Below are positions 1 through 64,000 of a stretch of 64,000 bases of DNA, piece by piece. The stretch comes from Pontibacter mangrovi (GTDB lineage Bacteria; Bacteroidota; Bacteroidia; Cytophagales; Hymenobacteraceae): positions 434,001-498,000 of the forward strand of contig NZ_VFRQ01000002.1 in the NCBI RefSeq assembly GCF_006385705.1, written 5' to 3'. The notes beneath the pieces were generated by a model, which saw nothing but the letters and a program-made list of their open reading frames with translations, did not search any database and had not been told where the DNA came from. Position 1 is the stretch's first letter; each line of letters starts with the position of its first letter. A program made the translations under genes and the position numbers.

Positions 1-578
1 GTAGTCTCCACATGCACGCTGTTCTTCTCCGGGGTGATCTTTACCACCTGCTCACCAAACACAGCCTCGCCGCCATACTTCTGCTGAAACAGGCGCAACA
101 GGGCCATAGCCACGCCGGGATAATCGATGATACCGGTCTGGGGCACATGTATGGCTTCTACACCGGCCACATGCGGCTCATACTCCCGAATCTCCTCCAG
201 GCTTTTGAGTCTTTTCAGGTCTTGCAGCCCGTTCTGTACGCCGCGCTCGTAGATGTCGTTCAGCTTCGGAATCTCGGCGGCGGAGGTCGCCACAATGACC
301 TTTCCGCAGATGTCGTAGGCAATGTTATGCTCCTCTGCAAACTCAATAATGGAGTGGTAACCCGCGATGCAGTTTTTGGCTTTAAGGCTGCCCGGCTTGT
401 AGTAAATCCCGCTGTGGATAACGCCGCTATTATGGCCCGACTGGTGCTGCGCCACCGTTTTTTCCTTTTCGATGAGCAGTATGCGGCTGTCCGGATTGTT
501 CTTTTTGAGGTGGTATACTGTGGAGAGGCCCACTAAGCCGGCCCCCACTACAATTGTATCGTATTTTTGCCCTGACAT
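1..578 (-). CDS. lhgO: L-2-hydroxyglutarate oxidase, N-terminal part (cut by the window's left edge)
   Basis: FAD-dependent oxidase of the DAO fold that oxidises L-2-hydroxyglutarate to 2-oxoglutarate, usually passing electrons to the membrane quinone pool. The reading frame starts at the ATG complement at 576-578 and runs off the left edge after about 192 codons, so the C-terminal half is missing. Visible signs are the Rossmann FAD motif VVGAGLVG (Gly12, Gly14, Gly17), an acidic residue after the second strand (LLIEKE), and the stretch HNSGVIHSGIYY at residues 49-60, followed by KPGSLKAKNC, which is characteristic of LhgO. Related amino acid oxidases share the fold, but this stretch points to LhgO. 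It is followed upstream by metF on the same strand, separated by that gene's terminator, so it probably has its own promoter. Confidence 0.88.
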   Translation of the reverse strand, partial: MSGQKYDTIVVGAGLVGLSTVYHLKKNNPDSRILLIEKEKTVAQHQSGHNSGVIHSGIYYKPGSLKAKNCIAGYHSIIEFAEEHNIAYDICGKVIVATSAAEIPKLNDIYERGVQNGLQDLKRLKSLEEIREYEPHVAGVEAIHVPQTGIIDYPGVAMALLRLFQQKYGGEAVFGEQVVKITPEKNSVHVET

Positions 579-690
579 TTTCTTTTTGTTCAAATGAAGA
601 AGTTTTAGGCACACTACCAGCGCCTAAGTTGTACAGGAAAGCATACGATTATTTAGATATTTAGGACTATGGATTTTGCAGAAACTTTAC

Positions 691-720
691 AAAAAAAGGC
701 TGGAGCCATAGCCCCAGCCT
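691..720 (-). terminator. Rho-independent terminator after metF
   Basis: A 10-bp stem with one mismatch (698-707 with 711-720) is followed on the minus strand by seven U residues (691-697). It sits 37 nt past the metF stop codon. Confidence 0.8.
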
Positions 721-756
721 CGGTTAGGTAAAGTATAGTTTGTAAAAGGTGAGTTT

Positions 757-1713
757 CTAAAATAAGGCCTCGGCCACTTTGCGCACAGACTCTGATTTGC
801 CCATAGAGTAGTAGTGCAGGCAAGGCACGCCAAACTCCATCAGCTCCCTGGACTGCTGTATGGCCCACTCCACACCTACCTGTGCGGCAGCTTTGTTATC
901 CGGGCAGGCTTCAATCGCATCGGCCAGCTCACACGGAATCTCGATGTGGAACAGGCTTGGCAGCAGGGTGAGCTGCGTTTTGGTTGTCATCGGTTTCAGG
1001 CCCGGAATAATAGGCACGTTGATACCTTCTTCGCGGCAGCGGTGCACAAAATCGAAGTACTTCTGGTTGTCGAAGAACATCTGCGTCACGATGTACTCCG
1101 CTCCCAACTCTACTTTTTTCTTCAGCCAGCGCAGGTCCGATTTTAAGTTAGGTGCTTCGAAGTGCTTTTCCGGATAGCCAGCCACGCCAATGCAGAAGTC
1201 TGTAGGGTTATGAAAGGTCTGCTCGTCATCCAGGTAACAGCCATTGTTCATATCCACTACCTGCCCGATCAGTTCTGTGGCATAATTATGCCCGCCCGGC
1301 TCTGCCACAAAGCGCTGCTCGCTCTTCACGCAGTCGCCCCGCAGCACCAGCACATTGTCTATTCCCAGAAAGTGCAGGTCGATCAGAGCGTTCTCAGTCT
1401 CCTCTTTGTTAAAGCCGCCGCAGATCAGGTGAGGCACCGTATCAACCTTATAATGGTTTTGGATGGCCGCACAAATGCCCACTGTGCCCGGACGCTTGCG
1501 GGTGGTGCGCTTCTCCAACAGGCCGTTTTCCCGCTGCTTGTACACATACTCCTCGCGATGGTAGGTTACGTCAATAAACGGCGGGTTGAACTCCATCAGC
1601 GGGTCGATGTGGCTGAACAGGGTTTTCATGTTCTCGCCCTTCAGCGGGGGCAGTATCTCAAAAGTGAACAGCGTTTTGCCGTTAGCGTTTTGGAAGTGGT
1701 CTGTTACTTTCAA
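757..1713 (-). CDS. metF: methylenetetrahydrofolate reductase [NAD(P)H]
   Basis: Flavoenzyme that reduces 5,10-methylenetetrahydrofolate to 5-methyltetrahydrofolate, the methyl donor for MetH encoded just upstream. The 318-residue product has the MTHFR TIM-barrel signatures: FEILPP at 18-23 with the catalytic-type Glu19, FIDVTYH near 46, LGIDNVLVLRGD in the middle and EYIVTQMFFDN in the second half. Length fits the family (about 290-320). The start codon appears to be TTG (1711-1713); no in-frame ATG lies nearby, and the next Met (residue 29 region) would remove the catalytic Glu. The gene follows metH after a 297-nt gap that carries a repeat element, so co-transcription from the SAM-controlled metH promoter is possible but not certain. 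It ends in a clear terminator. Confidence 0.95.
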   Translation of the reverse strand: MKVTDHFQNANGKTLFTFEILPPLKGENMKTLFSHIDPLMEFNPPFIDVTYHREEYVYKQRENGLLEKRTTRKRPGTVGICAAIQNHYKVDTVPHLICGGFNKEETENALIDLHFLGIDNVLVLRGDCVKSEQRFVAEPGGHNYATELIGQVVDMNNGCYLDDEQTFHNPTDFCIGVAGYPEKHFEAPNLKSDLRWLKKKVELGAEYIVTQMFFDNQKYFDFVHRCREEGINVPIIPGLKPMTTKTQLTLLPSLFHIEIPCELADAIEACPDNKAAAQVGVEWAIQQSRELMEFGVPCLHYYSMGKSESVRKVAEALF

Positions 1714-1773
1714 TTTATATGGTAAATTGTTAGATGGCTAAATTGTTAAATGGTTGTTTGCTCTGCCGGATCC

Positions 1774-2004
1774 AACCACCCCTAACCCCTCAGAGCTACG
1801 CTCGCTACCTTCGAACTCGCGTTATCGGTAGTCTAAGGCGGGGAATTACGCCGCTACAGCTTACAAGATGTCCCCGTAGCTTCTGCTTAGCCTGCCTTCT
1901 ACCAAGATCCTTGGCAGGATGACAAAAAGAAGAAGCAAAAGCTACTGAGATGACAGCAGGAGCAGTAATAGCAGGTTCCCCTCCTTGGCTAAGGAGGGGT
2001 GGTT
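1774..2004. repeat. Inverted-repeat-bounded intergenic element between metH and metF
   Basis: The segment is bounded by a perfect 10-bp inverted repeat, AACCACCCCT at 1774-1783 and its complement at 1995-2004. Its left part shares the 15-mer GAGCTACGCTCGCTA (1793-1807) with a second intergenic region at 46276-46290, and the same AAACCACCCCT seed occurs at 17327 and 38746. No open reading frame of note is inside. It looks like a small non-autonomous mobile element or dispersed intergenic repeat. Confidence 0.6.
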
Positions 2005-2010
2005 TGATAA

Positions 2011-5000
2011 CTACACCGCCTGCTGCGCTACCGGCTTTGGCTCATAGTTCAGGTTCGGCGACAGCCAGCGTTCCAGCTCCTCTTTACCCATACCTTTGCG
2101 CTGTGCGATGTCGGCTACCTGGTCTTCGCCGATCTTGCCCAGGCCAAAGTAGCGTGAGTCCGGATGCGAGAAGTATAAACCGCTTACTGATGCTGCCGGG
2201 TGCATGGCCAGGTTCTCCGTAAGTATCACACCCGATTCTTCTGCGTTCAACAGGTTAAAGAGCGTGATCTTCTCAGTATGGTCCGGGCAGCCGGGATAGC
2301 CTGGCGCCGGACGTATGCCTTTATACTGCTCTTTGATCAACCCCTCGTTATCAAGCTGCTCCTCCGGTGCGTAGCCCCACAACTCCTTGCGCACTTTCGC
2401 GTGCATCAGTTCGGCAAAGGCTTCAGCTAACCTATCGGCCAGCGCTTTCACCATGATGGATTTATAGTCGTCGTGCTCGGCTGCATACTTCTCCAGCAAC
2501 TTCTCGATGCCAAAACCAGCCGAAACCACAAAGCCGCCGATGTAGTCCTGGACGCCGGTTTCTTTTGGCGCCAAAAAGTCAGAGAAAGCCAGGTTCGGCA
2601 CGTTCGCGCCTTTTTTGCCCTGCTGCCGTAAGGTATGGAATTCCGTCAGCACGTTTTCACGTGCATCATCGGCGTATACTTCTATGGTATCATCGGCCTG
2701 CACATTGGCAGGGTAGAAGCCTACCACCGCACGCGCCTCCAGCAACTGCTTGTCCACGATCTCCTGCAGCATGGCCTGCGCGTCAGCAAATAGCTTGGTG
2801 GCCTCCGTGCCCAACTCCGGGTCGTTCAGGATTTTCGGGTACTGCCGCTTGAGTTCCCAGGCATGGAAGAACGGCGTCCAGTCGATGTATGGCACGATCT
2901 CCTGCAGCGGATAGTTGGTATATACTTTGTTGCCCAGGGAGCTTGGCTTGGTTACTTCGGTGGCTGCCCAATCTACTTTATACTTGTTGGCGCGCGCCTC
3001 TTCTATACTTGCAAAGGAACGCTCTTTGGTGCGGCCCAAATGGTCTTCGCGCAGCTTTTCATACTCTGCCTTAATCTCGGCAATATAGCTGTAGCGGTTG
3101 CTGCCCAATAGACTACTCACCACCGTTACACTCCTGGAGGCATCGTGCACGTGCACTACCGGACCACTATATTGCGGCGCGATCTTCACAGCTGTGTGCA
3201 CGCGTGAGGTAGTAGCGCCACCGATCAGCAACGGAATCTTCATACCTCTGCGCTCCATTTCCTGCGCCACGTACACCATCTCGTCCAGCGACGGCGTGAT
3301 CAAACCGCTCAGGCCAATGATGTCCACCTTTTGCGCTTCGGCCTCGGCCAGGATCTTGTCCAGCGGCACCATCACGCCCAGGTCGATCACCTCGTAGTTG
3401 TTGCAGGCCAGCACTACGCCCACAATGTTTTTGCCGATGTCGTGCACGTCGCCTTTCACGGTAGCCATCAATATCTTGCCTTGTGTAGAGGCCGATGAGC
3501 CTGCTTTTTCGGCTTCCATGAACGGCAACAGGTAAGCTACCGACTTCTTCATCACGCGGGCACTTTTTACCACCTGCGGCAGGAACATTTTACCGGCACC
3601 AAACAAATCACCCACCACCGACATACCGGCCATCAGCGGTCCCTCGATCACGTCCAGCGTTTTATCGGCCTTCTGGCGCGCTTCTTCGGTATCCTCTTCT
3701 ATAAACTCAACAATGCCTTTCACCAGCGAGTGTTTCAGGCGTTCTTCTACCGGGGCCTCACGCCAGGCGTTATCGGCAGCGGTAGCGGTTTTACCTTTGC
3801 CTTTGATGGTTTCGGCATAGGTCACCAGCTTCTCGGTCGCGTCCGGGTGGCGGTTGAAGATCACGTCCTCGATCAGGTCGCGCAGTTCCTGCGGCACTTC
3901 CTCGTAAATGCCCAGCATACCGGCGTTCACAATGCCCATGTCCATACCGGCTTTCACGGCGTGGTAAAGGAAGACGGTGTGCATAGCCTCGCGCACCACA
4001 TCGTTACCTCGGAACGAGAAGGAAAGGTTGCTCACCCCGCCGCTTACCTGTGCGTGCGGTAGGTTGGCCTTAATCCACTTTACGGCCTCAATGTATTCTA
4101 CCGCATAGTTGTTATGCTCTTCGATGCCGGTGGCAATAGCCAGGATGTTCGGGTCGAAAATAATATCCTGCGGCGGGAAGCCGACTTCTTCTGCTAGGAT
4201 GCGGTAAGAACGCTCACAGATCTCTTTTCTGCGCTCTAATGTATCGGCTTGACCGGTTTCATCAAACGCCATCACTACAACGGCAGCACCGTACTGGCGT
4301 ACTTTGCGGGCCAGTTTCTTAAAAGCTTCTTCGCCTTCTTTAAGCGAGATGGAGTTAACGATAGACTTTCCTTGCACGCATTTCAGACCGGCCTCGATCA
4401 CGCTCCACTTCGAGGAGTCGATCATGAGCGGCAGTTTGGCAATGTCCGGCTCGGAGGCGATCAGGTTGAGGAAAGTTGTCATGGCCTGCTCTGAGTCCAG
4501 CATGCCTTCGTCCATGTTCACGTCGATGATTTGGGCACCGCCCTCTACCTGCTGCTGCGCCACCGAAAGCGCCTCCTCATACTTGTTATCCACTATAAGT
4601 CGGGCAAATTTTTTGGAGCCGGTTACGTTGGTGCGTTCGCCCACATTCACGAAAAGGGTATCGGAGGTGATGGTGAGGGGCTCAAGGCCGCTGTAGCGTG
4701 GGAGGGGAGCGACTGGAGTGGGGATGTGCGGTTTATACTTCTGCACTAAGTCTGCTATGACTTTGGTGTGCACGGGCGTGGTGCCACAACAACCACCTAG
4801 TATATTCACCAGTCCCTCCTTCAGGTATTCCTCCACAATGGCACCCATCTGCTCGGCTGTTTCGTCGTAGCCGCCAAAAGCGTTGGGTAAGCCGGCATTG
4901 GGGTAGGCGCTGATGTAACTGCCGGAGATACGAGCCAGCTCCTGAATGTGTGTTTTTAGCTGACGCGCACCCAGGGCACAGTTAAAGCCTACGCTAAGTA

Positions 5001-5715
5001 TGGGCGCATGCGAGATGGAATTCCAGAAAGCCTCTACTGTCTGACCAGACAAAGTACGGCCGCTGGCGTCGGTAATGGTACCCGATACCATGATCGGCAG
5101 TTCTTTGCCGCCGTTGTTCACAAATTCCTGAATAGCGAAAAGGGCAGCCTTACAGTTCAGGGTATCGAACACTGTTTCTACCAGCAACAGATCGGCACCG
5201 CCGTCCACCAGCCCGCGCACCTGCTCATAGTATGCCTCCACCAGCTGGTCAAAGGTAATGGCGCGGTAGCCGGGGTTGTTCACATCCGGAGACAGGGAGG
5301 CCGTGCGGTTGGTCGGGCCGATGGCGCCGGCCACAAAGCGTTTATGTGATGGTTTCTTTGCCTCCACTTCATCCGCAGCCTCCCGCGCTATCCTGGCCGA
5401 CTCATAGTTCAGTTCGTACACCAGGTGCTCCAACTTATAATCGGTCATAGCGATGCTGGTCCCGCTGAAGGTGTTGGTCTCGACGATGTCGGCGCCGGCT
5501 TCTAAATACTCTTTATGGATGGCTTTGATGATATCGGGGCGCGTGATAGACAGAAGGTCGTTGTTGCCTTTCAGGTCGGAGGGGTGGTCTTTGAAGCGTT
5601 CGCCGCGGAAATCGGCTTCCGTAAGCTGGTAACGCTGGATCATGGTGCCCATCGCGCCGTCCAGCACGAGCACGCGCTCTTGCAGCAATGTATAGATCGG
5701 ATGTGTTTTGGTCAT
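2011..5715 (-). CDS. metH: cobalamin-dependent methionine synthase
   Basis: Transfers the methyl group of 5-methyltetrahydrofolate to homocysteine through methylcobalamin. Starting at 5713-5715 the protein has 1234 residues, close to the 1227 of E. coli MetH. Order of modules: homocysteine-binding domain with zinc cysteines Cys246 and the GGCC pair at 307-310; pterin-binding domain (about 350-630, with [11 protein letters not shown]); cobalamin cap and Rossmann domain with DVHDIG at 756-761 (His758 is the cobalt ligand); and the C-terminal AdoMet reactivation domain with RPAPGYPG from about residue 1135. All four modules are intact. An in-frame ATG seven codons upstream (5736) is an alternative start; I prefer 5715 because it places VLDGAMGTM at the usual distance. 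A SAM-I riboswitch precedes it. Confidence 0.97.
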
Positions 5716-5751
5716 GGCTGGTGTCTTTCTTCTCATAAGTCATCTACGCAG

Positions 5752-5892
5752 CTTATCAAGAAGGACACCTGAGGTAAGGCAGGAGCAATCTTATCTTCCC
5801 TGGCAATGCACCAGGAGGGAGTTAGCACCAAGCTTTATACATGGTTGCTAAGACGTCTTCGGGCCCTATCCCTCAGTCTTTCTTGATAAGAG
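5752..5892 (-). promoter_or_regulatory. SAM-I (S-box) riboswitch in the metH leader
   Basis: Read on the minus strand the leader starts CTTATCAAGAAAG, continues with GAGGGATAGGGCCCGA and CTTAGCAACC (the conserved S-box core), carries two more hairpins, and ends with TCTTGATAAG, which closes helix P1 with the start. It lies between the promoter region and the metH start codon. S-box RNAs shut off methionine genes when S-adenosylmethionine is abundant. No U-rich terminator is obvious between the aptamer and metH, so the output may act on translation. Confidence 0.85.
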
Positions 5893-5966
5893 TTTGCAAA
5901 GTAAAGATTTATACGCGGAAAAAAGAAATTAGTAGGCTCTAAATCGTTACTGTGGGCTCAAAAACA

Positions 5967-5992
5967 GAAAAGGACACAAATGTGTCCTTTTC
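5967..5992. terminator. Perfect 12-bp hairpin between rpmA and the metH leader
   Basis: A 12-bp perfect stem (5967-5978 with 5981-5992) with a two-base loop and A/T-rich edges on both sides. It may be a second terminator for rplU-rpmA or insulate the metH promoter. Confidence 0.5.
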
Positions 5993-6084
5993 CTTCAGGG
6001 TCTTTTTCGTTTAATCACGAATCCGATCCTTGCTTGTATATACGCAAGCCAATGCGGGATGTTGTAGCCTTTGTTAATGCGGGC

Positions 6085-6118
6085 AAAAAAAGAGGGGAGC
6101 CTGTTTGGCACCCCTCTT
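6085..6118 (-). terminator. Terminator of the rplU-rpmA operon
   Basis: The stem 6091-6101 with 6107-6118 (GC-rich core AGGGG/CCCCT) is followed on the minus strand by a run of U (6085-6090). It lies just past the rpmA stop codon. Confidence 0.85.
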
Positions 6119-6140
6119 TACTGCATAGGTAAAGCTTGGA

Positions 6141-6410
6141 TTAAGCTTCTGCCTCTACTTTAGGAACTACAGAAACGTAAGAACGGTTTTTCTTACCTTT
6201 CTTGAACTGTACGGTACCATCAACCAGTGCAAACAGGGTGTGGTCTTTGCCCATACCTACGTTTACGCTTGGGTGGTGCGCAGTACCTCTTTGTCTTACA
6301 ATGATGTTACCTGCAATAATGTCCTGGCCACCGTAAATCTTAACACCCAGTCGTTTAGAATGCGATTCGCGGCCGTTATTGGAACTACCAACGCCTTTTT
6401 TGTGTGCCAT
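6141..6410 (-). CDS. rpmA: 50S ribosomal protein L27
   Basis: Small basic protein of the large ribosomal subunit near the peptidyl-transferase centre. The 89-residue product has the family signature [19 protein letters not shown] at the N-terminus followed by [22 protein letters not shown]. It begins directly MAHKKG, with no cleavable N-terminal extension of the Firmicutes kind. It is the second gene of rplU-rpmA, 70 nt downstream of rplU, the arrangement seen in most bacteria. A strong terminator follows. Confidence 0.97.
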
Positions 6411-6480
6411 GTTGTTTTACTATTTAGTTGGGTTAGTTGCCTAATCCCAAAAGGTTCTACGATTAATTTCTTCTTACTGC

Positions 6481-6798
6481 TTAACCAATGCTTTCGATCA
6501 GAACTTTGGTATACTGCTGGCGGTGTCCGCGAGACTTTCTATACCCTTTTCTTCTCTTCTTCTTGAAAACATGTATCTTGTCGGCCTTCGCCTCGCCCAG
6601 GATTTTACCGGTAACTTTGATACCATCCACGAAAGGAGCGCCAACAGTGATTGTACCGTTGTCATCAGTTAGAAGAACATTGGCGAACTCAACGGCGTCA
6701 CCTTCATTGCCGGAAAGCTTGTTAGCGTAGATGAACTTACCGCTCTCTACTTTGGTCTGTTGACCTGCGATTTCTACAATTGCGTACATCAGCTTCAA
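6481..6798 (-). CDS. rplU: 50S ribosomal protein L21
   Basis: Binds 23S rRNA (domain I) in the large subunit. The 105-residue protein shows YAIVEIAGQQTKVESG at the start and the basic C-terminal region KRRKGYRKSRGHRQQYTKV typical of L21. The start may be the fourth codon (ATG at 6787-6789, giving MYAIVEI), which matches most homologues better than the MKLMYAI start given here. First gene of the rplU-rpmA operon; a near-consensus Bacteroidota promoter lies 24 nt upstream. Confidence 0.96.
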   Translation of the reverse strand: MKLMYAIVEIAGQQTKVESGKFIYANKLSGNEGDAVEFANVLLTDDNGTITVGAPFVDGIKVTGKILGEAKADKIHVFKKKRRKGYRKSRGHRQQYTKVLIESIG

Positions 6799-6821
6799 TG
6801 TATGTTTAAAGATTTAGTCCG

Positions 6822-6852
6822 CAAAAGTACGGCATCTATTTCATATTTGCAA
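6822..6852 (-). promoter_or_regulatory. rplU promoter (TTG-N20-TAnnTTTG)
   Basis: On the minus strand TTG (6850-6852) and TACTTTTG (6822-6829) are separated by exactly 20 nt. This matches the Bacteroidota housekeeping promoter (-33 TTG, -7 TAnnTTTG). Confidence 0.7.
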
Positions 6853-7434
6853 CGGCTTGTATAACAAATTGTTCCCCATCTATACTTTGCCTATACACAC
6901 CTGTGGAAAAGTATGTGCATATCCACATAGACATTTTTACAAGCTGCTTACAAACCGCATAAACGGTTTTATGCCAGTGGCTTACATGAAGCCTAGCTTT
7001 AAATACTTTTCCACAGCAATTCAAATACTTATCTACCCGGATCTCACCGCTACACCTATAACTGTATACCTCGGGGCGGCCTCTCTACATTTTATACACC
7101 TTATTTATACAGCACATGCCTGAATTTGCAGCCAAATTGCATCTAACACTCTAATCATATACAAATTCTAATATTTAATACATACTATATATGTTAATAT
7201 AAATGTGGATAACAATGTTAGTTACACTTAAAATCGGCCTAAACGAGGCAAGAGCGGCATGTGCATAAATTGAACAACTTTCGCCCCCGAAATCAAGTTC
7301 ATTTCTATATATTTGAAGTCAGGATGTAACCGGAAGCCGGTTCGCATATCCATCTAAGCAATACATTAAAACGGGGTGTTTTCTAAGCCGTGTGGCTTAC
7401 CCCTTCAACCAATAAAACGCTTATTTACAAGATT
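6853..7434. promoter_or_regulatory. Long AT-rich nrdB upstream region with DnaA-box-like 9-mers
   Basis: No convincing gene occupies this stretch. It holds a perfect DnaA box complement TGTGGATAA (7204-7212), two TTTTCCACA boxes that fit TTWTNCACA (complement at 6902-6910, direct at 7006-7014) and ATATCCACA (6919-6927, one mismatch). A partly palindromic ACATACTATATATGTT (7180-7195) is a weak NrdR-box candidate. This could be regulatory DNA for nrdB; DnaA control of RNR genes is known in E. coli. Confidence 0.45.
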
Positions 7435-8394
7435 ATGGAGCCAATACTGCAAGAGAACCCTAACCGCTTTGTACTGTTCCCGATACAGCATGACGAGGTG
7501 TGGCAGATGTATAAAAAGGCAGAAGCCAGCTTCTGGACAGCCGAGGAAATTGACCTGGGCCAGGACCTGAAAGACTGGGAGAACCTGAACGACGGCGAAC
7601 GCCACTTCATCAGCCACGTATTGGCTTTCTTCGCTGCCTCTGACGGCATTGTGAACGAAAACCTGGCCGTCAACTTCATGAACGAGGTACAGATACCGGA
7701 GGCGCGCTGCTTCTATGGCTTCCAGATCATGATGGAGAATATCCATGCCGAAACCTACTCGCTGCTTATAGATACTTATGTAAAGAAGCAGTCGGAGAAA
7801 GACTTCCTGTTTAACGCCCTGGAGAACGTGCCTGCCGTGAAGCGCAAAGGCGAGTGGGCGCTGAAGTGGATCGAGAGCGAGAACTTTACCGAGCGCCTAA
7901 TCGCTTTCGCGGCCGTGGAGGGTATTTTCTTCTCCGGCTCTTTCTGCTCTATTTTCTGGCTGAAGAAGCGCGGCCTGATGCCGGGCCTGACCTTCTCTAA
8001 TGAGCTGATCAGCCGCGACGAAGGCCTGCACTGCGACTTTGCCTGCCTGTTGTACTCTATGCTGCAGAACAAGCTGCCGGAAGAGCGCGTGCATGCCATT
8101 ATCCGCGATGCGGTAAGTATAGAGCAGGAGTTCGTAACCGATGCCCTGCCGGTGGACCTGATCGGTATGAACTCCAAACTGATGAGCCAGTACATTGAGT
8201 TTGTGGCCGACCGCCTGCTGGGCGAGCTGGGCTACAAAAAGATCTACGGCTCTGCCAATCCATTCGACTTTATGGAGATGATCTCGCTGCAGGGCAAGAC
8301 CAACTTCTTTGAGAAGCGCGTAGGCGAGTACCAGAAGGCTGGTGTACTAGGGGATAAAGATAAAAAGATGTTCAGCCTGGACGAAGACTTTTAA
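7435..8394 (+). CDS. nrdB: class I ribonucleotide reductase, small (radical-generating) subunit
   Basis: Holds the dinuclear metal site and tyrosyl radical that start ribonucleotide reduction in NrdA. I chose the ATG at 7435 (MEPILQENP, 319 residues); an in-frame ATG at 7390 would add a poorly conserved 15-residue lead. Key features: ENIHAETY at 101-108, giving metal ligands Glu101 and His104 and the radical Tyr108 four residues later, and [10 protein letters not shown], giving the second Glu-x-x-His ligand pair. The blocks [23 protein letters not shown] and [20 protein letters not shown] are nearly identical to animal R2 proteins, so this is the eukaryote-like lineage of class Ia rather than the enterobacterial one. 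nrdA follows after 354 nt. Confidence 0.97.
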
Positions 8395-8410
8395 GATTAG
8401 AGAAACCTTT

Positions 8411-8454
8411 GTAAGTTTAGGAGGGGAAAGAAAAGCTCCCCTTCCTAAACTTAC
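8411..8454 (+). terminator. Long hairpin after nrdB
   Basis: GTAAGTTTAGGAGGGGA (8411-8427) pairs with the sequence ending at 8454 over about 17-18 bp with one bulge. There is no U-tract, so it may be a weak terminator, an RNA-stability element or processing site between nrdB and nrdA. Confidence 0.5.
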
Positions 8455-8748
8455 TCTTAATACCGATTACCGGGCGGCAGTAGAAGCATCAGAGGCGACC
8501 GCAGGACCGCGACCGGAACTATAGCTGGCATCACCGCCACTTACCAGGGTACCTCTACCCTGCTATATAGTAAAAGCATTTTGCTTTACGCATAATCTAT
8601 TGTACTACAACGGCTTATACTTGCACTTGCGTATGGGCTGATTGTGTATCTGTAAGTATAACCTCTGCTGCAGCGGCAGCGGCTCTTTATATACCTGTAT
8701 TATTAACTAAACCACCCGAGGCCTTCCACCTCGCTAATTGTATACGCT
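8455..8748. other. nrdB-nrdA intergenic region
   Basis: Nearly 300 nt with no gene that I can support. It contains two copies of the AAGTATA/TATACTT heptamer (8614 area and 8653 area). No clear TAnnTTTG promoter was found. Confidence 0.4.
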
Positions 8749-11133
8749 ATGTTAGTAGTTAAACGAGACGGCAGACGCGAGTCCGTCAAATTCGACAAGA
8801 TTACCGCACGCATCGAGAAACTGTGCTATGGTTTGCACATGGATTATGTGTCGCCGATTGAGGTGGCCAAGAAGGTGATTGACGGCATTTACGACGGCGT
8901 GACCACCGTGGAGCTGGACAACCTGGCTGCCGAGACAGCGGCATCGCTTACCACCAAGCACCCGGACTACGCCGTGCTGGCGGCCCGTGTGGCGATCTCG
9001 AACCTGCACAAGGTAACGAGCAAATCGTTCTCCAACACCATGAAGCGCCTGTATACTTATACAGACCCGAAGACAGGGGAGAACGCCTCACTGATCGCGA
9101 AGGATGTGTATGAGATCATCCGTAAAAACGCGGCCCTGCTGGATTCCACCATCATCTACGACCGCGACTACAACTACGATTACTTCGGTTATAAGACACT
9201 GGAGCGCTCTTACCTGCTTCGCCTGGATGGCAAGATTGTGGAGCGCCCGCAGCATATGTTGATGCGTGTGGCCGTGGGTATCCATAAGGAGGACATCGAA
9301 TCTGCCATTGAGACTTATAATCTCATGTCCGAGAAGTGGTTTACGCACGCCACCCCAACATTATTCAACGCCGGCACGCCTAAGCCGCAGCTCTCCTCGT
9401 GCTTCCTGCTAACCATGAGGGACGACAGCATACCGGGCATCTACGACACGCTGAAGCAGTGCGCGCAGATCTCGCAGAGCGCCGGCGGTATCGGCCTGAG
9501 CATCCACAACGTACGCGCCACAGGTTCTTACATCAAAGGCACCAACGGCACCTCCAACGGTATCATCCCGATGCTGAAGGTGTTTAACGACACGGCCCGC
9601 TATGTGGACCAGGGCGGCGGCAAGCGCAAAGGCGCGTTCGCGATTTACCTGGAGCCTTGGCATGCTGATATCTTCGACTTCCTGGAGCTGAAGAAAAACC
9701 ACGGCAAGGAAGAAAACCGCGCCCGTGACCTGTTCTACGCACTCTGGACGCCAGACCTGTTTATGAAGCGCGTGGAGGAGAACGGCGACTGGAGCCTTTT
9801 CTGCCCGAACGAAGCACCTGGCCTGGGCGATTGCTGGGGCAAGGACTTTGAGCGCCTGTACGAGAAGTATGAGCGTGAGGGCCGCGCCCGCAAAACCGTG
9901 AAGGCGCAGGACCTGTGGTTCCATGTGCTGGAGTCGCAGATCGAGACAGGCACGCCGTACATGCTGTACAAGGACCACGCCAACCGCAAGTCTAACCAGC
10001 AGAACCTTGGTACCATAAAGAGCTCTAACCTGTGTACCGAGATCATGGAGTACACTAGCGAAGATGAAGTAGCTGTTTGTAACCTGGCCTCGCTGGCGCT
10101 GCCGCGCTTTGTGAAGGAAGACGACAACGGCAACAAGACCTTCGACCATCAGAAGCTGTTTGATGTAACCTACCATGCCACGGTTAACCTGAACAAGGTG
10201 ATCGACATAAACTATTACCCTGTGCCAGAGGCGCAGAACTCTAACATGCGCCACCGCCCGATCGGTTTAGGAGTGCAGGGCCTGGCGGATACTTTTATTC
10301 ACCTGCGCATGCCGTTCGAGAGCGAAGAGGCAAAAGGGCTGAACAAGGATATCTTCGAGACGATCTACTTTGCGGCTATGACGGCTTCTAAAGACCTTGC
10401 CAAGAAACAAGGCCCTTACGAAACGTTTAAAGGTTCTCCGCTATCAGAAGGCAAGTTCCAGTTTGATATGTGGGGTGTTACGCCGGAGAGCGGCCGTTGG
10501 GATTGGGAGAGCCTGCGCCAGGATGTAGTAAAGCACGGCGTGCGTAACTCGCTGCTGGTAGCGCCAATGCCTACGGCTTCTACGGCGCAGATCCTGGGCA
10601 ACAACGAGTCGTTTGAGCCTTATACTTCTAACATCTACCTGCGCCGCGTACTGAGTGGCGAATTTATGGTGGTGAACAAGCACCTGCTGAAGGACCTGAT
10701 CGCGCTGGGCATCTGGAACGACAAGATGAAGAACGACATCATCGCGGCCAACGGTTCTGTTCAGGACATCCCGGCTATTCCGCAGCACATCAAAGACCTG
10801 TACAAAACAGTATGGGAGATCAGCCAGCGTGCCGTGATCGATATGAGTGCCGACCGTGGTGCTTACATCTGCCAGAGCCAATCGCTGAACCTGCACGTGC
10901 AGAACGTGAACTTCGGTAAGCTGACCTCGATGCACTTCCACGCCTGGAAGAAAGGCCTGAAGACGGGTATGTACTACCTGCGCACCAAGTCTGCCGTAGA
11001 CGCCATCAAGTTTACCGTGGAGAAACAAGCCGCCGAGACCCTTTCGCCGGTGTACAGCCAGCAAGACCAGAACCGCAGCGACATGAGTTGCTCGCTAGAT
11101 AACCCAGACGCTTGCGAGGCTTGCGGATCGTAA
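8749..11133 (+). CDS. nrdA: class I ribonucleotide reductase, large (catalytic) subunit
   Basis: Reduces ribonucleoside diphosphates to deoxyribonucleotides using the radical supplied by NrdB. The 794-residue protein begins with an ATP-cone (about 1-90, VVKRDGR... then [24 protein letters not shown]), the allosteric activity domain. The core has the substrate cysteine in SSCFLL, the NLCTEI active-site cysteine loop, [18 protein letters not shown] with the paired radical-transfer region, and a C-terminal tail ending with Cys789 and Cys792, which receives electrons from thioredoxin or glutaredoxin. The N-terminus closely resembles animal RRM1, matching the eukaryote-like NrdB. The order nrdB then nrdA is reversed relative to E. 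coli and the genes are separated by 354 nt, so they may be transcribed separately. Confidence 0.98.
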
Positions 11134-11145
11134 ATAAGGAATTTA

Positions 11146-11991
11146 GTGTCGACCCTAACTCGAACTGCAGAAAGAACAAAAGGACTAGAACAACTTAAAT
11201 ATATCTTAAGAATCAGGAGTAAAGTACTTATAGTGCATTACTCCTGTGAGTCCTTTTTGAACCTTCGGAACAGAGTCCCAAGAATTACGTCTATTGCTGT
11301 ACATAACTTAGAGTCCGGACAAACTAAATCTTTTTCGATATACTTATCTGCTCAAATCAAAGGAGTAGATGTAAATAGATTAAGCGAGGCTGCCAGAAAT
11401 CGACTTGAGAAGGATACATTGAATGAATTCTACAAGTTTGTTAGAAAGCATAAAGGCTATAAATGGGTCCACTGGAAAATGCGAAATCAAGTTTATGGTT
11501 TCGAAGCAATTAATGCTCGGTACAGAATCTTGGGAGGTAAGCCAGCAAGTATAGCTGACAATAATAAATATGATTTGCCAGCTCTTATAGAGCAACTGTA
11601 TACTTCTAAGTATGAGAAGAACTCAGAAGAAGGTAAATTATTATCTTTAGCTAAACGCAACGGTATAGCAACTGCCAATGCAATTCCTGGGTATTTGGAA
11701 GCCAAGGCATATGAAGATGGAAGCCACCAGCTACTATGGATGTCAACTCAGCAAAAAGTAAAAGTTATTACTGATTTGCTTTTACTAACGTCGGAAGATA
11801 AACTGAAAGTAGCTCCTACATTTATAAGCACTCATGGAATGAGTTGGGGGCTACTAAAGAAAACTTACCCATGGTCGCTTTTTCTGCTAATATTAGGCAT
11901 AATCGGAAAAGAATTCATGAGTAGTTTGATAAAATACTTATCTGACTATTTCGCAGTAGGACCGTTCATCCTAAGTGTATTAGGCTTTTAA
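11146..11991 (+). CDS. AT-rich unknown protein with hydrophobic C-terminus (accessory gene)
   Basis: I cannot name this 281-residue protein. The start is read as GTG at 11146, 12 nt after the nrdA stop; the first in-frame ATG would lose over 100 residues. The N-terminal two thirds are soluble and contain HYSCESF (about 31-37), a stretch SIAVHNLESGQTKSFSI, then KWVHWKMRNQVYGFEAINARY followed by RILGGKP, which look like conserved blocks of a widespread family of unknown function. The last 40 residues are hydrophobic (WSLFLLILGIIG and FAVGPFILSVLGF) and could form one or two membrane segments. Base composition is clearly AT-rich compared with nrdA, suggesting acquisition. A strong hairpin terminator follows. 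A soluble domain with a C-terminal membrane anchor would fit a defence effector, but this is only a guess. Confidence 0.7.
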   Translation: MSTLTRTAERTKGLEQLKYILRIRSKVLIVHYSCESFLNLRNRVPRITSIAVHNLESGQTKSFSIYLSAQIKGVDVNRLSEAARNRLEKDTLNEFYKFVRKHKGYKWVHWKMRNQVYGFEAINARYRILGGKPASIADNNKYDLPALIEQLYTSKYEKNSEEGKLLSLAKRNGIATANAIPGYLEAKAYEDGSHQLLWMSTQQKVKVITDLLLLTSEDKLKVAPTFISTHGMSWGLLKKTYPWSLFLLILGIIGKEFMSSLIKYLSDYFAVGPFILSVLGF

Positions 11992-11992
11992 A

Positions 11993-12034
11993 AACAAATA
12001 AGGGAGGACTTGAATGTTCTCCCTTATTTGTTTT
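11993..12034. terminator. Strong hairpin terminator after the accessory gene
   Basis: A 17-bp stem with a single G-U pair (11993-12009 with 12016-12032), loop of six, followed by T residues on the plus strand and preceded by A residues, so it could work in both directions. Confidence 0.8.
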
Positions 12035-12053
12035 ACTAACTATAAAAACCCCC

Positions 12054-12172
12054 AGACCTCGCGGTGTCTTTACGACCCGCGAGCGTCTAACTCCACCAAC
12101 TCCCGCAGCCACGAAGCAAAGCAACCGCCTTCCTACCAGACGCTCGCGGGACCTCCGGACACCGCGAGGTCT
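12054..12172. repeat. Paired inverted REP elements upstream of the RAYT gene
   Basis: Two nested perfect inverted repeats form one 119-bp palindromic unit: AGACCTCGCGGTGTC (12054-12068) with its complement at 12158-12172, and CCCGCGAGCGTCT (12076-12088) with its complement at 12138-12150. Each half is a REP unit, and they face each other as in BIMEs. A further CCGCGAGGTCG fragment follows at 12180-12190. The same unit recurs after the transposase. Confidence 0.8.
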
Positions 12173-12228
12173 TTCTGAGCCGCGAGGTCGTTTTGGGCCG
12201 ACGTTGCTGCTGTTTCGTAAAAGTATAG

Positions 12229-12843
12229 ATGCAAAAGATGATACAGCTGGAGCCGGGGAAGTTCTACCATCTGTATACCCGCGGCAACAACAAGGAAACG
12301 CTCTTCCGGCATCCCGACAATTATCACTACTTCCTGCAGCTCTACCGGAAGTATGTAGCACCTTATGCCGATACTTTTGCCTATTGCCTGCTGCCTAACC
12401 ACGTGCACTTCCTGGTGCGGGTAAAAGAGGAGAATGCTTTGAAGCTGAAGTATAAAATAGAAGATAACAAGTCGCTGGTAAGTATAAACCGGCAACTCGG
12501 CCACCTGCTCAACGCATACGCCAAGGCCATCAACCTGAAGTATAACCGGGTGGGCCGCCTGTTCCAGCACCGCTTCGGCAGAAAAGAAATTACCTCAGAA
12601 GCTTACTTTACCAGGCTTGCCTTTTATATCCACTTCAACCCGCAGCACCACGGCCTGATAGACAACTTCAGTGACTGGGACTTTTCGTCCTACCACAGTA
12701 TACTTGCCAAGGGCAAAACAGCCCTGCAGCGGGACGAAGTACTGGAATGGTTTGGCGGAAGAGACGAGTACATAAGTTTCCACCATGAAAACGCCGCCGA
12801 CTTCGCAAGTATAGCCTCTCTTGTAGAAGAAGACGAACTATAG
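12229..12843 (+). CDS. REP-associated tyrosine transposase (RAYT, Y1-type HUH nuclease)
   Basis: Single-strand-specific HUH nuclease related to the IS200/IS605 transposases; RAYTs are domesticated or semi-mobile enzymes that cut and move REP palindromes. The 204-residue protein has the HUH motif LLPNHVHFLV with His58 and His60, an early YHLYTRGN block typical of the family, and INLKYNRVGRLFQHRFGRK near 101-120; Tyr97 just before it is the likely nucleophile. All catalytic residues look intact. It is flanked on both sides by REP elements that share the same sequence, the expected RAYT-REP arrangement. An alternative start codon is Met4. Confidence 0.93.
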   Translation: MQKMIQLEPGKFYHLYTRGNNKETLFRHPDNYHYFLQLYRKYVAPYADTFAYCLLPNHVHFLVRVKEENALKLKYKIEDNKSLVSINRQLGHLLNAYAKAINLKYNRVGRLFQHRFGRKEITSEAYFTRLAFYIHFNPQHHGLIDNFSDWDFSSYHSILAKGKTALQRDEVLEWFGGRDEYISFHHENAADFASIASLVEEDEL

Positions 12844-12849
12844 TGACTA

Positions 12850-12924
12850 CCAGACCTCGCGGGGGCCCCGAAAGGCTTCGGGACAGGCTTCTGGTCCCGC
12901 GAGCGTCTAACTCCACCAACTCCC
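12850..12924. repeat. Single REP unit downstream of the RAYT gene
   Basis: CAGACCTCGCGG (12851 onwards) and CCCGCGAGCGTCTAACTCC (from 12896) repeat, in the same orientation, the left half of the REP pair at 12054-12104, including the trailing CACCAACTCCC. The internal spacer differs and contains its own small hairpin (CCCGAAAGGCTTCGGG region). Confidence 0.8.
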
Positions 12925-12956
12925 ACCCTTAGCGCGCACGGGCACTGCAGAGGGAG

Positions 12957-12992
12957 GAAAAAAAAAGCAGCTGATTTCTCATCAGCTGCTTT
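12957..12992 (-). terminator. Terminator of the OmpA-family lipoprotein gene
   Basis: Stem AGCAGCTGAT (12966-12975 with 12981-12990) followed on the minus strand by a long U run (12957-12966). Confidence 0.85.
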
Positions 12993-13010
12993 GCTTAAGT
13001 TTAATCTTAC

Positions 13011-13640
13011 TTACTGCTCACGCGTTACCACCACAACCGCAACCCGGCGGTTAAGCTGGCGTCCTTTGGCTGTTTCGTTTGTTGCTCTAGGTGCTGTCTC
13101 ACCCATTGCCTCAACTGATAAACGGCGGGCATCAATGTCACCTTTGTTCTGCAACCAGTCCTTTACAGCGTTTGCGCGTTCTGCCGAAAGTTCTTCGTTA
13201 TACTCGTTACTTGCACGGGCATCCGCATGGCCGAACACGCGTATCTGGCCGTTTTGAGGCAGGTCTTTTATTTTATTAGCAATTTCCTGTAGCTTCTCTT
13301 CACCCTCTGCCCTGATTTGAGCCTTATCCGTATCAAACAGCAAACGGTCGTCCATCGCGTAAATGTTGTAATCGTTACCTGAGCGCATTTCTACTTCAGA
13401 ACCTCTCAGCTCCGGGTCATCTACCACCGGAGCGTCCCAATCAATACCGGCCCAAAAGTCTTCTCCAACATCTTTTATCTCGGCGCCTTCTGCCTCTACT
13501 CGTCCACGTTCATCCTCATACATCACAGCTGTGTCAGCTGTAGCGTCAGAAAGTGAGTCATTCTCCACTGTCCCCTTTGGGTCGTTGCAGGCACTCATCG
13601 CGCCAACGCCCAGGATCATCAATATCATGTGTTTTTTCAT
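13011..13640 (-). CDS. OmpA-family outer-membrane lipoprotein
   Basis: Predicted lipoprotein anchored in the outer membrane and holding peptidoglycan through a C-terminal OmpA domain. I chose the start MKKHMILM (13638-13640), which gives a compact lipoprotein signal ending GAMSAC; longer starts add up to 26 residues without signal-peptide character. After an acidic linker (about 20-100) the OmpA-like domain shows LLFDTDKAQIR, IRVFGHADARASNEYNEELSAERANAV and the closing GRQLNRRVAVVV, the usual peptidoglycan-binding pattern. Length is 209 residues. It stands alone, convergent with the RAYT gene, and ends in a clear terminator. Confidence 0.88.
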   Translation of the reverse strand: MKKHMILMILGVGAMSACNDPKGTVENDSLSDATADTAVMYEDERGRVEAEGAEIKDVGEDFWAGIDWDAPVVDDPELRGSEVEMRSGNDYNIYAMDDRLLFDTDKAQIRAEGEEKLQEIANKIKDLPQNGQIRVFGHADARASNEYNEELSAERANAVKDWLQNKGDIDARRLSVEAMGETAPRATNETAKGRQLNRRVAVVVVTREQ

Positions 13641-14039
13641 AGCTTGTATACTTAGTTTCATACTAACTGCTACGGAGCATGACATTAACAGTTTAGAGTC
13701 AGCAGCAGAGGGAGGCAAAGTGTTCTCTGCCAGGATGCTCTCAAAAGCCTCGTGTACAGACAGGAATTATACCTGGAAGTATAGTTAATCAAAGCACGAA
13801 GCCCATACTCCCTCAACGGCTTAATAGCTGCGGCAAGGAAAGTATGAGCAACCAACTGAATTGGTGGTGGTAAAAAAATAGGGATTGCCGCTACTGCCAT
13901 AGCAAGAGTGCATGCCGACGGAAGTATAGAAAGTATATTTCTAAGCAAGTATACTTCTGCAGCGGCTTTAGAGCTACACCGTACAGCGCGGAAACCAGTT
14001 CAGGTTAGCTTAGGGGAAATCTATCCGGAAGCAAAAGTT
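13641..14039. other. Non-coding region with clustered TATACTT-type heptamers
   Basis: I see no supportable gene. AAGTATA occurs at 13922 and 13931 and the complete palindrome AAGTATACTT at 13947-13956, all within 35 nt; more copies are near 13626 and 13758. Confidence 0.5.
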
Positions 14040-14444
14040 CTACAGCGGCTCCATCAGCCAGGCCATGGCCTCTTCCTCCGTTTTAAAGTCGCGGAAGGCC
14101 AAGTTTAGGTCATAGGTGTGGCCTTTTCTAACCATGACACCTACTGCTTGAAGGTTTTCTTCGAAAATAGAGGGGAGACGTGCCATACGCAACAGTGAAC
14201 CTTGGGCTACGCGCGGGATGTACTCTTGTAAGCTCCACTCCAGGTCAGCCGGGCAAATTGCTCCCATTTTACGGTCATCGGCCAGCCAGCGCACCAGTGA
14301 AAACCTATTTGCCATTTCCAGGCACAGTAAATAAGCTTCTCGCAGCTCGGCACCTTGTAGCTGTCCTCGCCACTGGGCTTTTCCAAGTCTGGTCTCTCTG
14401 TTGTAGGATAAAACCAGAAAGTTATTCTTAAAGTACAGCTTCAT
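14040..14444 (-). CDS. Hypothetical protein, paralogue of the 14559-14981 gene (possible STAS/SpoIIAA-like fold)
   Basis: A 134-residue soluble protein with no signal peptide. It aligns by eye with its neighbour: an N-terminal F-x-L-x-Y...G-A-W-G pattern (LVLSYNRETRLGKAQWRG), a central RWLADDRKMGAICPADLEW, and a C-terminal FKTEEEAMAWL. The final helix (EEAMAWL) is like that of SpoIIAA/STAS-like proteins, which suggests but does not prove that fold. The function is unknown. The two genes are on the same strand 114 nt apart and are probably an old tandem duplication. Confidence 0.75.
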   Translation of the reverse strand: MKLYFKNNFLVLSYNRETRLGKAQWRGQLQGAELREAYLLCLEMANRFSLVRWLADDRKMGAICPADLEWSLQEYIPRVAQGSLLRMARLPSIFEENLQAVGVMVRKGHTYDLNLAFRDFKTEEEAMAWLMEPL

Positions 14445-14558
14445 TAGTTAAAACGCCCATCATCAAACGGGATTTTAAAAGTAAAGATAAGCGCTGTGCT
14501 GTGCAAGAAAGCCGAAGCTTTATGCATCTCATTCTACTCTCGTTATTTTAAGCCGATA

Positions 14559-14981
14559 CTACAGTTGACCCTTCGCCACAACAGGATCTTTTAGCCAAGC
14601 CAAGGCATCGTCGGCGTTATCAAACTCTTTGATCACCATGTCGCCAAGGCTATTGGCGCGCTTGATAAGCTGCTCCACAGCCATCCTGTTAAACATATCT
14701 TCCGAAACAACCGTGGCGTGTCGGCAAATGCTACTGGCGGCCAAATGGGGCAGTACGTGCTCAGAGAACCACTCTTGGTCCGCCTGCCGAATCGCCCGCA
14801 ACTTCCGGTTGTCTCCTAGCCAGCGCAGTGGCTTGTGCTCCTCTACCAGGCGAAGGCAAACTTCTACAGCCGCTCTGAAATCATCACTGCTTAAGAAACC
14901 GTTCCAGGTGGCTGTCCCCAATTGCAGCTCATCATCGTAGGTAAGTGTAACGGCGTGGCTCTGGAAATAAGTAAAAATCAT
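14559..14981 (-). CDS. Hypothetical protein, paralogue of the 14040-14444 gene
   Basis: A 140-residue soluble protein. Shared blocks with the neighbouring gene are VTLTYDDELQLGTATWNG near the start, LRWLGDNRKLRAIRQADQEW in the middle, and FDNADDALAWLKDP at the end. The RWLxDxRK motif is the most conserved point between the two copies. No catalytic motif is evident. It lies upstream of the 14040 gene on the same strand and may be co-transcribed with it. The STAS/SpoIIAA-like assignment is tentative. Confidence 0.75.
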   Translation of the reverse strand: MIFTYFQSHAVTLTYDDELQLGTATWNGFLSSDDFRAAVEVCLRLVEEHKPLRWLGDNRKLRAIRQADQEWFSEHVLPHLAASSICRHATVVSEDMFNRMAVEQLIKRANSLGDMVIKEFDNADDALAWLKDPVVAKGQL

Positions 14982-15172
14982 ACTAATAGAAAATTTGCAC
15001 TAAGGTAATAAGCTACTATACGTACATCAACCGAATAGTTCTGGATATGGCTTCTGCAGGCTCGGAAAACTCCTCCGCCGCCACCTTTATTTTTGTGCTA
15101 AATCAGCCCGAAGACTCACCTTGTTTACTCCCGCCCATGACCTGAAACCTTGCTACGGCACCATTATAGTAC

Positions 15173-15215
15173 AAAAAAGCGAAGCCCCGGCACCAGAAGT
15201 TGGCGCGGGGCTTCG
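15173..15215 (-). terminator. Terminator of the T9SS protein gene
   Basis: Stem CGAAGCCCCG (15180-15189) with CGGGGCTTCG (15206-15215), followed on the minus strand by U6 (15173-15178). Confidence 0.85.
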
Positions 15216-15245
15216 TAAAGAACGAAACTATACTTTAACTGATAT

Positions 15246-16883
15246 TTACTGCTTCACGAAGCGCAGGGTCTGCTGTTGGCTGTTTCCGGAAACCTTTACC
15301 AGGTAAACGCCGCGCTGCAGCTGCGACACTGGTATTGTAAGCTCTCTGCCTGTGCTGCTGTACTGCGCCACCTGCCGGCCCGACACATCTAGCACGGTTA
15401 TCTGGGCAGCATCAAGCGCCAGTTTTACGTTCACTTCATCAGTTGCAAGGGTGGGGTATACTTTTGCCAGGTTGCCCTGAAACACCTGCTGCCCTTTGTA
15501 CTGAACCGCCACGATGTTAGACATCTCTTCAGCGCCGTCAAAATCTATCTGGCGCAGGCGGTAGTAGTTTATACCTTCGGCGGGGTTCGTGTCGGTAAAG
15601 CTGTAGTTAATGCGTGTGATGCTGTTGCCATTGCCCTTCACCTCGCCAATCGCGCTGTAATTCTTGCCATCCTGGCTGCGCTCCACAACAAATTTATCGT
15701 TGTTCACTTCCTGTGCCGTAGCCCAGCTTAATTTGGCATTGCCGCTTTGCATGGCACCTCTAAAGAACATCAGCTCCACAGGCAGCGCGCCAATGGTGCG
15801 ATAGCCATTGAAGTTGCCAAACCCGATTCCTTGCCTTCCTCTGTCAGCACCCAGGTTATAGTAGCTGATGTTGATTTCTTTTACTGCTTCTGTAAAAACC
15901 ACCGTCACGTTACCTAACTCCAGGCTATTGTCTACATCGGCCACCCCGGTGAAGGTGCTACTTTTAGCATCAAACTGAGCATAAGCGGCATTTTTCACAA
16001 AGCTCTGGCTGGCAAGTACCACATTGCCGGCACTGTTTATCCCTGTCACCACCAGTTTATCTGTAAACTGACTCGTAGCGGTTGTTTTGTCTATATCCAG
16101 GAGCATAAACGACACGTCTGTCAGCAGTTCTCCAAATTTGATTTTAACGTTGGTACCCTCTGTAGCGGAGGCTCCCGTCTGCACAATAGAGAAGCTGTTG
16201 CCCGAACGGGGAAACTGGGTGTTGTTCACAGTGGCTGCCTCTACAGTCACGCCCGCGCCTTTGGTCATAGACCAATACATAGGCACATCGTTCAGCAGGT
16301 ATGGGCTTGTGGTGCCTGGGGCTGCGACAACAAAAGGCTGCTCACCATCGGGCCTGGAGCTCCACTTAAACATGTTTGGCAAGGCCACTATCTCCAGGTC
16401 ATCTATAGAGTAGCTGTAATTCTTATTCAGAGTAGTTTCGAAATAGATCTTTACGTTATCATAATTGTTCGATAGAGGGATAACTACCCTGTTTTGCACG
16501 GCTGTTCCTACCGTGATTGCGGCATCTACCGGTACCTTTTGCACAGGGTTAGACCCGATCTGGTAGCACAGATATATTGGGCTATTAAAACTCTGACTTC
16601 CACCGCCATTGGCACTGCGCGTGCCAGCCCATTTTATTCGAATATCTGCGTCCAGCTTACTAAAGTTGCCGTTAACATTTAATTTAGTTGTAACCTGAGC
16701 TTCGTTGCCTGAAAGCGAGCGGGTATAAATTGCCCCACCCGTTACGGTCCAGTTGCCACTCACTGCGGGCGTGAGGTTTGTCTGGCTAGCGTTTGTAAAA
16801 TCTTCCTTTAGAAGCACCTCTTGTGCCTGCGCCGAAAGTGTGAAAAGTATAAGGGTAAGAATAAGGGTGTAAAGTTGTTTCAT
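15246..16883 (-). CDS. Secreted protein with T9SS type A C-terminal sorting domain
   Basis: A 545-residue exported protein, starting at MKQLYTLILTL (16881-16883); a longer start nine codons upstream is less likely. The signal peptide ends near SAQAQ. The N-terminal part looks like a beta-sandwich binding module (LLKEDFTNASQTNLTP...NGNFSKLDADIRI), then a second beta-rich region. From about residue 380 comes the LPVELMFFRGAMQSG...LSWATAQEVNNDKFVVERS module often found before T9SS tails, and the last 80 residues (VYPTLATDEVNVKL...ITVLDVSGRQV...RGVYLVKVSG) are the sorting domain that directs export through the Por/Spr machinery and surface attachment. No catalytic domain is recognised. It may bind carbohydrate or serve as an adhesin. 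Confidence 0.88.
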   Translation of the reverse strand: MKQLYTLILTLILFTLSAQAQEVLLKEDFTNASQTNLTPAVSGNWTVTGGAIYTRSLSGNEAQVTTKLNVNGNFSKLDADIRIKWAGTRSANGGGSQSFNSPIYLCYQIGSNPVQKVPVDAAITVGTAVQNRVVIPLSNNYDNVKIYFETTLNKNYSYSIDDLEIVALPNMFKWSSRPDGEQPFVVAAPGTTSPYLLNDVPMYWSMTKGAGVTVEAATVNNTQFPRSGNSFSIVQTGASATEGTNVKIKFGELLTDVSFMLLDIDKTTATSQFTDKLVVTGINSAGNVVLASQSFVKNAAYAQFDAKSSTFTGVADVDNSLELGNVTVVFTEAVKEINISYYNLGADRGRQGIGFGNFNGYRTIGALPVELMFFRGAMQSGNAKLSWATAQEVNNDKFVVERSQDGKNYSAIGEVKGNGNSITRINYSFTDTNPAEGINYYRLRQIDFDGAEEMSNIVAVQYKGQQVFQGNLAKVYPTLATDEVNVKLALDAAQITVLDVSGRQVAQYSSTGRELTIPVSQLQRGVYLVKVSGNSQQQTLRFVKQ

Positions 16884-17417
16884 TACAAGTGCATTGTGTC
16901 GTTCATGCATTGTTAATGAAAAAGTATGCCAGCCTTACAAACGCGTAAATGGCCTTCTAAAAGAATATAACAAAGGCCATAGGATCTTCACGGGCGCACA
17001 AGCAAATTATTACTACACAAGCTGTTATAACGATACGGCATTAGCATTATTATACAAAGCAAAGGATAAATTATTTTAACGATTTTTAGTTTTAATTACG
17101 CCTGTTCCCAAATAAGGAATACAAATAAAATAGGCTAACTATATTTCCATATTTGGGAATAACTATGAAGCAGAGATGATATTAACACAAAGGTCGGGAG
17201 CGCATGTGGCGGGGCCAGGCCAACATTTATAGCCAGCTGTGTTCATAGAACAGAGTGCCCCGAAACAATGACATCGTGGCATTTAAAATTACTAAAACAA
17301 TAGCTATTTAAGCCATTTTGTCTTACAAACCACCCCTAAACATTCCACAAAACCCCCAAACACACATGGCACCGCTTTTGCAATACACCTTGTGTAAAAA
17401 CTAAGAAGGAGAAAGAG
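16884..17417. other. AT-rich intergenic region with an inverted repeat
   Basis: About 530 nt without a convincing gene between divergent genes. It holds TTCCCAAATA (17105-17114) and its exact complement (17150-17159), a 10-bp inverted repeat with a 35-nt spacer that could be an operator or RNA stem, and a copy of the dispersed seed AAACCACCCCT (17327-17337). Confidence 0.5.
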
Positions 17418-17804
17418 ATGAAATTGATAAAGGATAAAGAGTTTTTAAAGAATATAGCACACCAAATTGATTTGCTGAACACCTTAGGTGGTGGTATCAG
17501 TGAGACTTACGTAGATATCAAGAAGTATAAAAAAGGCGCTGTAATTAACGTATGGGCTGCCGGCGTAAGCTCGGAGCTTTTTAAAGTAGTACTGCACAAT
17601 AACCAGCTTACCTTGTTCTCGGTGCTGCACCACCCGGATAACCCTGAGATGGCTGCCCCGATGTTCAACAGAACTTTTATACTTCCACCGCAGGTAGACC
17701 TGAGCCGCATTGAGGCGGTGCATGAGGACGGCCAGTTACAGGTGAAGCTCCCATACTTTGAGGGCACGCAGCAACCCCGGGAAATAGAGATCAAAAAGCT
17801 ATAA
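17418..17804 (+). CDS. Hsp20/alpha-crystallin small heat-shock protein
   Basis: A 128-residue member of the Hsp20 family, holdase chaperones that bind unfolding proteins without ATP. The core runs from about residue 28 (ISETYVDIKKYKKGAVINVWAAGVSSELFKVVLHNNQLTLFSVL) to FNRTFILPPQVDLSRIEAVHEDGQLQVKLPYFEG, which has the conserved pattern F-x-R-x-F-x-L-P...A-x-x-x-D-G-x-L-x-V-x-L-P. A C-terminal I-x-I motif (IEIKK) follows, used for oligomer contacts. Unusually for this phylum a good Shine-Dalgarno (AAGGAG) lies seven bases before the ATG, which suggests strong translation. Monocistronic, with a clear terminator. Confidence 0.92.
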   Translation: MKLIKDKEFLKNIAHQIDLLNTLGGGISETYVDIKKYKKGAVINVWAAGVSSELFKVVLHNNQLTLFSVLHHPDNPEMAAPMFNRTFILPPQVDLSRIEAVHEDGQLQVKLPYFEGTQQPREIEIKKL

Positions 17805-17811
17805 AGCACGA

Positions 17812-17838
17812 AAGGCTACCGAAACGGTAGCCTTTTTT
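17812..17838 (+). terminator. Terminator of the hsp20 gene
   Basis: Stem AAGGCTACCG (17812-17821) with CGGTAGCCTT (17825-17834) and a U run to 17838. Confidence 0.9.
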
Positions 17839-17859
17839 ATTTTCACGCACACCTAGCGG

Positions 17860-18126
17860 CTACTTCACAAATTTTGCTTTGATGATAGAAGTAAGGTAAT
17901 CGTGCACTTCTACGGTCTCCTGGTCGTACTCAAACGCATTAAAGCCATCTGAATCGGTCTGCTTTACGCGGCACCCTCTCTCAACCATCAAAAAAATCAA
18001 CTCGCGCAGGCGGTAGGGATGGCCGGCAATATTGAGCACACAGTTCATGTCGCTGTTCTCTACTTGCAAGAACATGTGCTGTACATAGTTCTCATCGGCC
18101 ATTATGTTTTCCTGAGTTCTATCCAT
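17860..18126 (-). CDS. Hypothetical small protein
   Basis: An 88-residue soluble protein, convergent with hsp20. Sequence features: NCVLNIAGHPYRLRELIFLMVERGCRVKQTDSDGFNAFEY, with an ankyrin-like feel (a helix pair then a DSDGFNAFEYD loop), but only one such unit, so no family is assigned. Met9 is a possible alternative start (MADENYVQ). Confidence 0.65.
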   Translation of the reverse strand: MDRTQENIMADENYVQHMFLQVENSDMNCVLNIAGHPYRLRELIFLMVERGCRVKQTDSDGFNAFEYDQETVEVHDYLTSIIKAKFVK

Positions 18127-18267
18127 ACTTATACTTTGGCTATACCTACATAAGTATGAAACGCCTCAAAAAGTGCCCGCCGCACGCAAACTACCGTTTC
18201 CAAAGCGCAGATTCTTTACTTTACCTATACTTTGGCATGGCTCAGTGCAACCTGCACAGCGCATGGG

Positions 18268-18453
18268 TTAGCGCCTGGGGAGCTCTTTTCGCCAGCCCAC
18301 CACAAACAGGATGAGCCACACAGGATAAAGCGGCGAGATAACAGAGGCCAGGAAAGGATCAACAGAAAAGAACAGCACCAGCTGCAGCGCAAGACTTACT
18401 GCGGCGCCAAACAGCGCAATGCGGTAGTATTTGTTAAAGGAACCCATACCCAA
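18268..18453 (-). CDS. Hypothetical small membrane protein
   Basis: A 61-residue protein that is almost entirely two hydrophobic segments (IALFGAAVSLALQLVLFF and ISPLYPVWLILFVVGW) with a basic C-terminus (RKELPRR). No family recognised. Supported by its membrane character and lack of a competing gene on the other strand. Confidence 0.55.
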   Translation of the reverse strand: MGMGSFNKYYRIALFGAAVSLALQLVLFFSVDPFLASVISPLYPVWLILFVVGWRKELPRR

Positions 18454-18515
18454 AGCATACGGAGAAAGGGGAAGTGCAAGGGTAGTGTTGTGCCAGAAAG
18501 TAGTTACAAGGAGAT

Positions 18516-18544
18516 AAAAAAACCCGTCCGGGTTACGGACGGGT
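18516..18544 (-). terminator. Terminator overlapping the 3' end of the 18533-18760 gene
   Basis: Stem ACCCGTCCG (18522-18530) with CGGACGGGT (18536-18544), followed on the minus strand by a U run (18516-18521). The TAA stop of the upstream gene (18533-18535) falls inside the loop, so the last codons form half of the stem. Confidence 0.85.
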
Positions 18545-18760
18545 GTTCATCAATCGGAAGGCCTCAGCCCTCGTTATGCCTTTTTCTATGATAATAGGCG
18601 GGTCGTCTTTTTTGGCCACAACCAGCTTAAACTTACTATCGTTATCGCGATAATAAATCAGCGTGGTAAGGTCTTCGTAGGCTACACTAAAGATCTTTCT
18701 GGTTTTACCACCCGCATAAAATTTATAATTATCCAACGTTATATTTCGTAATAGCTTCAT
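18533..18760 (-). CDS. Hypothetical small soluble protein
   Basis: A 75-residue basic, soluble protein: MKLLRNITLDNYKFYAGGKTRKIF then a beta-rich middle (LTTLIYYRDNDSKFKLVVAKKDD) and ITRAEAFRLMNTRP. No recognised family. The stop codon is placed within the terminator hairpin, which supports the frame as real since the hairpin ends the transcript right there. Confidence 0.65.
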   Translation of the reverse strand: MKLLRNITLDNYKFYAGGKTRKIFSVAYEDLTTLIYYRDNDSKFKLVVAKKDDPPIIIEKGITRAEAFRLMNTRP

Positions 18761-19103
18761 ATCCCTACAATCTCCTGGTACTTTAACGGCAGAACCCCTA
18801 TTTTTTGTTTCAAAATCCTTGAAGGTGCAATTAGATTCTTTCTAAAACAACATACCTGATAAACAGCCATTTAAACCACTGAGGCAAGAATTTGACTGCT
18901 ACAGCGTTTTAACATAGAAAAAAAACAGCTACGGGTTCTGCCTAATTCCAGTGCAAAGATCAGGCCAACATAGATTAAAGAATATATACCAATATAGTAC
19001 CATAAAACTAAAATACCTGCGCCCACGCATATACGAGCAACAGCAGCTTCTGCTATCTTTACAGCGGCACTTTATACTTTAGCAATTTAAAACCTGAGAA
19101 ACC
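18761..19103. other. Divergent intergenic region
   Basis: About 340 nt of AT-rich DNA between divergently transcribed genes; nothing beyond a TATACTT copy near 19073 is recognised. It must hold both promoters. Confidence 0.4.
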
Positions 19104-19409
19104 ATGAGCGACGGCAAGCGCCATTGGCTAAGTTGGCTCCCATACTTTATCGCATTTGAGCTTGTGGTGTTCTTCGGGCTGCAGTGGCTCCTGTCGGGCA
19201 TGGGCTTGAGCAACCAGATGCAGCCAGAAAATACCATTGTGCCCAACTGGGTAAAGGCAGTTACGTTTATACTTCTGTACCTGCTTTGCGTGCTCGTTGC
19301 GGTAATGGTAATCAGCAACACGGTGCCGGGCAAGCACCGCCCGTACCTGATGCGCTGGGTATACCTGGCGCTGACGGGCATGGTTATAATGCTCTTTTTC
19401 CTGTTTTAG
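19104..19409 (+). CDS. Hypothetical membrane protein
   Basis: A 101-residue protein with three hydrophobic segments: LPYFIAFELVVFFGLQWLL, KAVTFILLYLLCVLVAVMV and MRWVYLALTGMVIMLFFLF. No charged or catalytic motif is evident and I do not recognise a family. A secreted-protein gene follows 28 nt downstream, so the two may be co-transcribed. Confidence 0.7.
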   Translation: MSDGKRHWLSWLPYFIAFELVVFFGLQWLLSGMGLSNQMQPENTIVPNWVKAVTFILLYLLCVLVAVMVISNTVPGKHRPYLMRWVYLALTGMVIMLFFLF

Positions 19410-19437
19410 CAGAACCCGATATTTTATACATTTAGGA

Positions 19438-20190
19438 ATGACAAAGATAAAGAACCTATTATCGCTGGCGGTTTGCCTGCTGATGGGCTACGCAACCTTC
19501 GGGCAGACCGGCATTGGCCAGGGCCGCTTCTTTTTACAAATGCAGGATGGCCGCGTCATCTATGCCAACCGGCTGCAGTATAAGTCGCCGCTCTTCAAGT
19601 CCAGCCACTTCCTGGTGAACGACTCCCTGAAGATAAACCCGAGCATGGTGAACGTGTTCCAGAATGAGGACGGCTTTTTTGCCCGCGTGGAAGCCGGCAA
19701 CCGCTACGACTCCTTTGCAAAGCGCGTGACAGACGGCCCCCGCATCGACAAGTTCTACACCACCCGCACCTATTACGACGGTGGTGGCTATGGCTACTCC
19801 CCGTATGGCTACGGCTATGGCATGCCCCGCACCAGCCGCAAGCGCATTTACTTTTTCTCTAAAGACCAGGGGCCGCTTTATGTGATGAACTACGACAACT
19901 TGGAAACAGCCCTGGCTGACAATGCCTCCAGTATGGCCCTGCTGCGCCGCTACAAAAAAGACAAGCTCATTAACACCGGCGTTTCGGTGGTGGGGGCAGG
20001 TTTACTGGTAGCCGGGGCCGTTAAGTCTTTCAGTGATTCTCAGGAGGTGAACGGCACCACCCAGCTAAACGTGTCGCCGCTTATCTATGCGGGGGCTGGC
20101 ATTTTGGGCGCCCAGTTGGTGGTCAACCTCTTCCAGAAGGATAAGCTTACCCAAGCCATGGAAGTATACAATTACCAACTGAAGCAATAA
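19438..20190 (+). CDS. Hypothetical exported protein with Gly/Tyr-rich segment
   Basis: A 250-residue protein with a signal peptide (LLSLAVCLLMGYATFGQ). The mature part begins GRFFLQMQDGRVIYANRLQYKSPLFKSSHFLVNDSLKI, contains a flexible GGGYGYSPYGYGYG stretch near 115-130, and ends in two hydrophobic glycine-rich helices (VVGAGLLVAGAVKS and IYAGAGILGAQLVVNLF). No known domain is recognised. A near-consensus promoter box TACATTTA (19427-19434) lies three bases before the ATG, suggesting that it can be expressed from a leaderless transcript. Ends in a strong terminator. Confidence 0.75.
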   Translation: MTKIKNLLSLAVCLLMGYATFGQTGIGQGRFFLQMQDGRVIYANRLQYKSPLFKSSHFLVNDSLKINPSMVNVFQNEDGFFARVEAGNRYDSFAKRVTDGPRIDKFYTTRTYYDGGGYGYSPYGYGYGMPRTSRKRIYFFSKDQGPLYVMNYDNLETALADNASSMALLRRYKKDKLINTGVSVVGAGLLVAGAVKSFSDSQEVNGTTQLNVSPLIYAGAGILGAQLVVNLFQKDKLTQAMEVYNYQLKQ

Positions 20191-20193
20191 AGC

Positions 20194-20227
20194 AAAGGCC
20201 GGGGCAGTATTGCTCCGGCCTTTTTTT
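20194..20227 (+). terminator. Terminator of the 19438-20190 gene
   Basis: Stem AAAGGCCGGGGCA (20194-20206) with TGCTCCGGCCTTT (20211-20223), one mismatch, followed by a U run. Confidence 0.9.
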
Positions 20228-20515
20228 CAGCCTCTGCACAGGGTTCCTATGCCGCTGCGCAGGCTGTAGCCATTTATACTTTACACCACCGTATAGGCTT
20301 AATTCCCCGCCCCAACGCGTACTGCTTTATCCTTTAGCGTGATTTCCTGCCGTGTTTTTTGTAGATTTGAGCAGGTGCCCTGGTTTATCCGCCAGCTGAG
20401 CCTGTAAAAATTTCCTACCGCCGCCGTCACCAACTGCTCCCTGCTGAGACATAAGCTTTGAGCAAGGCAATTTGTGCGGCAGGCAGCCGTTAAAACACCG
20501 ATTACCTTACATTTC

Positions 20516-20953
20516 ATGCTTACACCACTCCGCGCTTCTTCCGTTTCTATACTTGTACGCACCGCCAAGGCCTTACTGGTTGTTGCCACCTTGGCTGTTT
20601 GCCTCAGCTCATGCGTTGCTTCTGCTCCCCGTTTTGGGCAAAAGGGATATACCGAAGAAGGCAAGGCTTCCTACTATGCCCGAAAGTTTCAGGGGCGCAA
20701 AATGGCCAACGGGGAGCGCTACCGCCGTGGCAAGCTAACGGCTGCCCATAAAACCCTCCCGTTCGGCACGCATGTAAAAGTAACTAACCTGAACACCAAC
20801 AAAACAGTGAAGGTCGAGATTACGGACCGTGGCCCTTTTGTACGCGGCAGGATCGTGGATTTGTCGGAGGCGGCAGCCCGCCGTGTGGGCATGATAAAGT
20901 CAGGAGTTGCCCCTGTGCGCCTGAAGGTAGTAAAACCTGGACAAGGCAAATAG
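20516..20953 (+). CDS. rlpA: RlpA-family septal/cell-wall lipoprotein (double-psi beta-barrel)
   Basis: RlpA proteins bind, and in some species cleave, denuded glycan strands of peptidoglycan. With the start at MLTPLRASS the product has 145 residues: a lipoprotein signal ending LSSC (Cys33), then the double-psi barrel with EGKASYYARKFQGRKMANGERY, LPFGTHVKVTNLNTNKTV and the signature EITDRGPFVRGRIVDLS. The SPOR domain found in enterobacterial RlpA is absent, which is common in Bacteroidota. The upstream in-frame start at 20474 adds residues without signal character. No operon partner. Confidence 0.92.
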   Translation: MLTPLRASSVSILVRTAKALLVVATLAVCLSSCVASAPRFGQKGYTEEGKASYYARKFQGRKMANGERYRRGKLTAAHKTLPFGTHVKVTNLNTNKTVKVEITDRGPFVRGRIVDLSEAAARRVGMIKSGVAPVRLKVVKPGQGK

Positions 20954-21047
20954 GCGCCTGTGGCTGCATAAACCAAATGCTCACACAACCAACAAGATAC
21001 ATACGCCACCTGTTATAGACTTTTAACTAAAACATCCTAGCATATTC

Positions 21048-21078
21048 TTGATATTTGCCTGATTTATACTTAGATTTG
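21048..21078 (+). promoter_or_regulatory. Full promoter TTG-N20-TAnnTTTG three bases before a start codon
   Basis: TTG at 21048-21050 and TAGATTTG at 21071-21078 are exactly 20 nt apart; the ATG of the next gene is at 21082. The expected transcription start falls at or near the start codon. Confidence 0.75.
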
Positions 21079-21081
21079 TGC

Positions 21082-21462
21082 ATGGTTAAGGCTTGGTTAA
21101 AAAATAATGCTTTTGTGCCTGTAGCAGCTGTGCTGCTGCTTAGCGTTTTTGCCGCGCCTCTGCCTCAGGCTTATGCCGAGAACAGCAATGGCACTCTTGC
21201 CAAGTCAAGCACTGCTGCCACTACCCAACAGGTAGCGCAAGCGCAGCCCGCGCAGAAAGGCGATCAAGCAAAGCCTCAGGCTACCGCTACCAAACCAGAT
21301 CAAAAGTCTGTGTTGGATGCCGAAGTGCTGGAAAGCCCGCTTGAATATCTCCGCAACGCTTTTACCTCAGAAGAAGAGGAGACAGACACTTCCTCAGGCT
21401 CCGGCATGGTAATGCATACTTTAAAAGCGCTTGTGGCAACGCTGCTGTCCACAGTAATGTAA
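21082..21462 (+). CDS. Hypothetical exported protein, low complexity
   Basis: A 126-residue protein starting at MVKAWLKNNAF, with a signal peptide (VPVAAVLLLSVFAAPLPQAYA). The mature part is rich in Ala, Gln, Thr and Lys (QQVAQAQPAQKGDQAKPQATATK), then an acidic stretch (SEEEETDTSS) and a C-terminal hydrophobic helix (LKALVATLLSTVM). No domain recognised. The promoter placement fixes this start and suggests leaderless expression. Confidence 0.7.
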   Translation: MVKAWLKNNAFVPVAAVLLLSVFAAPLPQAYAENSNGTLAKSSTAATTQQVAQAQPAQKGDQAKPQATATKPDQKSVLDAEVLESPLEYLRNAFTSEEEETDTSSGSGMVMHTLKALVATLLSTVM

Positions 21463-21755
21463 TTCCTTTCTTTTCCTGCTTTTTCTCTAAAGGCTTGGCC
21501 TTCTTCGCCTGGTTTATACCTGACTTGCCACGTTCTTACTTCTTTGTTGCCTATGCAAAGGCACTGTGAAGACGAGAGCCTTCTATCCTCCTCCCGCAGC
21601 AGGTGAAGCCAGAAATTTATTTTATCTCTTTAAACCCCGGCTTAAAGTTACAGTCTAACAATCGAGTTGATTACTACAGCAGTAAAGAGCTGTCTTATAA
21701 AGGTGAGTTTGGCCGGAGTGTATACTTCGGCCTTTTCTTTTTCCGGGGCTGTGGT
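21463..21755. other. Convergent intergenic region
   Basis: Nearly 300 nt between convergent genes. A partial GGCCG hairpin around 21711-21733 that contains TATACTT may end the zip transcript. No gene seen. Confidence 0.35.
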
Positions 21756-22502
21756 TTAGATGAAGTCGCTTACCAGCGCCAGCACAAGGCCAAGCAAGGT
21801 AGCCACCAGCTTTGTGCGATTAAAGTGGTGGTCGGGGCTGGTTTCGAAAAGGATGGTTGTAGAGATATGCAGGAAGTTACCCGCTACCAGGCCCGTCAGC
21901 GCCGTGAAAACCATCCCGCCCGCGGCTTCTTCATGCAGCAGCGTATTGCTTACCAATATACCCAGCGGCGAGCCTAGCGCAAATACAAGCAACCACAGAA
22001 AAGCTTTCCGGAAATTCTCCAGCCGCGACAGCAGCACCGACATAAGCGCAAACGCTGCCGGCACGTGGTGTAAGGCGATGCCCAGCAGCACCACGTAAAA
22101 ATTGCCGGCGGCATGCTCATGCCCGTGGCTGTGCCCGCGCTCCACCAGTATACTGCCCTCCAAAAAGGCATGCACAAACAGCGAGCCCAGCAGCAGAAAA
22201 GGAATGGAGTCGGTGCGGCCGTGGTGATGGTGCATGTGCCCGTGCTCCACGCCATGCGAGAACAGCTCCAGCACCAGTTGCAGAAAAAAGCCTGCCAGCA
22301 CCCAATAGCCAACCCTATAAGCGTTAACGCTACTGTTTAGCAGCGCATCGGGCAGCAGGTGCACGATCGTGATGGAGAACAGGTATGCGCCACTGAAGGC
22401 AAGCGCAATTTTCAGCCACTTAGTTTTATTTGGCGGAAACACCTTTACCAAAAAGCCGGAGAGCACTACCGTCAGGAAAAGTACAAGTATAGCTACGATC
22501 AT
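21756..22502 (-). CDS. ZIP-family metal (zinc/iron) transporter
   Basis: A 248-residue integral membrane protein with about eight hydrophobic segments, of the ZIP family of divalent-metal permeases. The diagnostic features are two histidine-rich cytoplasmic loops (HGVEHGHMHHHHGR around 83-96 and HSHGHEH around 124) and the amphipathic metal-path motifs IALHHVPAAFAL and LLHEEAAGG, containing the conserved His-x-x-Pro and His-Glu pairs. The likely substrate is zinc. The stop of the preceding methyltransferase gene lies nine bases upstream, so the two probably form one transcript. Confidence 0.9.
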   Translation of the reverse strand: MIVAILVLFLTVVLSGFLVKVFPPNKTKWLKIALAFSGAYLFSITIVHLLPDALLNSSVNAYRVGYWVLAGFFLQLVLELFSHGVEHGHMHHHHGRTDSIPFLLLGSLFVHAFLEGSILVERGHSHGHEHAAGNFYVVLLGIALHHVPAAFALMSVLLSRLENFRKAFLWLLVFALGSPLGILVSNTLLHEEAAGGMVFTALTGLVAGNFLHISTTILFETSPDHHFNRTKLVATLLGLVLALVSDFI

Positions 22503-22511
22503 TCCGGGCTG

Positions 22512-23255
22512 TTATTTTTTTAGCACAAAAACCATTCTATCGCTGGAGGCCGGTTCGTATGGGTTGAGTTTATAGTCGCCGAATATGTCTATCAGGCGCA
22601 GTTTTGCCATTCCGAAGTAATCCATAAAATCATCCCGCCGCAACGCACGCACCCGCTCCTCAAAGCAGTAGTCGCGGCCTTTGTCGCGGAACCCGATGCG
22701 CTTTATGATAAAGCCTTTCTCTACGCCGCGGGTAATCTTAAAGTTTATCCCCTGCACCTCTTTCTCCTCCTTCGCCACCAGGTTGCTTATCACCTTATCT
22801 GTGTTCATAAAATCAATTACCAGCTTGCCGCCGTGCCTCAGGCTTTGGGCGGTGGCACACAGGGCAACGGCATTCTCAGTTTCGCTCTCGAAATAGCCAA
22901 AGCTGGTGAACAGGTTCAGGATGAAATCGAAGGCTTCAGGCTGGAACTCCTCCCGCATGTCATGGCGCACAAAATGCAGGCGCTCGTTCTCAAACTGGCG
23001 GGCATGCTGTATGCTTTTCTCCGAAAGGTCTATGCCGGTAACATCGTAGCCTTGCTGGTTCAGGTACAAGGCATGGCGCCCCTTGCCGCAGGCCAAATCC
23101 AGGATCTTGGCGTCTGGCTTGGGGTGCAGGTACACTAAAAGCCGATCCATAAAGCGCTGTGCCTCCTGCACGTCGCGGTTCTGGTAAAGGATGTGGTAGT
23201 ATGGCGAATTAAACCAGGTACTAAACCACGCTGCTGCATCCTGTTGGTCTGCCAT
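22512..23255 (-). CDS. class I SAM-dependent methyltransferase
   Basis: A 247-residue soluble methyltransferase. I chose the start MADQQDAAAWF (23253-23255); two upstream Met codons overlap in the preceding six residues. Motif I ILDLACGKGRHALYL, motif II acidic end VTGIDLSEKS, and the post-I FDFILNLFTSFGYF, with the C-terminal half carrying the substrate region (KVISNLVAKEEKEVQGINFKITRGV). The substrate is unknown. A TATATTTG box at 23282-23289 is a plausible promoter. The zip gene follows nine bases later. Confidence 0.88.
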   Translation of the reverse strand: MADQQDAAAWFSTWFNSPYYHILYQNRDVQEAQRFMDRLLVYLHPKPDAKILDLACGKGRHALYLNQQGYDVTGIDLSEKSIQHARQFENERLHFVRHDMREEFQPEAFDFILNLFTSFGYFESETENAVALCATAQSLRHGGKLVIDFMNTDKVISNLVAKEEKEVQGINFKITRGVEKGFIIKRIGFRDKGRDYCFEERVRALRRDDFMDYFGMAKLRLIDIFGDYKLNPYEPASSDRMVFVLKK

Positions 23256-23281
23256 GCGCATTGCTAAAAGCAATTAAGTTG

Positions 23282-23289
23282 CAAATATA
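23282..23289 (-). promoter_or_regulatory. Putative -7 box (TATATTTG) of the methyltransferase gene
   Basis: Minus-strand TATATTTG matches TAnnTTTG, 26 nt before the chosen start. No TTG is found at the ideal -33 spacing. Confidence 0.45.
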
Positions 23290-23331
23290 CAAAAGCCTGA
23301 TAAGCGAAATTGAGCCAGATCGCCACAGGGC

Positions 23332-23374
23332 AAAAAAAAAGCCTGCCGCAGCTGTTGCACCAGCAGCGGCAGGC
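23332..23374 (-). terminator. Terminator of the small lipoprotein gene
   Basis: Stem GCCTGCCGCAGCTG (23341-23354) with CAGCAGCGGCAGGC (23361-23374), one mismatch, followed on the minus strand by U9. Confidence 0.92.
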
Positions 23375-23392
23375 ATCGGCAATAAGCGTCGG

Positions 23393-23701
23393 CTATCGGT
23401 TAACGGCGCCGGCTTCTGTGTTTGTCTCGGCTTCCTCGTTTGTGCTGTCTCCCTTCTGCAGCGAGTGAGCGCCCGGATCATGGTTAGGCAGAACCTCTCC
23501 GTGCTCCACATGCTCCTGCACATTGCCTGAGGCAGTTTCCTCTAAGGTGCCGGCATCTGATACATTAAAAGTTTTGCGCTGGCCTGGCTCTACAGTCTCT
23601 GTAGACACTTTCTCACCTGGTCTCAGGTCTGATGGGGTACCGCAGGACACCATAAACATTCCGCAGGTTGCGGCAAATACTGCTATTACGTTCTTATTCA
23701 T
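23393..23701 (-). CDS. Small hydrophilic lipoprotein, hypothetical
   Basis: A 102-residue protein with a lipoprotein signal (MNKNVIAVFAATCGMFMVSC, lipobox MVSC). The mature portion is short, acidic and probably disordered (EETASGNVQEHVEHGEVLPNH, EEAETNTEAGA). No family recognised. Ends in a strong terminator. Confidence 0.75.
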   Translation of the reverse strand: MNKNVIAVFAATCGMFMVSCGTPSDLRPGEKVSTETVEPGQRKTFNVSDAGTLEETASGNVQEHVEHGEVLPNHDPGAHSLQKGDSTNEEAETNTEAGAVNR

Positions 23702-23808
23702 TATTATACGTTTTTATACTTCTCTATTATCTGCCTCGCCATTCAAAGCAGCAGGGCGTTGTATAAATAAAATTTACGGGCTGAGTGCCGCAATAGGTTT
23801 AGGCTAAG

Positions 23809-24366
23809 CTATGCCAACAGGTTTTTGCGGCGCAGGTAGCTCTCCATCAGCTTCAGGTCGTTGGGGCTGTTAAAGATGCGGAACGGCATGTGGATAAACA
23901 CCGGTACCTGAAAGGTACGGGCCACCCAGCCTTTCCAGCCGCTTGGCAGCTGCGCGTCGTTTGGCGGCTGCAGCCACAGCATATAGCCGCTGTCTTTCTT
24001 CTGGGCACGTTCGATCATATCCCAGGTCAGGGTCATGCCCTCGCGCTCGTTGCGCTTCAGCAGGATCTGGCGCGGGTCAATTTCGTAGGTCAGTTTCTCA
24101 AACAGCGGGCTTCCCTGCTCCACCTGCGTCACGCTCATCACCTGCGCCGAGCGCAGCAGCACAAACAGCAAAGTAACGATGATGGCGCCGGCCACCCACC
24201 ACCACGAGAAGCTGAACACCGCCGGCAGCAGGAAGAGCACCAGCGGAATAAGCGCCTGCCACCAGCTTTTGCTCCACACTTGGCCCAGGGCCATGCGGGT
24301 ATAATCGTTTTTGTCTAACTGGTACTTCTTAGTACGGATTGCCAGCGGGTTTGTGCCCTGCGCCAT
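23809..24366 (-). CDS. YcxB-like membrane protein
   Basis: A 185-residue protein with two adjacent hydrophobic segments (ALIPLVLFLLPAVFSF and WWVAGAIIVTLLFVLL) followed by a soluble beta-rich domain: LTYEIDPRQILLKRNEREGMTLTWDMIERAQKKDSGYMLWL ending in PVFIHMPFRIFNSPNDLKLMESYLRRK. This order matches YcxB-like proteins (a PH-like module after a membrane hairpin), whose function is unknown. The start at MAQGTNPLAI (24364-24366) is preferred; ATG at 24396 or further upstream would add only basic residues. Confidence 0.75.
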   Translation of the reverse strand: MAQGTNPLAIRTKKYQLDKNDYTRMALGQVWSKSWWQALIPLVLFLLPAVFSFSWWWVAGAIIVTLLFVLLRSAQVMSVTQVEQGSPLFEKLTYEIDPRQILLKRNEREGMTLTWDMIERAQKKDSGYMLWLQPPNDAQLPSGWKGWVARTFQVPVFIHMPFRIFNSPNDLKLMESYLRRKNLLA

Positions 24367-24504
24367 CCGGCGACCTCTTTGGTTTGGTTGGTGCATAAAT
24401 GTTATAGTATAAAATCTCTGTCTTCTTCTTTTCCAGCCCCTCCGGCCAAGCCTGCAGAGCAAAAATCAAGTATAAGGCCCCGCAAAACAGCGGGCGCGGT
24501 ATCG

Positions 24505-25362
24505 TTAAAAAGCCTTCAGGCTCAAATCTATACTTCTGTTGGAGTGCGTTAGCGCCCCCACCGAAATAAAGTCTACGCCGCACTCGGCCACGGCACGTAT
24601 GGTTTCCTCGGTTATGCCGCCAGAAGCCTCCACTTCATACTTGCCTCCGATCATGGCCACGGCCTCGCGCATGGTGTCGGTGCTCATGTTATCCAGCATA
24701 ATGCGGTGGATGCCGCCTGTTTCCAGCGCCTCCTGCACTTCCTGCAGGTTTCGTGTCTCCACCTCAATCCTCAGGTCCTTGCCTTTCTCCTGCAGGTACT
24801 TTTGCGTAGCAGTGATGGCCTCTCGCACGCCGCCGGCATAGTCCACGTGGTTGTCCTTCAGCATGATCATGTCGTACAGGCCGAAGCGGTGGTTCTGTCC
24901 GCCGCCAATCAGCACGGCCCACTTCTCCATGATGCGAAAGTTAGGAGTGGTTTTGCGAGTGTCCAGCAGCTTGGCGCCGGTGCCGGCAATCAGGCTCGCC
25001 ATATAGTTTGTATACGTGGCAATGCCGCTCATGCGCTGCATGCAGTTCAACACCAGGCGCTCGGCGGTAAGTATACTTTGGGCTTTGCCTCTTACGGTAA
25101 AGGCCACATCGCCATACTTCATCCGGTCGCCGTCGTGCATCAGCACATCCAGCTGCAGGTTAGGGTCCACGGCCTTAAAAATATAGCCGGCCAGCTCTAC
25201 ACCCGCCAGCACGCCATCGCCTTTCACCAGCAGCCGCGCCTGGTTCTGCGCGTCGGCCGGGATGGCCGCCAGCGAGGAGTGGTCTCCGTCGCCCACGTCC
25301 TCGGCCAGCGCCGCCGCAATGAACGCGTTTATACTTTTTTCGGTCAGGTATGTCGGTTTCAC
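24505..25362 (-). CDS. nadC: nicotinate-nucleotide pyrophosphorylase (carboxylating), quinolinate phosphoribosyltransferase
   Basis: Converts quinolinate and PRPP to nicotinate mononucleotide in de novo NAD synthesis. The 285-residue protein contains EDVGDGDHSS near the start, AERLVLNCMQRMSGIAT, the signature LLDTRKTTPNFR, GGGQNHRFGLYDMIMLKDNH, and the C-terminal ASGGITEETIRAVAECGVDFISVGALTHS. The start codon is GTG at 25360-25362. It is preceded by TATTTTTG and four bases (25363-25374), the same geometry as gpmI and rsmI, which supports this start. A DUF4783 gene lies upstream on the same strand, separated by a hairpin terminator, so nadC probably uses its own promoter. Confidence 0.96.
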   Translation of the reverse strand: MKPTYLTEKSINAFIAAALAEDVGDGDHSSLAAIPADAQNQARLLVKGDGVLAGVELAGYIFKAVDPNLQLDVLMHDGDRMKYGDVAFTVRGKAQSILTAERLVLNCMQRMSGIATYTNYMASLIAGTGAKLLDTRKTTPNFRIMEKWAVLIGGGQNHRFGLYDMIMLKDNHVDYAGGVREAITATQKYLQEKGKDLRIEVETRNLQEVQEALETGGIHRIMLDNMSTDTMREAVAMIGGKYEVEASGGITEETIRAVAECGVDFISVGALTHSNRSIDLSLKAF

Positions 25363-25366
25363 GGTG

Positions 25367-25374
25367 CAAAAATA
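25367..25374 (-). promoter_or_regulatory. nadC promoter -7 box, 4 nt from the GTG start
   Basis: Minus-strand TATTTTTG fits TAnnTTTG. It overlaps the U-tract of the upstream terminator, so termination of one gene and initiation of the next share the same bases. Confidence 0.55.
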
Positions 25375-25404
25375 AAAAAAGGCTCGGTATAAACTCCGAG
25401 CCTT
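25371..25404 (-). terminator. Terminator between the DUF4783 gene and nadC
   Basis: Stem AAAGGCTCGG (25378-25387) with CCGAGCCTTT (25395-25404), followed on the minus strand by U-rich sequence that runs into the nadC promoter box. Confidence 0.8.
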
Positions 25405-25428
25405 TGTAAAAATCTCATTAGTATCGTC

Positions 25429-25842
25429 TTAATCTTTGATAAAGTTCATCGAATGGATGAGGTATTTGCCTCCTGAGGACTTCATCCGGATCAGCACGGT
25501 GTAGGAGCCGCCCTTAGAAGTATACGTGCCGATGGCGTACAGCTGGCCTTTGTCGGAAGTACCGTTATGGTTCACGCTAAAGTCGGTAGGTGCGTTTTTG
25601 GAGAAGAAGTTCTTCATCACGAACTCTGCCTGCGTGCTGCTGTAGCTGGTAGCTTCAGAGCCATCCAAGGTGATCTCTACCATGCTGCCAAAGTTTTTTG
25701 ACAGTTCCTTGGCTGAGCCTGTTTTCATGGCCTGCTTCACATTGTTCATCGCGTCGCCTTGCGCAACTGCCTGTCCTGCCGTCATCAAAACGGCTACTAA
25801 CATTATCGTGAAAGCAAGTGCAAGGTGTTTAAAGTTTTTCAT
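25429..25842 (-). CDS. DUF4783 family exported protein
   Basis: A 137-residue protein starting at MKNFKHLALAF, with a signal peptide ending near GQAVAQG. The mature part, AMNNVKQAMKTGSAKELSKNFGSMVEITLDG followed by FVMKNFFSKNAPTDFSVNHNGTSDKGQLYAIGTY, is typical of DUF4783, an NTF2-like small fold common in Bacteroidota whose function is unknown. In related genomes it commonly lies next to nadC, as here, where nadC follows after a hairpin terminator. Ten extra in-frame residues upstream are probably untranslated. Confidence 0.85.
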   Translation of the reverse strand: MKNFKHLALAFTIMLVAVLMTAGQAVAQGDAMNNVKQAMKTGSAKELSKNFGSMVEITLDGSEATSYSSTQAEFVMKNFFSKNAPTDFSVNHNGTSDKGQLYAIGTYTSKGGSYTVLIRMKSSGGKYLIHSMNFIKD

Positions 25843-26052
25843 AAGTGCTGTTTGTAATACTTGCCCTTCCAAGAGCCAAAACTATGCCAAGTGCCCCTGC
25901 AAAGTTTGATGTCTCTAATATAACACGAATATCCTGATAAAGAAAAAACTCGGGGCCTCCTGCACGTATACTTTTACTAACCGCCGCTGCACATGCCGCG
26001 GCAAGTATAAGAAGACCAAAGCAAATCAGCCGGAAGCTTCAAAGATAATAGC

Positions 26053-26060
26053 TATATTTG
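26053..26060 (+). promoter_or_regulatory. gpmI promoter -7 box, 4 nt from the ATG
   Basis: TATATTTG, a perfect TAnnTTTG, ends four bases before the gpmI ATG at 26065, predicting a leaderless or nearly leaderless mRNA. No TTG at the ideal -33 spacing was seen. Confidence 0.6.
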
Positions 26061-26064
26061 CACC

Positions 26065-27591
26065 ATGAACAAGAAGGTACTTTTAGTGATTTTGGACGGA
26101 TGGGGCCTCGGCACCAACCCGGACGTTTCGGCTATTTCTAAAGCCAACACGCCTTACGTCGACTCTATCTTTGAGAAATACCCTACCACCACCTTACAAG
26201 CCTCCGGCGAGGCAGTTGGCTTGCCGGAAGGGCAGATGGGCAACTCGGAAGTGGGGCACATGAACATTGGCGCAGGCCGCGTGGTGTACCAGGACCTGGT
26301 GCGCATCAACAAAGCCATTGCCGAGCGCAAACTGGCCACTATGCCAGCCCTGGCCAATGCCTATGCTTATGCCAGAGAAAACAAGAAAGCGGTGCACCTC
26401 ATCGGCCTGGTGTCGGATGGCGGCGTGCACTCGCACATAGATCACCTGAAGGCCCTGTGCACTGTGGCCCACGACCAGGAGCTGCACAATGTATACATCC
26501 ATGCCTTTACTGATGGCCGCGACACCGACCCGAAGGGTGGCGTAAAGTATATAAATGAGCTGGAAGAGCACCTGGAGCATACCACCGGCACCATTGCCTC
26601 GATCGTGGGCCGCTACTACGCCATGGACCGCGACAACCGCTGGGAGCGCGTAAAACTGGCTTACGACCTGATGGTAAAAGGGGAGGGGCAGCCTTCACAA
26701 AACCTGATCAAGTCGATGCTGGACTCTTACAACGCCGGCGTGACGGATGAGTTCATCAAGCCGATCGTGAAGGTGAACGACCGCCAGGAGCCGGTTGCCA
26801 CCATTAAGGATGGCGACGTGGTGATCTGCTTTAACTTCCGCACCGACCGCGGCCGCGAAATTACCCAAGCCCTAACGCAGCGTGACTTCCCGGAGCAGGG
26901 CATGCACAAGCTGAACCTGCGCTACGTGATGATGACCAACTACGACGAGAGCTTCCTGAACACCGAGGCGATCTTTGAGAAGGACAACCTGAACAACACG
27001 CTGGGCGAGGTGCTGGCCAACGCCGGCAAAAAGCAGATCCGCATTGCCGAAACGGAGAAATACCCGCACGTCACTTTCTTCTTCTCAGGCGGCCGCGAAA
27101 CGCAGTTTGAGGGTGAGAGCCGCATTATGTGCCCATCGCCAAAGGTAGCCACCTACGACCTGAAGCCAGAGATGAGCGCCTACGACATACGCGACGCCAT
27201 TGTGCCGGAGTTGGAGAAGAAGAGCGCTGATTTTATCTGCCTGAACTTTGCAAACCCCGACATGGTAGGCCACACCGGCGTGTTTGAGGCCGCCGTAAAG
27301 GCCTGTGAAGTAGTAGACGAATGTGCTGCCAAAGTCATCAACACCGCCCTGGAAAACGGTTATGACACCATCGTGATAGCTGACCACGGCAACGCCGACA
27401 TGATGATAAACGAGGACGGCACGCCAAACACGGCGCATACTACCAACCTGGTACCGTGCGTGCTGGTAAGCAACGACTTTAAAGGTGAGCTGCACCCGGG
27501 CAAGCTCGGCGACATCGCCCCAACTATACTGGAGCTGATGCAGCTGCAAAAGCCGGAGGAGATGACCGGCGAATCCTTGATCAACCATTAA
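26065..27591 (+). CDS. gpmI: 2,3-bisphosphoglycerate-independent phosphoglycerate mutase
   Basis: Interconverts 3- and 2-phosphoglycerate in glycolysis and gluconeogenesis using two manganese ions. The 508-residue length is standard. Visible motifs: metal-binding DGWG near the start (Asp11), the phosphorylated serine in MGNSEVGHMNIGAG (Ser61), DGRDTDP and RYYAMDRDNRWER in the substrate domain, FNFRTDRGREITQAL, and the C-terminal metal motifs NPDMVGHTGVFEAAV and DHGNADMM. All catalytic residues are present. A lipoprotein gene begins ten bases after the stop. Confidence 0.98.
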   Translation: MNKKVLLVILDGWGLGTNPDVSAISKANTPYVDSIFEKYPTTTLQASGEAVGLPEGQMGNSEVGHMNIGAGRVVYQDLVRINKAIAERKLATMPALANAYAYARENKKAVHLIGLVSDGGVHSHIDHLKALCTVAHDQELHNVYIHAFTDGRDTDPKGGVKYINELEEHLEHTTGTIASIVGRYYAMDRDNRWERVKLAYDLMVKGEGQPSQNLIKSMLDSYNAGVTDEFIKPIVKVNDRQEPVATIKDGDVVICFNFRTDRGREITQALTQRDFPEQGMHKLNLRYVMMTNYDESFLNTEAIFEKDNLNNTLGEVLANAGKKQIRIAETEKYPHVTFFFSGGRETQFEGESRIMCPSPKVATYDLKPEMSAYDIRDAIVPELEKKSADFICLNFANPDMVGHTGVFEAAVKACEVVDECAAKVINTALENGYDTIVIADHGNADMMINEDGTPNTAHTTNLVPCVLVSNDFKGELHPGKLGDIAPTILELMQLQKPEEMTGESLINH

Positions 27592-27601
27592 AACCATACC
27601 T

Positions 27602-28180
27602 GTGGCCAAGTATAAACCTCTCTTATGGATAGGCCTTTTGCTGGCCACTGTTGCCTGTGAGCGCCCGGTTCCGCCTGCTGCCCAAGAGGCAGGGCCGGGC
27701 ACTTTTAACCTGTCTAGCTACCTGCAGGAGCAGCGGCTAAGGCTGGAGAAAGAACAGCCCATGGTGCTGAAGTCTGTCGCCACGCAGGACCACGAGCCGG
27801 AGGTAGTGGAAACACCCGACATTGACTGGGAAGACGAGCTGACTGTGTTTGAGCAGGCAGACCTAAGTCGCCCGTCGCTGCAGGAGTATTACACCCGCCA
27901 GGAGCAGGTGCTGGAGGATGGCTCCAAGGCCATAGAATTTACGAAACTGGAGGATGCCGAACCGCAGGTGCAGTACCTCCGCCTCGTTATAACACCCAAA
28001 GGAAAGCTAAAGCAGCTAAACGCCCGCCTGCAGGACAAGAACATCATCTTTTTCTCACGGCGCGCCATTGAGCTCAGCACCAATCCCCAAACCGGCAACA
28101 TTTCGGACTATCGGGTGGAGGGCGTGCAGAAAATGATCTTCGGGGACTCGCTGCGCTACGAGGTGCAGGCAAGGCTATAG
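27602..28180 (+). CDS. Hypothetical lipoprotein
   Basis: A 192-residue protein starting with GTG (MAKYKPLLWIGLLLATVACERP), a textbook lipoprotein signal with lipobox TVAC. The mature part is acidic then beta-rich: WEDELTVFEQADLSRPSLQEYYTRQEQVLEDGSKAIEFTKLEDAEPQVQYLRLVITPKG, resembling an outer-membrane lipoprotein sensor or carrier, but no family is assigned. It follows gpmI by ten bases and is likely co-transcribed. Confidence 0.75.
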   Translation: MAKYKPLLWIGLLLATVACERPVPPAAQEAGPGTFNLSSYLQEQRLRLEKEQPMVLKSVATQDHEPEVVETPDIDWEDELTVFEQADLSRPSLQEYYTRQEQVLEDGSKAIEFTKLEDAEPQVQYLRLVITPKGKLKQLNARLQDKNIIFFSRRAIELSTNPQTGNISDYRVEGVQKMIFGDSLRYEVQARL

Positions 28181-28294
28181 CTATCCCTTAAAAGCTACTT
28201 ATCGGGGTAGGAACTTTTCCTTTTTTCCTTAACTTGCATGGTTACAGGCGCTCTGCCTGCCCCTAAACCGTTTCGAAGCCCATACCTTTACCAC

Positions 28295-29797
28295 ATGCGC
28301 ACGTTTGCCCTGCTGGCTCTTTTTTGCCTGGGTTTTGTCTTTAGCAGCTCTGCCCAACAGATGGCGGGCAACAGAGGCTGTGCCACCGCTGCCTATGTCA
28401 GCGCTCAGAAAGCCGCACACCCATACTTAGAGCAGGAGCAGCAACAGGTGCAGCAGGCGGTGCAGGATAAACTACAGCAGCAGCGAAAGTGGCAGAATAT
28501 GCGCGCCCTTAACACCGTCACGATTCCGGTAGTGTTTCATGTGGTGTATGGAAGCGAGGAAGAGAACATCTCAGACGAGCAGATCCTGTCGCAGCTGGAG
28601 GTGCTGAACGCCGACTTCAGAAGGCACAACGCGGATGCCGTGAACACGCCCTCCTACTTTGCGCCCTATGCCGCGGATACCCGCATCGAGTTCTGTCTGG
28701 CTGCTCTGTCCCCAAACGGAGACCCCACCACCGGCATCACCCGCACACAAACCTCTCAGGCAGCATTTAGCTTTGCCTCCGACTATATTAAAAAATCGCC
28801 CCAGGGCGGCAAGGATGCTTGGGACACGAGCCGTTACCTCAATATCTGGATAGGAGACATCAAAGACGATGTGCTGGGCTATGCCACCATGCCCGGCACC
28901 ACATTGCCGCAACTGGATGGGGTGGTGCTGCATTACACGGCCGTGGGCGCCGCGCCCGCCAACCAGTTTAACACAGCCTACAACCTGGGCCGCACGGCCA
29001 CACACGAAGTAGGCCACTGGCTGGGCCTGGATCATATCTGGGGCGGTGAGGACGCCAGCTGCTCCGACTCCGACGGCATCAGCGATACGCCTAACCAGGA
29101 AACCTATACCACCGACTGCACCGGCGGCATCCAAATCTCCTGCGACAACGGCCCCTACGGCAACATGTACCAGAACTACATGGACTACAGCAACGATGCC
29201 TGCATGAACCTGTTTACCCATGGGCAGGCCGCTTACATGAACGCCGTGATCAGCACCAGCCGCAACCGCCTGCTCAGCTCTCTGGCCTGCTCTGCCTCCA
29301 TCCGCTCCGACTTTGGCCTGGCACAGGAAGGCGACACCTTAACTGTAGCCGGGAAAAGTGTGCAGTTTGCCGCTGCCCCTGAGGGTGTGCGGGCAACTGC
29401 GTGGCATTGGGAGTTTGAAGGGGGCGTGCCGGGCACATCCACTCAAGAGAACCCGGAGGTTACTTACCCTCGCCCCGGAAAGTATAGCGTAAAACTAACC
29501 GTAAGCAACGGCAGCACCAGCGACACGGAGGTGAAGGAAGACTTTGTGCACGTAACGGTAAGCGACCTGACGGTGTACCCGGTTCCTGCTTCTGATTATT
29601 TATACATTGAGCAGCCTGCGCGCATACTTGTGCGGCACGTAGAGCTACTGAACAGTGTGGGCAAAACCGTACTCACCGCCGAAGTCCGCAACCGAACGCT
29701 GCAGCTGGACGTGCACCGCCTGCCGCCGGGTATATACTTCCTCCGCCTGGTCAGCACCAACGGCACCGAGATTAGAAGGGTAAGCATCGTGCGGTAA
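28295..29797 (+). CDS. Secreted M43-family zinc metalloprotease with PKD domain and T9SS tail
   Basis: Exported endopeptidase of the pappalysin-like M43 family. Starting at MRTFALLAL (signal peptide to SSSAQQ), the product has 500 residues. The catalytic zinc motif HEVGHWLGLDH is at 237-247 (His237, Glu238, His241, His247), followed by the Met-turn region YQNYMDYSNDACMNLFTHGQ and paired cysteines typical of the family. A PKD domain (about 350-420, WHWEFEGGVPGTSTQENPEVTYPRPGKYSVKLTVSN) is followed by the T9SS sorting domain (TVYPVPASDYLYIEQ...LPPGIYFLRLVS). Likely degrades proteins or acts at the cell surface. A TACCTTTA box lies four bases before the ATG. Confidence 0.92.
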   Translation: MRTFALLALFCLGFVFSSSAQQMAGNRGCATAAYVSAQKAAHPYLEQEQQQVQQAVQDKLQQQRKWQNMRALNTVTIPVVFHVVYGSEEENISDEQILSQLEVLNADFRRHNADAVNTPSYFAPYAADTRIEFCLAALSPNGDPTTGITRTQTSQAAFSFASDYIKKSPQGGKDAWDTSRYLNIWIGDIKDDVLGYATMPGTTLPQLDGVVLHYTAVGAAPANQFNTAYNLGRTATHEVGHWLGLDHIWGGEDASCSDSDGISDTPNQETYTTDCTGGIQISCDNGPYGNMYQNYMDYSNDACMNLFTHGQAAYMNAVISTSRNRLLSSLACSASIRSDFGLAQEGDTLTVAGKSVQFAAAPEGVRATAWHWEFEGGVPGTSTQENPEVTYPRPGKYSVKLTVSNGSTSDTEVKEDFVHVTVSDLTVYPVPASDYLYIEQPARILVRHVELLNSVGKTVLTAEVRNRTLQLDVHRLPPGIYFLRLVSTNGTEIRRVSIVR

Positions 29798-29908
29798 GCA
29801 TGGTTATTCGTTGTGTGATGTTCGATGCAGGGGAGAGAATTTAGAAGTATGGGTTTACAACTTCTCCCATTCACCCAGCCACACATTCACTCAGTCAGAA
29901 TCAGACCT

Positions 29909-30340
29909 TTACCCATGCTGGCCCTCGCCATGCAGCGTGACGACCACGGTGCGCTTGGAGGCGTTGTCGCGGTGCTCGCAGAGGTAAATGCCTTGCCAGG
30001 TGCCCAGGTTAAACTCCCCCTCCCGGACAGGCACAGTGACAGAAGCGCCAAGTATGGATACTTTCAGGTGCGCGGGCATATCATCGGAGCCTTCCAAGGT
30101 ATGGCGGTAGTAGGGCTGGTTTTCGGGCACCATGTGGTTGAAGTGGCTCTCGAAGTCCAGCCGCACGGTCGGGTCTGCGTTCTCGTTTATCGTTAAGCTG
30201 GCCGAGGTGTGTTTGATAAAGATGTGCGCCAGCCCCACATACATCTCCTCCAGCTCCGGCAGCTGCGCCTCCAGCAAATCTGTTATCAAATGAAAGCCGC
30301 GCTTAACGGCCGGTAGCCTTATCTCTTTCTGAAACCACAT
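29909..30340 (-). CDS. yjbQ: YjbQ/UPF0047 family protein
   Basis: A 143-residue soluble protein starting at MWFQKEIRLP; twelve further in-frame residues upstream are unlikely. The family signature is all present: GLAHIFIKHTSASLTINENADPTVRLDFE, the dimer and metal region HTLEGSDDMPAHLKVSILG, and GTWQGIYLCEHRD. These proteins form trimers and have weak thiamine-phosphate synthase activity; their physiological role is still unclear. It stands between a T9SS protease gene (convergent) and a beta-helix lipoprotein gene. Confidence 0.93.
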   Translation of the reverse strand: MWFQKEIRLPAVKRGFHLITDLLEAQLPELEEMYVGLAHIFIKHTSASLTINENADPTVRLDFESHFNHMVPENQPYYRHTLEGSDDMPAHLKVSILGASVTVPVREGEFNLGTWQGIYLCEHRDNASKRTVVVTLHGEGQHG

Positions 30341-30447
30341 AGCTTTACAATGAGTGAATGAATGGTTTGATCGCATGGGAAGCAGGAAACCTAAATCCTA
30401 CTTTTAATAATTAGCAATCTAACAATCAACAATTAAACTCCTCAAAA

Positions 30448-31818
30448 TTAATCTATCGTACGTTCATACGCGCCTGCGTCGGGTTGGGTGCTGCTGCGGG
30501 GGCTGCCTTTGATATCCTGAAGTATGGCTGGCAGTACTTTGGCCGCGCCGCTGGCGGGGGAGAGGGTGTCGAGGCTGAAATCATACTTGGCGGGTGCCTT
30601 AAACTTTGGCTCGGCGTTCAGGATGTTGCCCTGGCCCTCAAATAAAGTTTTATGCCGCTCAGTGCGCAGCAGGTTGTTGCTGACCTCGGTGGCGGCACTG
30701 GCTGGCTCTACCAGCACCTCATCCGTCGTATAGCCATCCGAATACACAATAGAGTTGACCAGCCGCAGCGAAGTGGGTTGGTTCTCGATTTCCGTTTCTG
30801 GTATAAAGCCGGTTACTGCCAGCAACGGCGCGGCACGTTCCAGCGGGTTTTGATAACTCACAATAGTAGAGTACAGCAACTCATACTTGCCTCCGCCAGA
30901 GCCTTGGAAACCATGGTTGCCACAATTGTAGATAAGCGTGTTCACCAGCTGCACTTCCGAAGTAAAAGCCACTACACCGCCCAACATGGCATGCGCCACT
31001 ATACTTCCTTCTATCAGCGTGCCCGCCTTGCCCGGGTTGCCGATGCGCACGCCATAGACCGTGTTCTTTATATCCGCATACTTTATGCTGTTGCCCCCGC
31101 TGGTTGCCAAAATCCGGATGCCTTCCCATTGGCCTGGCGCCGTGCGGTACTCTTCTTCGCGGCGGTAGCCATTGAAGCTCACCCGCTCCTGCGGTGTGCC
31201 CTCCACCTGCAGCTGCCCCGCCACCAGCAGCACCGATTTGTTGTAGCCATAGATGCGGGCGCCTTTTTCAATACTTAGCACTTCATTCTCGCGCACCAGC
31301 ACCGAATCCAGCAGCACGTGGGGCTTATCGGCGGGCCAGGTGGTGGTGCCCGTGCTGCCTTTACGGTGGAAGTAGGCATTTTGCCCATAGGCCACCAGCT
31401 TCACGTTCTGCTGCTGCCCGTTGGTGGTAAAAAGGATGGAATCGGCTGCCAGGAAAGGCTGGTTTTGGTCGGTAGGATTGATATTGGCCTTCACGAGCAC
31501 GTACAGGCTATCTCCGCCGCGCAGTTCCAGATTGTTCGCCAGCGGCGCCTGCACCCCATCTATGGTCAGCTGGTAAGGAGAACTGCCCGCCCCAGCCAAG
31601 GTAACCTCGCTGATGCGCACGGCCTTCTCGTTGCGGTTGTATACTTTCAGGCGCTTGGTTACGCTGCCCCGGCTCACAAAAACGGTGTCAAACAGTACGG
31701 TGTCTGCCGAAAAAGCCAGCACCGCGTTCGGATCCGTGGTGATCATCTCCTCCTTCGGTTCACAGCCGAACACCGACAGTAGCAGCAAGAGGGGCAGTAT
31801 GGCGAGCAGGTATCTCAC
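30448..31818 (-). CDS. Right-handed parallel beta-helix lipoprotein, hypothetical
   Basis: A 456-residue predicted lipoprotein with a signal ending LSVFGC (Cys19); the start codon reads as GTG at 31816-31818. The first part is an Ig-like beta-sandwich (LAFSADTVLFDTVFVSRGSVTKRLKVYNRNEKAV), then repeated segments of about 20-30 residues with the parallel beta-helix pattern (GNSIKYADIKNTVYGVRIGN, GTLIEGSIVAHAMLGGVV, LVNTLIYNCGNHGF, LRLVNSIVYSD). Such folds bind or cleave polysaccharide; no catalytic residues can be assigned here. It is a surface or periplasmic protein of unknown role. Confidence 0.82.
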   Translation of the reverse strand: MRYLLAILPLLLLLSVFGCEPKEEMITTDPNAVLAFSADTVLFDTVFVSRGSVTKRLKVYNRNEKAVRISEVTLAGAGSSPYQLTIDGVQAPLANNLELRGGDSLYVLVKANINPTDQNQPFLAADSILFTTNGQQQNVKLVAYGQNAYFHRKGSTGTTTWPADKPHVLLDSVLVRENEVLSIEKGARIYGYNKSVLLVAGQLQVEGTPQERVSFNGYRREEEYRTAPGQWEGIRILATSGGNSIKYADIKNTVYGVRIGNPGKAGTLIEGSIVAHAMLGGVVAFTSEVQLVNTLIYNCGNHGFQGSGGGKYELLYSTIVSYQNPLERAAPLLAVTGFIPETEIENQPTSLRLVNSIVYSDGYTTDEVLVEPASAATEVSNNLLRTERHKTLFEGQGNILNAEPKFKAPAKYDFSLDTLSPASGAAKVLPAILQDIKGSPRSSTQPDAGAYERTID

Positions 31819-31928
31819 TTTTAGTTATTCGTTATTGGTTGTTGGGAGTATAAATACGATGATAAAGTATAGCTATACTTAGCTGAACAGCAATTTAGCC
31901 ATTCAACAATATAGCAATTAAAAAGAAA

Positions 31929-31968
31929 AAGGATGCAGCGCCGCTATACTTGCTTCACTGCATCCTTT
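31929..31968 (-). terminator. Terminator of prfA with the TATACTT word in its loop
   Basis: Stem AAGGATGCAG (31929-31938) with CTGCATCCTT (31958-31967), followed on the minus strand by a U-rich run. The 19-nt loop contains TATACTT. Confidence 0.8.
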
Positions 31969-31990
31969 GCTTTATACTTTAGCTAACAGC

Positions 31991-33067
31991 TTACTCTGCT
32001 GCGGCGCCTTCTTTCAAACGCTCGGCGTTCTCGGCAATACGCAGTTGCTCTACAAAGTCGTCGATGCCGCCATCCATTACGGCTGGCAGGTTGTACACGG
32101 TGTAGCCGATACGGTGGTCGGTTACGCGGCCCTGCGGATAGTTGTAGGTACGGATCTTGTCGGAGCGGTCGCCGCCGCCTACCATGCTCTTGCGCTGGGC
32201 GCCCTCTGCCTCGTTCTTCTTGGCCAGCTCCACCTCAAAAATACGCGAGCGAAGCACCGCCAGCGCCTTATCGTAGTTCTTGAGCTGCGATTTCTGGTCC
32301 TGGCACTGGGCCACGATACCGGTTGGGAGGTGCGTCAGGCGCACGGCAGAGTAAGTCGTGTTTACCGACTGGCCACCCGGGCCTGACGAACAGAAGAGGT
32401 CCTTACGGATGTCGTTCATATCGATCTCCACGTCAAACTCCTCGGCCTCCGGCAGCACCACCACTGAGGCTACGGAAGTATGGATACGGCCCTGCGTTTC
32501 AGTGGCCGGCACGCGCTGCACGCGGTGCACACCCGACTCGAACTTCAGCTTGCCGTATACGTCCTCGCCCGATACGCCCACAATAATTTCTTTATAACCA
32601 CCCGATGTACCTTCGGTGGCATCCATCAGCTCCATTTTCCAGCCCTGCTTCTCGGCGAAGCGGCTGTACATGCGGTACAGGTCGCCGGCAAAGATAGAGG
32701 CCTCGTCGCCACCCGCTCCGGCACGAATCTCCATGATGATGTCCTTGCTGTCGTTCGGGTCTTTCGGGATCAGCAGCTCCTTCAGGGTGTCTTCCATCTC
32801 GTCGCGCTGCGGAATCAGCTCGTCCAGCTCTTCCTTGGCCATCTCCCGGAAATCCTCGTCCTTCTCCGTGGCAATCACCTGCTTGGCGTTGTCGATGTTG
32901 CTCAGGATGTTCAGGTATTTTTTATATTCGGTTACGATCTTGTCCAGATCCTTATACTCTTTGTTCAGCGCCTTGAACTTCTTCATGTCGCTGGCCACAT
33001 CCGGCTGGATAAGCAACTGGCTTACCTCCTCAAAACGCTCATTTATGGCTTCTAACTTATCTAACAT
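31991..33067 (-). CDS. prfA: peptide chain release factor 1
   Basis: Recognises UAA and UAG stop codons and triggers release of the finished peptide. The 358-residue protein has the RF1 codon-recognition tripeptide PAT (187-189, in [18 protein letters not shown]) and the catalytic GGQ (231-233, in [24 protein letters not shown]), whose Gln is normally methylated by PrmC. The sequence HTSVASV and PAT rather than SPF exclude RF2. Length is standard. A TATCTTTG box lies 24 nt upstream of the start codon. Single-gene unit with its own terminator. Confidence 0.98.
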
Positions 33068-33090
33068 CGTGCTTCTCTGGTTTTAGGCTG

Positions 33091-33098
33091 CAAAGATA
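33091..33098 (-). promoter_or_regulatory. Putative prfA -7 box (TATCTTTG)
   Basis: Minus-strand TATCTTTG matches TAnnTTTG; the start codon follows after 23 nt. No clear -33 TTG at ideal spacing. Confidence 0.45.
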
Positions 33099-33278
33099 CA
33101 AAATTGGCTCCTAGATTCTGCCATCCATTTTTGCCGCATAAGTATAAATCTGCCGCCTTAATCTGTTCTATGCTATAACTTTAAAGCCACAGGTATAGTT
33201 TCAGAGGCCATGCGGATAAGTAGAAGCTGTGATTATAGCCAGCATCTATAAACGGATAAATTAAATCTATCGAAGCTA

Positions 33279-33311
33279 TTGCCATACTTTCGGCTGAAAC
33301 ATTTACTTTTG
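33279..33311 (+). promoter_or_regulatory. Promoter of the thioredoxin gene
   Basis: TTG (33279-33281) and TACTTTTG (33304-33311) are separated by 22 nt, close to the Bacteroidota consensus. The ATG is 54 nt downstream. Confidence 0.6.
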
Positions 33312-33365
33312 ACAGTAGTTTAATAGGGATAGAATCTGATCAAGTAAATCACAAAAAGAAGAAAT

Positions 33366-33686
33366 ATGGCTGTTATAGTAGCAACTGATAACGATTTTAA
33401 AGATGTATTAAACTCGAACCAGAAAGTGGTGGTGAAATACTTTGCCGACTGGTGTGGCAGCTGCCGCCTGTTTGCGCCAAAGTTCAAACGCATGTCTGAC
33501 GACGAGGCTTTTGCGAACGTGGCTTTTGTGGATGTGAACGCCGAGACAAGCCCGGAGGCGCGCAAGCTGGCCAATGTTAACAACCTGCCTACCTTCGCCA
33601 TCTTCAAGAACGGCCAATTCGTAGACTCTGTGGCCGCCAGCAAGGAAGACGCCGTTCGTGAACTGATCCATAAACTAGACGCCTAA
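33366..33686 (+). CDS. Thioredoxin-family protein with WCGSC active site
   Basis: A 106-residue cytoplasmic thioredoxin fold. The redox motif is WCGSC (Cys30, Cys33) instead of the canonical WCGPC, and the cis-proline follows in NNLPTFAIF (Pro75). No signal peptide. The Pro-to-Ser change in the CXXC is expected to alter redox potential, so it may not be the main housekeeping thioredoxin. A DUF6952 gene begins nine bases after the stop and shares the terminator, so the two form an operon. Confidence 0.92.
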   Translation: MAVIVATDNDFKDVLNSNQKVVVKYFADWCGSCRLFAPKFKRMSDDEAFANVAFVDVNAETSPEARKLANVNNLPTFAIFKNGQFVDSVAASKEDAVRELIHKLDA

Positions 33687-33694
33687 GTATAAAC

Positions 33695-33937
33695 ATGAAG
33701 ATACCTGCAATAAAGAACCTGGTAGAAAACCACAAACTGGACGAGCTGATGGCCGCAGAGGCCGCCATTGTAGACGAGCAACAGCCTGCCATTGAGGTAG
33801 GGGGCGACGACGAAGGCGAGCAACTGACGCATGTGCTGGCCGCCATCTGGATACTGAACGAGATGGAGGATAACGGCACCGACTTTAAAACGGCCCTGCG
33901 CCAGTACACGCAGAAAGTGCGCGTGTCCATCAGCTAA
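33695..33937 (+). CDS. DUF6952 family small protein
   Basis: An 80-residue soluble acidic protein with KIPAIKNLVENHKLDELMAAEAAIVDEQQPAIEVGGDDEGEQLTHVLAAIWI at its core. It matches the Bacteroidota-specific DUF6952, as I recall it, whose members are regularly encoded right after a thioredoxin-like gene, as here. The function is unknown; the conserved pairing suggests a redox-linked role. Confidence 0.8.
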   Translation: MKIPAIKNLVENHKLDELMAAEAAIVDEQQPAIEVGGDDEGEQLTHVLAAIWILNEMEDNGTDFKTALRQYTQKVRVSIS

Positions 33938-33956
33938 CACCTGAGCAACATACTAT

Positions 33957-33998
33957 AAAAAGCGGCGGCCAAAGCTTATACTTTGGCCGCCGCTTTTT
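33957..33998. terminator. Bidirectional terminator with perfect 18-bp stem
   Basis: 33957-33974 pairs perfectly with 33981-33998, with A-tract on the left and T-tract on the right, so it serves both the trx operon and the convergent tetR gene. The word TATACTT spans the loop and the start of the right arm. Confidence 0.95.
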
Positions 33999-34016
33999 AT
34001 GCTTTCTATACTTTTG

Positions 34017-34628
34017 TTAGATATTGTTTTTAGCGAAGTATTCTTCTGCCAACTTGGCGCCTTTATCGGTGCAGAGGCCGCGCACGTAGTATAAATACAC
34101 GCTGCGGAAGACCTCACCCAGGTTGTAGCGCTCCGGCGGAAAGATGTTTGGGTTAATGACCATGTTGAACTGCTCGATGATAATTTTGGCCACCAACTGC
34201 AGGTTAATGTCTTTGCGGAAGTAGCCTTGCACTACCCCCTCGTTCACGATCCTAAGGTCGAGGTCGTGGTTGTAGCTTTCCAGGTGTTGCAGCACCATTT
34301 CCCATACCTGCGGGTAGTGCAGCTGCAGGTCTATGATAAAGGCCGGGTTGACCATTTTCAGGTCCTGGATGCCGTGCTGAAGCAGCAGGATGATTTTCTC
34401 TACAGGGTTTTTGGCGTAGCGGATGCGCTCATCGTCGCGGGCCTCCTGCAGGCTGAGATCGTGCAGCACCACCTTTTGCACCATGTCCGCTCTGTTGGCA
34501 AACAGCTGCCTGTACTCACCCTCCGAGATTCTTAGCTGCTGCATCAACTCCTCTTCCGAATTCCGCTCTATCCCCTCGCTCCTGAAAACCTCGTGAAGCC
34601 GCTCTAAAATTGTCTCTGGTATCATCAT
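34017..34628 (-). CDS. TetR/AcrR-family-like transcriptional regulator
   Basis: A 203-residue protein whose N-terminal 50 residues can be read as a TetR helix-turn-helix (EEELMQQLRISEGEYRQLFANRADMVQKVVLHDL), although the usual start (R..I...A..LF...G) is poorly preserved. The remainder is helical, with KNPVEKIILLLQHGIQDLKMVNPAFIIDLQLHYP, as in TetR ligand-binding domains. It lies downstream of crtD-cruF on the same strand (129-nt gap) and convergent with trx. Whether it controls the carotenoid genes is unknown. Confidence 0.75.
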   Translation of the reverse strand: MMIPETILERLHEVFRSEGIERNSEEELMQQLRISEGEYRQLFANRADMVQKVVLHDLSLQEARDDERIRYAKNPVEKIILLLQHGIQDLKMVNPAFIIDLQLHYPQVWEMVLQHLESYNHDLDLRIVNEGVVQGYFRKDINLQLVAKIIIEQFNMVINPNIFPPERYNLGEVFRSVYLYYVRGLCTDKGAKLAEEYFAKNNI

Positions 34629-34757
34629 GTCTTTTCTGAACTGCGCTCCGTATGTGGTGCGTCGCAGTTTGCATAATTGTAAAATTACACTTTTACAACC
34701 AATACTAAAAGCTATTTCTCGGTTTCGGGAAACCCTACCCGCTTGTGCTGTAGCAGG

Positions 34758-35438
34758 CTACAGTAGTATAAAAATGCTCAGGAAGAACAGTAGTTGCACC
34801 AGGTACACGTAAGGGGCGAGGCGGTTTGTTTTATAGATAGGTGCCCACTGGTAGTATGCCTGCAGCGCTAGCGCCACCACAAACCAACCGATGTAGTTGC
34901 TCAGCGGCACATGCCCTCCCTGCCAGTCCCAGAAGTCGAACGCCATGGCCACGGGCTCAATAAAATAATCAAGCACCAGCATCAGCATGGTACCAAGTAT
35001 GGCTTTGCCCCACCACGGCAGGCGGGTGTAGTTGCTAATCTGGCCGGTGGTATAGACCAGCATCAGCCAGTTCAGGCCAATGAGCAGCGGCACGTCCCAT
35101 AGTTTGGTGCCCAGCGCCGCGCCATAAGTATAGTTTCCGAACAGCAGCCCCGTGTGCACCCCCACCACCTCCGAGAAAAAGCCTACGGCAAACACCACTG
35201 CGGCAAAAAGTATGAAAGCGGCATCCCAGCGGCGCAGAAAGGCGAAGAGCAGCGTGTTGGTGAGCAGCAGGTTCATGGGCGTGAGCTCCTGAAAGTACGC
35301 CGGCCTACCGCTGAACATCAGCCCCCAGAACCCAACGGCATGAAAGATAAAGAGTATAGCCATGGCCAGCGGCAGCGCATACTTTTTATACTTTGTAGCA
35401 ACGGGTGCTAGGGTGGGCGCAGTAGGGGTGTCAGGCAT
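34758..35438 (-). CDS. cruF: CruF-type carotenoid 1',2'-hydratase (DUF422)
   Basis: A 226-residue membrane protein with about seven hydrophobic segments. The CruF signature is ...FSEVVGVHTGLLFGNYTYGAALGTKLWDVPLLIGLNWLMLV, then GTMLMLVLDYFIEPVAMAFDFWDW, typical of the enzymes that hydrate the psi-end of acyclic or monocyclic carotenoids. Together with CrtD it would give the hydroxylated, desaturated end group seen in flexixanthin-type pigments. The start codon overlaps the crtD stop by eight bases, so translation is coupled. Confidence 0.88.
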   Translation of the reverse strand: MPDTPTAPTLAPVATKYKKYALPLAMAILFIFHAVGFWGLMFSGRPAYFQELTPMNLLLTNTLLFAFLRRWDAAFILFAAVVFAVGFFSEVVGVHTGLLFGNYTYGAALGTKLWDVPLLIGLNWLMLVYTTGQISNYTRLPWWGKAILGTMLMLVLDYFIEPVAMAFDFWDWQGGHVPLSNYIGWFVVALALQAYYQWAPIYKTNRLAPYVYLVQLLFFLSIFILL

Positions 35439-36927
35439 GGCGTTGATGAGGTTTAGCGGGTGAAGGGGCAGGGGCTAGCTCGCCCACGATTTTAGCGGAG
35501 AGCAGGCACAGCGGAATGCCGCCGCCGGGGTGCACGCTGCCGCCGCAGAAGTATAAGCCTTTGAGTTTGGAGCTGAAGTTGGGGTGACGCAGAAACGCGG
35601 CCATGCGGTTGTTCGAGCTGCTGCCGTACAAGGCCCCGCCAAACGACGAGGTACGGCTCTCGATCAGCAGCGGGTCCAGCAGCTGCTCCTCTTCTATCAG
35701 CGCCTCCACATCGGTCTTTAGCATCCTGCTCAGCTTCTGCAGCACCGCCTGCCGGGTATCCACTGTTAGCTGCGCCCAGTCCTGCCCCTGGTTGTGCGGC
35801 ACGTTCACCATCACAAACCAGTTCTCGCCGCCTTCGGGCGCGTCCTGCGGGTCTGCCTTGGAGGTAATGTTGATGTATACCGTCGGGTCCGGGCTCACGG
35901 TTTTGTACTTGAAGATGTGCTCAAACTCGGCTTTATAGTCCTGGCTGAAGAAGATGTTGTGCACGTGCAGTCGCTCAAATTCCTTTTTGATGCCCCAGTA
36001 GAAGATGAGCGCGGAGCTGGAGCGCGGCTGCCGCAGCGTTTTCTCCGGCGCAGGCTGGTCGGGCAGGAGCCGGCGGTACGTGGGCACCACATCCATGTTG
36101 CTCACTACCACATCGGCTTTATACTTGCCGCTGTCGGTTTCCACGCCTACAGCTTTATCTTTTTCAGTGATGATGCGCTCCACCCGCTCATTATACTTAA
36201 ACTCCACGCCAAGCTCCTCGGCCAGCTTTACCAGGCTGGCCGCTATACTATAAATGCCGCCCTCCGGGTAAAAAGCGCCGATGTTGTGCTCCAGGTGCGG
36301 GATGATGTTGAGCGTGCCGGGTGCCTGGTACGGGTCGGAGCCGTTGTAAGTGGCAAACCTGTCGAGCAGCTGCACAAAGCGCGGGTCGGAGAACTCATTG
36401 GCGTTAGCCTGGTGCATGGTGGTGGTTAGGCCGAGGTCGGAGAGGCAGCCCAGCGCTTTCAGCACGTCGGGGCTCAGGTAAGTATCCAGCCGGTGCAGCG
36501 ACTTCTGCAGGAACGTATCAGCCGTGCCTTTGTAGAGACGGGCGCTTTTCTGCAGCGCCTCCTGCACAGCCTGCTTCGGCACGCCCAGCTGCTGCTCCGC
36601 TTCTTCGGCAAATTTCCCGGTATCGGCCCACGCCTTTACCTGGCTGCCATCGGGCCAGAAATAGTGGGTAATCGGGTCGAGGCGGGAGTAGCGGAAGTAG
36701 TCGGAGGGGGTGCGGCCAGCCAGCGTGAACAGCTCATCCACCAGGTGCGGCAGCGTGAACAGGGAGGGTCCGGCATCAAACCGATACTTGCCCAGCCAGA
36801 ACTCGTGCATCTTGCCGCCAAACGTGTGGTTCGCCTCCAGCACCGTTACCTCGTAGCCTTTCACGGCCAGGCGCACGGCTGTGGCGATGCCTCCAATTCC
36901 TGCCCCAATAACGGCTGCTTTCCTCAT
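35431..36927 (-). CDS. crtD: CrtI/CrtD-family carotenoid desaturase (likely 1-hydroxycarotenoid 3,4-desaturase)
   Basis: A 498-residue FAD-dependent desaturase. The dinucleotide-binding motif AAVIGAGIGGIATAVRLA is at residues 4-21, followed by VTVLEANHTFGGKMHEF and the family C-terminal signature YFCGGSVHPGGGIPLCLLSAKIVGEL. Both CrtI (phytoene) and CrtD enzymes share these; I prefer CrtD because cruF follows directly with an eight-base overlap, the usual partner. The product would introduce the 3,4-double bond in an acyclic end group. No crtB, crtI or lycopene cyclase gene is in this window, so the core pathway must be elsewhere. Confidence 0.88.
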   Translation of the reverse strand: MRKAAVIGAGIGGIATAVRLAVKGYEVTVLEANHTFGGKMHEFWLGKYRFDAGPSLFTLPHLVDELFTLAGRTPSDYFRYSRLDPITHYFWPDGSQVKAWADTGKFAEEAEQQLGVPKQAVQEALQKSARLYKGTADTFLQKSLHRLDTYLSPDVLKALGCLSDLGLTTTMHQANANEFSDPRFVQLLDRFATYNGSDPYQAPGTLNIIPHLEHNIGAFYPEGGIYSIAASLVKLAEELGVEFKYNERVERIITEKDKAVGVETDSGKYKADVVVSNMDVVPTYRRLLPDQPAPEKTLRQPRSSSALIFYWGIKKEFERLHVHNIFFSQDYKAEFEHIFKYKTVSPDPTVYINITSKADPQDAPEGGENWFVMVNVPHNQGQDWAQLTVDTRQAVLQKLSRMLKTDVEALIEEEQLLDPLLIESRTSSFGGALYGSSSNNRMAAFLRHPNFSSKLKGLYFCGGSVHPGGGIPLCLLSAKIVGELAPAPSPAKPHQRHA

Positions 36928-37078
36928 ACCCTAATATACTGCTTTTAGCTCTGTGTGCTGTAAACTGATGGGGTGGGGGAAAGGTTTTTATACATGCTAC
37001 ATAAATAGCCGCTGCTTTGCCATAATGTATATATTTTCTTCTATATTTATTACCAAGATATTAACGGTTATACACGCT

Positions 37079-38173
37079 ATGAAACACAAACTCTTATTCC
37101 TGCTCCTGCTTTTTGCCGCCGCTCCTGCCTTTCCGCAGAGCGAGCGCCCGAAGGAACTGGTACAAAAAGCCATTGCCTTGATGGATGAAGGCAACTACGA
37201 CGCCTCCATCGCCACGCTGGAAGAAGCGCTTGTGCTAGACCCTAAAAACCCAAATATTGAGTATGAGTTGGCGCTGGCCTATTACCTCAAAGAAGATTAC
37301 TCTAAAGCCCTGGATGCCACAAAGAAGCTTATAAAGACCAAAAAGGCCTTTGACCAGGTTTACCAGCTCCGCGGCAACAGCTACGACATGATGGGTAACC
37401 GCGACAAGGCGCTTAAAACCTATGAGGCCGGCCTGAAGAAGTTCCCCTCCTCCGGCCCCTTATACCTGGAGAAGGGCATTGTGCTGCTGAAAGAGGAGCA
37501 GAACGAGCAGGCGCTGGCCACCTTTGAGGCAGGAATAGCCGCGGCGCCGCTGCATCCGTCTAACTACTACTGGGCCGCAAAGCTTTTCCTGGGCTCCGAG
37601 GAGGAAGTATGGGGCATGCTGTACGGCGAGCTTTTCCGGGTACTGGAGCCTAACTCTGAAAGAAGCACCGAAATAAGCAAGCTGCTTTACGACACCTATA
37701 AAAGTGAGATAAAGTATACTTCAGACACCTCCATGTCTGTGAGCTTCAGCAAGAACAACATCATCGGGTTCAGCAAAAAGGGCTCCTCATTAAACCTGCC
37801 GTTCGGCACCGTGGCTTACGAAACAACGTTGGCAATGTCTGCCGCGGGCACCCGGCAAATCGACCTGGCCTCGCTTAACAAGATCAGGACAAGCTTTGTG
37901 CAGAACTTCTACAAAAACGAGATTAATACGCGCTTTGATAACCCGCTTTTTCAGTGGCAGCAGACTTTGCTAAACGAGCAGCAGTTGGAGGCTTACAATT
38001 ACTGGCTGCTGCAGGCCGGCAACCCTGAGCAGTATAATAGCTGGCTGGAGCAGAACCAGGCACAGCTCGATGCCTTTGTCGCATGGTTCAACGAAAACGG
38101 GCAGCCTATTTCGAAAGATAGCTACGTCCATCGCTCCAAGCTAGATAATATTTCTTTAACGGCTGGCGAGTAA
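37079..38173 (+). CDS. Exported TPR-repeat protein
   Basis: A 364-residue protein starting at MKHKLLFLLLL, with a signal peptide ending AFPQS; the long 42-residue in-frame extension upstream is cysteine-rich and unlikely. The N-terminal half has at least three to four TPR units (AIALMDEGNYDASIATLEEALVLDP, YELALAYYLKEDYSKALDATKKLI, LRGNSYDMMGNRDKALKTYEAGLKKFP, LYLEKGIVLLKEEQNEQALATFEAGIAAAP). The C-terminal 180 residues are of unknown fold. Probably a periplasmic or surface scaffold. Confidence 0.85.
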   Translation: MKHKLLFLLLLFAAAPAFPQSERPKELVQKAIALMDEGNYDASIATLEEALVLDPKNPNIEYELALAYYLKEDYSKALDATKKLIKTKKAFDQVYQLRGNSYDMMGNRDKALKTYEAGLKKFPSSGPLYLEKGIVLLKEEQNEQALATFEAGIAAAPLHPSNYYWAAKLFLGSEEEVWGMLYGELFRVLEPNSERSTEISKLLYDTYKSEIKYTSDTSMSVSFSKNNIIGFSKKGSSLNLPFGTVAYETTLAMSAAGTRQIDLASLNKIRTSFVQNFYKNEINTRFDNPLFQWQQTLLNEQQLEAYNYWLLQAGNPEQYNSWLEQNQAQLDAFVAWFNENGQPISKDSYVHRSKLDNISLTAGE

Positions 38174-38177
38174 GACC

Positions 38178-38618
38178 TTATACTTTCCCGAACTCCCGCT
38201 GATAAACCGGCTTCCGCATGCCAAACTGCAGCTTCATGAGCGGGTAGAGCAGCAGGTCCAACGGTTTAAGGCCGGTGCTGAAGGTGATGATGTCGTGAAT
38301 GACGGCGCCGCTGCCGTTTTTGGAGACCAGGTGTTTGTGGTGCCATACTTTTAGCGGTGGCGGCAGTTCTTGCCCCTCATCTACAAAATATGCCGCAGTG
38401 TCGGTTATACTTCTCTCCGTGATCAGGCTGGTCCAGCGGAAGGATTTGATGCCTGTCTGCAGTTCTACCTCCACCACATCGCCGGGCTCCGAGCCATCAA
38501 AGCGCAGCAGCTTCAGCCGCGGGTAAGCCGGAGACAGCTTCCGGAACAGCCGCTCATCAAACGCATGGAACACCTGCAGGTAGTCCTGGCTGACGTAGGT
38601 TCTGAGGTGGAGCTGCAT
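38178..38618 (-). CDS. SRPBCC-like ligand-binding family protein
   Basis: A 146-residue soluble protein: YVSQDYLQVFHAFDERLFRKLSPAYPRLKLLRFDG then DVVEVELQTG...WTSLITERSITDTAAYFVDEGQELPPPLKVWHHKHLV and IHDIITFSTGLKPLDLLLYPLMKLQFGMR. The pattern (start with a coenzyme- or lipid-binding helix, long beta strands, C-terminal helix) matches SRPBCC/START-type proteins; the ligand is unknown. Convergent with the TPR gene, four bases apart. Confidence 0.75.
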   Translation of the reverse strand: MQLHLRTYVSQDYLQVFHAFDERLFRKLSPAYPRLKLLRFDGSEPGDVVEVELQTGIKSFRWTSLITERSITDTAAYFVDEGQELPPPLKVWHHKHLVSKNGSGAVIHDIITFSTGLKPLDLLLYPLMKLQFGMRKPVYQREFGKV

Positions 38619-38950
38619 GGGTTAAATTGTTTTATTGTTGGATTGTTGACCTCAGTAACGAAAGTTTTCACCTGCCGCGGAAGTTGCTTCCGTGCCAAGG
38701 TTAAAGAAGCGAATATCCAGATTCGCGATCCTCCAGCACTCGATCAAACCACCCCTGTCCCTTCCCCGAAACAAGTTCGAGGTCTGCGACCTGTCGATGG
38801 AGGAGGAATTTATACTTGCTACTCCTTTTAACCTCCTTCAGGCGCTAAAGTTATACTTCCCCGGAAAAAGAAACGCCGCTGCATTTATACTTTGCAGCGG
38901 CGTTTTATACTTGTGTGCTCAACAATTTAACAATTGAGCCATTCAACAAT
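38619..38950. other. Intergenic region with dispersed repeat seeds
   Basis: Just over 300 nt without a gene. It contains TTGTTTTATTGTTGGATTGTTGA near the left edge, the seed AAACCACCCCT (38746-38756), three TATACTT copies, and a terminator hairpin. Confidence 0.5.
38871..38905. terminator. Terminator of the SNF2 gene with TATACTT in the loop
   Basis: Stem AAACGCCGCTGCA (38871-38883) with TGCAGCGGCGTTT (38893-38905). U-rich sequence on both sides suggests bidirectional use; the loop plus first arm base spell TATACTT. Confidence 0.85.
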
Positions 38951-41875
38951 TTAACTCAACAAGTTATCGATATCCTCTTTCGTCAGGCTCTTGATAACGG
39001 CTTCATCGGTGCTGATAAGGTCGGTTACGAGCTGGATTTTGCGGTTCTGTAGCGCCAGTATTTTCTCCTCCACGGTATCCTTGGTAATAAACTTATAGGT
39101 AAATACCGTGTTCTGCTGCCCGATGCGGTGCGCGCGGTCTACGGCTTGCGCCTCCACGGCTGGGTTCCACCAAGGGTCAAGTATAAACACATAGTCTGCA
39201 GCGGTTAGGTTTAGGCCCACACCACCGGCTTTCAGCGAGATCAGGAACACCTGTATGCTTGGGTCGTTCTGGAAGCGCTCTACCTGCTCGTGGCGATTTT
39301 TGGTGTTGCCGTCCAGGTATGTATACTTTATCTCCCGCTTGTCCAAAGCATTTTTGATAATTTCCAGGTGCTTCACGAACTGGCTAAATATCAACACCTT
39401 GTGCCCTTTGCTTACTACATCGGTGGTTTTGTGCAGCACCTCCTTCAGTTTGCCGGAGCTGCCCTCGTAGCCAGGGTCCGTCATCAGCGGGTGGTTGGCT
39501 ATCTGGCGCAGCTTGGTGAGGCCCTGCAACAGCATAAACTGCGTGTTGCCCGGCCCGTTCTCTTCTAGGCTCGTCAGGATTTTGTTGCGGTAGAACGATT
39601 TCGTCTCCTCATAGGCATGCTCCTGTTCCTCCGTCATCTTACAGAAGGCGGTATGCTCTATTTTGGCCGGCAGCTCCCGTGCCACCTGCGACTTGTGCCT
39701 GCGAAGTATAAACGGCTTGATGAGCGCGTGCAGCCGGCGCGTCTTCTGCTCGTCCTTCTCCTTCTCGATCGGTTTCAGGAACTCGTTTCGGAAAAAGTGC
39801 TGGTTGCCCAGCAGCCCAGGGTTAATGAACGACATCTGCGACCACAAATCCATGGTGCTGTTCTCCACCGGCGTGCCGGTAAGTATAAGCCGGTGCCGCG
39901 ACTTGAGCGCCCGCACCGAGCGCGAGGTGTTGGAGTCCGGGTTTTTGATGGCCTGCGACTCGTCCAGAATAATGTAGTCGAAATAGTAGCTCTGCAGCAG
40001 CTCCGCATCCAGGCGCACAATACCGTAGGAGGTCAGGATCACGTCATAATCCGAGAACAGCTCCACGTTTTTGTCGCGGTAGGTGCCGGTATAGTTTAGG
40101 ATGCGCAGGCTAGGCGTAAACTTCTGTGCCTCGTTCATCCAGTTGTACACCAGCGAGGTAGGCATTACCAACAGCGAGGCCGACTCAGCCCCGTTCTCCT
40201 TGCGGTGCTGCAGCATGGCCAGCGTCTGCACGGTTTTACCCAAGCCCATATCATCGGCCAGGCAGCCGCCAAACTTATAGTTCTGCACAAAGTGCAGCCA
40301 GTTGTAGCCGGCCTTCTGGTACGGGCGCAGCTCTCCCACAAAGCCGGCCGGCAGGGGCTGGTCTTCTATGGTCTCGAACTCGCGCAGTTTCTCCAGCTTG
40401 CGGCTCATGGTCACGGTGGCCAGGTTGCCGTTCTGCAGGTCGTTTACCAGCGCCATGTGGTGCTTCTTCAGCGTCAGGTGCTCTTCGCCCTCGGCAAAGG
40501 CAAACAGCTCTATGTACTGCGTAAACCACTCCTCCGGAATAATGGCCACCTGCCCGTTCGGAAGTATAAACTCACTGTTTTTAGTAAGTATGTGGTTCTT
40601 GAGCTTGATGAACGGAATAGTGAACTCGCCGAAGCGCACGGTGCCGTAGATATCGAACCAGTCGTTTTTCTCGGTGATGCCTACATCCAGCGTTATCTCG
40701 CCTATAAAATAGCTTTTGCTGTTGCGCTGGCTCTGCTGCACGGTAAAGCCCATGCCCTGCAGTTCCTGCAGGTTGCTGTTGAGCCACGAGAAGGCTGCAC
40801 TTTTCTCCAGCACTGCCTGCCCGTTTTTTACTTCCAGTGCCCGCTTGTTCAGCTCCTTTACATACTCTTTCTCCTTGTTCAGGTCACGTATCAGCTTATG
40901 GAAAATGTAGGAGTCCTGCGTTTTCTCCATACTTACGCTCACGCGCCGGGCCTCCTGCGTCTGCACCATGTAATCGCCATACTTAAACGCAAGGTCGAAA
41001 AGTATCTTTTTGCCCTCGGCATCGGCTTGCTCCGCCTCATTTCTCCGAACAGCAGGGGCATCCGCTCCGGCAATCTCCGAGAAGGTAAGGTATGGGCTAG
41101 GCACAAATTTCTCTGACTTGATGTCGAAGCCTCTGGTATTCACATCGAACTGCTCTACCAGCGGGGCCACAAACTTGCGGTAATAGTTCTCCTCTATGGA
41201 GCGAGGTATGGCGATAAACTTCTTGTTGAGGAAAGGTTGCAGCTTTTTGCCGTCCACATTCTTTTCAAAGCTGTAGATCTTCTCGTTTAGCAGCAGCCAG
41301 GCCGGCTCGTGGCACACCAGCGCCGCGTTCTTGTACTGGAAGTCCAGCTTTTCGCCGTTATACTTAATGGTGGGGAAGTAGTGCGTGTTATCGGCGTTGC
41401 GCATAAAATGGAACAGCACCGTAGCCCGCTCCGGCGCAATCTCAATCCTGCGCCAGGCCGGGTCTCCGTCCTTGCCCATAATAAAGGTCATCTTGTTGTG
41501 GCGGAGCAGCTCCAGAATCTTGCCCATGCGGCTCTGCACGTAATGGGCAATTGCCTCCTGCAGCGCCTTGTCGCCTTTTTCGGGGTCGTATACTTTCAGG
41601 AAAAAGTCTGCCGCCGACATTTTCTTCTTCGGCGAGAACTTCTTCAGCACCGCGTCCTGCTGCACCTGGTCTATCAGCGGAATCAGCTTAAAGTCATCTG
41701 CATCGAGGCGCGCCGCAAACTCGGCCGCGTTTTTAGCCGAGATGTTCTGGTGCTGCAGGGTAAGATGCCCTTTGGAGTTAACCTGTACCACAAATGACTC
41801 GAACAGGTAACCCAGGTATTCGTGCTCGAAAAGTGAATAGATTACCTGAAAAGGCTGCGTGGTATAAACATTCAT
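38951..41875 (-). CDS. SNF2/Swi2-family DEAD/DEAH-box helicase (RapA/HepA-like)
   Basis: A 974-residue ATPase that probably remodels protein-DNA complexes or recycles RNA polymerase. The first 500 residues are an N-terminal SNF2-associated region of Bacteroidota type (including a cysteine-free domain rich in basic residues). The helicase core has Walker A GGCLADDMGLGKTVQTLAML (about 540), DESQAIKNP (about 640) for motif II, and the C-terminal domain with ILTGTPVENS, QVFLISLKAGGVGLNLTAADYVFILDPWWNPAVE and VDRAHRIGQ (about 915). All SNF2 motifs are present. Alone on its strand between repeat-containing intergenic regions. Confidence 0.93.
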   Translation of the reverse strand: MNVYTTQPFQVIYSLFEHEYLGYLFESFVVQVNSKGHLTLQHQNISAKNAAEFAARLDADDFKLIPLIDQVQQDAVLKKFSPKKKMSAADFFLKVYDPEKGDKALQEAIAHYVQSRMGKILELLRHNKMTFIMGKDGDPAWRRIEIAPERATVLFHFMRNADNTHYFPTIKYNGEKLDFQYKNAALVCHEPAWLLLNEKIYSFEKNVDGKKLQPFLNKKFIAIPRSIEENYYRKFVAPLVEQFDVNTRGFDIKSEKFVPSPYLTFSEIAGADAPAVRRNEAEQADAEGKKILFDLAFKYGDYMVQTQEARRVSVSMEKTQDSYIFHKLIRDLNKEKEYVKELNKRALEVKNGQAVLEKSAAFSWLNSNLQELQGMGFTVQQSQRNSKSYFIGEITLDVGITEKNDWFDIYGTVRFGEFTIPFIKLKNHILTKNSEFILPNGQVAIIPEEWFTQYIELFAFAEGEEHLTLKKHHMALVNDLQNGNLATVTMSRKLEKLREFETIEDQPLPAGFVGELRPYQKAGYNWLHFVQNYKFGGCLADDMGLGKTVQTLAMLQHRKENGAESASLLVMPTSLVYNWMNEAQKFTPSLRILNYTGTYRDKNVELFSDYDVILTSYGIVRLDAELLQSYYFDYIILDESQAIKNPDSNTSRSVRALKSRHRLILTGTPVENSTMDLWSQMSFINPGLLGNQHFFRNEFLKPIEKEKDEQKTRRLHALIKPFILRRHKSQVARELPAKIEHTAFCKMTEEQEHAYEETKSFYRNKILTSLEENGPGNTQFMLLQGLTKLRQIANHPLMTDPGYEGSSGKLKEVLHKTTDVVSKGHKVLIFSQFVKHLEIIKNALDKREIKYTYLDGNTKNRHEQVERFQNDPSIQVFLISLKAGGVGLNLTAADYVFILDPWWNPAVEAQAVDRAHRIGQQNTVFTYKFITKDTVEEKILALQNRKIQLVTDLISTDEAVIKSLTKEDIDNLLS

Positions 41876-42047
41876 GCCAAAGACATTTTTCGGACTCCAA
41901 ATTTAACCATTACGCCGCATAATTCCTATCAAACCTGCGGGGTTTGGCTTGCACTTTGGAGAGGTTGGCGTAGTTTCCGGGATAAACAGGATTGCCGCTC
42001 GGATGTTTACGGGTTTTCGGAATTGTATTACAGCAAGGGGAGGAGCG

Positions 42048-43271
42048 CTATATGTTCTCGGTAACCGACATGGCAGCCGCTTTGTTGGCTGGCCTGATGG
42101 ACACCAACAGTGTGATGACAACAATGGCTATACCGGTAAACACAAAGTCACTGACCTCCATTTTTACAGGGTAGGCCTCTACCACCGAGGTGGCCATGCC
42201 CATACTTACCAAGCCGAAGGTCTGCTGCATGTTGCACACCAGCATGCCCAGCGTTAGCCCGTAAGAAGCCCCGATAAAGGCTACCAACGCGCCTTCCATC
42301 AAAAACACATTGCGGATGGTTTTGGCCGTAGCACCCATAGAGGCAAGTATGGCAATGTCTTTTTTCTTGTCTATCACCAGCATAGAGAGCGAGAAGAAGA
42401 TGTTGAGGGAGGCGATGCCAAGTATAAATGCGAAGGTGATGAACACGAACAGCTTCTCGACTTTCACGGCGCGCAGCAGGCTTGTGTGCTGCTCATCGGA
42501 GTTCTGCACCTTAAAGCCGTTGCCCAGTAGCTGCTGCAGCTCCTTTTTCACCTCCTCAATCCGGTACCCTGACCCCACTTTCAGCTCCAGCGCGGTGCGG
42601 CGGCGGCCGTAGTCCAGCAGCTCCTCGGCAAAGTTAAGCGGCACAAACACATACGAGTCGTCGTACTGCCGCTCAATAGCGAATATGCCGCCGGGCATAA
42701 TGTTCAGGCTGTTAAAGGAGCCCTCCGGGTTTAGGGGGTTGAACTTTACGTTTTTGGGATACAGAAACTGCATTGCCACCAGGTGATTGGTGGGCCTGAT
42801 GGACAACTGATACTGCACACCGCGCCCTACCAGCGCACGGTAGGCGTTTTTAAAGTATAAATCGCTGGAGCCTTCCACCACCGAGGAGTCGATCTCGTTC
42901 TGCTCAAAGAAATTCTCGCTCACGCCCTTCACCTTTACCACCATCTGGCGGTCATTGTAGCGGAGCAGGGCATTGTCTTCTATCACTTCCGATACCACCG
43001 CCACGCCTGGCGTGCGCCTAATCCGGTTCATGAACTCGGTATCAGTCTCAAAGGACTTGCCCTCCGCAGCGGTTATCTTCAGGTCCGGGTCAAAGCTGGA
43101 GTAGATTTCGCGGATCAGGTCTTCCAGGCCATTGAACACCGACAGCACTATGATGAGCGCCGCCGTGCCAACCGCCACCCCGATCATCGCGATGTTGGAG
43201 ATGATACTAATGATGCTCCTCTTCTTTCTAGAGAAAAAATATCGTTTCGCTATCAGAAAAGGTACGTTCAT
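42048..43271 (-). CDS. LolC/LolE-type lipoprotein-releasing ABC transporter permease
   Basis: A 407-residue FtsX-family permease: IAKRYFFSRKKRSIISIISNIAMIGVAVGTAALIIVLSVFNGLEDLI is the characteristic N-terminal membrane segment, then a periplasmic domain, and near the C-terminus FITFAFILGIASLNIFFSLSMLVIDKKKDIAILASMGATAKTIRNVFLMEGALVAFIGASYG, the FtsX core. Together with a LolD ATPase (not in this window) it would extract lipoproteins from the inner membrane. It is the last gene of a run beginning with rbfA and a methyltransferase, an arrangement I recall from other Bacteroidota. Confidence 0.9.
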   Translation of the reverse strand: MNVPFLIAKRYFFSRKKRSIISIISNIAMIGVAVGTAALIIVLSVFNGLEDLIREIYSSFDPDLKITAAEGKSFETDTEFMNRIRRTPGVAVVSEVIEDNALLRYNDRQMVVKVKGVSENFFEQNEIDSSVVEGSSDLYFKNAYRALVGRGVQYQLSIRPTNHLVAMQFLYPKNVKFNPLNPEGSFNSLNIMPGGIFAIERQYDDSYVFVPLNFAEELLDYGRRRTALELKVGSGYRIEEVKKELQQLLGNGFKVQNSDEQHTSLLRAVKVEKLFVFITFAFILGIASLNIFFSLSMLVIDKKKDIAILASMGATAKTIRNVFLMEGALVAFIGASYGLTLGMLVCNMQQTFGLVSMGMATSVVEAYPVKMEVSDFVFTGIAIVVITLLVSIRPANKAAAMSVTENI

Positions 43272-43373
43272 CTTTTAATTGCTAATTGTTTGTTGGTGAT
43301 TGCTTGAAGGTTAAACGTTCATTATTACACATCTTGAGTTAACAATTTAACAATCAGCAATCCAACAATTAAA

Positions 43374-44183
43374 TTATTTCCACGCTTTTACGATCAGGCC
43401 GGTACCGGAGGGGTGCTTGCCGTTTACGTCCATCCAGTTCAGCACCAGGCTTACCGGGAAGGTGGCCAGGTAGTAGAACGGCAGCAGCACGAAGAAAATT
43501 TTAGAGGCGTTCAGCATCAGCAGCGGGTACTTCATAGAGAGCCGCCAGGAGACCTGCCCCGGTTTGCCGTAGGAGTAGCGCGCGTCTACTTTGCTAAAGC
43601 CAGCCAGTTTTAATTTATCCTCTATTTCTCTGATGTTGTAGCCGTCGCGCACGTGCTCCTCTATAAAGGAAGTCTCGTCGTCGCCGTGCACATCGGAGCC
43701 GCCCTGGTCGGATGGGGTAGAGATAAGCAGCATGCCGCCCGGCCGCAGTGAGGCCTGAAAGTTACGGAACACCTCCACATCCTCCAGAATATGCTCCATC
43801 ACATCCACCGAAAGGATAAGGTCATAGCTCTCGGGCTCCCGGAATTTTACCAGGTCGCCTATTTTAAACAGTACATTCTGGCGGCCGATGGCCCGCATAA
43901 ACCGGTTGCAGTCCGATACCTGCTCTTCCTTCACGTCAACGGCCAGCACGCGCCATTTGCTGCTCATGCCCGACAGCTTATAGGTATATTGCCCAAAGCC
44001 GGAGCCGGCATCCAGGATGTGCTGCTCCTCGCTGCGCCGGTTGGCGGCCCACTCGTTTAGCTCTTTGTGCACGTGCCAGGCGCGTAGCAGCAGCAGGTCC
44101 AGCAGGTTATAGAAGATGCGGCGCAGGAAAGGCGTTTTGTTAAACACATTGCCGAGCGCCCGCTTAATAGGGTCGTACTGCAT
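43374..44183 (-). CDS. class I SAM-dependent methyltransferase with membrane-associated tail
   Basis: A 269-residue methyltransferase with motif I HILDAGSGFGQYTYKLSG, the acidic motif II AVDVKEEQV, and DLILSVDVMEHILED (motif III area). The C-terminal 90 residues are hydrophobic (YPLLMLNASKIFFVLLPFYYLATFPVSLVLN), suggesting membrane association, possibly lipid or quinone methylation. It lies between rbfA (22 nt upstream) and the LolC/E-like permease, so it is likely in the same operon. Substrate unknown. Confidence 0.85.
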   Translation of the reverse strand: MQYDPIKRALGNVFNKTPFLRRIFYNLLDLLLLRAWHVHKELNEWAANRRSEEQHILDAGSGFGQYTYKLSGMSSKWRVLAVDVKEEQVSDCNRFMRAIGRQNVLFKIGDLVKFREPESYDLILSVDVMEHILEDVEVFRNFQASLRPGGMLLISTPSDQGGSDVHGDDETSFIEEHVRDGYNIREIEDKLKLAGFSKVDARYSYGKPGQVSWRLSMKYPLLMLNASKIFFVLLPFYYLATFPVSLVLNWMDVNGKHPSGTGLIVKAWK

Positions 44184-44205
44184 AAGGGTGTTGTGCGGCT
44201 AGTGC

Positions 44206-44601
44206 CTACTTGTTAGGGTATGTTTCGTCGTCCTCGTCGTCCTCACGCGCCGGCGGGATGTCGATGTTCTCAAATAACTTGTCGATTTTGGCTGCATACT
44301 CGGCCGTGTCATCCAGGTAGAAGATCAGTTCCGGGATGATGCGTACCTGGTTCTTGATGCGCTGGGCCAGTTGGTGCCGGATGGTTTTGACGTTGAGCCG
44401 CACCTCCTGCAGCACTTCCTCGTTGTTTTTAGCCATCATGATGCTCAGGTATACTTTGGCCACACCCAAGTCTGGCGATACGCGCACGACGCTCACCGAT
44501 ATATAAGCGCCCCCGAACAGGTGCGGCACCTCCCTCTGGAAGATGTCGGCCAGCTCTTTCTGAATCAGGCGCGAGAATTTCTGTTGTCTTTTACTTTCCA
44601 T
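44206..44601 (-). CDS. rbfA: 30S ribosome-binding factor RbfA
   Basis: Assists maturation of the 30S subunit, acting at the 5' end of 16S rRNA helix 1, and is important in cold adaptation. Starting at MESKRQQKFSR the product has 131 residues. Family blocks: FSRLIQKELADIFQREV, VSPDLGVAKVYLSIM, and LNVKTIRHQLAQRIKNQVRIIPELIFYLDDTAEYAAKIDKLF. The acidic tail (DDEDDETYP) extends beyond E. coli RbfA. First gene of the rbfA-methyltransferase-permease run. Confidence 0.96.
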   Translation of the reverse strand: MESKRQQKFSRLIQKELADIFQREVPHLFGGAYISVSVVRVSPDLGVAKVYLSIMMAKNNEEVLQEVRLNVKTIRHQLAQRIKNQVRIIPELIFYLDDTAEYAAKIDKLFENIDIPPAREDDEDDETYPNK

Positions 44602-44797
44602 ACGAAGATGCAAATATCATATTAATTTCGCATTTTTACCCCAAAAGTGCCTCACTCATTTCGGGTCAGGCGCTTTTTGCAGACGCCTCTGAGGCAAAGG
44701 CTTTTGCTTATTTGCCTGGATGCGCTTGCACGGCACCGCCATTATACTTTGCCCGGCGGCTTTTTTATATTACCGTTTTCTATAACTCTGTCTTTCC

Positions 44798-46204
44798 TTG
44801 ATTAGTTACTTCCGTAGTATACTGCCTTCCCGTATTTTTTTGCTGGTGCTGCTGTTCCTCGGAATACAGCTGCCGTTGCTGCTGCTAGGCTTTCCGGGCA
44901 CGGCGCCTGAGCTGCTGCACATGCTGGTGGGGGAGCGGCTGGCAGAAGGCCACGCCATGTACCGCGACATCTACGATAACACGGCTCCTATCTCGGCGCT
45001 GGTGTTCTGGCTGCTGGATCTGCTGGCCGGCCGCTCTTTTATGGCGTACAGGCTTACGGCCTTGGGGCTGCTCCTGCTTCAGGCCCTCCTGCTCAACAAT
45101 ACCTTGAACCGGCACCAAGTATACGCCAGCAAGAACTACCTGCCGGCGCTGCTATACCTGCTGCTGGGCAGCCTCTCTTTTGAGTTTAACATGCTTACCC
45201 CGCTGCTTATCGGCAACACGTTCCTCATACTTTCACTACCCTACATCATCACCCTCTCCAGAGAGGGCTTTGAGAACAACCGCTTGTTTATAGGTGGGTT
45301 TATGCTGGGCCTGGCTGCCATGTGCTACCTGCCGCTGGCCGTATTTCTGTTGGTAGGGGTTTTCGCGGTCATCTTTTTTGCGTCCAACACCTTTCGGAGC
45401 GCCATGCTAATGCTGTGCGGCTTTGCCTTCCCGTATGCCGTGCTGATGACTTTCTACCTGTATACCAATACCGGGCAGGAGTTCCTGCAGCTCCACCTGC
45501 TGCGCCCGTGGCAACTGCAGGTGGCCTTTCTGCGCCCTCCGTCGGACGTAGCCAAAATCATGACGATCCCGGGTATCATACTCCTGCTCTCGCTGCTGAG
45601 CGCGGCCTCGCTGCCGCAGCGGCTTGTGTTTCAGGTTAAGTTTCAGCAGCTCATGTGGGTGTGGCTGGTGGCAAGCATGCTGGTCATCTTCACCCGCGAC
45701 GAGATCACGGTGGCTACTTTTGTGATCATTCTTCCGCCCATTGCTTATTTCGGGGAGTTTTTCTTTACCTCCGGCCGTAAAGGGTGGATGCTGAACACAG
45801 TATTTATGGTAATGCTGGCCGGAGTATTGATTTTGCGCTACCGGCTTGTGCTGGGCATCAACCAGGTGCTGCAGATGGATGAGTCGCCGCTGTTGCTGCC
45901 TGAGCAGGTGCAATTGCCGGTGCAGCACAGCACGGTGCTGGTGCTGGGCAACGACATCCGCTACTATATGCAAAACAAGCCTGTTACGCCATACCTTAAC
46001 TGGGAGCTGGCGCAACGGCACTTCGGCAAGCTAAACGAATACCAGGCGGTGCTGCAACTGCACGAGAATTTCCGCAACGAAATGCCGCAGTACCTGGTCG
46101 ATAAGGCGGGACTGATGCCGGAGCTCTCTTACAAGCTGCCCACTATCTTTGGCAAGTATGAGGAAACGGAAGACGCTGGGGTTTACCAGCTAAAGCAACC
46201 ATAA
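44798..46204 (+). CDS. DUF6427 family polytopic membrane protein
   Basis: A 468-residue protein with about twelve hydrophobic segments, starting with TTG (MISYFRSILPSRIFLLVL). The block MLVGERLAEGHAMYRDIYDNTAPISALVFWLLDLLAGRSFMAYRL is typical of DUF6427, a Bacteroidota family with the look of glycosyltransferase-C or O-antigen ligase-type proteins; the function is unknown. The C-terminal 120 residues are soluble (QVQLPVQHSTVLVLGNDIRYYMQNKPVTPYLNWELAQRHF). Its start codon is preceded by no Shine-Dalgarno. Confidence 0.82.
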   Translation: MISYFRSILPSRIFLLVLLFLGIQLPLLLLGFPGTAPELLHMLVGERLAEGHAMYRDIYDNTAPISALVFWLLDLLAGRSFMAYRLTALGLLLLQALLLNNTLNRHQVYASKNYLPALLYLLLGSLSFEFNMLTPLLIGNTFLILSLPYIITLSREGFENNRLFIGGFMLGLAAMCYLPLAVFLLVGVFAVIFFASNTFRSAMLMLCGFAFPYAVLMTFYLYTNTGQEFLQLHLLRPWQLQVAFLRPPSDVAKIMTIPGIILLLSLLSAASLPQRLVFQVKFQQLMWVWLVASMLVIFTRDEITVATFVIILPPIAYFGEFFFTSGRKGWMLNTVFMVMLAGVLILRYRLVLGINQVLQMDESPLLLPEQVQLPVQHSTVLVLGNDIRYYMQNKPVTPYLNWELAQRHFGKLNEYQAVLQLHENFRNEMPQYLVDKAGLMPELSYKLPTIFGKYEETEDAGVYQLKQP

Positions 46205-46626
46205 TACTAATCTTGATTGATTATTGCGCATGGATTGGTTCCACAGTTTATTTAAAGTCTAAAACCCACCCCTATGAGCTACGCTCGCTAGCTCAAAACT
46301 CTCGTTTTGGCTAGTCCAGAGGAGGGGAATCAGCCTGTAAATTTGTAATAGGCACTGCGCACGAACTAACTGATAGTGGTATAGGTCTAGACAAATGGAA
46401 TGATGCGCCTGCTTCATTTCTATAGCTTACCTACAGCTTATAAACCCACCTCTAACTCTTATAAGGAGGGGCGTCTGCCTGTAGCCTTATCAAGAATATT
46501 GCGTACGTACCAACTGATATTGGTATAAAAGGGGCTGCAACGGCTCTATAGTTTTTTCTGAAACAGAAAGGCCGCCCTATACAAGAGCGGCCTTTCTGTT
46601 ATATAAAAATTATACTTTCCCGCAGC
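46205..46626. repeat. Intergenic region with two degenerate repeat copies
   Basis: Two related units occur in tandem: 46265-46395 (starting ACCCACCCCTATGAGC, ending AACTGATAGTGGTATAGG) and 46444-46540 (starting ACCCACCTCTAACTCT, ending AACTGATATTGGTATAAAA). The first shares GAGCTACGCTCGCTA with the element at 1774-2004. No gene seen. A terminator for the minus-strand rpiB lies at the right edge. Confidence 0.6.
46562..46600 (-). terminator. Terminator of the glyA-tatC-rpiB operon
   Basis: Stem AACAGAAAGGCCGC (46562-46575) with GCGGCCTTTCTGTT (46587-46600), followed on the minus strand by a short T-containing run. Confidence 0.75.
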
Positions 46627-47064
46627 TTAGCAGGCGGCAATTTTGCTTACTCTGTTCTGGTGGCGGCCGCCCTCAAACGCTGTGCTCAGGAAGGCTCTTA
46701 CCATTTCTTTGGCCACGTCCTCTGACACAAACCTGGCAGGGATGCACAGTATGTTGGCGTCGTTGTGCTCGCGGGCCAGCTTTGCCAGCTCCGGCAGCCA
46801 GCACAGGGCCGCCCGGATTTCCTGGTATTTGTTTGCCGTCATGGCTACGCCGTTTCCGCTTCCGCAGATCAGGATACCATAATCGGCCTCTTTGTTTACC
46901 ACCGCCTTGGCCAGCGGGTGCACATGGTCCGGGTAATCCACGGAAGCCTCAGAGCCCGGCCCAAAATCCTGAACCTGGTGCCCCATCTCGGCCAGCACCT
47001 CTTTCAGCATGTTCTTGTAAGTATAGCCGGCATGGTCGCCGCCAATTGCAATTTTAAGAGCCAT
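46627..47064 (-). CDS. rpiB: ribose 5-phosphate isomerase B
   Basis: Interconverts ribose 5-phosphate and ribulose 5-phosphate in the pentose phosphate pathway; also acts on allose 6-phosphate in some species. The 145-residue protein has AIGGDHAGYTYKN (Asp10, His11), the catalytic cysteine in LICGSGNGVAM (Cys67), and the C-terminal NANILCIPARFVSED. Its start codon overlaps the tatC stop (TAATG), so translation is coupled. Confidence 0.96.
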   Translation of the reverse strand: MALKIAIGGDHAGYTYKNMLKEVLAEMGHQVQDFGPGSEASVDYPDHVHPLAKAVVNKEADYGILICGSGNGVAMTANKYQEIRAALCWLPELAKLAREHNDANILCIPARFVSEDVAKEMVRAFLSTAFEGGRHQNRVSKIAAC

Positions 47065-47909
47065 TAGGATTCGTTGTTTTGTTCGTTAAGTCGCTTCAGG
47101 TCACTTTTACGTATCGAGTGCGATACATGGATGCTGGCCTCATAAAGCAGCATCAGCGGCAGGGAAATTAATAGCTGGCTCACCACATCCGGCGGCGTGA
47201 TGATGGCACCCACTACCAATATAACCACCAGCGCGTGGCGGCGGTACAGCTTCATGGTTTCTGCCGTAATCAGGCCAGCCTTTGTCAGGAAGAAGACGAT
47301 GACGGGCATCTCAAACATAAAGGCGCAAGCCAGGCAGAGGGTGGTAAGGGTGGAAACGTACGACGACAGGTCGAACTCGTTAATAATGCTGGGGTCAACC
47401 TGGTAGCCCGCCAAAAAGTTGATGGAGATCGGCGAAACCACATAGTATCCGAACAGCAGGCCCATCACGAAAAGTATGGACACAAAGAATACGGCTCCCT
47501 GTGAGTTTTTGCGTTCCTGCGGGTAGAGCCCAGGCCTCACAAAGCGCCATATCTCCCAAAACGCATACGGGAAGGCACAGGCCAAACCTATCACCGCCGA
47601 CACCAGCAAGTGCATCGTGAACTGCCCGCTCATCTGCCGGCTCTGGATGGTAAAGCCCATCTCGTCAAAGCACAGCGCCTCTGAACCCAACCTTTGGCCT
47701 ACTTCGCACATCACCCTGTAGCTTAAGAAGTCAGTGCGTGAGGGGGCAAGTATAATGTCGTGGAACACGAAGCCTTTCGCCAGAAAAGCTGCGGTAGCAA
47801 ATACAAAGATGGAGCCTAGCGCCCTGATGATATGCCATCTTAACTCTTCGAGATGGTCCACAAAGGACATCTCCTGCGGCTCTTTTTCCTCCAAAAACGG
47901 TTGGTCCAT
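47064..47909 (-). CDS. tatC: Sec-independent protein translocase TatC
   Basis: Core receptor of the twin-arginine translocation system, exporting folded proteins across the inner membrane. I take the ATG at 47907-47909 (MDQPFLEE...); the TTG at 47912 would add one residue. The 281-residue product has SFVDHLEELRWHIIRA at the N-terminus and six transmembrane segments, including FPYAFWEIWRFVRPGLYPQERK and VFFLTKAGLITAETMKLYRRHALVVILVVGAIITPPDVVSQLLISLPL, the signature region. Sits between glyA (33 nt upstream) and rpiB. No tatA seen in this window. Confidence 0.95.
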   Translation of the reverse strand: MDQPFLEEKEPQEMSFVDHLEELRWHIIRALGSIFVFATAAFLAKGFVFHDIILAPSRTDFLSYRVMCEVGQRLGSEALCFDEMGFTIQSRQMSGQFTMHLLVSAVIGLACAFPYAFWEIWRFVRPGLYPQERKNSQGAVFFVSILFVMGLLFGYYVVSPISINFLAGYQVDPSIINEFDLSSYVSTLTTLCLACAFMFEMPVIVFFLTKAGLITAETMKLYRRHALVVILVVGAIITPPDVVSQLLISLPLMLLYEASIHVSHSIRKSDLKRLNEQNNES

Positions 47910-47942
47910 CAAAAGCGGTTCCTCCTATACGTTCTGTTCTTA

Positions 47943-49217
47943 TTAATAAGCGAAAAGCGGATATTCCTGCATCCAGTTGTTGATATCGCTGCGCACGCTC
48001 TTTATTTTACTCTCATCGCCATGGTTAGCCAGCACCGTGTCGATGTATGACACGATACGCTCCATATCCTGCTCTTTTAGGCCGCGGGTTGTAATGGCTG
48101 CCGTGCCCACACGCATGCCCGAGGTAACGAATGGCGACTTGTCATCAAACGGCACCATGTTTTTGTTGATGGTGATGTCTGCCTGCACCAGGGTATTCTC
48201 GGCCAACTTGCCAGTTATACCTTTAGAACGCAGGTCAATCAGCATCATGTGGTTGTCTGTGCCACCGGAGATGATGTCGTAGCCGCGCTGCAGGAACGCC
48301 TTAGCCATTGCCTGTGCATTTTGCTGCACCTGCTTCACGTAGCCCAGGTAATCATCAGACAGAGCCTCAAAGTATGCTACCGCCTTCGCTGCGATCACGT
48401 GCTCCAGCGGCCCGCCCTGCGTACCCGGGAAAACGGCGCCGTCCAGCAGCGATGACATCATGCGTATTTCACCTTTAGGCGTTTTCAGCCCGAATGGGTT
48501 CTCAAAATCCTTGCCCATCATGATCATGCCGCCCCGTGGGCCACGCAACGTTTTGTGCGTCGTGGTGGTTACGATATGGCAATGCTCAAACGGGTTGTTC
48601 AGCAGGCCGCGCGCGATAAGTCCGGAAGGGTGGGAGATATCGGCCAGCAACAGAGCGCCAACCTCATCAGCAGCCTGACGCAGCTTTTTATAGTCCCAGT
48701 CGCGGCTGTAGGCAGAGGCGCCGCAGATAATGAGCTTTGGCTGCTCGCGGCGAGCCGTTTCTACTACTTTATCAAAATCGATTAACCCTGTTTCCTGCTC
48801 TACGCCATAGAAAGAAGGGTTATATAGTTTACCTGAGAAGTTTACAGGCGAGCCATGCGTCAGGTGGCCACCGTGCGACAGGTCGAAACCCAATATCTTA
48901 TCTCCCGGCTGCAGCACCGCCAGCATCACCGCTGCGTTTGCCTGCGCGCCGGAGTGTGGCTGCACGTTTACCCACTCCACTCCAAAAAGCTCCTTTGCCC
49001 GGTTAATAGCCAGCATCTCCGACTGGTCTACCACCTCACAGCCACCGTAGTAGCGCTTGCCCGGCAGCCCTTCGGCATACTTGTTCGTCATTACGCTGCC
49101 CATGGCCTGCATTACCTGCTCCGACACAAAGTTCTCAGAGGCAATCAGCTCAATGCCATGCATTTGGCGGGCTTTTTCTTTAGCAATCAGGTCAAATATG
49201 GCTGTATCTTTTTGCAT
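47943..49217 (-). CDS. glyA: serine hydroxymethyltransferase
   Basis: PLP enzyme that interconverts serine and glycine and produces 5,10-methylenetetrahydrofolate, the substrate of MetF encoded earlier in the window. The 424-residue protein has [11 protein letters not shown], the PLP loop [15 protein letters not shown] with Lys222 forming the Schiff base, and NKNMVPFD in the C-terminal domain. First gene of the glyA-tatC-rpiB operon; the tatC start lies 33 nt after the stop. Confidence 0.97.
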
Positions 49218-49344
49218 TCGTTCTGGTTGGATTTAGTGAGCGCTCAAAATTAAAGTATGCGCCGGAATAAACCAATGTTTCAGAAGTTTATATACGAAGC
49301 AGGCCCTGCAGCTAGATTTCCTGTTCTTTGCGTTTTTCAGATTT

Positions 49345-49381
49345 AAAAACAAAGGCCCGGTACTATTGCACCGGGCCTTTG
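49345..49381 (-). terminator. Terminator of the giant IPT/TIG protein gene
   Basis: Stem CAAAGGCCCGGT (49350-49361) with ACCGGGCCTTTG (49370-49381), followed on the minus strand by a U-rich run (49345-49349). Confidence 0.88.
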
Positions 49382-49403
49382 TAGTATAGCTTCTATCTAC
49401 TTG

Positions 49404-52400
49404 CTATTCTTTTATCACTTTCACTTGTGAGGTTTGTCCGTTTAGCTCTACCGTCAGCACATACATGCCTTTGGTTATCTTGTCGTAAACAGGCAGCTGC
49501 ACTTCGTTTTCTCCCTCTTCCAACTCCAGGCTTGCTCTGTACACACGCTGGCCAGTGATGCTGTGCAGCGTCAGGGTTGCCTTTCCGCTAACTTCGGCTG
49601 TAATGTATACTTTAGAGTTAAAGTTGATCGGGTTAGGCGCTACTAGTAGCTTCTGTACCAGCTCCAGCGCCTTCACGTTTATGGCAATCACTTTGCTGTA
49701 GTCAGTCGTTCCGTCCAGGTCTACCTGCTTCAGTCGGAAATAGATGGTGCCGCTGGCATTGCCGAGTTTGTGCGTAAACGTATAATCTGTTCTGAGCACG
49801 CTGTTGGTCACTTTGCTTTCTACCACACCTATCTTCTCGAAGCCCTGTTTCGGATCTGTGGACATCTCAACTTCGAAGTGCGAGTTGTTTTCCTCAGAGG
49901 CTGTTACCCATCGCAGCACCACGTTGCGCTTCTGCAGCGCCGCATCAAATGACATCAGCTCTACTGGCAGCGGTGTAATTATAGAGTTCAGGGCTACTGT
50001 TGATCTATACACTGAATAGCTGCTGTTGGTAATCGTGCCGCTCAGGTTTGTGGCAACGTCTTCTGCCGGCTGTGCCCTTACGTACACTATTGTTTCTGCA
50101 ACTGTTCCATTTCCATCGGTAGTCAGCGCTGTCACTGTCTTAGCCCAGGTTGTGGTATCAGTCGAGTCCATTGTAATATAGTAGTAGTCGGTCTTAGACG
50201 CCACTGCAATGTTCAGGTTTTCCCCTACTGGCAGGTACTGAGCGCTTACTGTATAAGATTGCGCTGCTGAATTTTCTCCGGCCTTCGCTTTAAAGCTAAG
50301 ACTGTTTGGCGTAACCGTAATGATCGGCTGCTGGATGTATAGCAGTTCTGAGCTTACTTCGTTTGCCTCGGCCGCCGTTATGGAAACCGTATTGGTTGTG
50401 GCGGATCTTGGCACCAGCATCTCCAGGGTGTTTACATCACTCTCCAGGAAGCTGGCGGTAATGCTTCCAACTTTTGCTACCCCTATGTCTTGCAACTGAT
50501 AGCCTTTTGCAAATACAGTCTCTTTAATGCGCGCCGGATTACTGCTGGTGATCTCAACGTTATCTGCATCCTCAAAGCGCACGATTACCGGGCTTGTCAC
50601 CTCAAAGGCTCCTGCTTCTGTCGTATTTGCTGCGTTTGTTAAAGTCACAGTTCCAGAAATAGCATCGTCTGGCACCGTTACCTTCACCCAGGTACCGCCT
50701 ACCTCATCGTAGCTTGTTACTGTGGCAGCCAGGTCAATCTTGTCTGCGTCTGCTGCCGGGATAGTTGCGCCGCCGTGTCCTTTAAAGTATACTTCCAGCG
50801 CACCATCTACGTCCCACAGGTTCTCACCTGAAATGGTTACTTCCGTTCCTTTCGGTCCTGATGCAGGGCTAAAGGAGCTATATACTGGCGCGTATACTAC
50901 TCTGAAGCTTTCGTTACTTGTTACTGTAGTTCCACCATTATATGGCGTAGTTACTGCAATTTGGCCTGCAAGCGCGTCATTTGGTACCGTCACCTGAATT
51001 TCTGTCGGCGACAGCACTGTGTATGTAGCTGGTATTGTTGATGCGCTTCCAGTAAATGCAACAGCAGTAGCCTCATCGAAGTTGGTACCCGTAATTGTAA
51101 ACGTTGTGCCTACCACACCGCCGCTTACTGAGAAACCAGTAATGGTCGGCGCGCCGATGATGGTCAGCGTTTGCGTTGACTCGCCGGTGCCGCTTAGGCT
51201 TGACACTCTTACGTTACCAGTTACAGCTCCAGCCGGTACGTTCACGGTTACTATATCCGTTCCTTCTTCAGTGGTGCTATAAGTCGCGCTGGAGATAGTG
51301 CCATTTATACGATTACCATTTGTGCTAGCGAATGTGACTGAAGGAGCAGTTCTTCTTACTTCGCCGCCTGATCTTGTTTGCTGATAATATTCATCTAATC
51401 TAGTACCTGATATAGTGACAGTGTTTACACCAGCGTATACTCTATTTTTATTAAGGTTAGAGACTAAAGGCTTATATACTGTTAGAGCATAGGAATCGGT
51501 TGAACCACTTTGTGTGGTAATTGTTAAAGCATTAGACGTCGTAACATCCACAACTGGAGCTATAAAAGCTAGCGATGTTTCACTAACAATATCAACATCA
51601 TTCAAAGGAATATCTATTCCTCCGTAATTGACAGTTATTGGCTCTATATAGTTTGTACCAGTTACATCAACCCATTCACCTGCATAAACAGCCGTTGGAT
51701 TTACAGATGAGATAGTAGGCTTCAGAATCTCGATTGCCACTGGATTACTTATTCCACTACCGGATGCTACTGTCATTGTGCCCGTTCTCGCAGTAGATGG
51801 AATCACAACCGTTACTTCCGTATCAGAATAGCTTCCCTCTGCCGGTGTAGCTGTTGCAACAGAACCTTCATTCCCATGAAATGTTACAGTCGGCGCTTTC
51901 AATTCCACACTAGATGTGGTTCCGTTATAGTATGAGCTTAGATTCTGACCTGTAATCGTTAGAACTGTACTGCCTGCATACCCTTTAGCTGTACCTTCCT
52001 CTGAAGTTAAGCTTATGATGTTTGGCTCAATAACTGTGTAGTTATCTTCGCTGGTACCTTTACCGGCAGGGGTTGTTACTACTATTGGACCTGTTCCGGC
52101 GTCAAATGGTGCTTTTACAGTTACAGTTTGGTACCCGGTAAAGTTTCCGGTTCCGTCTTCCAATTCGTCTATAACAATCCCTATGTTTGCAACAGGCCTT
52201 CCATTGAATGTTATTTCGCTGGCATTTTCTAAGTAGCGGCCTCTGATCGTTACCTGCTGGTTTGCATAGCTAGTAGTTGGCTCAAATGTAATATCAGTAG
52301 GAGCTGGCACTACAAAGTCTGCTTCGCTGGTAGCGGTACCACCTGCCGCTGTTACCTGTATTTTACCTGTAACAGCTTCGGTTGGCACAGGCACCATAAA

Positions 52401-55400
52401 CTCTGTAGAAACTGTCGCCAGGTCCACAGCTGTCAGGTTTGCATCATACTCGTCACCTTCTGCCTCTGTTCCCAGGAAGGTTACTTTAGACAAGCCCTGG
52501 AAATTTTCACCTGTAATGGTTACCAGGGTATTAGCTACTCCCTCCGTTGGGTCGAAAGAAGTAATAATTGGGGCAGGGAAAACAGTGAAGTCTGCTTCTG
52601 TTGTGAAAACAGTTTCATTACCCTCTACCAGGCTGAGTTTGCCTGTTGTAGCACCCACCGGCACGATTGCTGTGATAGTGTTATCTGGGTTCAGCGTAAA
52701 CTCTGCTGCTGTACCGTTAAACTGCACGCCCTCTACCTGGTTCAGGAACCAGCCAGTAAGCACTACTTCGTCACCTACTTTGCCTTGTGTTGGGCTGAAG
52801 CTGGTGATCTCCGGCACCGTCACTACCTCATAGCTCTCAGTACTAGGTTCGCTGGTACCTGCGGCATTGGTTACCATTAACGGACCTGTTACAGCACCGG
52901 TAGGCACTGTGGCTGTAATCTGTGTAGGAGAGTTCATGTCGAACGTTGCAGCTACTACCTCATCTCCTGTTCCTGTGCCCAGGAACGTAACCACAATGCC
53001 TTCACCGATAAACTCTGTCCCGGTAATTACCACCTGGTCACCTACTTTGCCTTTAACAGGGTCTATGTCCGTAATGGTTGGAGTCTGGATGATGGTGAAG
53101 TTTTCTTCGCTGCTGCCAGAACCTTCCGCATTTGTTATTGTGATAACCCCTGTAGTCGCGTCGATTGGCACCTGCACCGTCAGCTCTGCATCTGATACTA
53201 CATTAAAACCGCCTGGATTCGTGTCTGCGTCGTAGGCAGTTGTTATTGGAGCACTGTCGCCGAAAGTCACGGCTGTAGTACCCGTAAAGTTGTAGCCTGT
53301 GATAGTTACGGTGTTGGCGGCAACTCCCAGCACCGGGTCAAAGCTCTCGATAACCGGGATCAGGATAACGGTATAGGAATCTGTCGTAGTAACAGAACCT
53401 GCAGGGTTCGTGATCTGAAGCGGACCTGTTACTGCTCCGTCCGGCACGGTAACCAGAAGCTCTGTGTCGCTGGAGGCGGAGAAGACCGTTGCTGGCACTT
53501 CCGCACCGTCGGCACCCGGGAAAACAACTTCGCTTACATACTTCAGGTTCTCACCGGTAATGGTGATTTGTCTTCCAAGAGGACCTTCTGTAGGATCCAT
53601 GCTGGTATAAACCGGCGCTTGCACTACTTCAAATGGCCCGTTCCAGGTGGCAGTTCCGCCTTGTGTTTTTACAGTTACGGCACCTGTTGTAGCTCCTGTC
53701 GGAATGTTAAATGTAATCGCTGTGCCTTCAGGGCTAACCGTAAATTCTGTCGCCGCTGCGGTAAGCGTAACGCCGCCGAATACCACTTCCGTAGCTGTTC
53801 CGAAGTTCTCACCTGTAATCGTGATTTCGTCTCCTACAATACCATAGGTTCTTGCATCTGCTACTTCCAGCGCATCCTGTGTGTTGGTAACGCTGGTAAT
53901 AACCGGTGCCGGCACAAAGGTAAAGACTTCATCACTTGTGTCTTCTTTTCCCTCCGGCGCTACTACTTGTATCTTGCCTGTGCTGGCATCAGCCGGCACG
54001 GCTACTGTCAGTTGGTCATCTGTGGCAGGTATAGCCGTAACTGCTACTGTTCTGTCATCTGTTGCACCTTCACTATCTCCCAGGAACACCACCTGCGTTA
54101 CGCCCGATAGGTTTGTGCCTGTAATGGTAAGGGTCATGTTAGGGCCAGCGGCAGTAGGGGCAATGCCTGTAATAGTAGGAGCCGGAACATTAAACATTAT
54201 GTCGCTTTGCCCGTTGCCTGCAGGGGCTTTCACGGTAATATAGCCGGTGCCGGCGCCAAGTGGCACTGTAGTAGCGATGTTATTATCTGTAATGGTGAAT
54301 TGCGCCTCTACGCCGTTAAAGTATACTTTTGTAACAGAGGCCAGGTAATTACCTTGCAAGGTTACAGAGGTACCCACTGGGCCACCTTCACTCGGTAAAA
54401 ATGCTGTAATGGTTGGCGCCAGCACATCAAAGCTTGTTTCGCTTTCGTCGGAGCCGGCAGGGGTAACTACTGTAAGTTTGCCATCGGTGGCGGCTGCAGG
54501 CACGGCTACGGTAATTTCTGTGTCTGTTACAGAGGTTGGCGTGGCTGCTACACCGTTAAATGCTACGCTCGTTGCGCCGGTAAAATACTGGCCCGTAATG
54601 GTGATAACATCGCCGGCGCCACCTGCGGCAGGCATGAAGCCTGAAATAACAGGAGCTGGCACTACAAATTCCGTGGCAGAAGTCGCCTCATCGCCATATG
54701 GCGTAACCAGTTTGATAAAACCAGTAGAAGCGCCGGTTGGCACGGTTGTCGTAATTTCGGTGCCCGCCGTATTTACAGTAAAAGTATTTTGCAGCACATC
54801 TCCGAAGTATACTTCTGAAACACCGTTAAAAATGTTACCTGTGATGGTAACCGGTGTGCCCGGCACTCCCTGGTCTGGCGTGAAGCCTGAAATCTCTGGA
54901 GCCTGCGTTACCTCAATGGCATCCAAGAACGCATACGCATTCGTTACGCTGCTCAAGGAGAACTTAACGTCTGTGGCATTTCCTGGCAGATACACACTAT
55001 CGCGGATAACCTCAAGTGTCAGTGCATTTGAATTCCCTGAGGTATAGGTGGCGCCGTTATCGGTGCTGTATTGCACCTGCATTGTTGCATTGCCCCCGCG
55101 GGTAGTAGACAACTCTGCACTGTAGCTTACCTTAAAGCCTGTTGCCAAGGTCCCATCAGCGTTTCTCAGCTTTATGTTTACAAAAGCCGTCGTTGTTCTG
55201 AGCTGTGCGGAGCCGCCACTGCCGTCAGTCTCCAGGTCTGCACCGTCGATGCTCAGGCCGGAGGTTGTGACATCCGCGGCCGTATTGTTGCGCCAGGGAC
55301 CGTCGTAAGTTTTGGTTGTTTGCGCAAAGCTGAGGGAGACTATCCCAAGCAGGAAAACACACTGCAACAGCAGTGACCGGAGGAATCGTGTAAAAGGGGG

Positions 55401-55418
55401 AGCGTAGAGTTGTGCCAT
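49404..55418 (-). CDS. Giant IPT/TIG-repeat surface protein exported by T9SS
   Basis: A 2004-residue exported protein with a signal peptide (FLRSLLLQCVFLLGIVSLSFAQ). After an N-terminal beta-sandwich (about 35-170), about 17 IPT/TIG immunoglobulin-like units of 80-95 residues follow, each beginning with a motif like AP-x-I-x-x-F-x-P-x-x-G and containing ITGxNF (units start at APEISGFTPDQG, APVISGFMPAAG, APTITAFLPSEG and so on to APVYSSFSPASG). A distinct beta domain (QPIITVTPNSLSFKAKAG) and the T9SS sorting tail (LVAPNPINFNSKVYITAEVSG...KGMYVLTVELNG) close it. Likely an adhesin or cell-surface filament. Units 12-14 are encoded in AT-richer DNA, a sign of mosaic ancestry. Confidence 0.93.
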   Translation of the reverse strand: MAQLYAPPFTRFLRSLLLQCVFLLGIVSLSFAQTTKTYDGPWRNNTAADVTTSGLSIDGADLETDGSGGSAQLRTTTAFVNIKLRNADGTLATGFKVSYSAELSTTRGGNATMQVQYSTDNGATYTSGNSNALTLEVIRDSVYLPGNATDVKFSLSSVTNAYAFLDAIEVTQAPEISGFTPDQGVPGTPVTITGNIFNGVSEVYFGDVLQNTFTVNTAGTEITTTVPTGASTGFIKLVTPYGDEATSATEFVVPAPVISGFMPAAGGAGDVITITGQYFTGATSVAFNGVAATPTSVTDTEITVAVPAAATDGKLTVVTPAGSDESETSFDVLAPTITAFLPSEGGPVGTSVTLQGNYLASVTKVYFNGVEAQFTITDNNIATTVPLGAGTGYITVKAPAGNGQSDIMFNVPAPTITGIAPTAAGPNMTLTITGTNLSGVTQVVFLGDSEGATDDRTVAVTAIPATDDQLTVAVPADASTGKIQVVAPEGKEDTSDEVFTFVPAPVITSVTNTQDALEVADARTYGIVGDEITITGENFGTATEVVFGGVTLTAAATEFTVSPEGTAITFNIPTGATTGAVTVKTQGGTATWNGPFEVVQAPVYTSMDPTEGPLGRQITITGENLKYVSEVVFPGADGAEVPATVFSASSDTELLVTVPDGAVTGPLQITNPAGSVTTTDSYTVILIPVIESFDPVLGVAANTVTITGYNFTGTTAVTFGDSAPITTAYDADTNPGGFNVVSDAELTVQVPIDATTGVITITNAEGSGSSEENFTIIQTPTITDIDPVKGKVGDQVVITGTEFIGEGIVVTFLGTGTGDEVVAATFDMNSPTQITATVPTGAVTGPLMVTNAAGTSEPSTESYEVVTVPEITSFSPTQGKVGDEVVLTGWFLNQVEGVQFNGTAAEFTLNPDNTITAIVPVGATTGKLSLVEGNETVFTTEADFTVFPAPIITSFDPTEGVANTLVTITGENFQGLSKVTFLGTEAEGDEYDANLTAVDLATVSTEFMVPVPTEAVTGKIQVTAAGGTATSEADFVVPAPTDITFEPTTSYANQQVTIRGRYLENASEITFNGRPVANIGIVIDELEDGTGNFTGYQTVTVKAPFDAGTGPIVVTTPAGKGTSEDNYTVIEPNIISLTSEEGTAKGYAGSTVLTITGQNLSSYYNGTTSSVELKAPTVTFHGNEGSVATATPAEGSYSDTEVTVVIPSTARTGTMTVASGSGISNPVAIEILKPTISSVNPTAVYAGEWVDVTGTNYIEPITVNYGGIDIPLNDVDIVSETSLAFIAPVVDVTTSNALTITTQSGSTDSYALTVYKPLVSNLNKNRVYAGVNTVTISGTRLDEYYQQTRSGGEVRRTAPSVTFASTNGNRINGTISSATYSTTEEGTDIVTVNVPAGAVTGNVRVSSLSGTGESTQTLTIIGAPTITGFSVSGGVVGTTFTITGTNFDEATAVAFTGSASTIPATYTVLSPTEIQVTVPNDALAGQIAVTTPYNGGTTVTSNESFRVVYAPVYSSFSPASGPKGTEVTISGENLWDVDGALEVYFKGHGGATIPAADADKIDLAATVTSYDEVGGTWVKVTVPDDAISGTVTLTNAANTTEAGAFEVTSPVIVRFEDADNVEITSSNPARIKETVFAKGYQLQDIGVAKVGSITASFLESDVNTLEMLVPRSATTNTVSITAAEANEVSSELLYIQQPIITVTPNSLSFKAKAGENSAAQSYTVSAQYLPVGENLNIAVASKTDYYYITMDSTDTTTWAKTVTALTTDGNGTVAETIVYVRAQPAEDVATNLSGTITNSSYSVYRSTVALNSIITPLPVELMSFDAALQKRNVVLRWVTASEENNSHFEVEMSTDPKQGFEKIGVVESKVTNSVLRTDYTFTHKLGNASGTIYFRLKQVDLDGTTDYSKVIAINVKALELVQKLLVAPNPINFNSKVYITAEVSGKATLTLHSITGQRVYRASLELEEGENEVQLPVYDKITKGMYVLTVELNGQTSQVKVIKE

Positions 55419-55857
55419 AGCTTAAGTGTAATAATATAATAAAATTTTCCTGTGCTATTTTAAATGATTCGTAATTGCCACAAAATAAGATAATTTATCT
55501 ATCATTTGGGCAATTTAGTTATCTAATTTTTAATCTAATTTCCTGAATATGCCTGGAAATATGTATATAAGCTTTTTTTGAATATATAGATGTGACACTA
55601 TATTAGTTATTGTATTCTGCGGCAGAAACAAAGCTGGGGGGCCTTCATCTTTTTTAACTCTCCTCCTGCTTCTTAACATTGGATAACAATTCAGTCCTAT
55701 TTTATTGTTTGAGACACTTACGATACCATCCTAAATGAGTTCAATCTTAGTAAAAATAAAAAAATACAAAGTTTACATACACTAACTGAAAAATAATCCA
55801 AAAAACGCTGTTACACCATAAACACCTGTTAATGAGGAATATGTGCAAAGCGCAACC
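55419..55857. other. AT-rich region upstream of the giant surface protein gene
   Basis: About 440 nt, noticeably AT-rich; no gene or clear promoter recognised. It should hold the promoter of the 2004-residue protein gene. Confidence 0.4.
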
Positions 55858-56553
55858 TTACCCTTTGCGGGCAACCGGGTAAGGCCTGTCGATGTTGGGC
55901 TGCACAAAGAGCTCCTGCGCATCCAGGTCTAAAGCTACGAGGTTGCCGTAGGCGGCATTTTTGTAGTAGACACACCCGGCGTCCAGGTTCAGTTTCTGGC
56001 TTTTGTGCGTTACGGCTTTCTTAATGGCATGCAGGGGGGTGGGGGTATGGCCGTGCAGCAGCTTCTTGTTCCCAAGGCGCTCCCAATCAGGTTTGTAATC
56101 CCGGATGTTGAGCATGGCCTCTTTGTCCGAAAAAAGGTCGTCTTGGTTAAAGTCGAAGCCTGCGTGTACCAGGTAAGTATCCGGCAGCTCCAGGTAATAG
56201 GAAAGGCTTTTCAGGAAACTCACATACTTTTCAGGAAGGTGCTGCACGCTGCTTATCTTAAAGCTTTCCAGCAGCAGCTCTTGTTCGGTGGGGGTAAGGC
56301 TAAGGTGCTTGGGCCCTTTTGTTATACCTTTCAGCAGCATCTGGTCGTGGTTGCCGCGCAGGCAGTGCACCTGGTACTTCTGCTTTTGCAGATGAAGTAT
56401 AAAATCCAGCACCTCTTTTGAGTCGGGGCCTTTGTTCACCAGGTCGCCGAGCAGGTATAGTTCATCTTTTTTGGTAAGCCGAAGCTGATCGTGCACCATG
56501 GCTTTCAGGGTTTGGGCACAGCCATGTATGTCTGTAAGGGCGTAGCGGGGCAT
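55858..56553 (-). CDS. Metallophosphoesterase / serine-threonine protein phosphatase
   Basis: A 231-residue calcineurin-like phosphatase starting at MPRYALTDIHGCAQTL. The metal motifs are all visible: DIHGC (Asp-x-His), LLGDLVNKGPDS (GDxVxxG), LRGNHDQMLL (GNH[DE]) and YLVHAGFDF (a histidine metal ligand), with a final LNLDAGCVY that matches the diadenosine tetraphosphatase or PrpA-like group. Substrate unknown. A TATCTTTG box lies 33 nt upstream. Confidence 0.9.
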   Translation of the reverse strand: MPRYALTDIHGCAQTLKAMVHDQLRLTKKDELYLLGDLVNKGPDSKEVLDFILHLQKQKYQVHCLRGNHDQMLLKGITKGPKHLSLTPTEQELLLESFKISSVQHLPEKYVSFLKSLSYYLELPDTYLVHAGFDFNQDDLFSDKEAMLNIRDYKPDWERLGNKKLLHGHTPTPLHAIKKAVTHKSQKLNLDAGCVYYKNAAYGNLVALDLDAQELFVQPNIDRPYPVARKG

Positions 56554-56586
56554 ATAGTAATGTATGGCACAGCCTAAGTGGGCAGG

Positions 56587-56594
56587 CAAAGATA
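56587..56594 (-). promoter_or_regulatory. Putative -7 box (TATCTTTG) of the phosphatase gene
   Basis: Minus-strand TATCTTTG fits TAnnTTTG, 33 nt before the ATG. Confidence 0.45.
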
Positions 56595-56597
56595 ATA

Positions 56598-56632
56598 CAG
56601 AAATAGCACCCGCGGTACAGGTGCTATTTCTG
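56598..56632. terminator. Perfect 13-bp hairpin between the 56651 gene and the phosphatase gene
   Basis: CAGAAATAGCACC (56598-56610) pairs perfectly with 56620-56632. There is no U-tract on the minus strand, so it is a possible terminator or RNA structure. Confidence 0.5.
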
Positions 56633-56650
56633 TAAGTGCTATTTCAGATC

Positions 56651-56890
56651 TCAGTTATACTTGTTGTTGTCAATCTCAGGCTTCTGCGTGTTGCGGTTCG
56701 GGTTGTTTGTCATGGTGTTTTTCCCCGCCGCCTTGTCAGGGCCTTCTGTATGTTTCTTCTTCAGTTCTTCGTGCTCTGCACGCGTTTGGTTAGGGTCTAC
56801 AGGCTTGCCGCCCGCTGCCTTTTCCTGTCCGCGTCCGCTTGGCTTTCCTTCGTTCTCAGAGCTTGGTTGTGTGTGCTTGTATGATGGCAT
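56651..56890 (-). CDS. Small hydrophilic, probably disordered protein
   Basis: A 79-residue protein very rich in Lys, Glu, Asn, Gly and Pro and without hydrophobic segments (PSSENEGKPSGRGQEKAAGGKP, PNQTRAEHEELKKKHTEG, NNPNRNTQKPEIDNN). It resembles stress-induced hydrophilins. It is the third of three minus-strand genes after the SDR gene and another hydrophilic protein gene, suggesting a general-stress unit. Confidence 0.65.
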   Translation of the reverse strand: MPSYKHTQPSSENEGKPSGRGQEKAAGGKPVDPNQTRAEHEELKKKHTEGPDKAAGKNTMTNNPNRNTQKPEIDNNKYN

Positions 56891-56972
56891 GATGTCCTCC
56901 TTTTTTTAAATGTAAGGTATGGCCGGCTAAGCATACTTGCCGGCCATACTTTTATACTTGGTTTATACTTGG

Positions 56973-57269
56973 TCAGGAGCCGCGGCCCTCTTCTTCGGTG
57001 CGCATGTTGTCTGGTGGCTGGATGCCATCGTCGGCAAAGTCATTTACGCCAGTGGCGCTTGGCCCTTCGGAGGCGGTGTCGCTACCGTAGCCTTCTTTGC
57101 CGTCGCGGTTACCGAAGCCGCCGCGCTGGTGCTCGTTCTTAGGCGGGTCTGCGCCCGGAATGATGTGGCCGGCACGCATTTCTGCTTCTCCTGTATCGTC
57201 GTCCAGTTCCCGGAAGCCTCGCTTGTCGGGCAGCTGGTTCTTTAGTTTATCTTCTTTATCTTCAGCCAT
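56973..57269 (-). CDS. Small hydrophilic, probably disordered protein
   Basis: A 98-residue protein with strongly charged low-complexity sequence (MAEDKEDKLKNQLPDKRGFRELDDDTGEAEMR; GNRDGKEGYGSDTASEGPS; DDGIQPPDNMRTEEEGRG) and no hydrophobic core. Likely disordered, like the neighbour at 56651. Lies between that gene and the stress-type SDR on the same strand. Confidence 0.65.
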   Translation of the reverse strand: MAEDKEDKLKNQLPDKRGFRELDDDTGEAEMRAGHIIPGADPPKNEHQRGGFGNRDGKEGYGSDTASEGPSATGVNDFADDGIQPPDNMRTEEEGRGS

Positions 57270-57351
57270 AACAGCTTTCTTTTTTAGTTAACACTGCGCT
57301 TTGTTTCAAAGGCGCTTATACCTGGTTTTACTCTTTTCTGGCTGCTTTGGT

Positions 57352-58209
57352 TTAGGTTGTTACCATCTCGCCGCCATTTATGTGCATCACCTCGCCTATG
57401 GTAAAGGCGGAGTCGTCGGAGGCCAGATATACGTAAGCGGGCGCCACCTCCGAGGGCTGGCCGGCTCGTTTCAGCAGTGTTTTCTGGCCAAACTTCTCCA
57501 CATGTTCCTTATCAAAAGAAGCCGGAATGAGCGGCGTCCAGATCGGGCCCGGCGCCACGCCATTTACCCGGATGCCTTTGTCGGCCACCATTTGCGCCAG
57601 GGTGCGGGTAAAGGTAAGTATGGCCCCTTTAGTGGAGGAGTAATCGAGCAGCAGCTTGTTGCCGTGATAGGCCGTAACGGAGGTGGTGTTGATGATGGCG
57701 CTGCCTTTCTTCATGTGGTTCAGGGCCTCCTTCACAAAGTAGAACATCGAGAAGATATTTGTGTCGAAGGTGCGTTTCAGCTGCTCTTCGGTAATATCCC
57801 GGATGTCCTCCTGGGCATGCTGCTCACCGGCGTTGTTCACCAGCACATCCAGCTTGCCCAGTTCCTTCACGGTCTTCTTCACGGCCTCGCGGCAGAAGTC
57901 CTCTTTGCCCACATCTCCCGAGATCAGCAAGCACTTGCGGCCTTCTTTCTCCACCAGCTGCCTGGTTTCTTTGGCGTCTTTGTCCTCGTTGAGGTACACA
58001 ATGGCAATGTCGGCTCCCTCGCGGGCGAAATGCACGGCCACGGCGCGGCCAATGCCGCTGTCGCCGCCAGTTATCAGGGCCACTTTACCTTTTAGTTTGT
58101 CGCTGCCTTTATAGCCGTCGCGTATTATTTCCGGCTCCGGGGTCATTTTATGCTCCTTGCCCGGCTGCTCCATCTCCTGCGGCGGAAAAGATTTTGGTTT
58201 GTTATCCAT
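57352..58209 (-). CDS. SDR-family oxidoreductase (general-stress YhdG/YghA type)
   Basis: A 285-residue NAD(P)-dependent short-chain dehydrogenase. The N-terminal 40 residues are a hydrophilic extension (KPKSFPPQEMEQPGKEHKMTPEPE) typical of the Bacillus YdaD/YhdG and E. coli YghA group of stress-induced SDRs. Then follow KVALITGGDSGIGRAVAVHFAREGADI (cofactor motif TGxxxGIG), VNNAG at about 131, the catalytic S-x-Y-x-x-x-K (INTTSVTAYHGNKLLLDYSSTKGA), and GPIWTPL. Two hydrophilic small-protein genes follow on the same strand. Confidence 0.9.
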   Translation of the reverse strand: MDNKPKSFPPQEMEQPGKEHKMTPEPEIIRDGYKGSDKLKGKVALITGGDSGIGRAVAVHFAREGADIAIVYLNEDKDAKETRQLVEKEGRKCLLISGDVGKEDFCREAVKKTVKELGKLDVLVNNAGEQHAQEDIRDITEEQLKRTFDTNIFSMFYFVKEALNHMKKGSAIINTTSVTAYHGNKLLLDYSSTKGAILTFTRTLAQMVADKGIRVNGVAPGPIWTPLIPASFDKEHVEKFGQKTLLKRAGQPSEVAPAYVYLASDDSAFTIGEVMHINGGEMVTT

Positions 58210-58320
58210 AGCTTTTATAGGTTTACGGGTATAAATAAACTGTTTAACCTATACGCCAGCACCCTGGCCTGGTTATGCTGGTATACTTACAGCATTGGTT
58301 GTACCTAAAGATTTATACTT

Positions 58321-58575
58321 ATGTGGAAAGAAGAAGACGACAAACTGACGCGCAGCCTCACATTTAAAGACTTTAAGCAGGCGCTGGCTTTTATAAATAA
58401 AGTTGGCGAAGTAGCCGAAGAGTTGAACCACCACCCGTGGTGGAGCAACGTGTACAACAAGGTAGAGATAGAACTCACCACCCACGACGCCGGCAACACC
58501 GTAACCGAGAAAGACTTTAAGCTTGCCAGGCGGATCGACGAGATTTACGACAGGATGAAGGCAAGTAATGGATAA
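58321..58575 (+). CDS. phhB: 4a-hydroxytetrahydrobiopterin dehydratase (PCD/DCoH)
   Basis: Dehydrates 4a-hydroxytetrahydropterin, recycling the cofactor of aromatic amino acid hydroxylases. The 84-residue protein is a little shorter than usual (about 100), but contains the active-site signature EELNHHPWW (His37, His38, Pro39), NKVEIELTTHDAGNTVTEKDF. No phenylalanine hydroxylase is visible in this window. Followed by a repeat-rich gap and rsmI. Confidence 0.9.
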   Translation: MWKEEDDKLTRSLTFKDFKQALAFINKVGEVAEELNHHPWWSNVYNKVEIELTTHDAGNTVTEKDFKLARRIDEIYDRMKASNG

Positions 58576-58697
58576 TTGTTAGTTGTTGATTGTTTTTGGG
58601 CTGTTTGCCCCTTCTCTGCTGATTTTCTAATATACCAAACTGGGCGGTTATACTTTAAACCAAGCAACCAGCAATTTAACAACAAGCAATTAAGTCG

Positions 58698-58705
58698 TAT
58701 CTTTG
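58698..58705 (+). promoter_or_regulatory. rsmI promoter -7 box, 4 nt from the ATG
   Basis: TATCTTTG, then CCCC, then the ATG at 58710. Same geometry as gpmI and nadC. No clear -33 TTG at ideal spacing. Confidence 0.55.
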
Positions 58706-58709
58706 CCCC

Positions 58710-59420
58710 ATGCAGGAACAGGAAAAGACGAGTTTATACCTGGTGCCGACGCCTATCGGTAACCTGGAGGACATTACGCTGCGGGCCATCCGTGTGCTGA
58801 AGGAGGTGGACGTTATACTTGCCGAGGACACGCGCACCAGCGGAAAGCTGCTGCAGCACCTGGGCATTGAGAAGCGCATGCACAGCCACCACCTGCACAA
58901 CGAGCACAAGGCCACCGCCCACCTGGTAGACCGCCTGAAGGCCGGGGAGGTGATGGCGCTGATCTCGGACGCGGGCACACCGGGCATATCGGACCCTGGC
59001 TTTTACCTGGTGCGCGAGTGCCTCAAAAACGATATCAAGATAGAGTGCCTGCCGGGAGCCACGGCTTTTGTGCCGGCGCTGGTAAAATCCGGCTTCAGCA
59101 CCGACCGCTTTACGTTTGAGGGATTCCTGCCGGTGAAGAAAGGCCGCCAGACGCGCCTGCAGAGCCTGGCCAGCGAGGAGCGCACCATGATCTTCTACGA
59201 GTCGCCGCACCGCCTGCTTAAAACGCTTGCGCAGTTTAAGGAGTATTTCGGGGGCGAGCGTGAGGCCTCTGTTTCACGTGAAATCTCGAAGATGTTTGAG
59301 GAAACCATTAACGGCAACCTGGATGAGCTGATCGAGATCTTCAGCAACAAAAGTATAAAAGGCGAGTTTGTGGTAGTGGTTTCCGGGGCCACCAAAGGCG
59401 GAAAAGCCGAGAAAGAATAA
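58710..59420 (+). CDS. rsmI: 16S rRNA (cytidine(1402)-2'-O)-methyltransferase
   Basis: Methylates the ribose of C1402 in the 16S decoding centre. The 236-residue protein has the family signature LYLVPTPIGNLEDITLRAIRVLKEVDVILAEDTRTSGKLLQ, then LISDAGTPGISDPG, and CLPGATAFVPALVKSG near 110-125 in the S-adenosylmethionine pocket. The gene is followed at once by DUF4105 (one base between stop and start) and suhB, so it heads an operon. Confidence 0.96.
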   Translation: MQEQEKTSLYLVPTPIGNLEDITLRAIRVLKEVDVILAEDTRTSGKLLQHLGIEKRMHSHHLHNEHKATAHLVDRLKAGEVMALISDAGTPGISDPGFYLVRECLKNDIKIECLPGATAFVPALVKSGFSTDRFTFEGFLPVKKGRQTRLQSLASEERTMIFYESPHRLLKTLAQFKEYFGGEREASVSREISKMFEETINGNLDELIEIFSNKSIKGEFVVVVSGATKGGKAEKE

Positions 59421-59421
59421 C

Positions 59422-60651
59422 ATGAAAGCATTTATAAAGAAACTGGCGCTGGCCCTACTGCTCAGCGTTTGCACGTTGCCCGCCTGGGCGCAGTTTGACG
59501 GTATAGCCTTGTCGCCGCAGGCCAAGATCAGCCTCATTACCTGCTCGCCGGGGCCAGACCTGTACGCTATTTTCGGGCATAGCGCGGTGCGGGTGCACGA
59601 CCCCGCAAACGGTATGGACGTGGTGTTTAACTACGGCACCTTCGACTTTAACGAGCCCAACTTTTACCTCAAGTTCGCGCAGGGCAAGCTCCGGTACAAG
59701 CTGTCGGTGGCCTACTTTCGCGACTTTGTGTACAGCTACTCCATGGACAACCGCTCTGTGTTTGAGCAGCAGCTGAACCTAACCGAGGAGCAGAAGCAGC
59801 AGTACTGGAACTTCCTGACGCACAACTACCTGCCCGAGAACCGTTTCTACCTCTACGACTTCTTCTTCGACAACTGCGCCACCCGCATCCGCGACGGCCT
59901 GGAGGCGACTTTCCCGAACCAGCTGGCCTTCAACATCAGCCAGTTTGACAAAGACTACAGCTTCCGGAACCTCATCGACCTATACCTGGGCCCGCAGCCC
60001 TGGGGCGATTTCGGGATAGACACTGCCTTGGGCGCCCGCATAGACAAGGAGGCAACGCCATACCAGTACATGTTCCTGCCGGACTACCTGGCCAAAGGGC
60101 TGGGCAACGCCACCATTGCCCAGAACGGGCAGCCGGCACCGCTCACGCTGGAGCAGAAGGTAATTTTTGAGCGCGACCCATCGGTGCCCCTTGAAGCCGG
60201 CTGGCTGACGCCACAACTCGTGTTCTGGGTTTTTCTGGCAGTGGTGGTTGCCTTAACCGTTGCCGATATGATCAAGCGCCGCCGCAGCCGCGTGTTCGAC
60301 ATGGTGTTCTTCCTGCTGCTGGGCCTATTGGGTATCGTTATCCTGCTGCTCTGGTTCGCCACCGACCACCAGGCTACGGCTTATAACTTTAATTTGCTCT
60401 GGGCCATACCTACCCATGCGGTTGTTTCGGTTTTCCTGGGCCGCAACGTGCTACGGGAGTGGGTGCGCAAGTATATGCTGGTTACCACCGCTATCACGGC
60501 CATAGCGTTGCTGGGCTGGCCGGTGTGGCCGCAAATGTACCATGCCGCGTTTCTGCCGATTATGGTGGCATCCATACTTAGAGGCGCCTACGCCGTATGG
60601 TTCTCTAAAAAGGCGGCAGCCCTTGCCCCTCCACAAAGTATAGCAAACTAA
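59422..60651 (+). CDS. DUF4105 membrane protein (Lnb-type lipoprotein N-acyltransferase candidate)
   Basis: A 409-residue protein with a signal peptide (LALALLLSVCTLPAWAQF), a periplasmic DUF4105 domain (about 30-260, with SLITCSPGPDLYAIFGHSAVRVHDP, FNYGTFDF and FFFDNCATRIRDGLE) and a C-terminal run of about five transmembrane segments from residue 265. The paired His44 region and Cys150 suggest a cysteine-histidine acyltransferase-type site. From memory, Lnb, the enzyme that N-acylates lipoproteins in Bacteroides, belongs to this domain family; I cannot verify orthology here. Co-transcribed with rsmI and suhB. Confidence 0.82.
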   Translation: MKAFIKKLALALLLSVCTLPAWAQFDGIALSPQAKISLITCSPGPDLYAIFGHSAVRVHDPANGMDVVFNYGTFDFNEPNFYLKFAQGKLRYKLSVAYFRDFVYSYSMDNRSVFEQQLNLTEEQKQQYWNFLTHNYLPENRFYLYDFFFDNCATRIRDGLEATFPNQLAFNISQFDKDYSFRNLIDLYLGPQPWGDFGIDTALGARIDKEATPYQYMFLPDYLAKGLGNATIAQNGQPAPLTLEQKVIFERDPSVPLEAGWLTPQLVFWVFLAVVVALTVADMIKRRRSRVFDMVFFLLLGLLGIVILLLWFATDHQATAYNFNLLWAIPTHAVVSVFLGRNVLREWVRKYMLVTTAITAIALLGWPVWPQMYHAAFLPIMVASILRGAYAVWFSKKAAALAPPQSIAN

Positions 60652-60653
60652 CC

Positions 60654-61457
60654 ATGAACCTGAAACAGCTAGCCAATAACCTGACCATACTTTGCCGCAA
60701 CGTCGGCGCTTTTATACAGAAGGAGTCCGAAAGCTTCGACAGCTCCAAAGTAGAGAAAAAAGGCTTTAACGACCTGGTATCCTACGTAGACAAAGAGGCG
60801 GAGCAGAAACTGGTAGAGGGCCTGCGGAAACTCTTGCCCGAGGCCGGCTTTATAGCAGAGGAAGGCACCGACTCTACAAAGGGCGAGCGCTTTAACTGGG
60901 TGGTAGACCCCTTGGACGGAACGACCAATTTTACGCACGGGCTTCCGGCTTACTGCGTTAGCGTGGGCCTGCTGGATGGCGACGAGGTGGTGCTGGGCAC
61001 TGTGTACGACCCTAACCGCGACGAGTGCTTCTGGGCCTACAAAGGCGGCGGCGCCTACTGCAACGATACTCCCATACACGTATCGGGAGCACCTGCCCTG
61101 AAAGACAGCCTGATCGCTACCGGCTTTCCATACTATGATTTCGGCCTGACGCAGCAGTACCTGCAGGTGCTGGGGGCGTTCATGTCGCGCTCGCATGGGG
61201 TGCGCCGCATGGGCTCTGCCGCCATAGATTTGGCTTATGTAGCCTGTGGCCGCTTTGAGGGTTTTTTTGAGTATAACCTGAAGCCTTGGGATGTGGCCGG
61301 AGGCGCCATACTTGTGCAGGAGGCCGGCGGCAGGCTCAGCAAATTTACCGAAGAGGGCGATTATGTTTTCGGGGGCGAGATTGTGGCCAGCAACAGCCAG
61401 GTACACCCCGAAATGCAGCAAACCATCGGCGAGTTCTGGAAAAAGGCGCAGTCCTAA
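60654..61457 (+). CDS. suhB: inositol-1-monophosphatase family protein
   Basis: Mg-dependent phosphatase of the IMPase superfamily; it hydrolyses inositol monophosphates and in some bacteria also assists ribosome assembly. Catalytic features: EEGTDSTKGERF (Glu69-Glu70), VVDPLDGTTNF (Asp85, Asp88, Thr90), and WDVAGGAILVQEAGG at the C-terminus. Length of 267 residues is typical. It follows DUF4105 with two bases between stop and start, so it is translationally linked. Confidence 0.93.
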   Translation: MNLKQLANNLTILCRNVGAFIQKESESFDSSKVEKKGFNDLVSYVDKEAEQKLVEGLRKLLPEAGFIAEEGTDSTKGERFNWVVDPLDGTTNFTHGLPAYCVSVGLLDGDEVVLGTVYDPNRDECFWAYKGGGAYCNDTPIHVSGAPALKDSLIATGFPYYDFGLTQQYLQVLGAFMSRSHGVRRMGSAAIDLAYVACGRFEGFFEYNLKPWDVAGGAILVQEAGGRLSKFTEEGDYVFGGEIVASNSQVHPEMQQTIGEFWKKAQS

Positions 61458-61488
61458 ACTTTTTATACTTTCACACGGTTTCTAAAGT

Positions 61489-61674
61489 ATGATACAGCAC
61501 ATCCTTATCCTGTTCATCTTTCTGGCAGCGGTGGCCTACATGCTGCGCATCCTTTACCAAACCTTTACGGCCAAAAGCGGATGCGCCAAGAGCTGCGGCG
61601 GCTGCTCCACCATCGACCTGAAAAAGATACAGCAGGAGCTGGAAAAGCGCAAAGCCAGTACGCCAAGTGTGTAG
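61489..61674 (+). CDS. FeoB-associated Cys-rich membrane protein type
   Basis: A 61-residue protein with one N-terminal transmembrane helix (MIQHILILFIFLAAVAYMLRIL) and a cysteine-rich cytoplasmic region (GCAKSCGGCSTIDLKKIQQELEKRK), having four cysteines in a C-x3-C-x2-C pattern that could bind iron-sulfur or zinc. The pattern matches small FeoB-associated proteins, but no feoB is in the window. Located 31 nt after suhB, so it may be part of that transcript. Confidence 0.8.
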   Translation: MIQHILILFIFLAAVAYMLRILYQTFTAKSGCAKSCGGCSTIDLKKIQQELEKRKASTPSV

Positions 61675-61793
61675 CCAGTTGGCCGCCTCAACTCCTCCCC
61701 AGCCTTATTACCGAGCGTTATTTTGTATCTAAACTCTGTTTTTGCGTATAGTTCTATACTTAGACGTATGAGAACTTATTAAAACAGTATACT

Positions 61794-62132
61794 ATGCAAG
61801 ATAAAGTTGAAGAAAGATCTTTGGTGAACGTGCTGAACCGCCTGCGTAAAGATGGCTATAAGTATGACTTTAAAGTTAGTCAGGACGGCAGAATGTGCAC
61901 CATGGAGGAAAAAGACTATTTCACGCCCGAGCAGGTACGCATTGTAGACCACTACCGCTTTGAGGGCGAAAGCGACCCGGACGACATGTCGATACTATAC
62001 GCGCTGGAGACAAACAACGGCCTGAAAGGCACCATCTCCAACTCCTATGGCCCCTATGCCGACGAGAACGTGGACACCTTCCTGAAACAGGTAGAGGACC
62101 TGGGCAAGAACCTGGATAAAAAAGACAAGTAA
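61794..62132 (+). CDS. Hypothetical conserved protein (often mislabelled PRPP synthetase)
   Basis: A 112-residue soluble protein: LVNVLNRLRKDGYKYDFKVSQDGRMCTMEEKDYFTPEQVRIVDHYRFEGESDPDDMSILYALETNNGLKGTISNSYGPYADE. Similar short proteins of Bacteroidota are sometimes annotated as phosphoribosylpyrophosphate synthetase, for which I see no PRPP-binding motif and which is far too short. Function unknown. It shares a bidirectional terminator with mscS. Confidence 0.82.
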   Translation: MQDKVEERSLVNVLNRLRKDGYKYDFKVSQDGRMCTMEEKDYFTPEQVRIVDHYRFEGESDPDDMSILYALETNNGLKGTISNSYGPYADENVDTFLKQVEDLGKNLDKKDK

Positions 62133-62134
62133 AA

Positions 62135-62165
62135 AGAAAGGGCCGGTGTAGTACCGGCCCTTTCT
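62135..62165. terminator. Bidirectional terminator
   Basis: Perfect 13-bp stem AGAAAGGGCCGGT (62135-62147) with ACCGGCCCTTTCT (62153-62165), A-tract on the left, T-rich on the right. Serves the hypothetical gene and the convergent mscS gene. Confidence 0.92.
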
Positions 62166-62188
62166 GCTGCTACTCAAAGTATACTTCA

Positions 62189-63118
62189 TCAGCTCTGCCC
62201 GCCCTGCTGCTGCCCGTTTTTCAGCACAGCGTTTACGGCCTGCAGCTCCTCGCTTAGCTTCTCGCCTCCTTTTATGGCAAAGTCCAGCGTCCGGATCGGG
62301 AACGGGATGAGAATATCGTTGGCGTCAAAGGCTTTCTTAATTTTAATGATGGCATCGCTTTTGGCTGACACATAATCGACCTGCCGGCTATAGCTTACCC
62401 AGAAGCGGGCTTTAAAGTTGATGGAGCTGTCGCCGAAGGCATCGTACATCACTTCGATGTCCCGCGTCTTTACCCGGTTTTTCACGTCTTGCAGCGCTTC
62501 AATCACTACCTGCTGCACCTGCTCCAGATCCTCGGCATACGACACGCCCACTTCCAGGTCTATGCGGCGGGTGCCATGGATGGAGTAGTTGGTAAGCGGG
62601 TTTTCGAACACCATTTTGTTAGGCACACGCACCAGCTCGCCTGTCACTTTGCGGATGTCTATCGTACGCAGGGTGATGCGCTCGATCACGCCAAAGTAAT
62701 CGTTCGTTTCGATCATGTCGCCTACCCCGAAAGGCTTTTGCACTGCTATAATGGTGCCTGAGATAAAGTTGGCGGCAATATCCTGAAAAGCAAAGCCCAA
62801 GGCCAAACCGACGATACCGACACCAGCCAGAAGCGAGATCACCACCCTGTCCAGGTTCAGGATGCTGAGCACAAAGAAGAAGCCGATCATCAGCATGCCG
62901 ATGTGCAGCATGGTAAGTATAAGGTTGTTGAGGGCGGCGCTGTGCGAGAACCTGTTGATGAACTTGCCCAGCCAGTTCCGCACAAAACCCGCGATGTAAA
63001 AGGTGATGACCAACAGCACAAGTGCCACAAAGATGTTCGGGAGCATGAGCACAATGTGCTCTCCCCAGGCCTCTAGCTTACTCCATAGCAGCTCCACTGC
63101 ATCGTTAATGTCTTTCAT
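62189..63118 (-). CDS. MscS-family mechanosensitive ion channel
   Basis: Small-conductance mechanosensitive channel that opens on membrane tension and releases solutes during hypoosmotic shock. Starting at MKDINDAVELLW, the product has 309 residues with three N-terminal transmembrane segments (MLPNIFVALVLLVITFYIAG, LILTMLHIGMLMIGFFFVLSIL and VVISLLAGVGIVGLALGFAFQDIAANFISG), the last being the pore helix with its glycine/alanine-rich pattern, and then the soluble MscS beta domain (PFGVGDMIETNDYFGVIERITLRTIDIRK, VRVPNKMVFENPLTNYS). Longer start four codons upstream is possible. Confidence 0.95.
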   Translation of the reverse strand: MKDINDAVELLWSKLEAWGEHIVLMLPNIFVALVLLVITFYIAGFVRNWLGKFINRFSHSAALNNLILTMLHIGMLMIGFFFVLSILNLDRVVISLLAGVGIVGLALGFAFQDIAANFISGTIIAVQKPFGVGDMIETNDYFGVIERITLRTIDIRKVTGELVRVPNKMVFENPLTNYSIHGTRRIDLEVGVSYAEDLEQVQQVVIEALQDVKNRVKTRDIEVMYDAFGDSSINFKARFWVSYSRQVDYVSAKSDAIIKIKKAFDANDILIPFPIRTLDFAIKGGEKLSEELQAVNAVLKNGQQQGGQS

Positions 63119-63149
63119 AAATATGTTCAAGTTGAATTCAATCTAAAAT

Positions 63150-64000
63150 CTAAGCCCATACTTTGGTACCCTCCGTGCAGTTGCGGCACATTTCCACCTC
63201 GCTGCGGGAGCGCAGCAGCTTCTGCCGGAACGTGTTATACTTTTGCCCGCGCCATACTTGGGCAAAGCTCTGCTGCTGCAGGTCGCCCTGCCGGTACTCG
63301 GCATCCTTGTCAAAGCAGCAGGGCACTACCAGCCCGTCCCAGGTGATCACGCAGGAGTGCCACATCTTCCAGCAGTGGTTCAGGAGCTTGTTTTTAATGC
63401 TGTAGCTGCCATCGCCGTTGTTGCGGTACCTGGAGTAATAATCAATGGTAGGGATGAGCGGCGAGCCGTGTTGGTAATCGTAGATCTGGGCGGTCTTAAA
63501 CACCACCTCGTCCACGCCCAGCTCCTGTGCCAGCTCCTTTACGTCCTGCAGCTGGTGCTCGTTTGGCCGCACCACCAGAAACTGAAACATGATGTGCGGC
63601 GTTCGCGATTTCAGCTCTTTTTTCCACTTCACCACGTTGCGTGTTCCCTCCAGCACCTTCTCCAGCTTGCCGCCCACCCTATAGGCTGCATAGGTCTCCT
63701 GCGTGGTGCCGTCAATAGATACGATCAGGCGGTCCAGACCGGATTGCACCGTTTTTCGGGCCGTTTCATCATCCAGAAAGTGGGCATTGGTGGAGGTGGC
63801 GGTGTAGATGCCGCGGTCGGAGGCATACTTTACCAACTCCAGAAAGCTCTTGTGCAAGTATGGCTCCCCCTGAAAGTAAAACACAAGGTACAGCAGCCGG
63901 CGGTGCAGCTGGTCGATGGTGCTTTTAAAGAGCTCGTTCTGCAGCATGCCGGTGGGGCGGGAGAAGGAGCGGAGGCCGCTGGGGCACTCGGGGCAGCGCA
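63150..64000 (-). CDS. Radical SAM/SPASM-domain protein, partial (N-terminus beyond window)
   Basis: The frame is open to the right edge, so the N-terminus lies outside. The first visible codons, RCPECPSGLRSFSRPTG (63951-63998), contain two of the three cysteines of a radical SAM C-x3-C-x2-C cluster (the first, in CNLRCPEC, would be just outside). The barrel continues LYLVFYFQGEPYLHKSFLELVKYASDRGIYTATSTNAHF, LDRLIVSIDGTTQETYAAYRVGG, and ends with a SPASM region (CWKMWHSCVITWDGLVVPCCFDKDAEYRQGD, CRNC) whose cysteines hold auxiliary iron-sulfur clusters. Substrate unknown; such enzymes modify peptides or cofactors. Confidence 0.85.
   Translation of the reverse strand, partial: RCPECPSGLRSFSRPTGMLQNELFKSTIDQLHRRLLYLVFYFQGEPYLHKSFLELVKYASDRGIYTATSTNAHFLDDETARKTVQSGLDRLIVSIDGTTQETYAAYRVGGKLEKVLEGTRNVVKWKKELKSRTPHIMFQFLVVRPNEHQLQDVKELAQELGVDEVVFKTAQIYDYQHGSPLIPTIDYYSRYRNNGDGSYSIKNKLLNHCWKMWHSCVITWDGLVVPCCFDKDAEYRQGDLQQQSFAQVWRGQKYNTFRQKLLRSRSEVEMCRNCTEGTKVWA

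Follow-up and report, generated by a model that had tools for sequence, protein, structure and literature searches.

An AT-rich stretch within a giant IPT/TIG repeat gene of Pontibacter mangrovi and its orthologues at the slot before glyA

The repeat gene and its product

The window (the whole stretch of DNA analysed, 64,000 nucleotides) carries at 49,404–55,418, on the minus strand, an open reading frame for a 2004-residue protein in which Pfam and NCBIfam recognize IPT/TIG repeat units and a T9SS type A sorting domain. The gene occupies a slot (49,218–55,857 in the window; loci L009–L018, L102–L110 and L141–L171) that is marked by its conserved downstream neighbour glyA (47,943–49,217, minus strand; name read from the sequence) and bordered on the other side by an open reading frame at 55,858–56,589, minus strand, which has a similar frame of 230–231 residues in relatives. 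The Pfam TIG family (PF01833) matches 14 stretches of the protein (E 3.8e-68; 225.9 bits against a curated cut-off of 20.9), and the NCBIfam models NF058597, a repeating-domain family, and TIGR04183 both score above their cut-offs, the latter placing the sorting domain at the C-terminus, in residues 1926–2004 (35.8 bits against 23); Pfam Por_Secre_tail, at 24.3, stays below its cut-off of 27. Judged by these matches, the protein is a member of both the IPT/TIG repeat kind and the T9SS-sorted kind. It opens with a putative signal peptide at about residues 1–33 (55,320–55,418, minus strand), and it closes with a conserved part, residues 1810–2004 (49,407–49,991, minus strand), which includes the sorting domain and has a high third-position GC (GC3) in all aligned orthologues. 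The giant protein is probably exported by the T9SS and located at the surface, where its repeats, fold and sorting domain suggest that it most likely forms a long stalk or adhesin. Pontibacter is regarded as free-living.

The genome of the window comprises 4.88 Mb and carries further TIG genes. Direct repeats of at least 24 nt in the 2004-residue gene fall into seven short, diverged families (24–40 nt, copies 60–83% alike), and no sign of recent duplication is found among them. Open frames of 120–212 codons lie opposite the repeats on the plus strand (52,867–53,235, 53,568–54,110, 53,881–54,243 and 54,409–55,047); they most likely arise mechanically from the codons of the repeats.

Extent and composition of the AT-rich stretch

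The initial annotation had described the repeat units around residues 1120–1370 (51,309–52,061, minus strand) as richer in A and T than their flanks and different in codon use, with reading frame and repeat pattern carried on, and all of this holds. In sliding windows, the check that had been proposed, GC drops clearly to 0.37–0.45 over 51,250–52,299, against about 0.47–0.55 in the flanking parts of the gene, with a minimum of 0.370 at 51,400–51,699. Residues 1120–1370 have a GC3 of 0.259, and the remaining repeats one of 0.454 (one-sided Fisher p = 3e-9). If the same amino acids were encoded with the codon preferences of those repeats, GC3 would be 0.468, indicating that codon choice, not amino-acid content, makes the difference in GC3. 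First-position GC is also down (0.45 against 0.55), and Ser, Tyr, Asn and Arg are enriched. Third-position segment scoring places the statistically best low-GC3 segment at residues 1012–1371 (51,306–52,385, minus strand), where GC3 is 0.28 against 0.49 elsewhere in the gene and the log-likelihood gain reaches 27.8, the maximum of 40 shuffles being 11.3; its right edge, at about residue 1371, is sharp, and its left edge is gradual from about residue 980.

The contrast is set in a gene that is AT-rich throughout at third positions, as follows from its overall GC3 of 0.45; 237 open reading frames sampled from the same genome average 0.674 (sd 0.101). This sample comprises the window plus 20 stretches, each of 20 kb, partly picked around known TIG and sorting-domain genes and thus not random; in the 40 sampled genes of at least 600 codons, the dip of the 2004-residue gene ranks second, with two others near (the top likelihood gains for internal low-GC3 segments being 37.1, 26.9, 24.3 and 24.0).

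Repeat units and predicted fold

The reading frame crosses the AT-rich stretch without a stop, and Ig-like units go on through it, according to the list of open reading frames and the structure model, respectively. Three units with hand-drawn boundaries, all on the minus strand, cover it: residues 1132–1233 (51,720–52,025), defined by a Pfam TIG match at 51,768–51,980 together with modelled strands, and residues 1234–1316 (51,471–51,719) and 1317–1423 (51,150–51,470), both defined by modelled strands, with no Pfam match listed. The model, computed from an alignment of 11 of the 15 colinear sequences described below, is confident and all-strand, with Ig-like units (pLDDT 91.9, pTM 0.81). The best Foldseek matches in the PDB include Bacteroides surface glycan-binding proteins (SGBP-B) and plexin IPT3–IPT6, at TM-scores of 0.2–0.3 over the whole chain; a PDB search by sequence gives no match. 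The AT-rich stretch is thus predicted to consist of IPT/TIG-type units, one of them recognized by sequence and the other two by the model.

Orthologues carrying the stretch

A protein search of 59 genomes, the window's own included, identifies nine further genes that match over residues 1–2004 at 46–59% identity, and a search with the stretch in 50 genomes of the genus, again with the own one included, adds five more long genes. The resulting 15 genes, counting that of the window (1898–2068 aa), are colinear through the stretch, with 242–253 codons aligned in each, and four more diverged long genes (1926–1949 aa) have 232–236 codons aligned there. The best match overall to the window's gene is that of genome G013, the nearest sampled orthologue being 59% identical. 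Profile searches of genome contigs return 79 loci with the orthologue alignment, Pontibacter records among them, and 22 stretches, none from relatives, with the single protein.

The initial annotation had read the block as an insert of exchanged units. If additional repeat units had lately been inserted from a different surface-protein gene, the composition contrast and the unbroken reading frame would be accounted for; the 15 long orthologues, however, all have these units at the corresponding position, their length is nearly constant, and in all of them GC3 is low at this position. Since the stretch is present and colinear in 15 of 15, it is not an insert, and the insertion, ruled out unless all of these genes acquired it independently, is in our view hardly conceivable. 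Neither is there a source for it in the genomes searched: searched with the stretch at E ≤ 1e-8, the window's genome yields a single match, the gene itself, and the search for donor genes that had been suggested brings up no close donor in the 50 genus genomes (protein) or in 200 family genomes (DNA), own included, with the best-scoring DNA match elsewhere lying in the G014 orthologue (143 bp at 74%) and the others listed being shorter or less alike.

The low third-position GC is itself a shared property. In residues 1120–1370, GC3 is 0.26–0.37 in all 15 colinear genes and 0.35–0.45 in the four diverged ones, and in the 60-residue windows that start at residues 1081, 1141, 1201, 1261 and 1321 it lies below the mean of the gene in 15, 10, 14, 15 and 14 of the 15, respectively. 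For the profile correlation and the four-fold-site comparison of the window's gene with its relatives, ten of the 15 colinear genes were used (that of the window and nine others); between the GC3 profile of the window's gene and the average of the nine, r is 0.67, or 0.52 in the repeats only; none of 200 and none of 162 circular shifts, respectively, attain these values, and in the repeat region the correlations with single orthologues are weak (0.06–0.49).

A low-GC3 zone at a location common to the orthologues might also be expected if a hidden functional element, such as an internal promoter, an RNA, an antisense gene or a translational pause, kept the stretch AT-rich. Against this stand the lack of any Rfam match at gathering scores in 49,000–56,000, the lack of any other open frame of at least 120 aa in 51,300–52,050 besides the gene itself, and the synonymous sites of the stretch, which are no more conserved than elsewhere in the gene, so that such an element appears very improbable.

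Taken with the colinear orthologues, the composition data indicate, in our judgement, that the stretch is not an insert but probably a long-standing orthologous segment of a giant Pontibacter surface protein that consists of ordinary IPT/TIG-type units and is probably exported by the T9SS. The repeat body would drift toward A and T through fast divergence, weak codon selection, weak GC-biased conversion, or a combination of these, and the conserved ends, with signal peptide and sorting domain, would stay nearer the genomic composition; the middle of the body may then be the part least moved toward that composition. From an AT-rich block alone, an insertion in a repeat gene should not be concluded; orthologues must be compared, and in this case they account for most of what is seen.

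The contrast peculiar to the window's gene

What the orthologues share is the level of GC3 and not the contrast. The initial annotation had taken an identical composition in orthologues as an argument against exchange; identity is found for the absolute level (0.26–0.37) but not for the difference between the stretch and the other repeats, which amounts to −0.195 in the window's gene, −0.095 in that of G005 and −0.062 to +0.024 in the 17 other long genes. That the dip is far deeper here, with a sharp right edge, counts against reading the stretch as an orthologous trough. The stretch itself (0.259) lies at the low end of the common orthologue range, and the other repeats, at 0.454, mark the upper limit of GC3 among the 15 colinear genes (range 0.304–0.454); the middle therefore stands out by virtue of the rest of the body. 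Across the 15 genomes, the GC3 of the other repeats tracks the flanking GC (rho 0.54, p 0.04), and that of the stretch has no significant link with it (rho 0.20, p 0.48). Flanking GC is not the full explanation, since three genomes have a flanking GC above that of the window and a lower GC3 in the repeat body. Local GC3 is also related to synonymous sharing when the gene ends are included (rho 0.44, p 0.011), and not significantly so in the repeats alone (rho 0.30, p 0.13).

A mosaic family of orthologues

Trees and triplet tests cover 15 of the 19 long genes, the four most diverged (G012, G020, G022 and G035) being left out. The segment trees conflict: the G013 gene groups with that of G062 at both ends (support 100), with those of G014 and G021 in residues 1424–1809 (support 95) and with that of G029 in residues 1040–1423 (support 100), where G062 groups with G009, G010 and G059 (support 100). 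In agreement with this, G013 and G062 have a DNA identity of 0.98 at one end and 0.97 at the other, against 0.53 in residues 301–360. In AU tests, whose p-values look numerically unsteady at large likelihood differences, seven of eight segment data sets reject, at 0.05, every tree from a different, non-overlapping segment; the exception is residues 871–1039, for which the topologies of 175–505, 1040–1423 and 1424–1809 are not rejected. The glyA tree, used as a reference, contains several weakly supported nodes and should not be read as a species tree.

The triplet test, in which the triplets are not mutually independent, exceeds all 4000 shuffles in 804 of 1365 cases on DNA, and all shuffles in 725 of 1365 on amino acids, or 291 of 1365 without the ends; in the control on 1200 bases of glyA, it does so in 2 of 1364 when all sites are used and in 0 of 1360 when third positions are. 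Gene pieces of 400 codons give 1–30 of about 1365 (third positions) and 26–110 of about 1300 (amino acids), and these low numbers imply that much of the mosaic signal lies at a scale above 400 codons. Together, the trees, identities and triplets support a family made mosaic by the exchange of segments between species. The exchange between surface-protein genes that the initial annotation had suggested is thereby borne out for the orthologue family, with its conflicting trees and swings of identity, but not for the AT-rich block; for antigenic variation, which had been named as a possible outcome, nothing was found in favour.

Could the stretch have been exchanged?

An exchange affecting the stretch itself would be a homologous replacement, in which a segment of about residues 1010–1450 was received unit for unit from the orthologue of an unsampled, AT-richer, Pontibacter-like organism. 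Segment exchange is evident between other orthologues, and the uniquely deep dip with its sharp right edge would fit. Synonymous sites gave a further hint: in residues 1120–1370, the four-fold sites of the window's gene agree with those of nine relatives at a rate of 0.325, which is at the chance level (0.318 expected), and in five other regions the agreement is above chance. In residues 1151–1400, the synonymous excess of the window's gene is 0.00, below that of every other genome among the 15 (next value 0.02). This hint is weakened by the control with each of the 15 genomes as focal genome; the zone is among the six lowest of 32 windows for synonymous sharing in 10 of the 15, the window's included, and in the window's gene residues 1101–1350 rank fourth lowest, so that low sharing is common there and the idea of a stretch uniquely saturated in this gene loses force.

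The breakpoint evidence is similarly divided. On DNA, triplets that take the window's gene as child beat every shuffle in 14 of 91 cases, fewer than for any other of the 15 genomes, and none of the 25 tracts listed has both ends at the stretch. Six of the 25 have one end near its left edge, at residues 1022–1025 or 1120–1130, and on amino acids without the gene ends, where two triplets with the window's gene as child pass (tracts 985–1783 and 1026–1665), two further tracts, 1023–1459 and 1026–1447 (G063 as parent), nearly frame the stretch, at 2.36 and 2.34, just below the shuffle maximum of 2.43. All tracts ending near the left edge have G063 or G015 as parent, however, and these two genes are themselves unusually divergent in residues 1236–1423, so that the change behind the tracts may be theirs. 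Likewise, G013, the best match overall, drops to seventh among the other genomes in the stretch, but this can equally be attributed to G013 and G062, which resemble the G029 gene and the G009 group there. With the missing donor in the genus and family genomes added, a replacement seems possible but rather unlikely, and an old orthologous origin of the stretch is preferred. The family as a whole probably evolves partly through segment-wise exchange between species at the fixed slot before glyA.

The slot before glyA across the genus

A protein of 344–2068 aa lies directly before glyA in 46 of the 50 genus genomes (own included), at a gap of 167–449 bp; in the four without the giant protein (G034, G024, G002 and G032), the place directly before glyA is taken by a gene for 230–231 aa that resembles 55,858–56,589. 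Lengths were counted from the first ATG after a stop and some may be underestimates, as in G007 (555 against a 951-codon open frame); the slot gene of G071 is cut by a contig end. Unit counts and slot GC3 refer to the 46 genomes with such a gene, the other four of the 50 being left out. With a profile of 16 units from the window, the slot proteins contain 0–18 units, and the 19 long ones 16–18. The changes in unit number that the initial annotation had proposed to look for between strains, here compared between species, are seen at the slot as a whole, but among the long genes the number stays within 16–18.

In the same 46 genomes, the median GC3 is 0.56 in the last 195 codons and 0.33 in the body, and the tail exceeds the body in 45. 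Third-position AT-richness marks the whole glyA-upstream locus in Pontibacter. A general rule by which sorting domains have a high GC3 was also considered and is weakened by ten sampled sorting-domain genes of the window's genome, a non-random sample that includes the 2004-residue gene, in which the tail exceeds the body in only seven. The C-terminal 195 residues (49,407–49,991 in the window; orthologues in L010–L018) occur in two types that share about 47% identity; within the second, found in six genomes, mean identity is 89%, and other regions average 46–54%.

The slot may be pictured more boldly as the seat of a giant stalk whose conserved ends anchor homologous exchange, so that species would trade IPT/TIG blocks in register while keeping about 17 units, and the AT-rich block of the window would have been traded in from an unsampled species; as a whole, this picture strikes us as distinctly unlikely. 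The AT-rich stretch remains mostly ordinary. More interest attaches to the mosaic protein tied to the slot, in which the ends are conserved, the middle is mosaic, and length and unit number vary strongly between species. It offers a tractable case for the diversification of long surface proteins in environmental bacteria.

Relation to known systems

The Pontibacter protein resembles the IPT/TIG proteins with a T9SS type A sorting domain (PF01833, NF058597 and TIGR04183) in its repeats, its C-terminal sorting domain and its probable signal peptide, and differs in reaching up to about 2000 aa and in being tied to one slot before glyA. Surface proteins of Porphyromonas gingivalis such as Kgp are described as subject to domain rearrangement and allelic exchange (PMC5266723). 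Both cases concern surface proteins of Bacteroidota with mosaic variants that do not follow the strain tree; the exchange in P. gingivalis is between strains of one species (PMC5266723), whereas in Pontibacter it is between species whose proteins are 45–58% identical to that of the window, with the units in register. In their abstract on gene conversion biased toward GC in bacteria, Lassalle et al. (2015) relate whole-gene GC to recombination (PMC4450053). The heterogeneity of composition proposed here for conserved ends against a diverged body might be tied to recombination in a like manner; unlike that whole-gene relation, it lies within one gene, and the link is not significant in the repeats alone. 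Among the literature matches listed, none deals with the glyA-slot locus of Pontibacter, which does not prove that no such work exists.

Other AT-rich genes of the same genome

Two further genes of the window's genome deserve mention for their composition. A 2169-codon gene (L055, 11,659–18,165), which ends in a sorting domain according to our own profile, has a stronger AT-rich segment in codons 41–370 (GC3 0.31 against 0.56) and ranks above the 2004-residue gene for the dip. A 607-codon open reading frame (L053, 14,081–15,901) has a mean GC3 of only 0.28 and is a candidate for a recent arrival.
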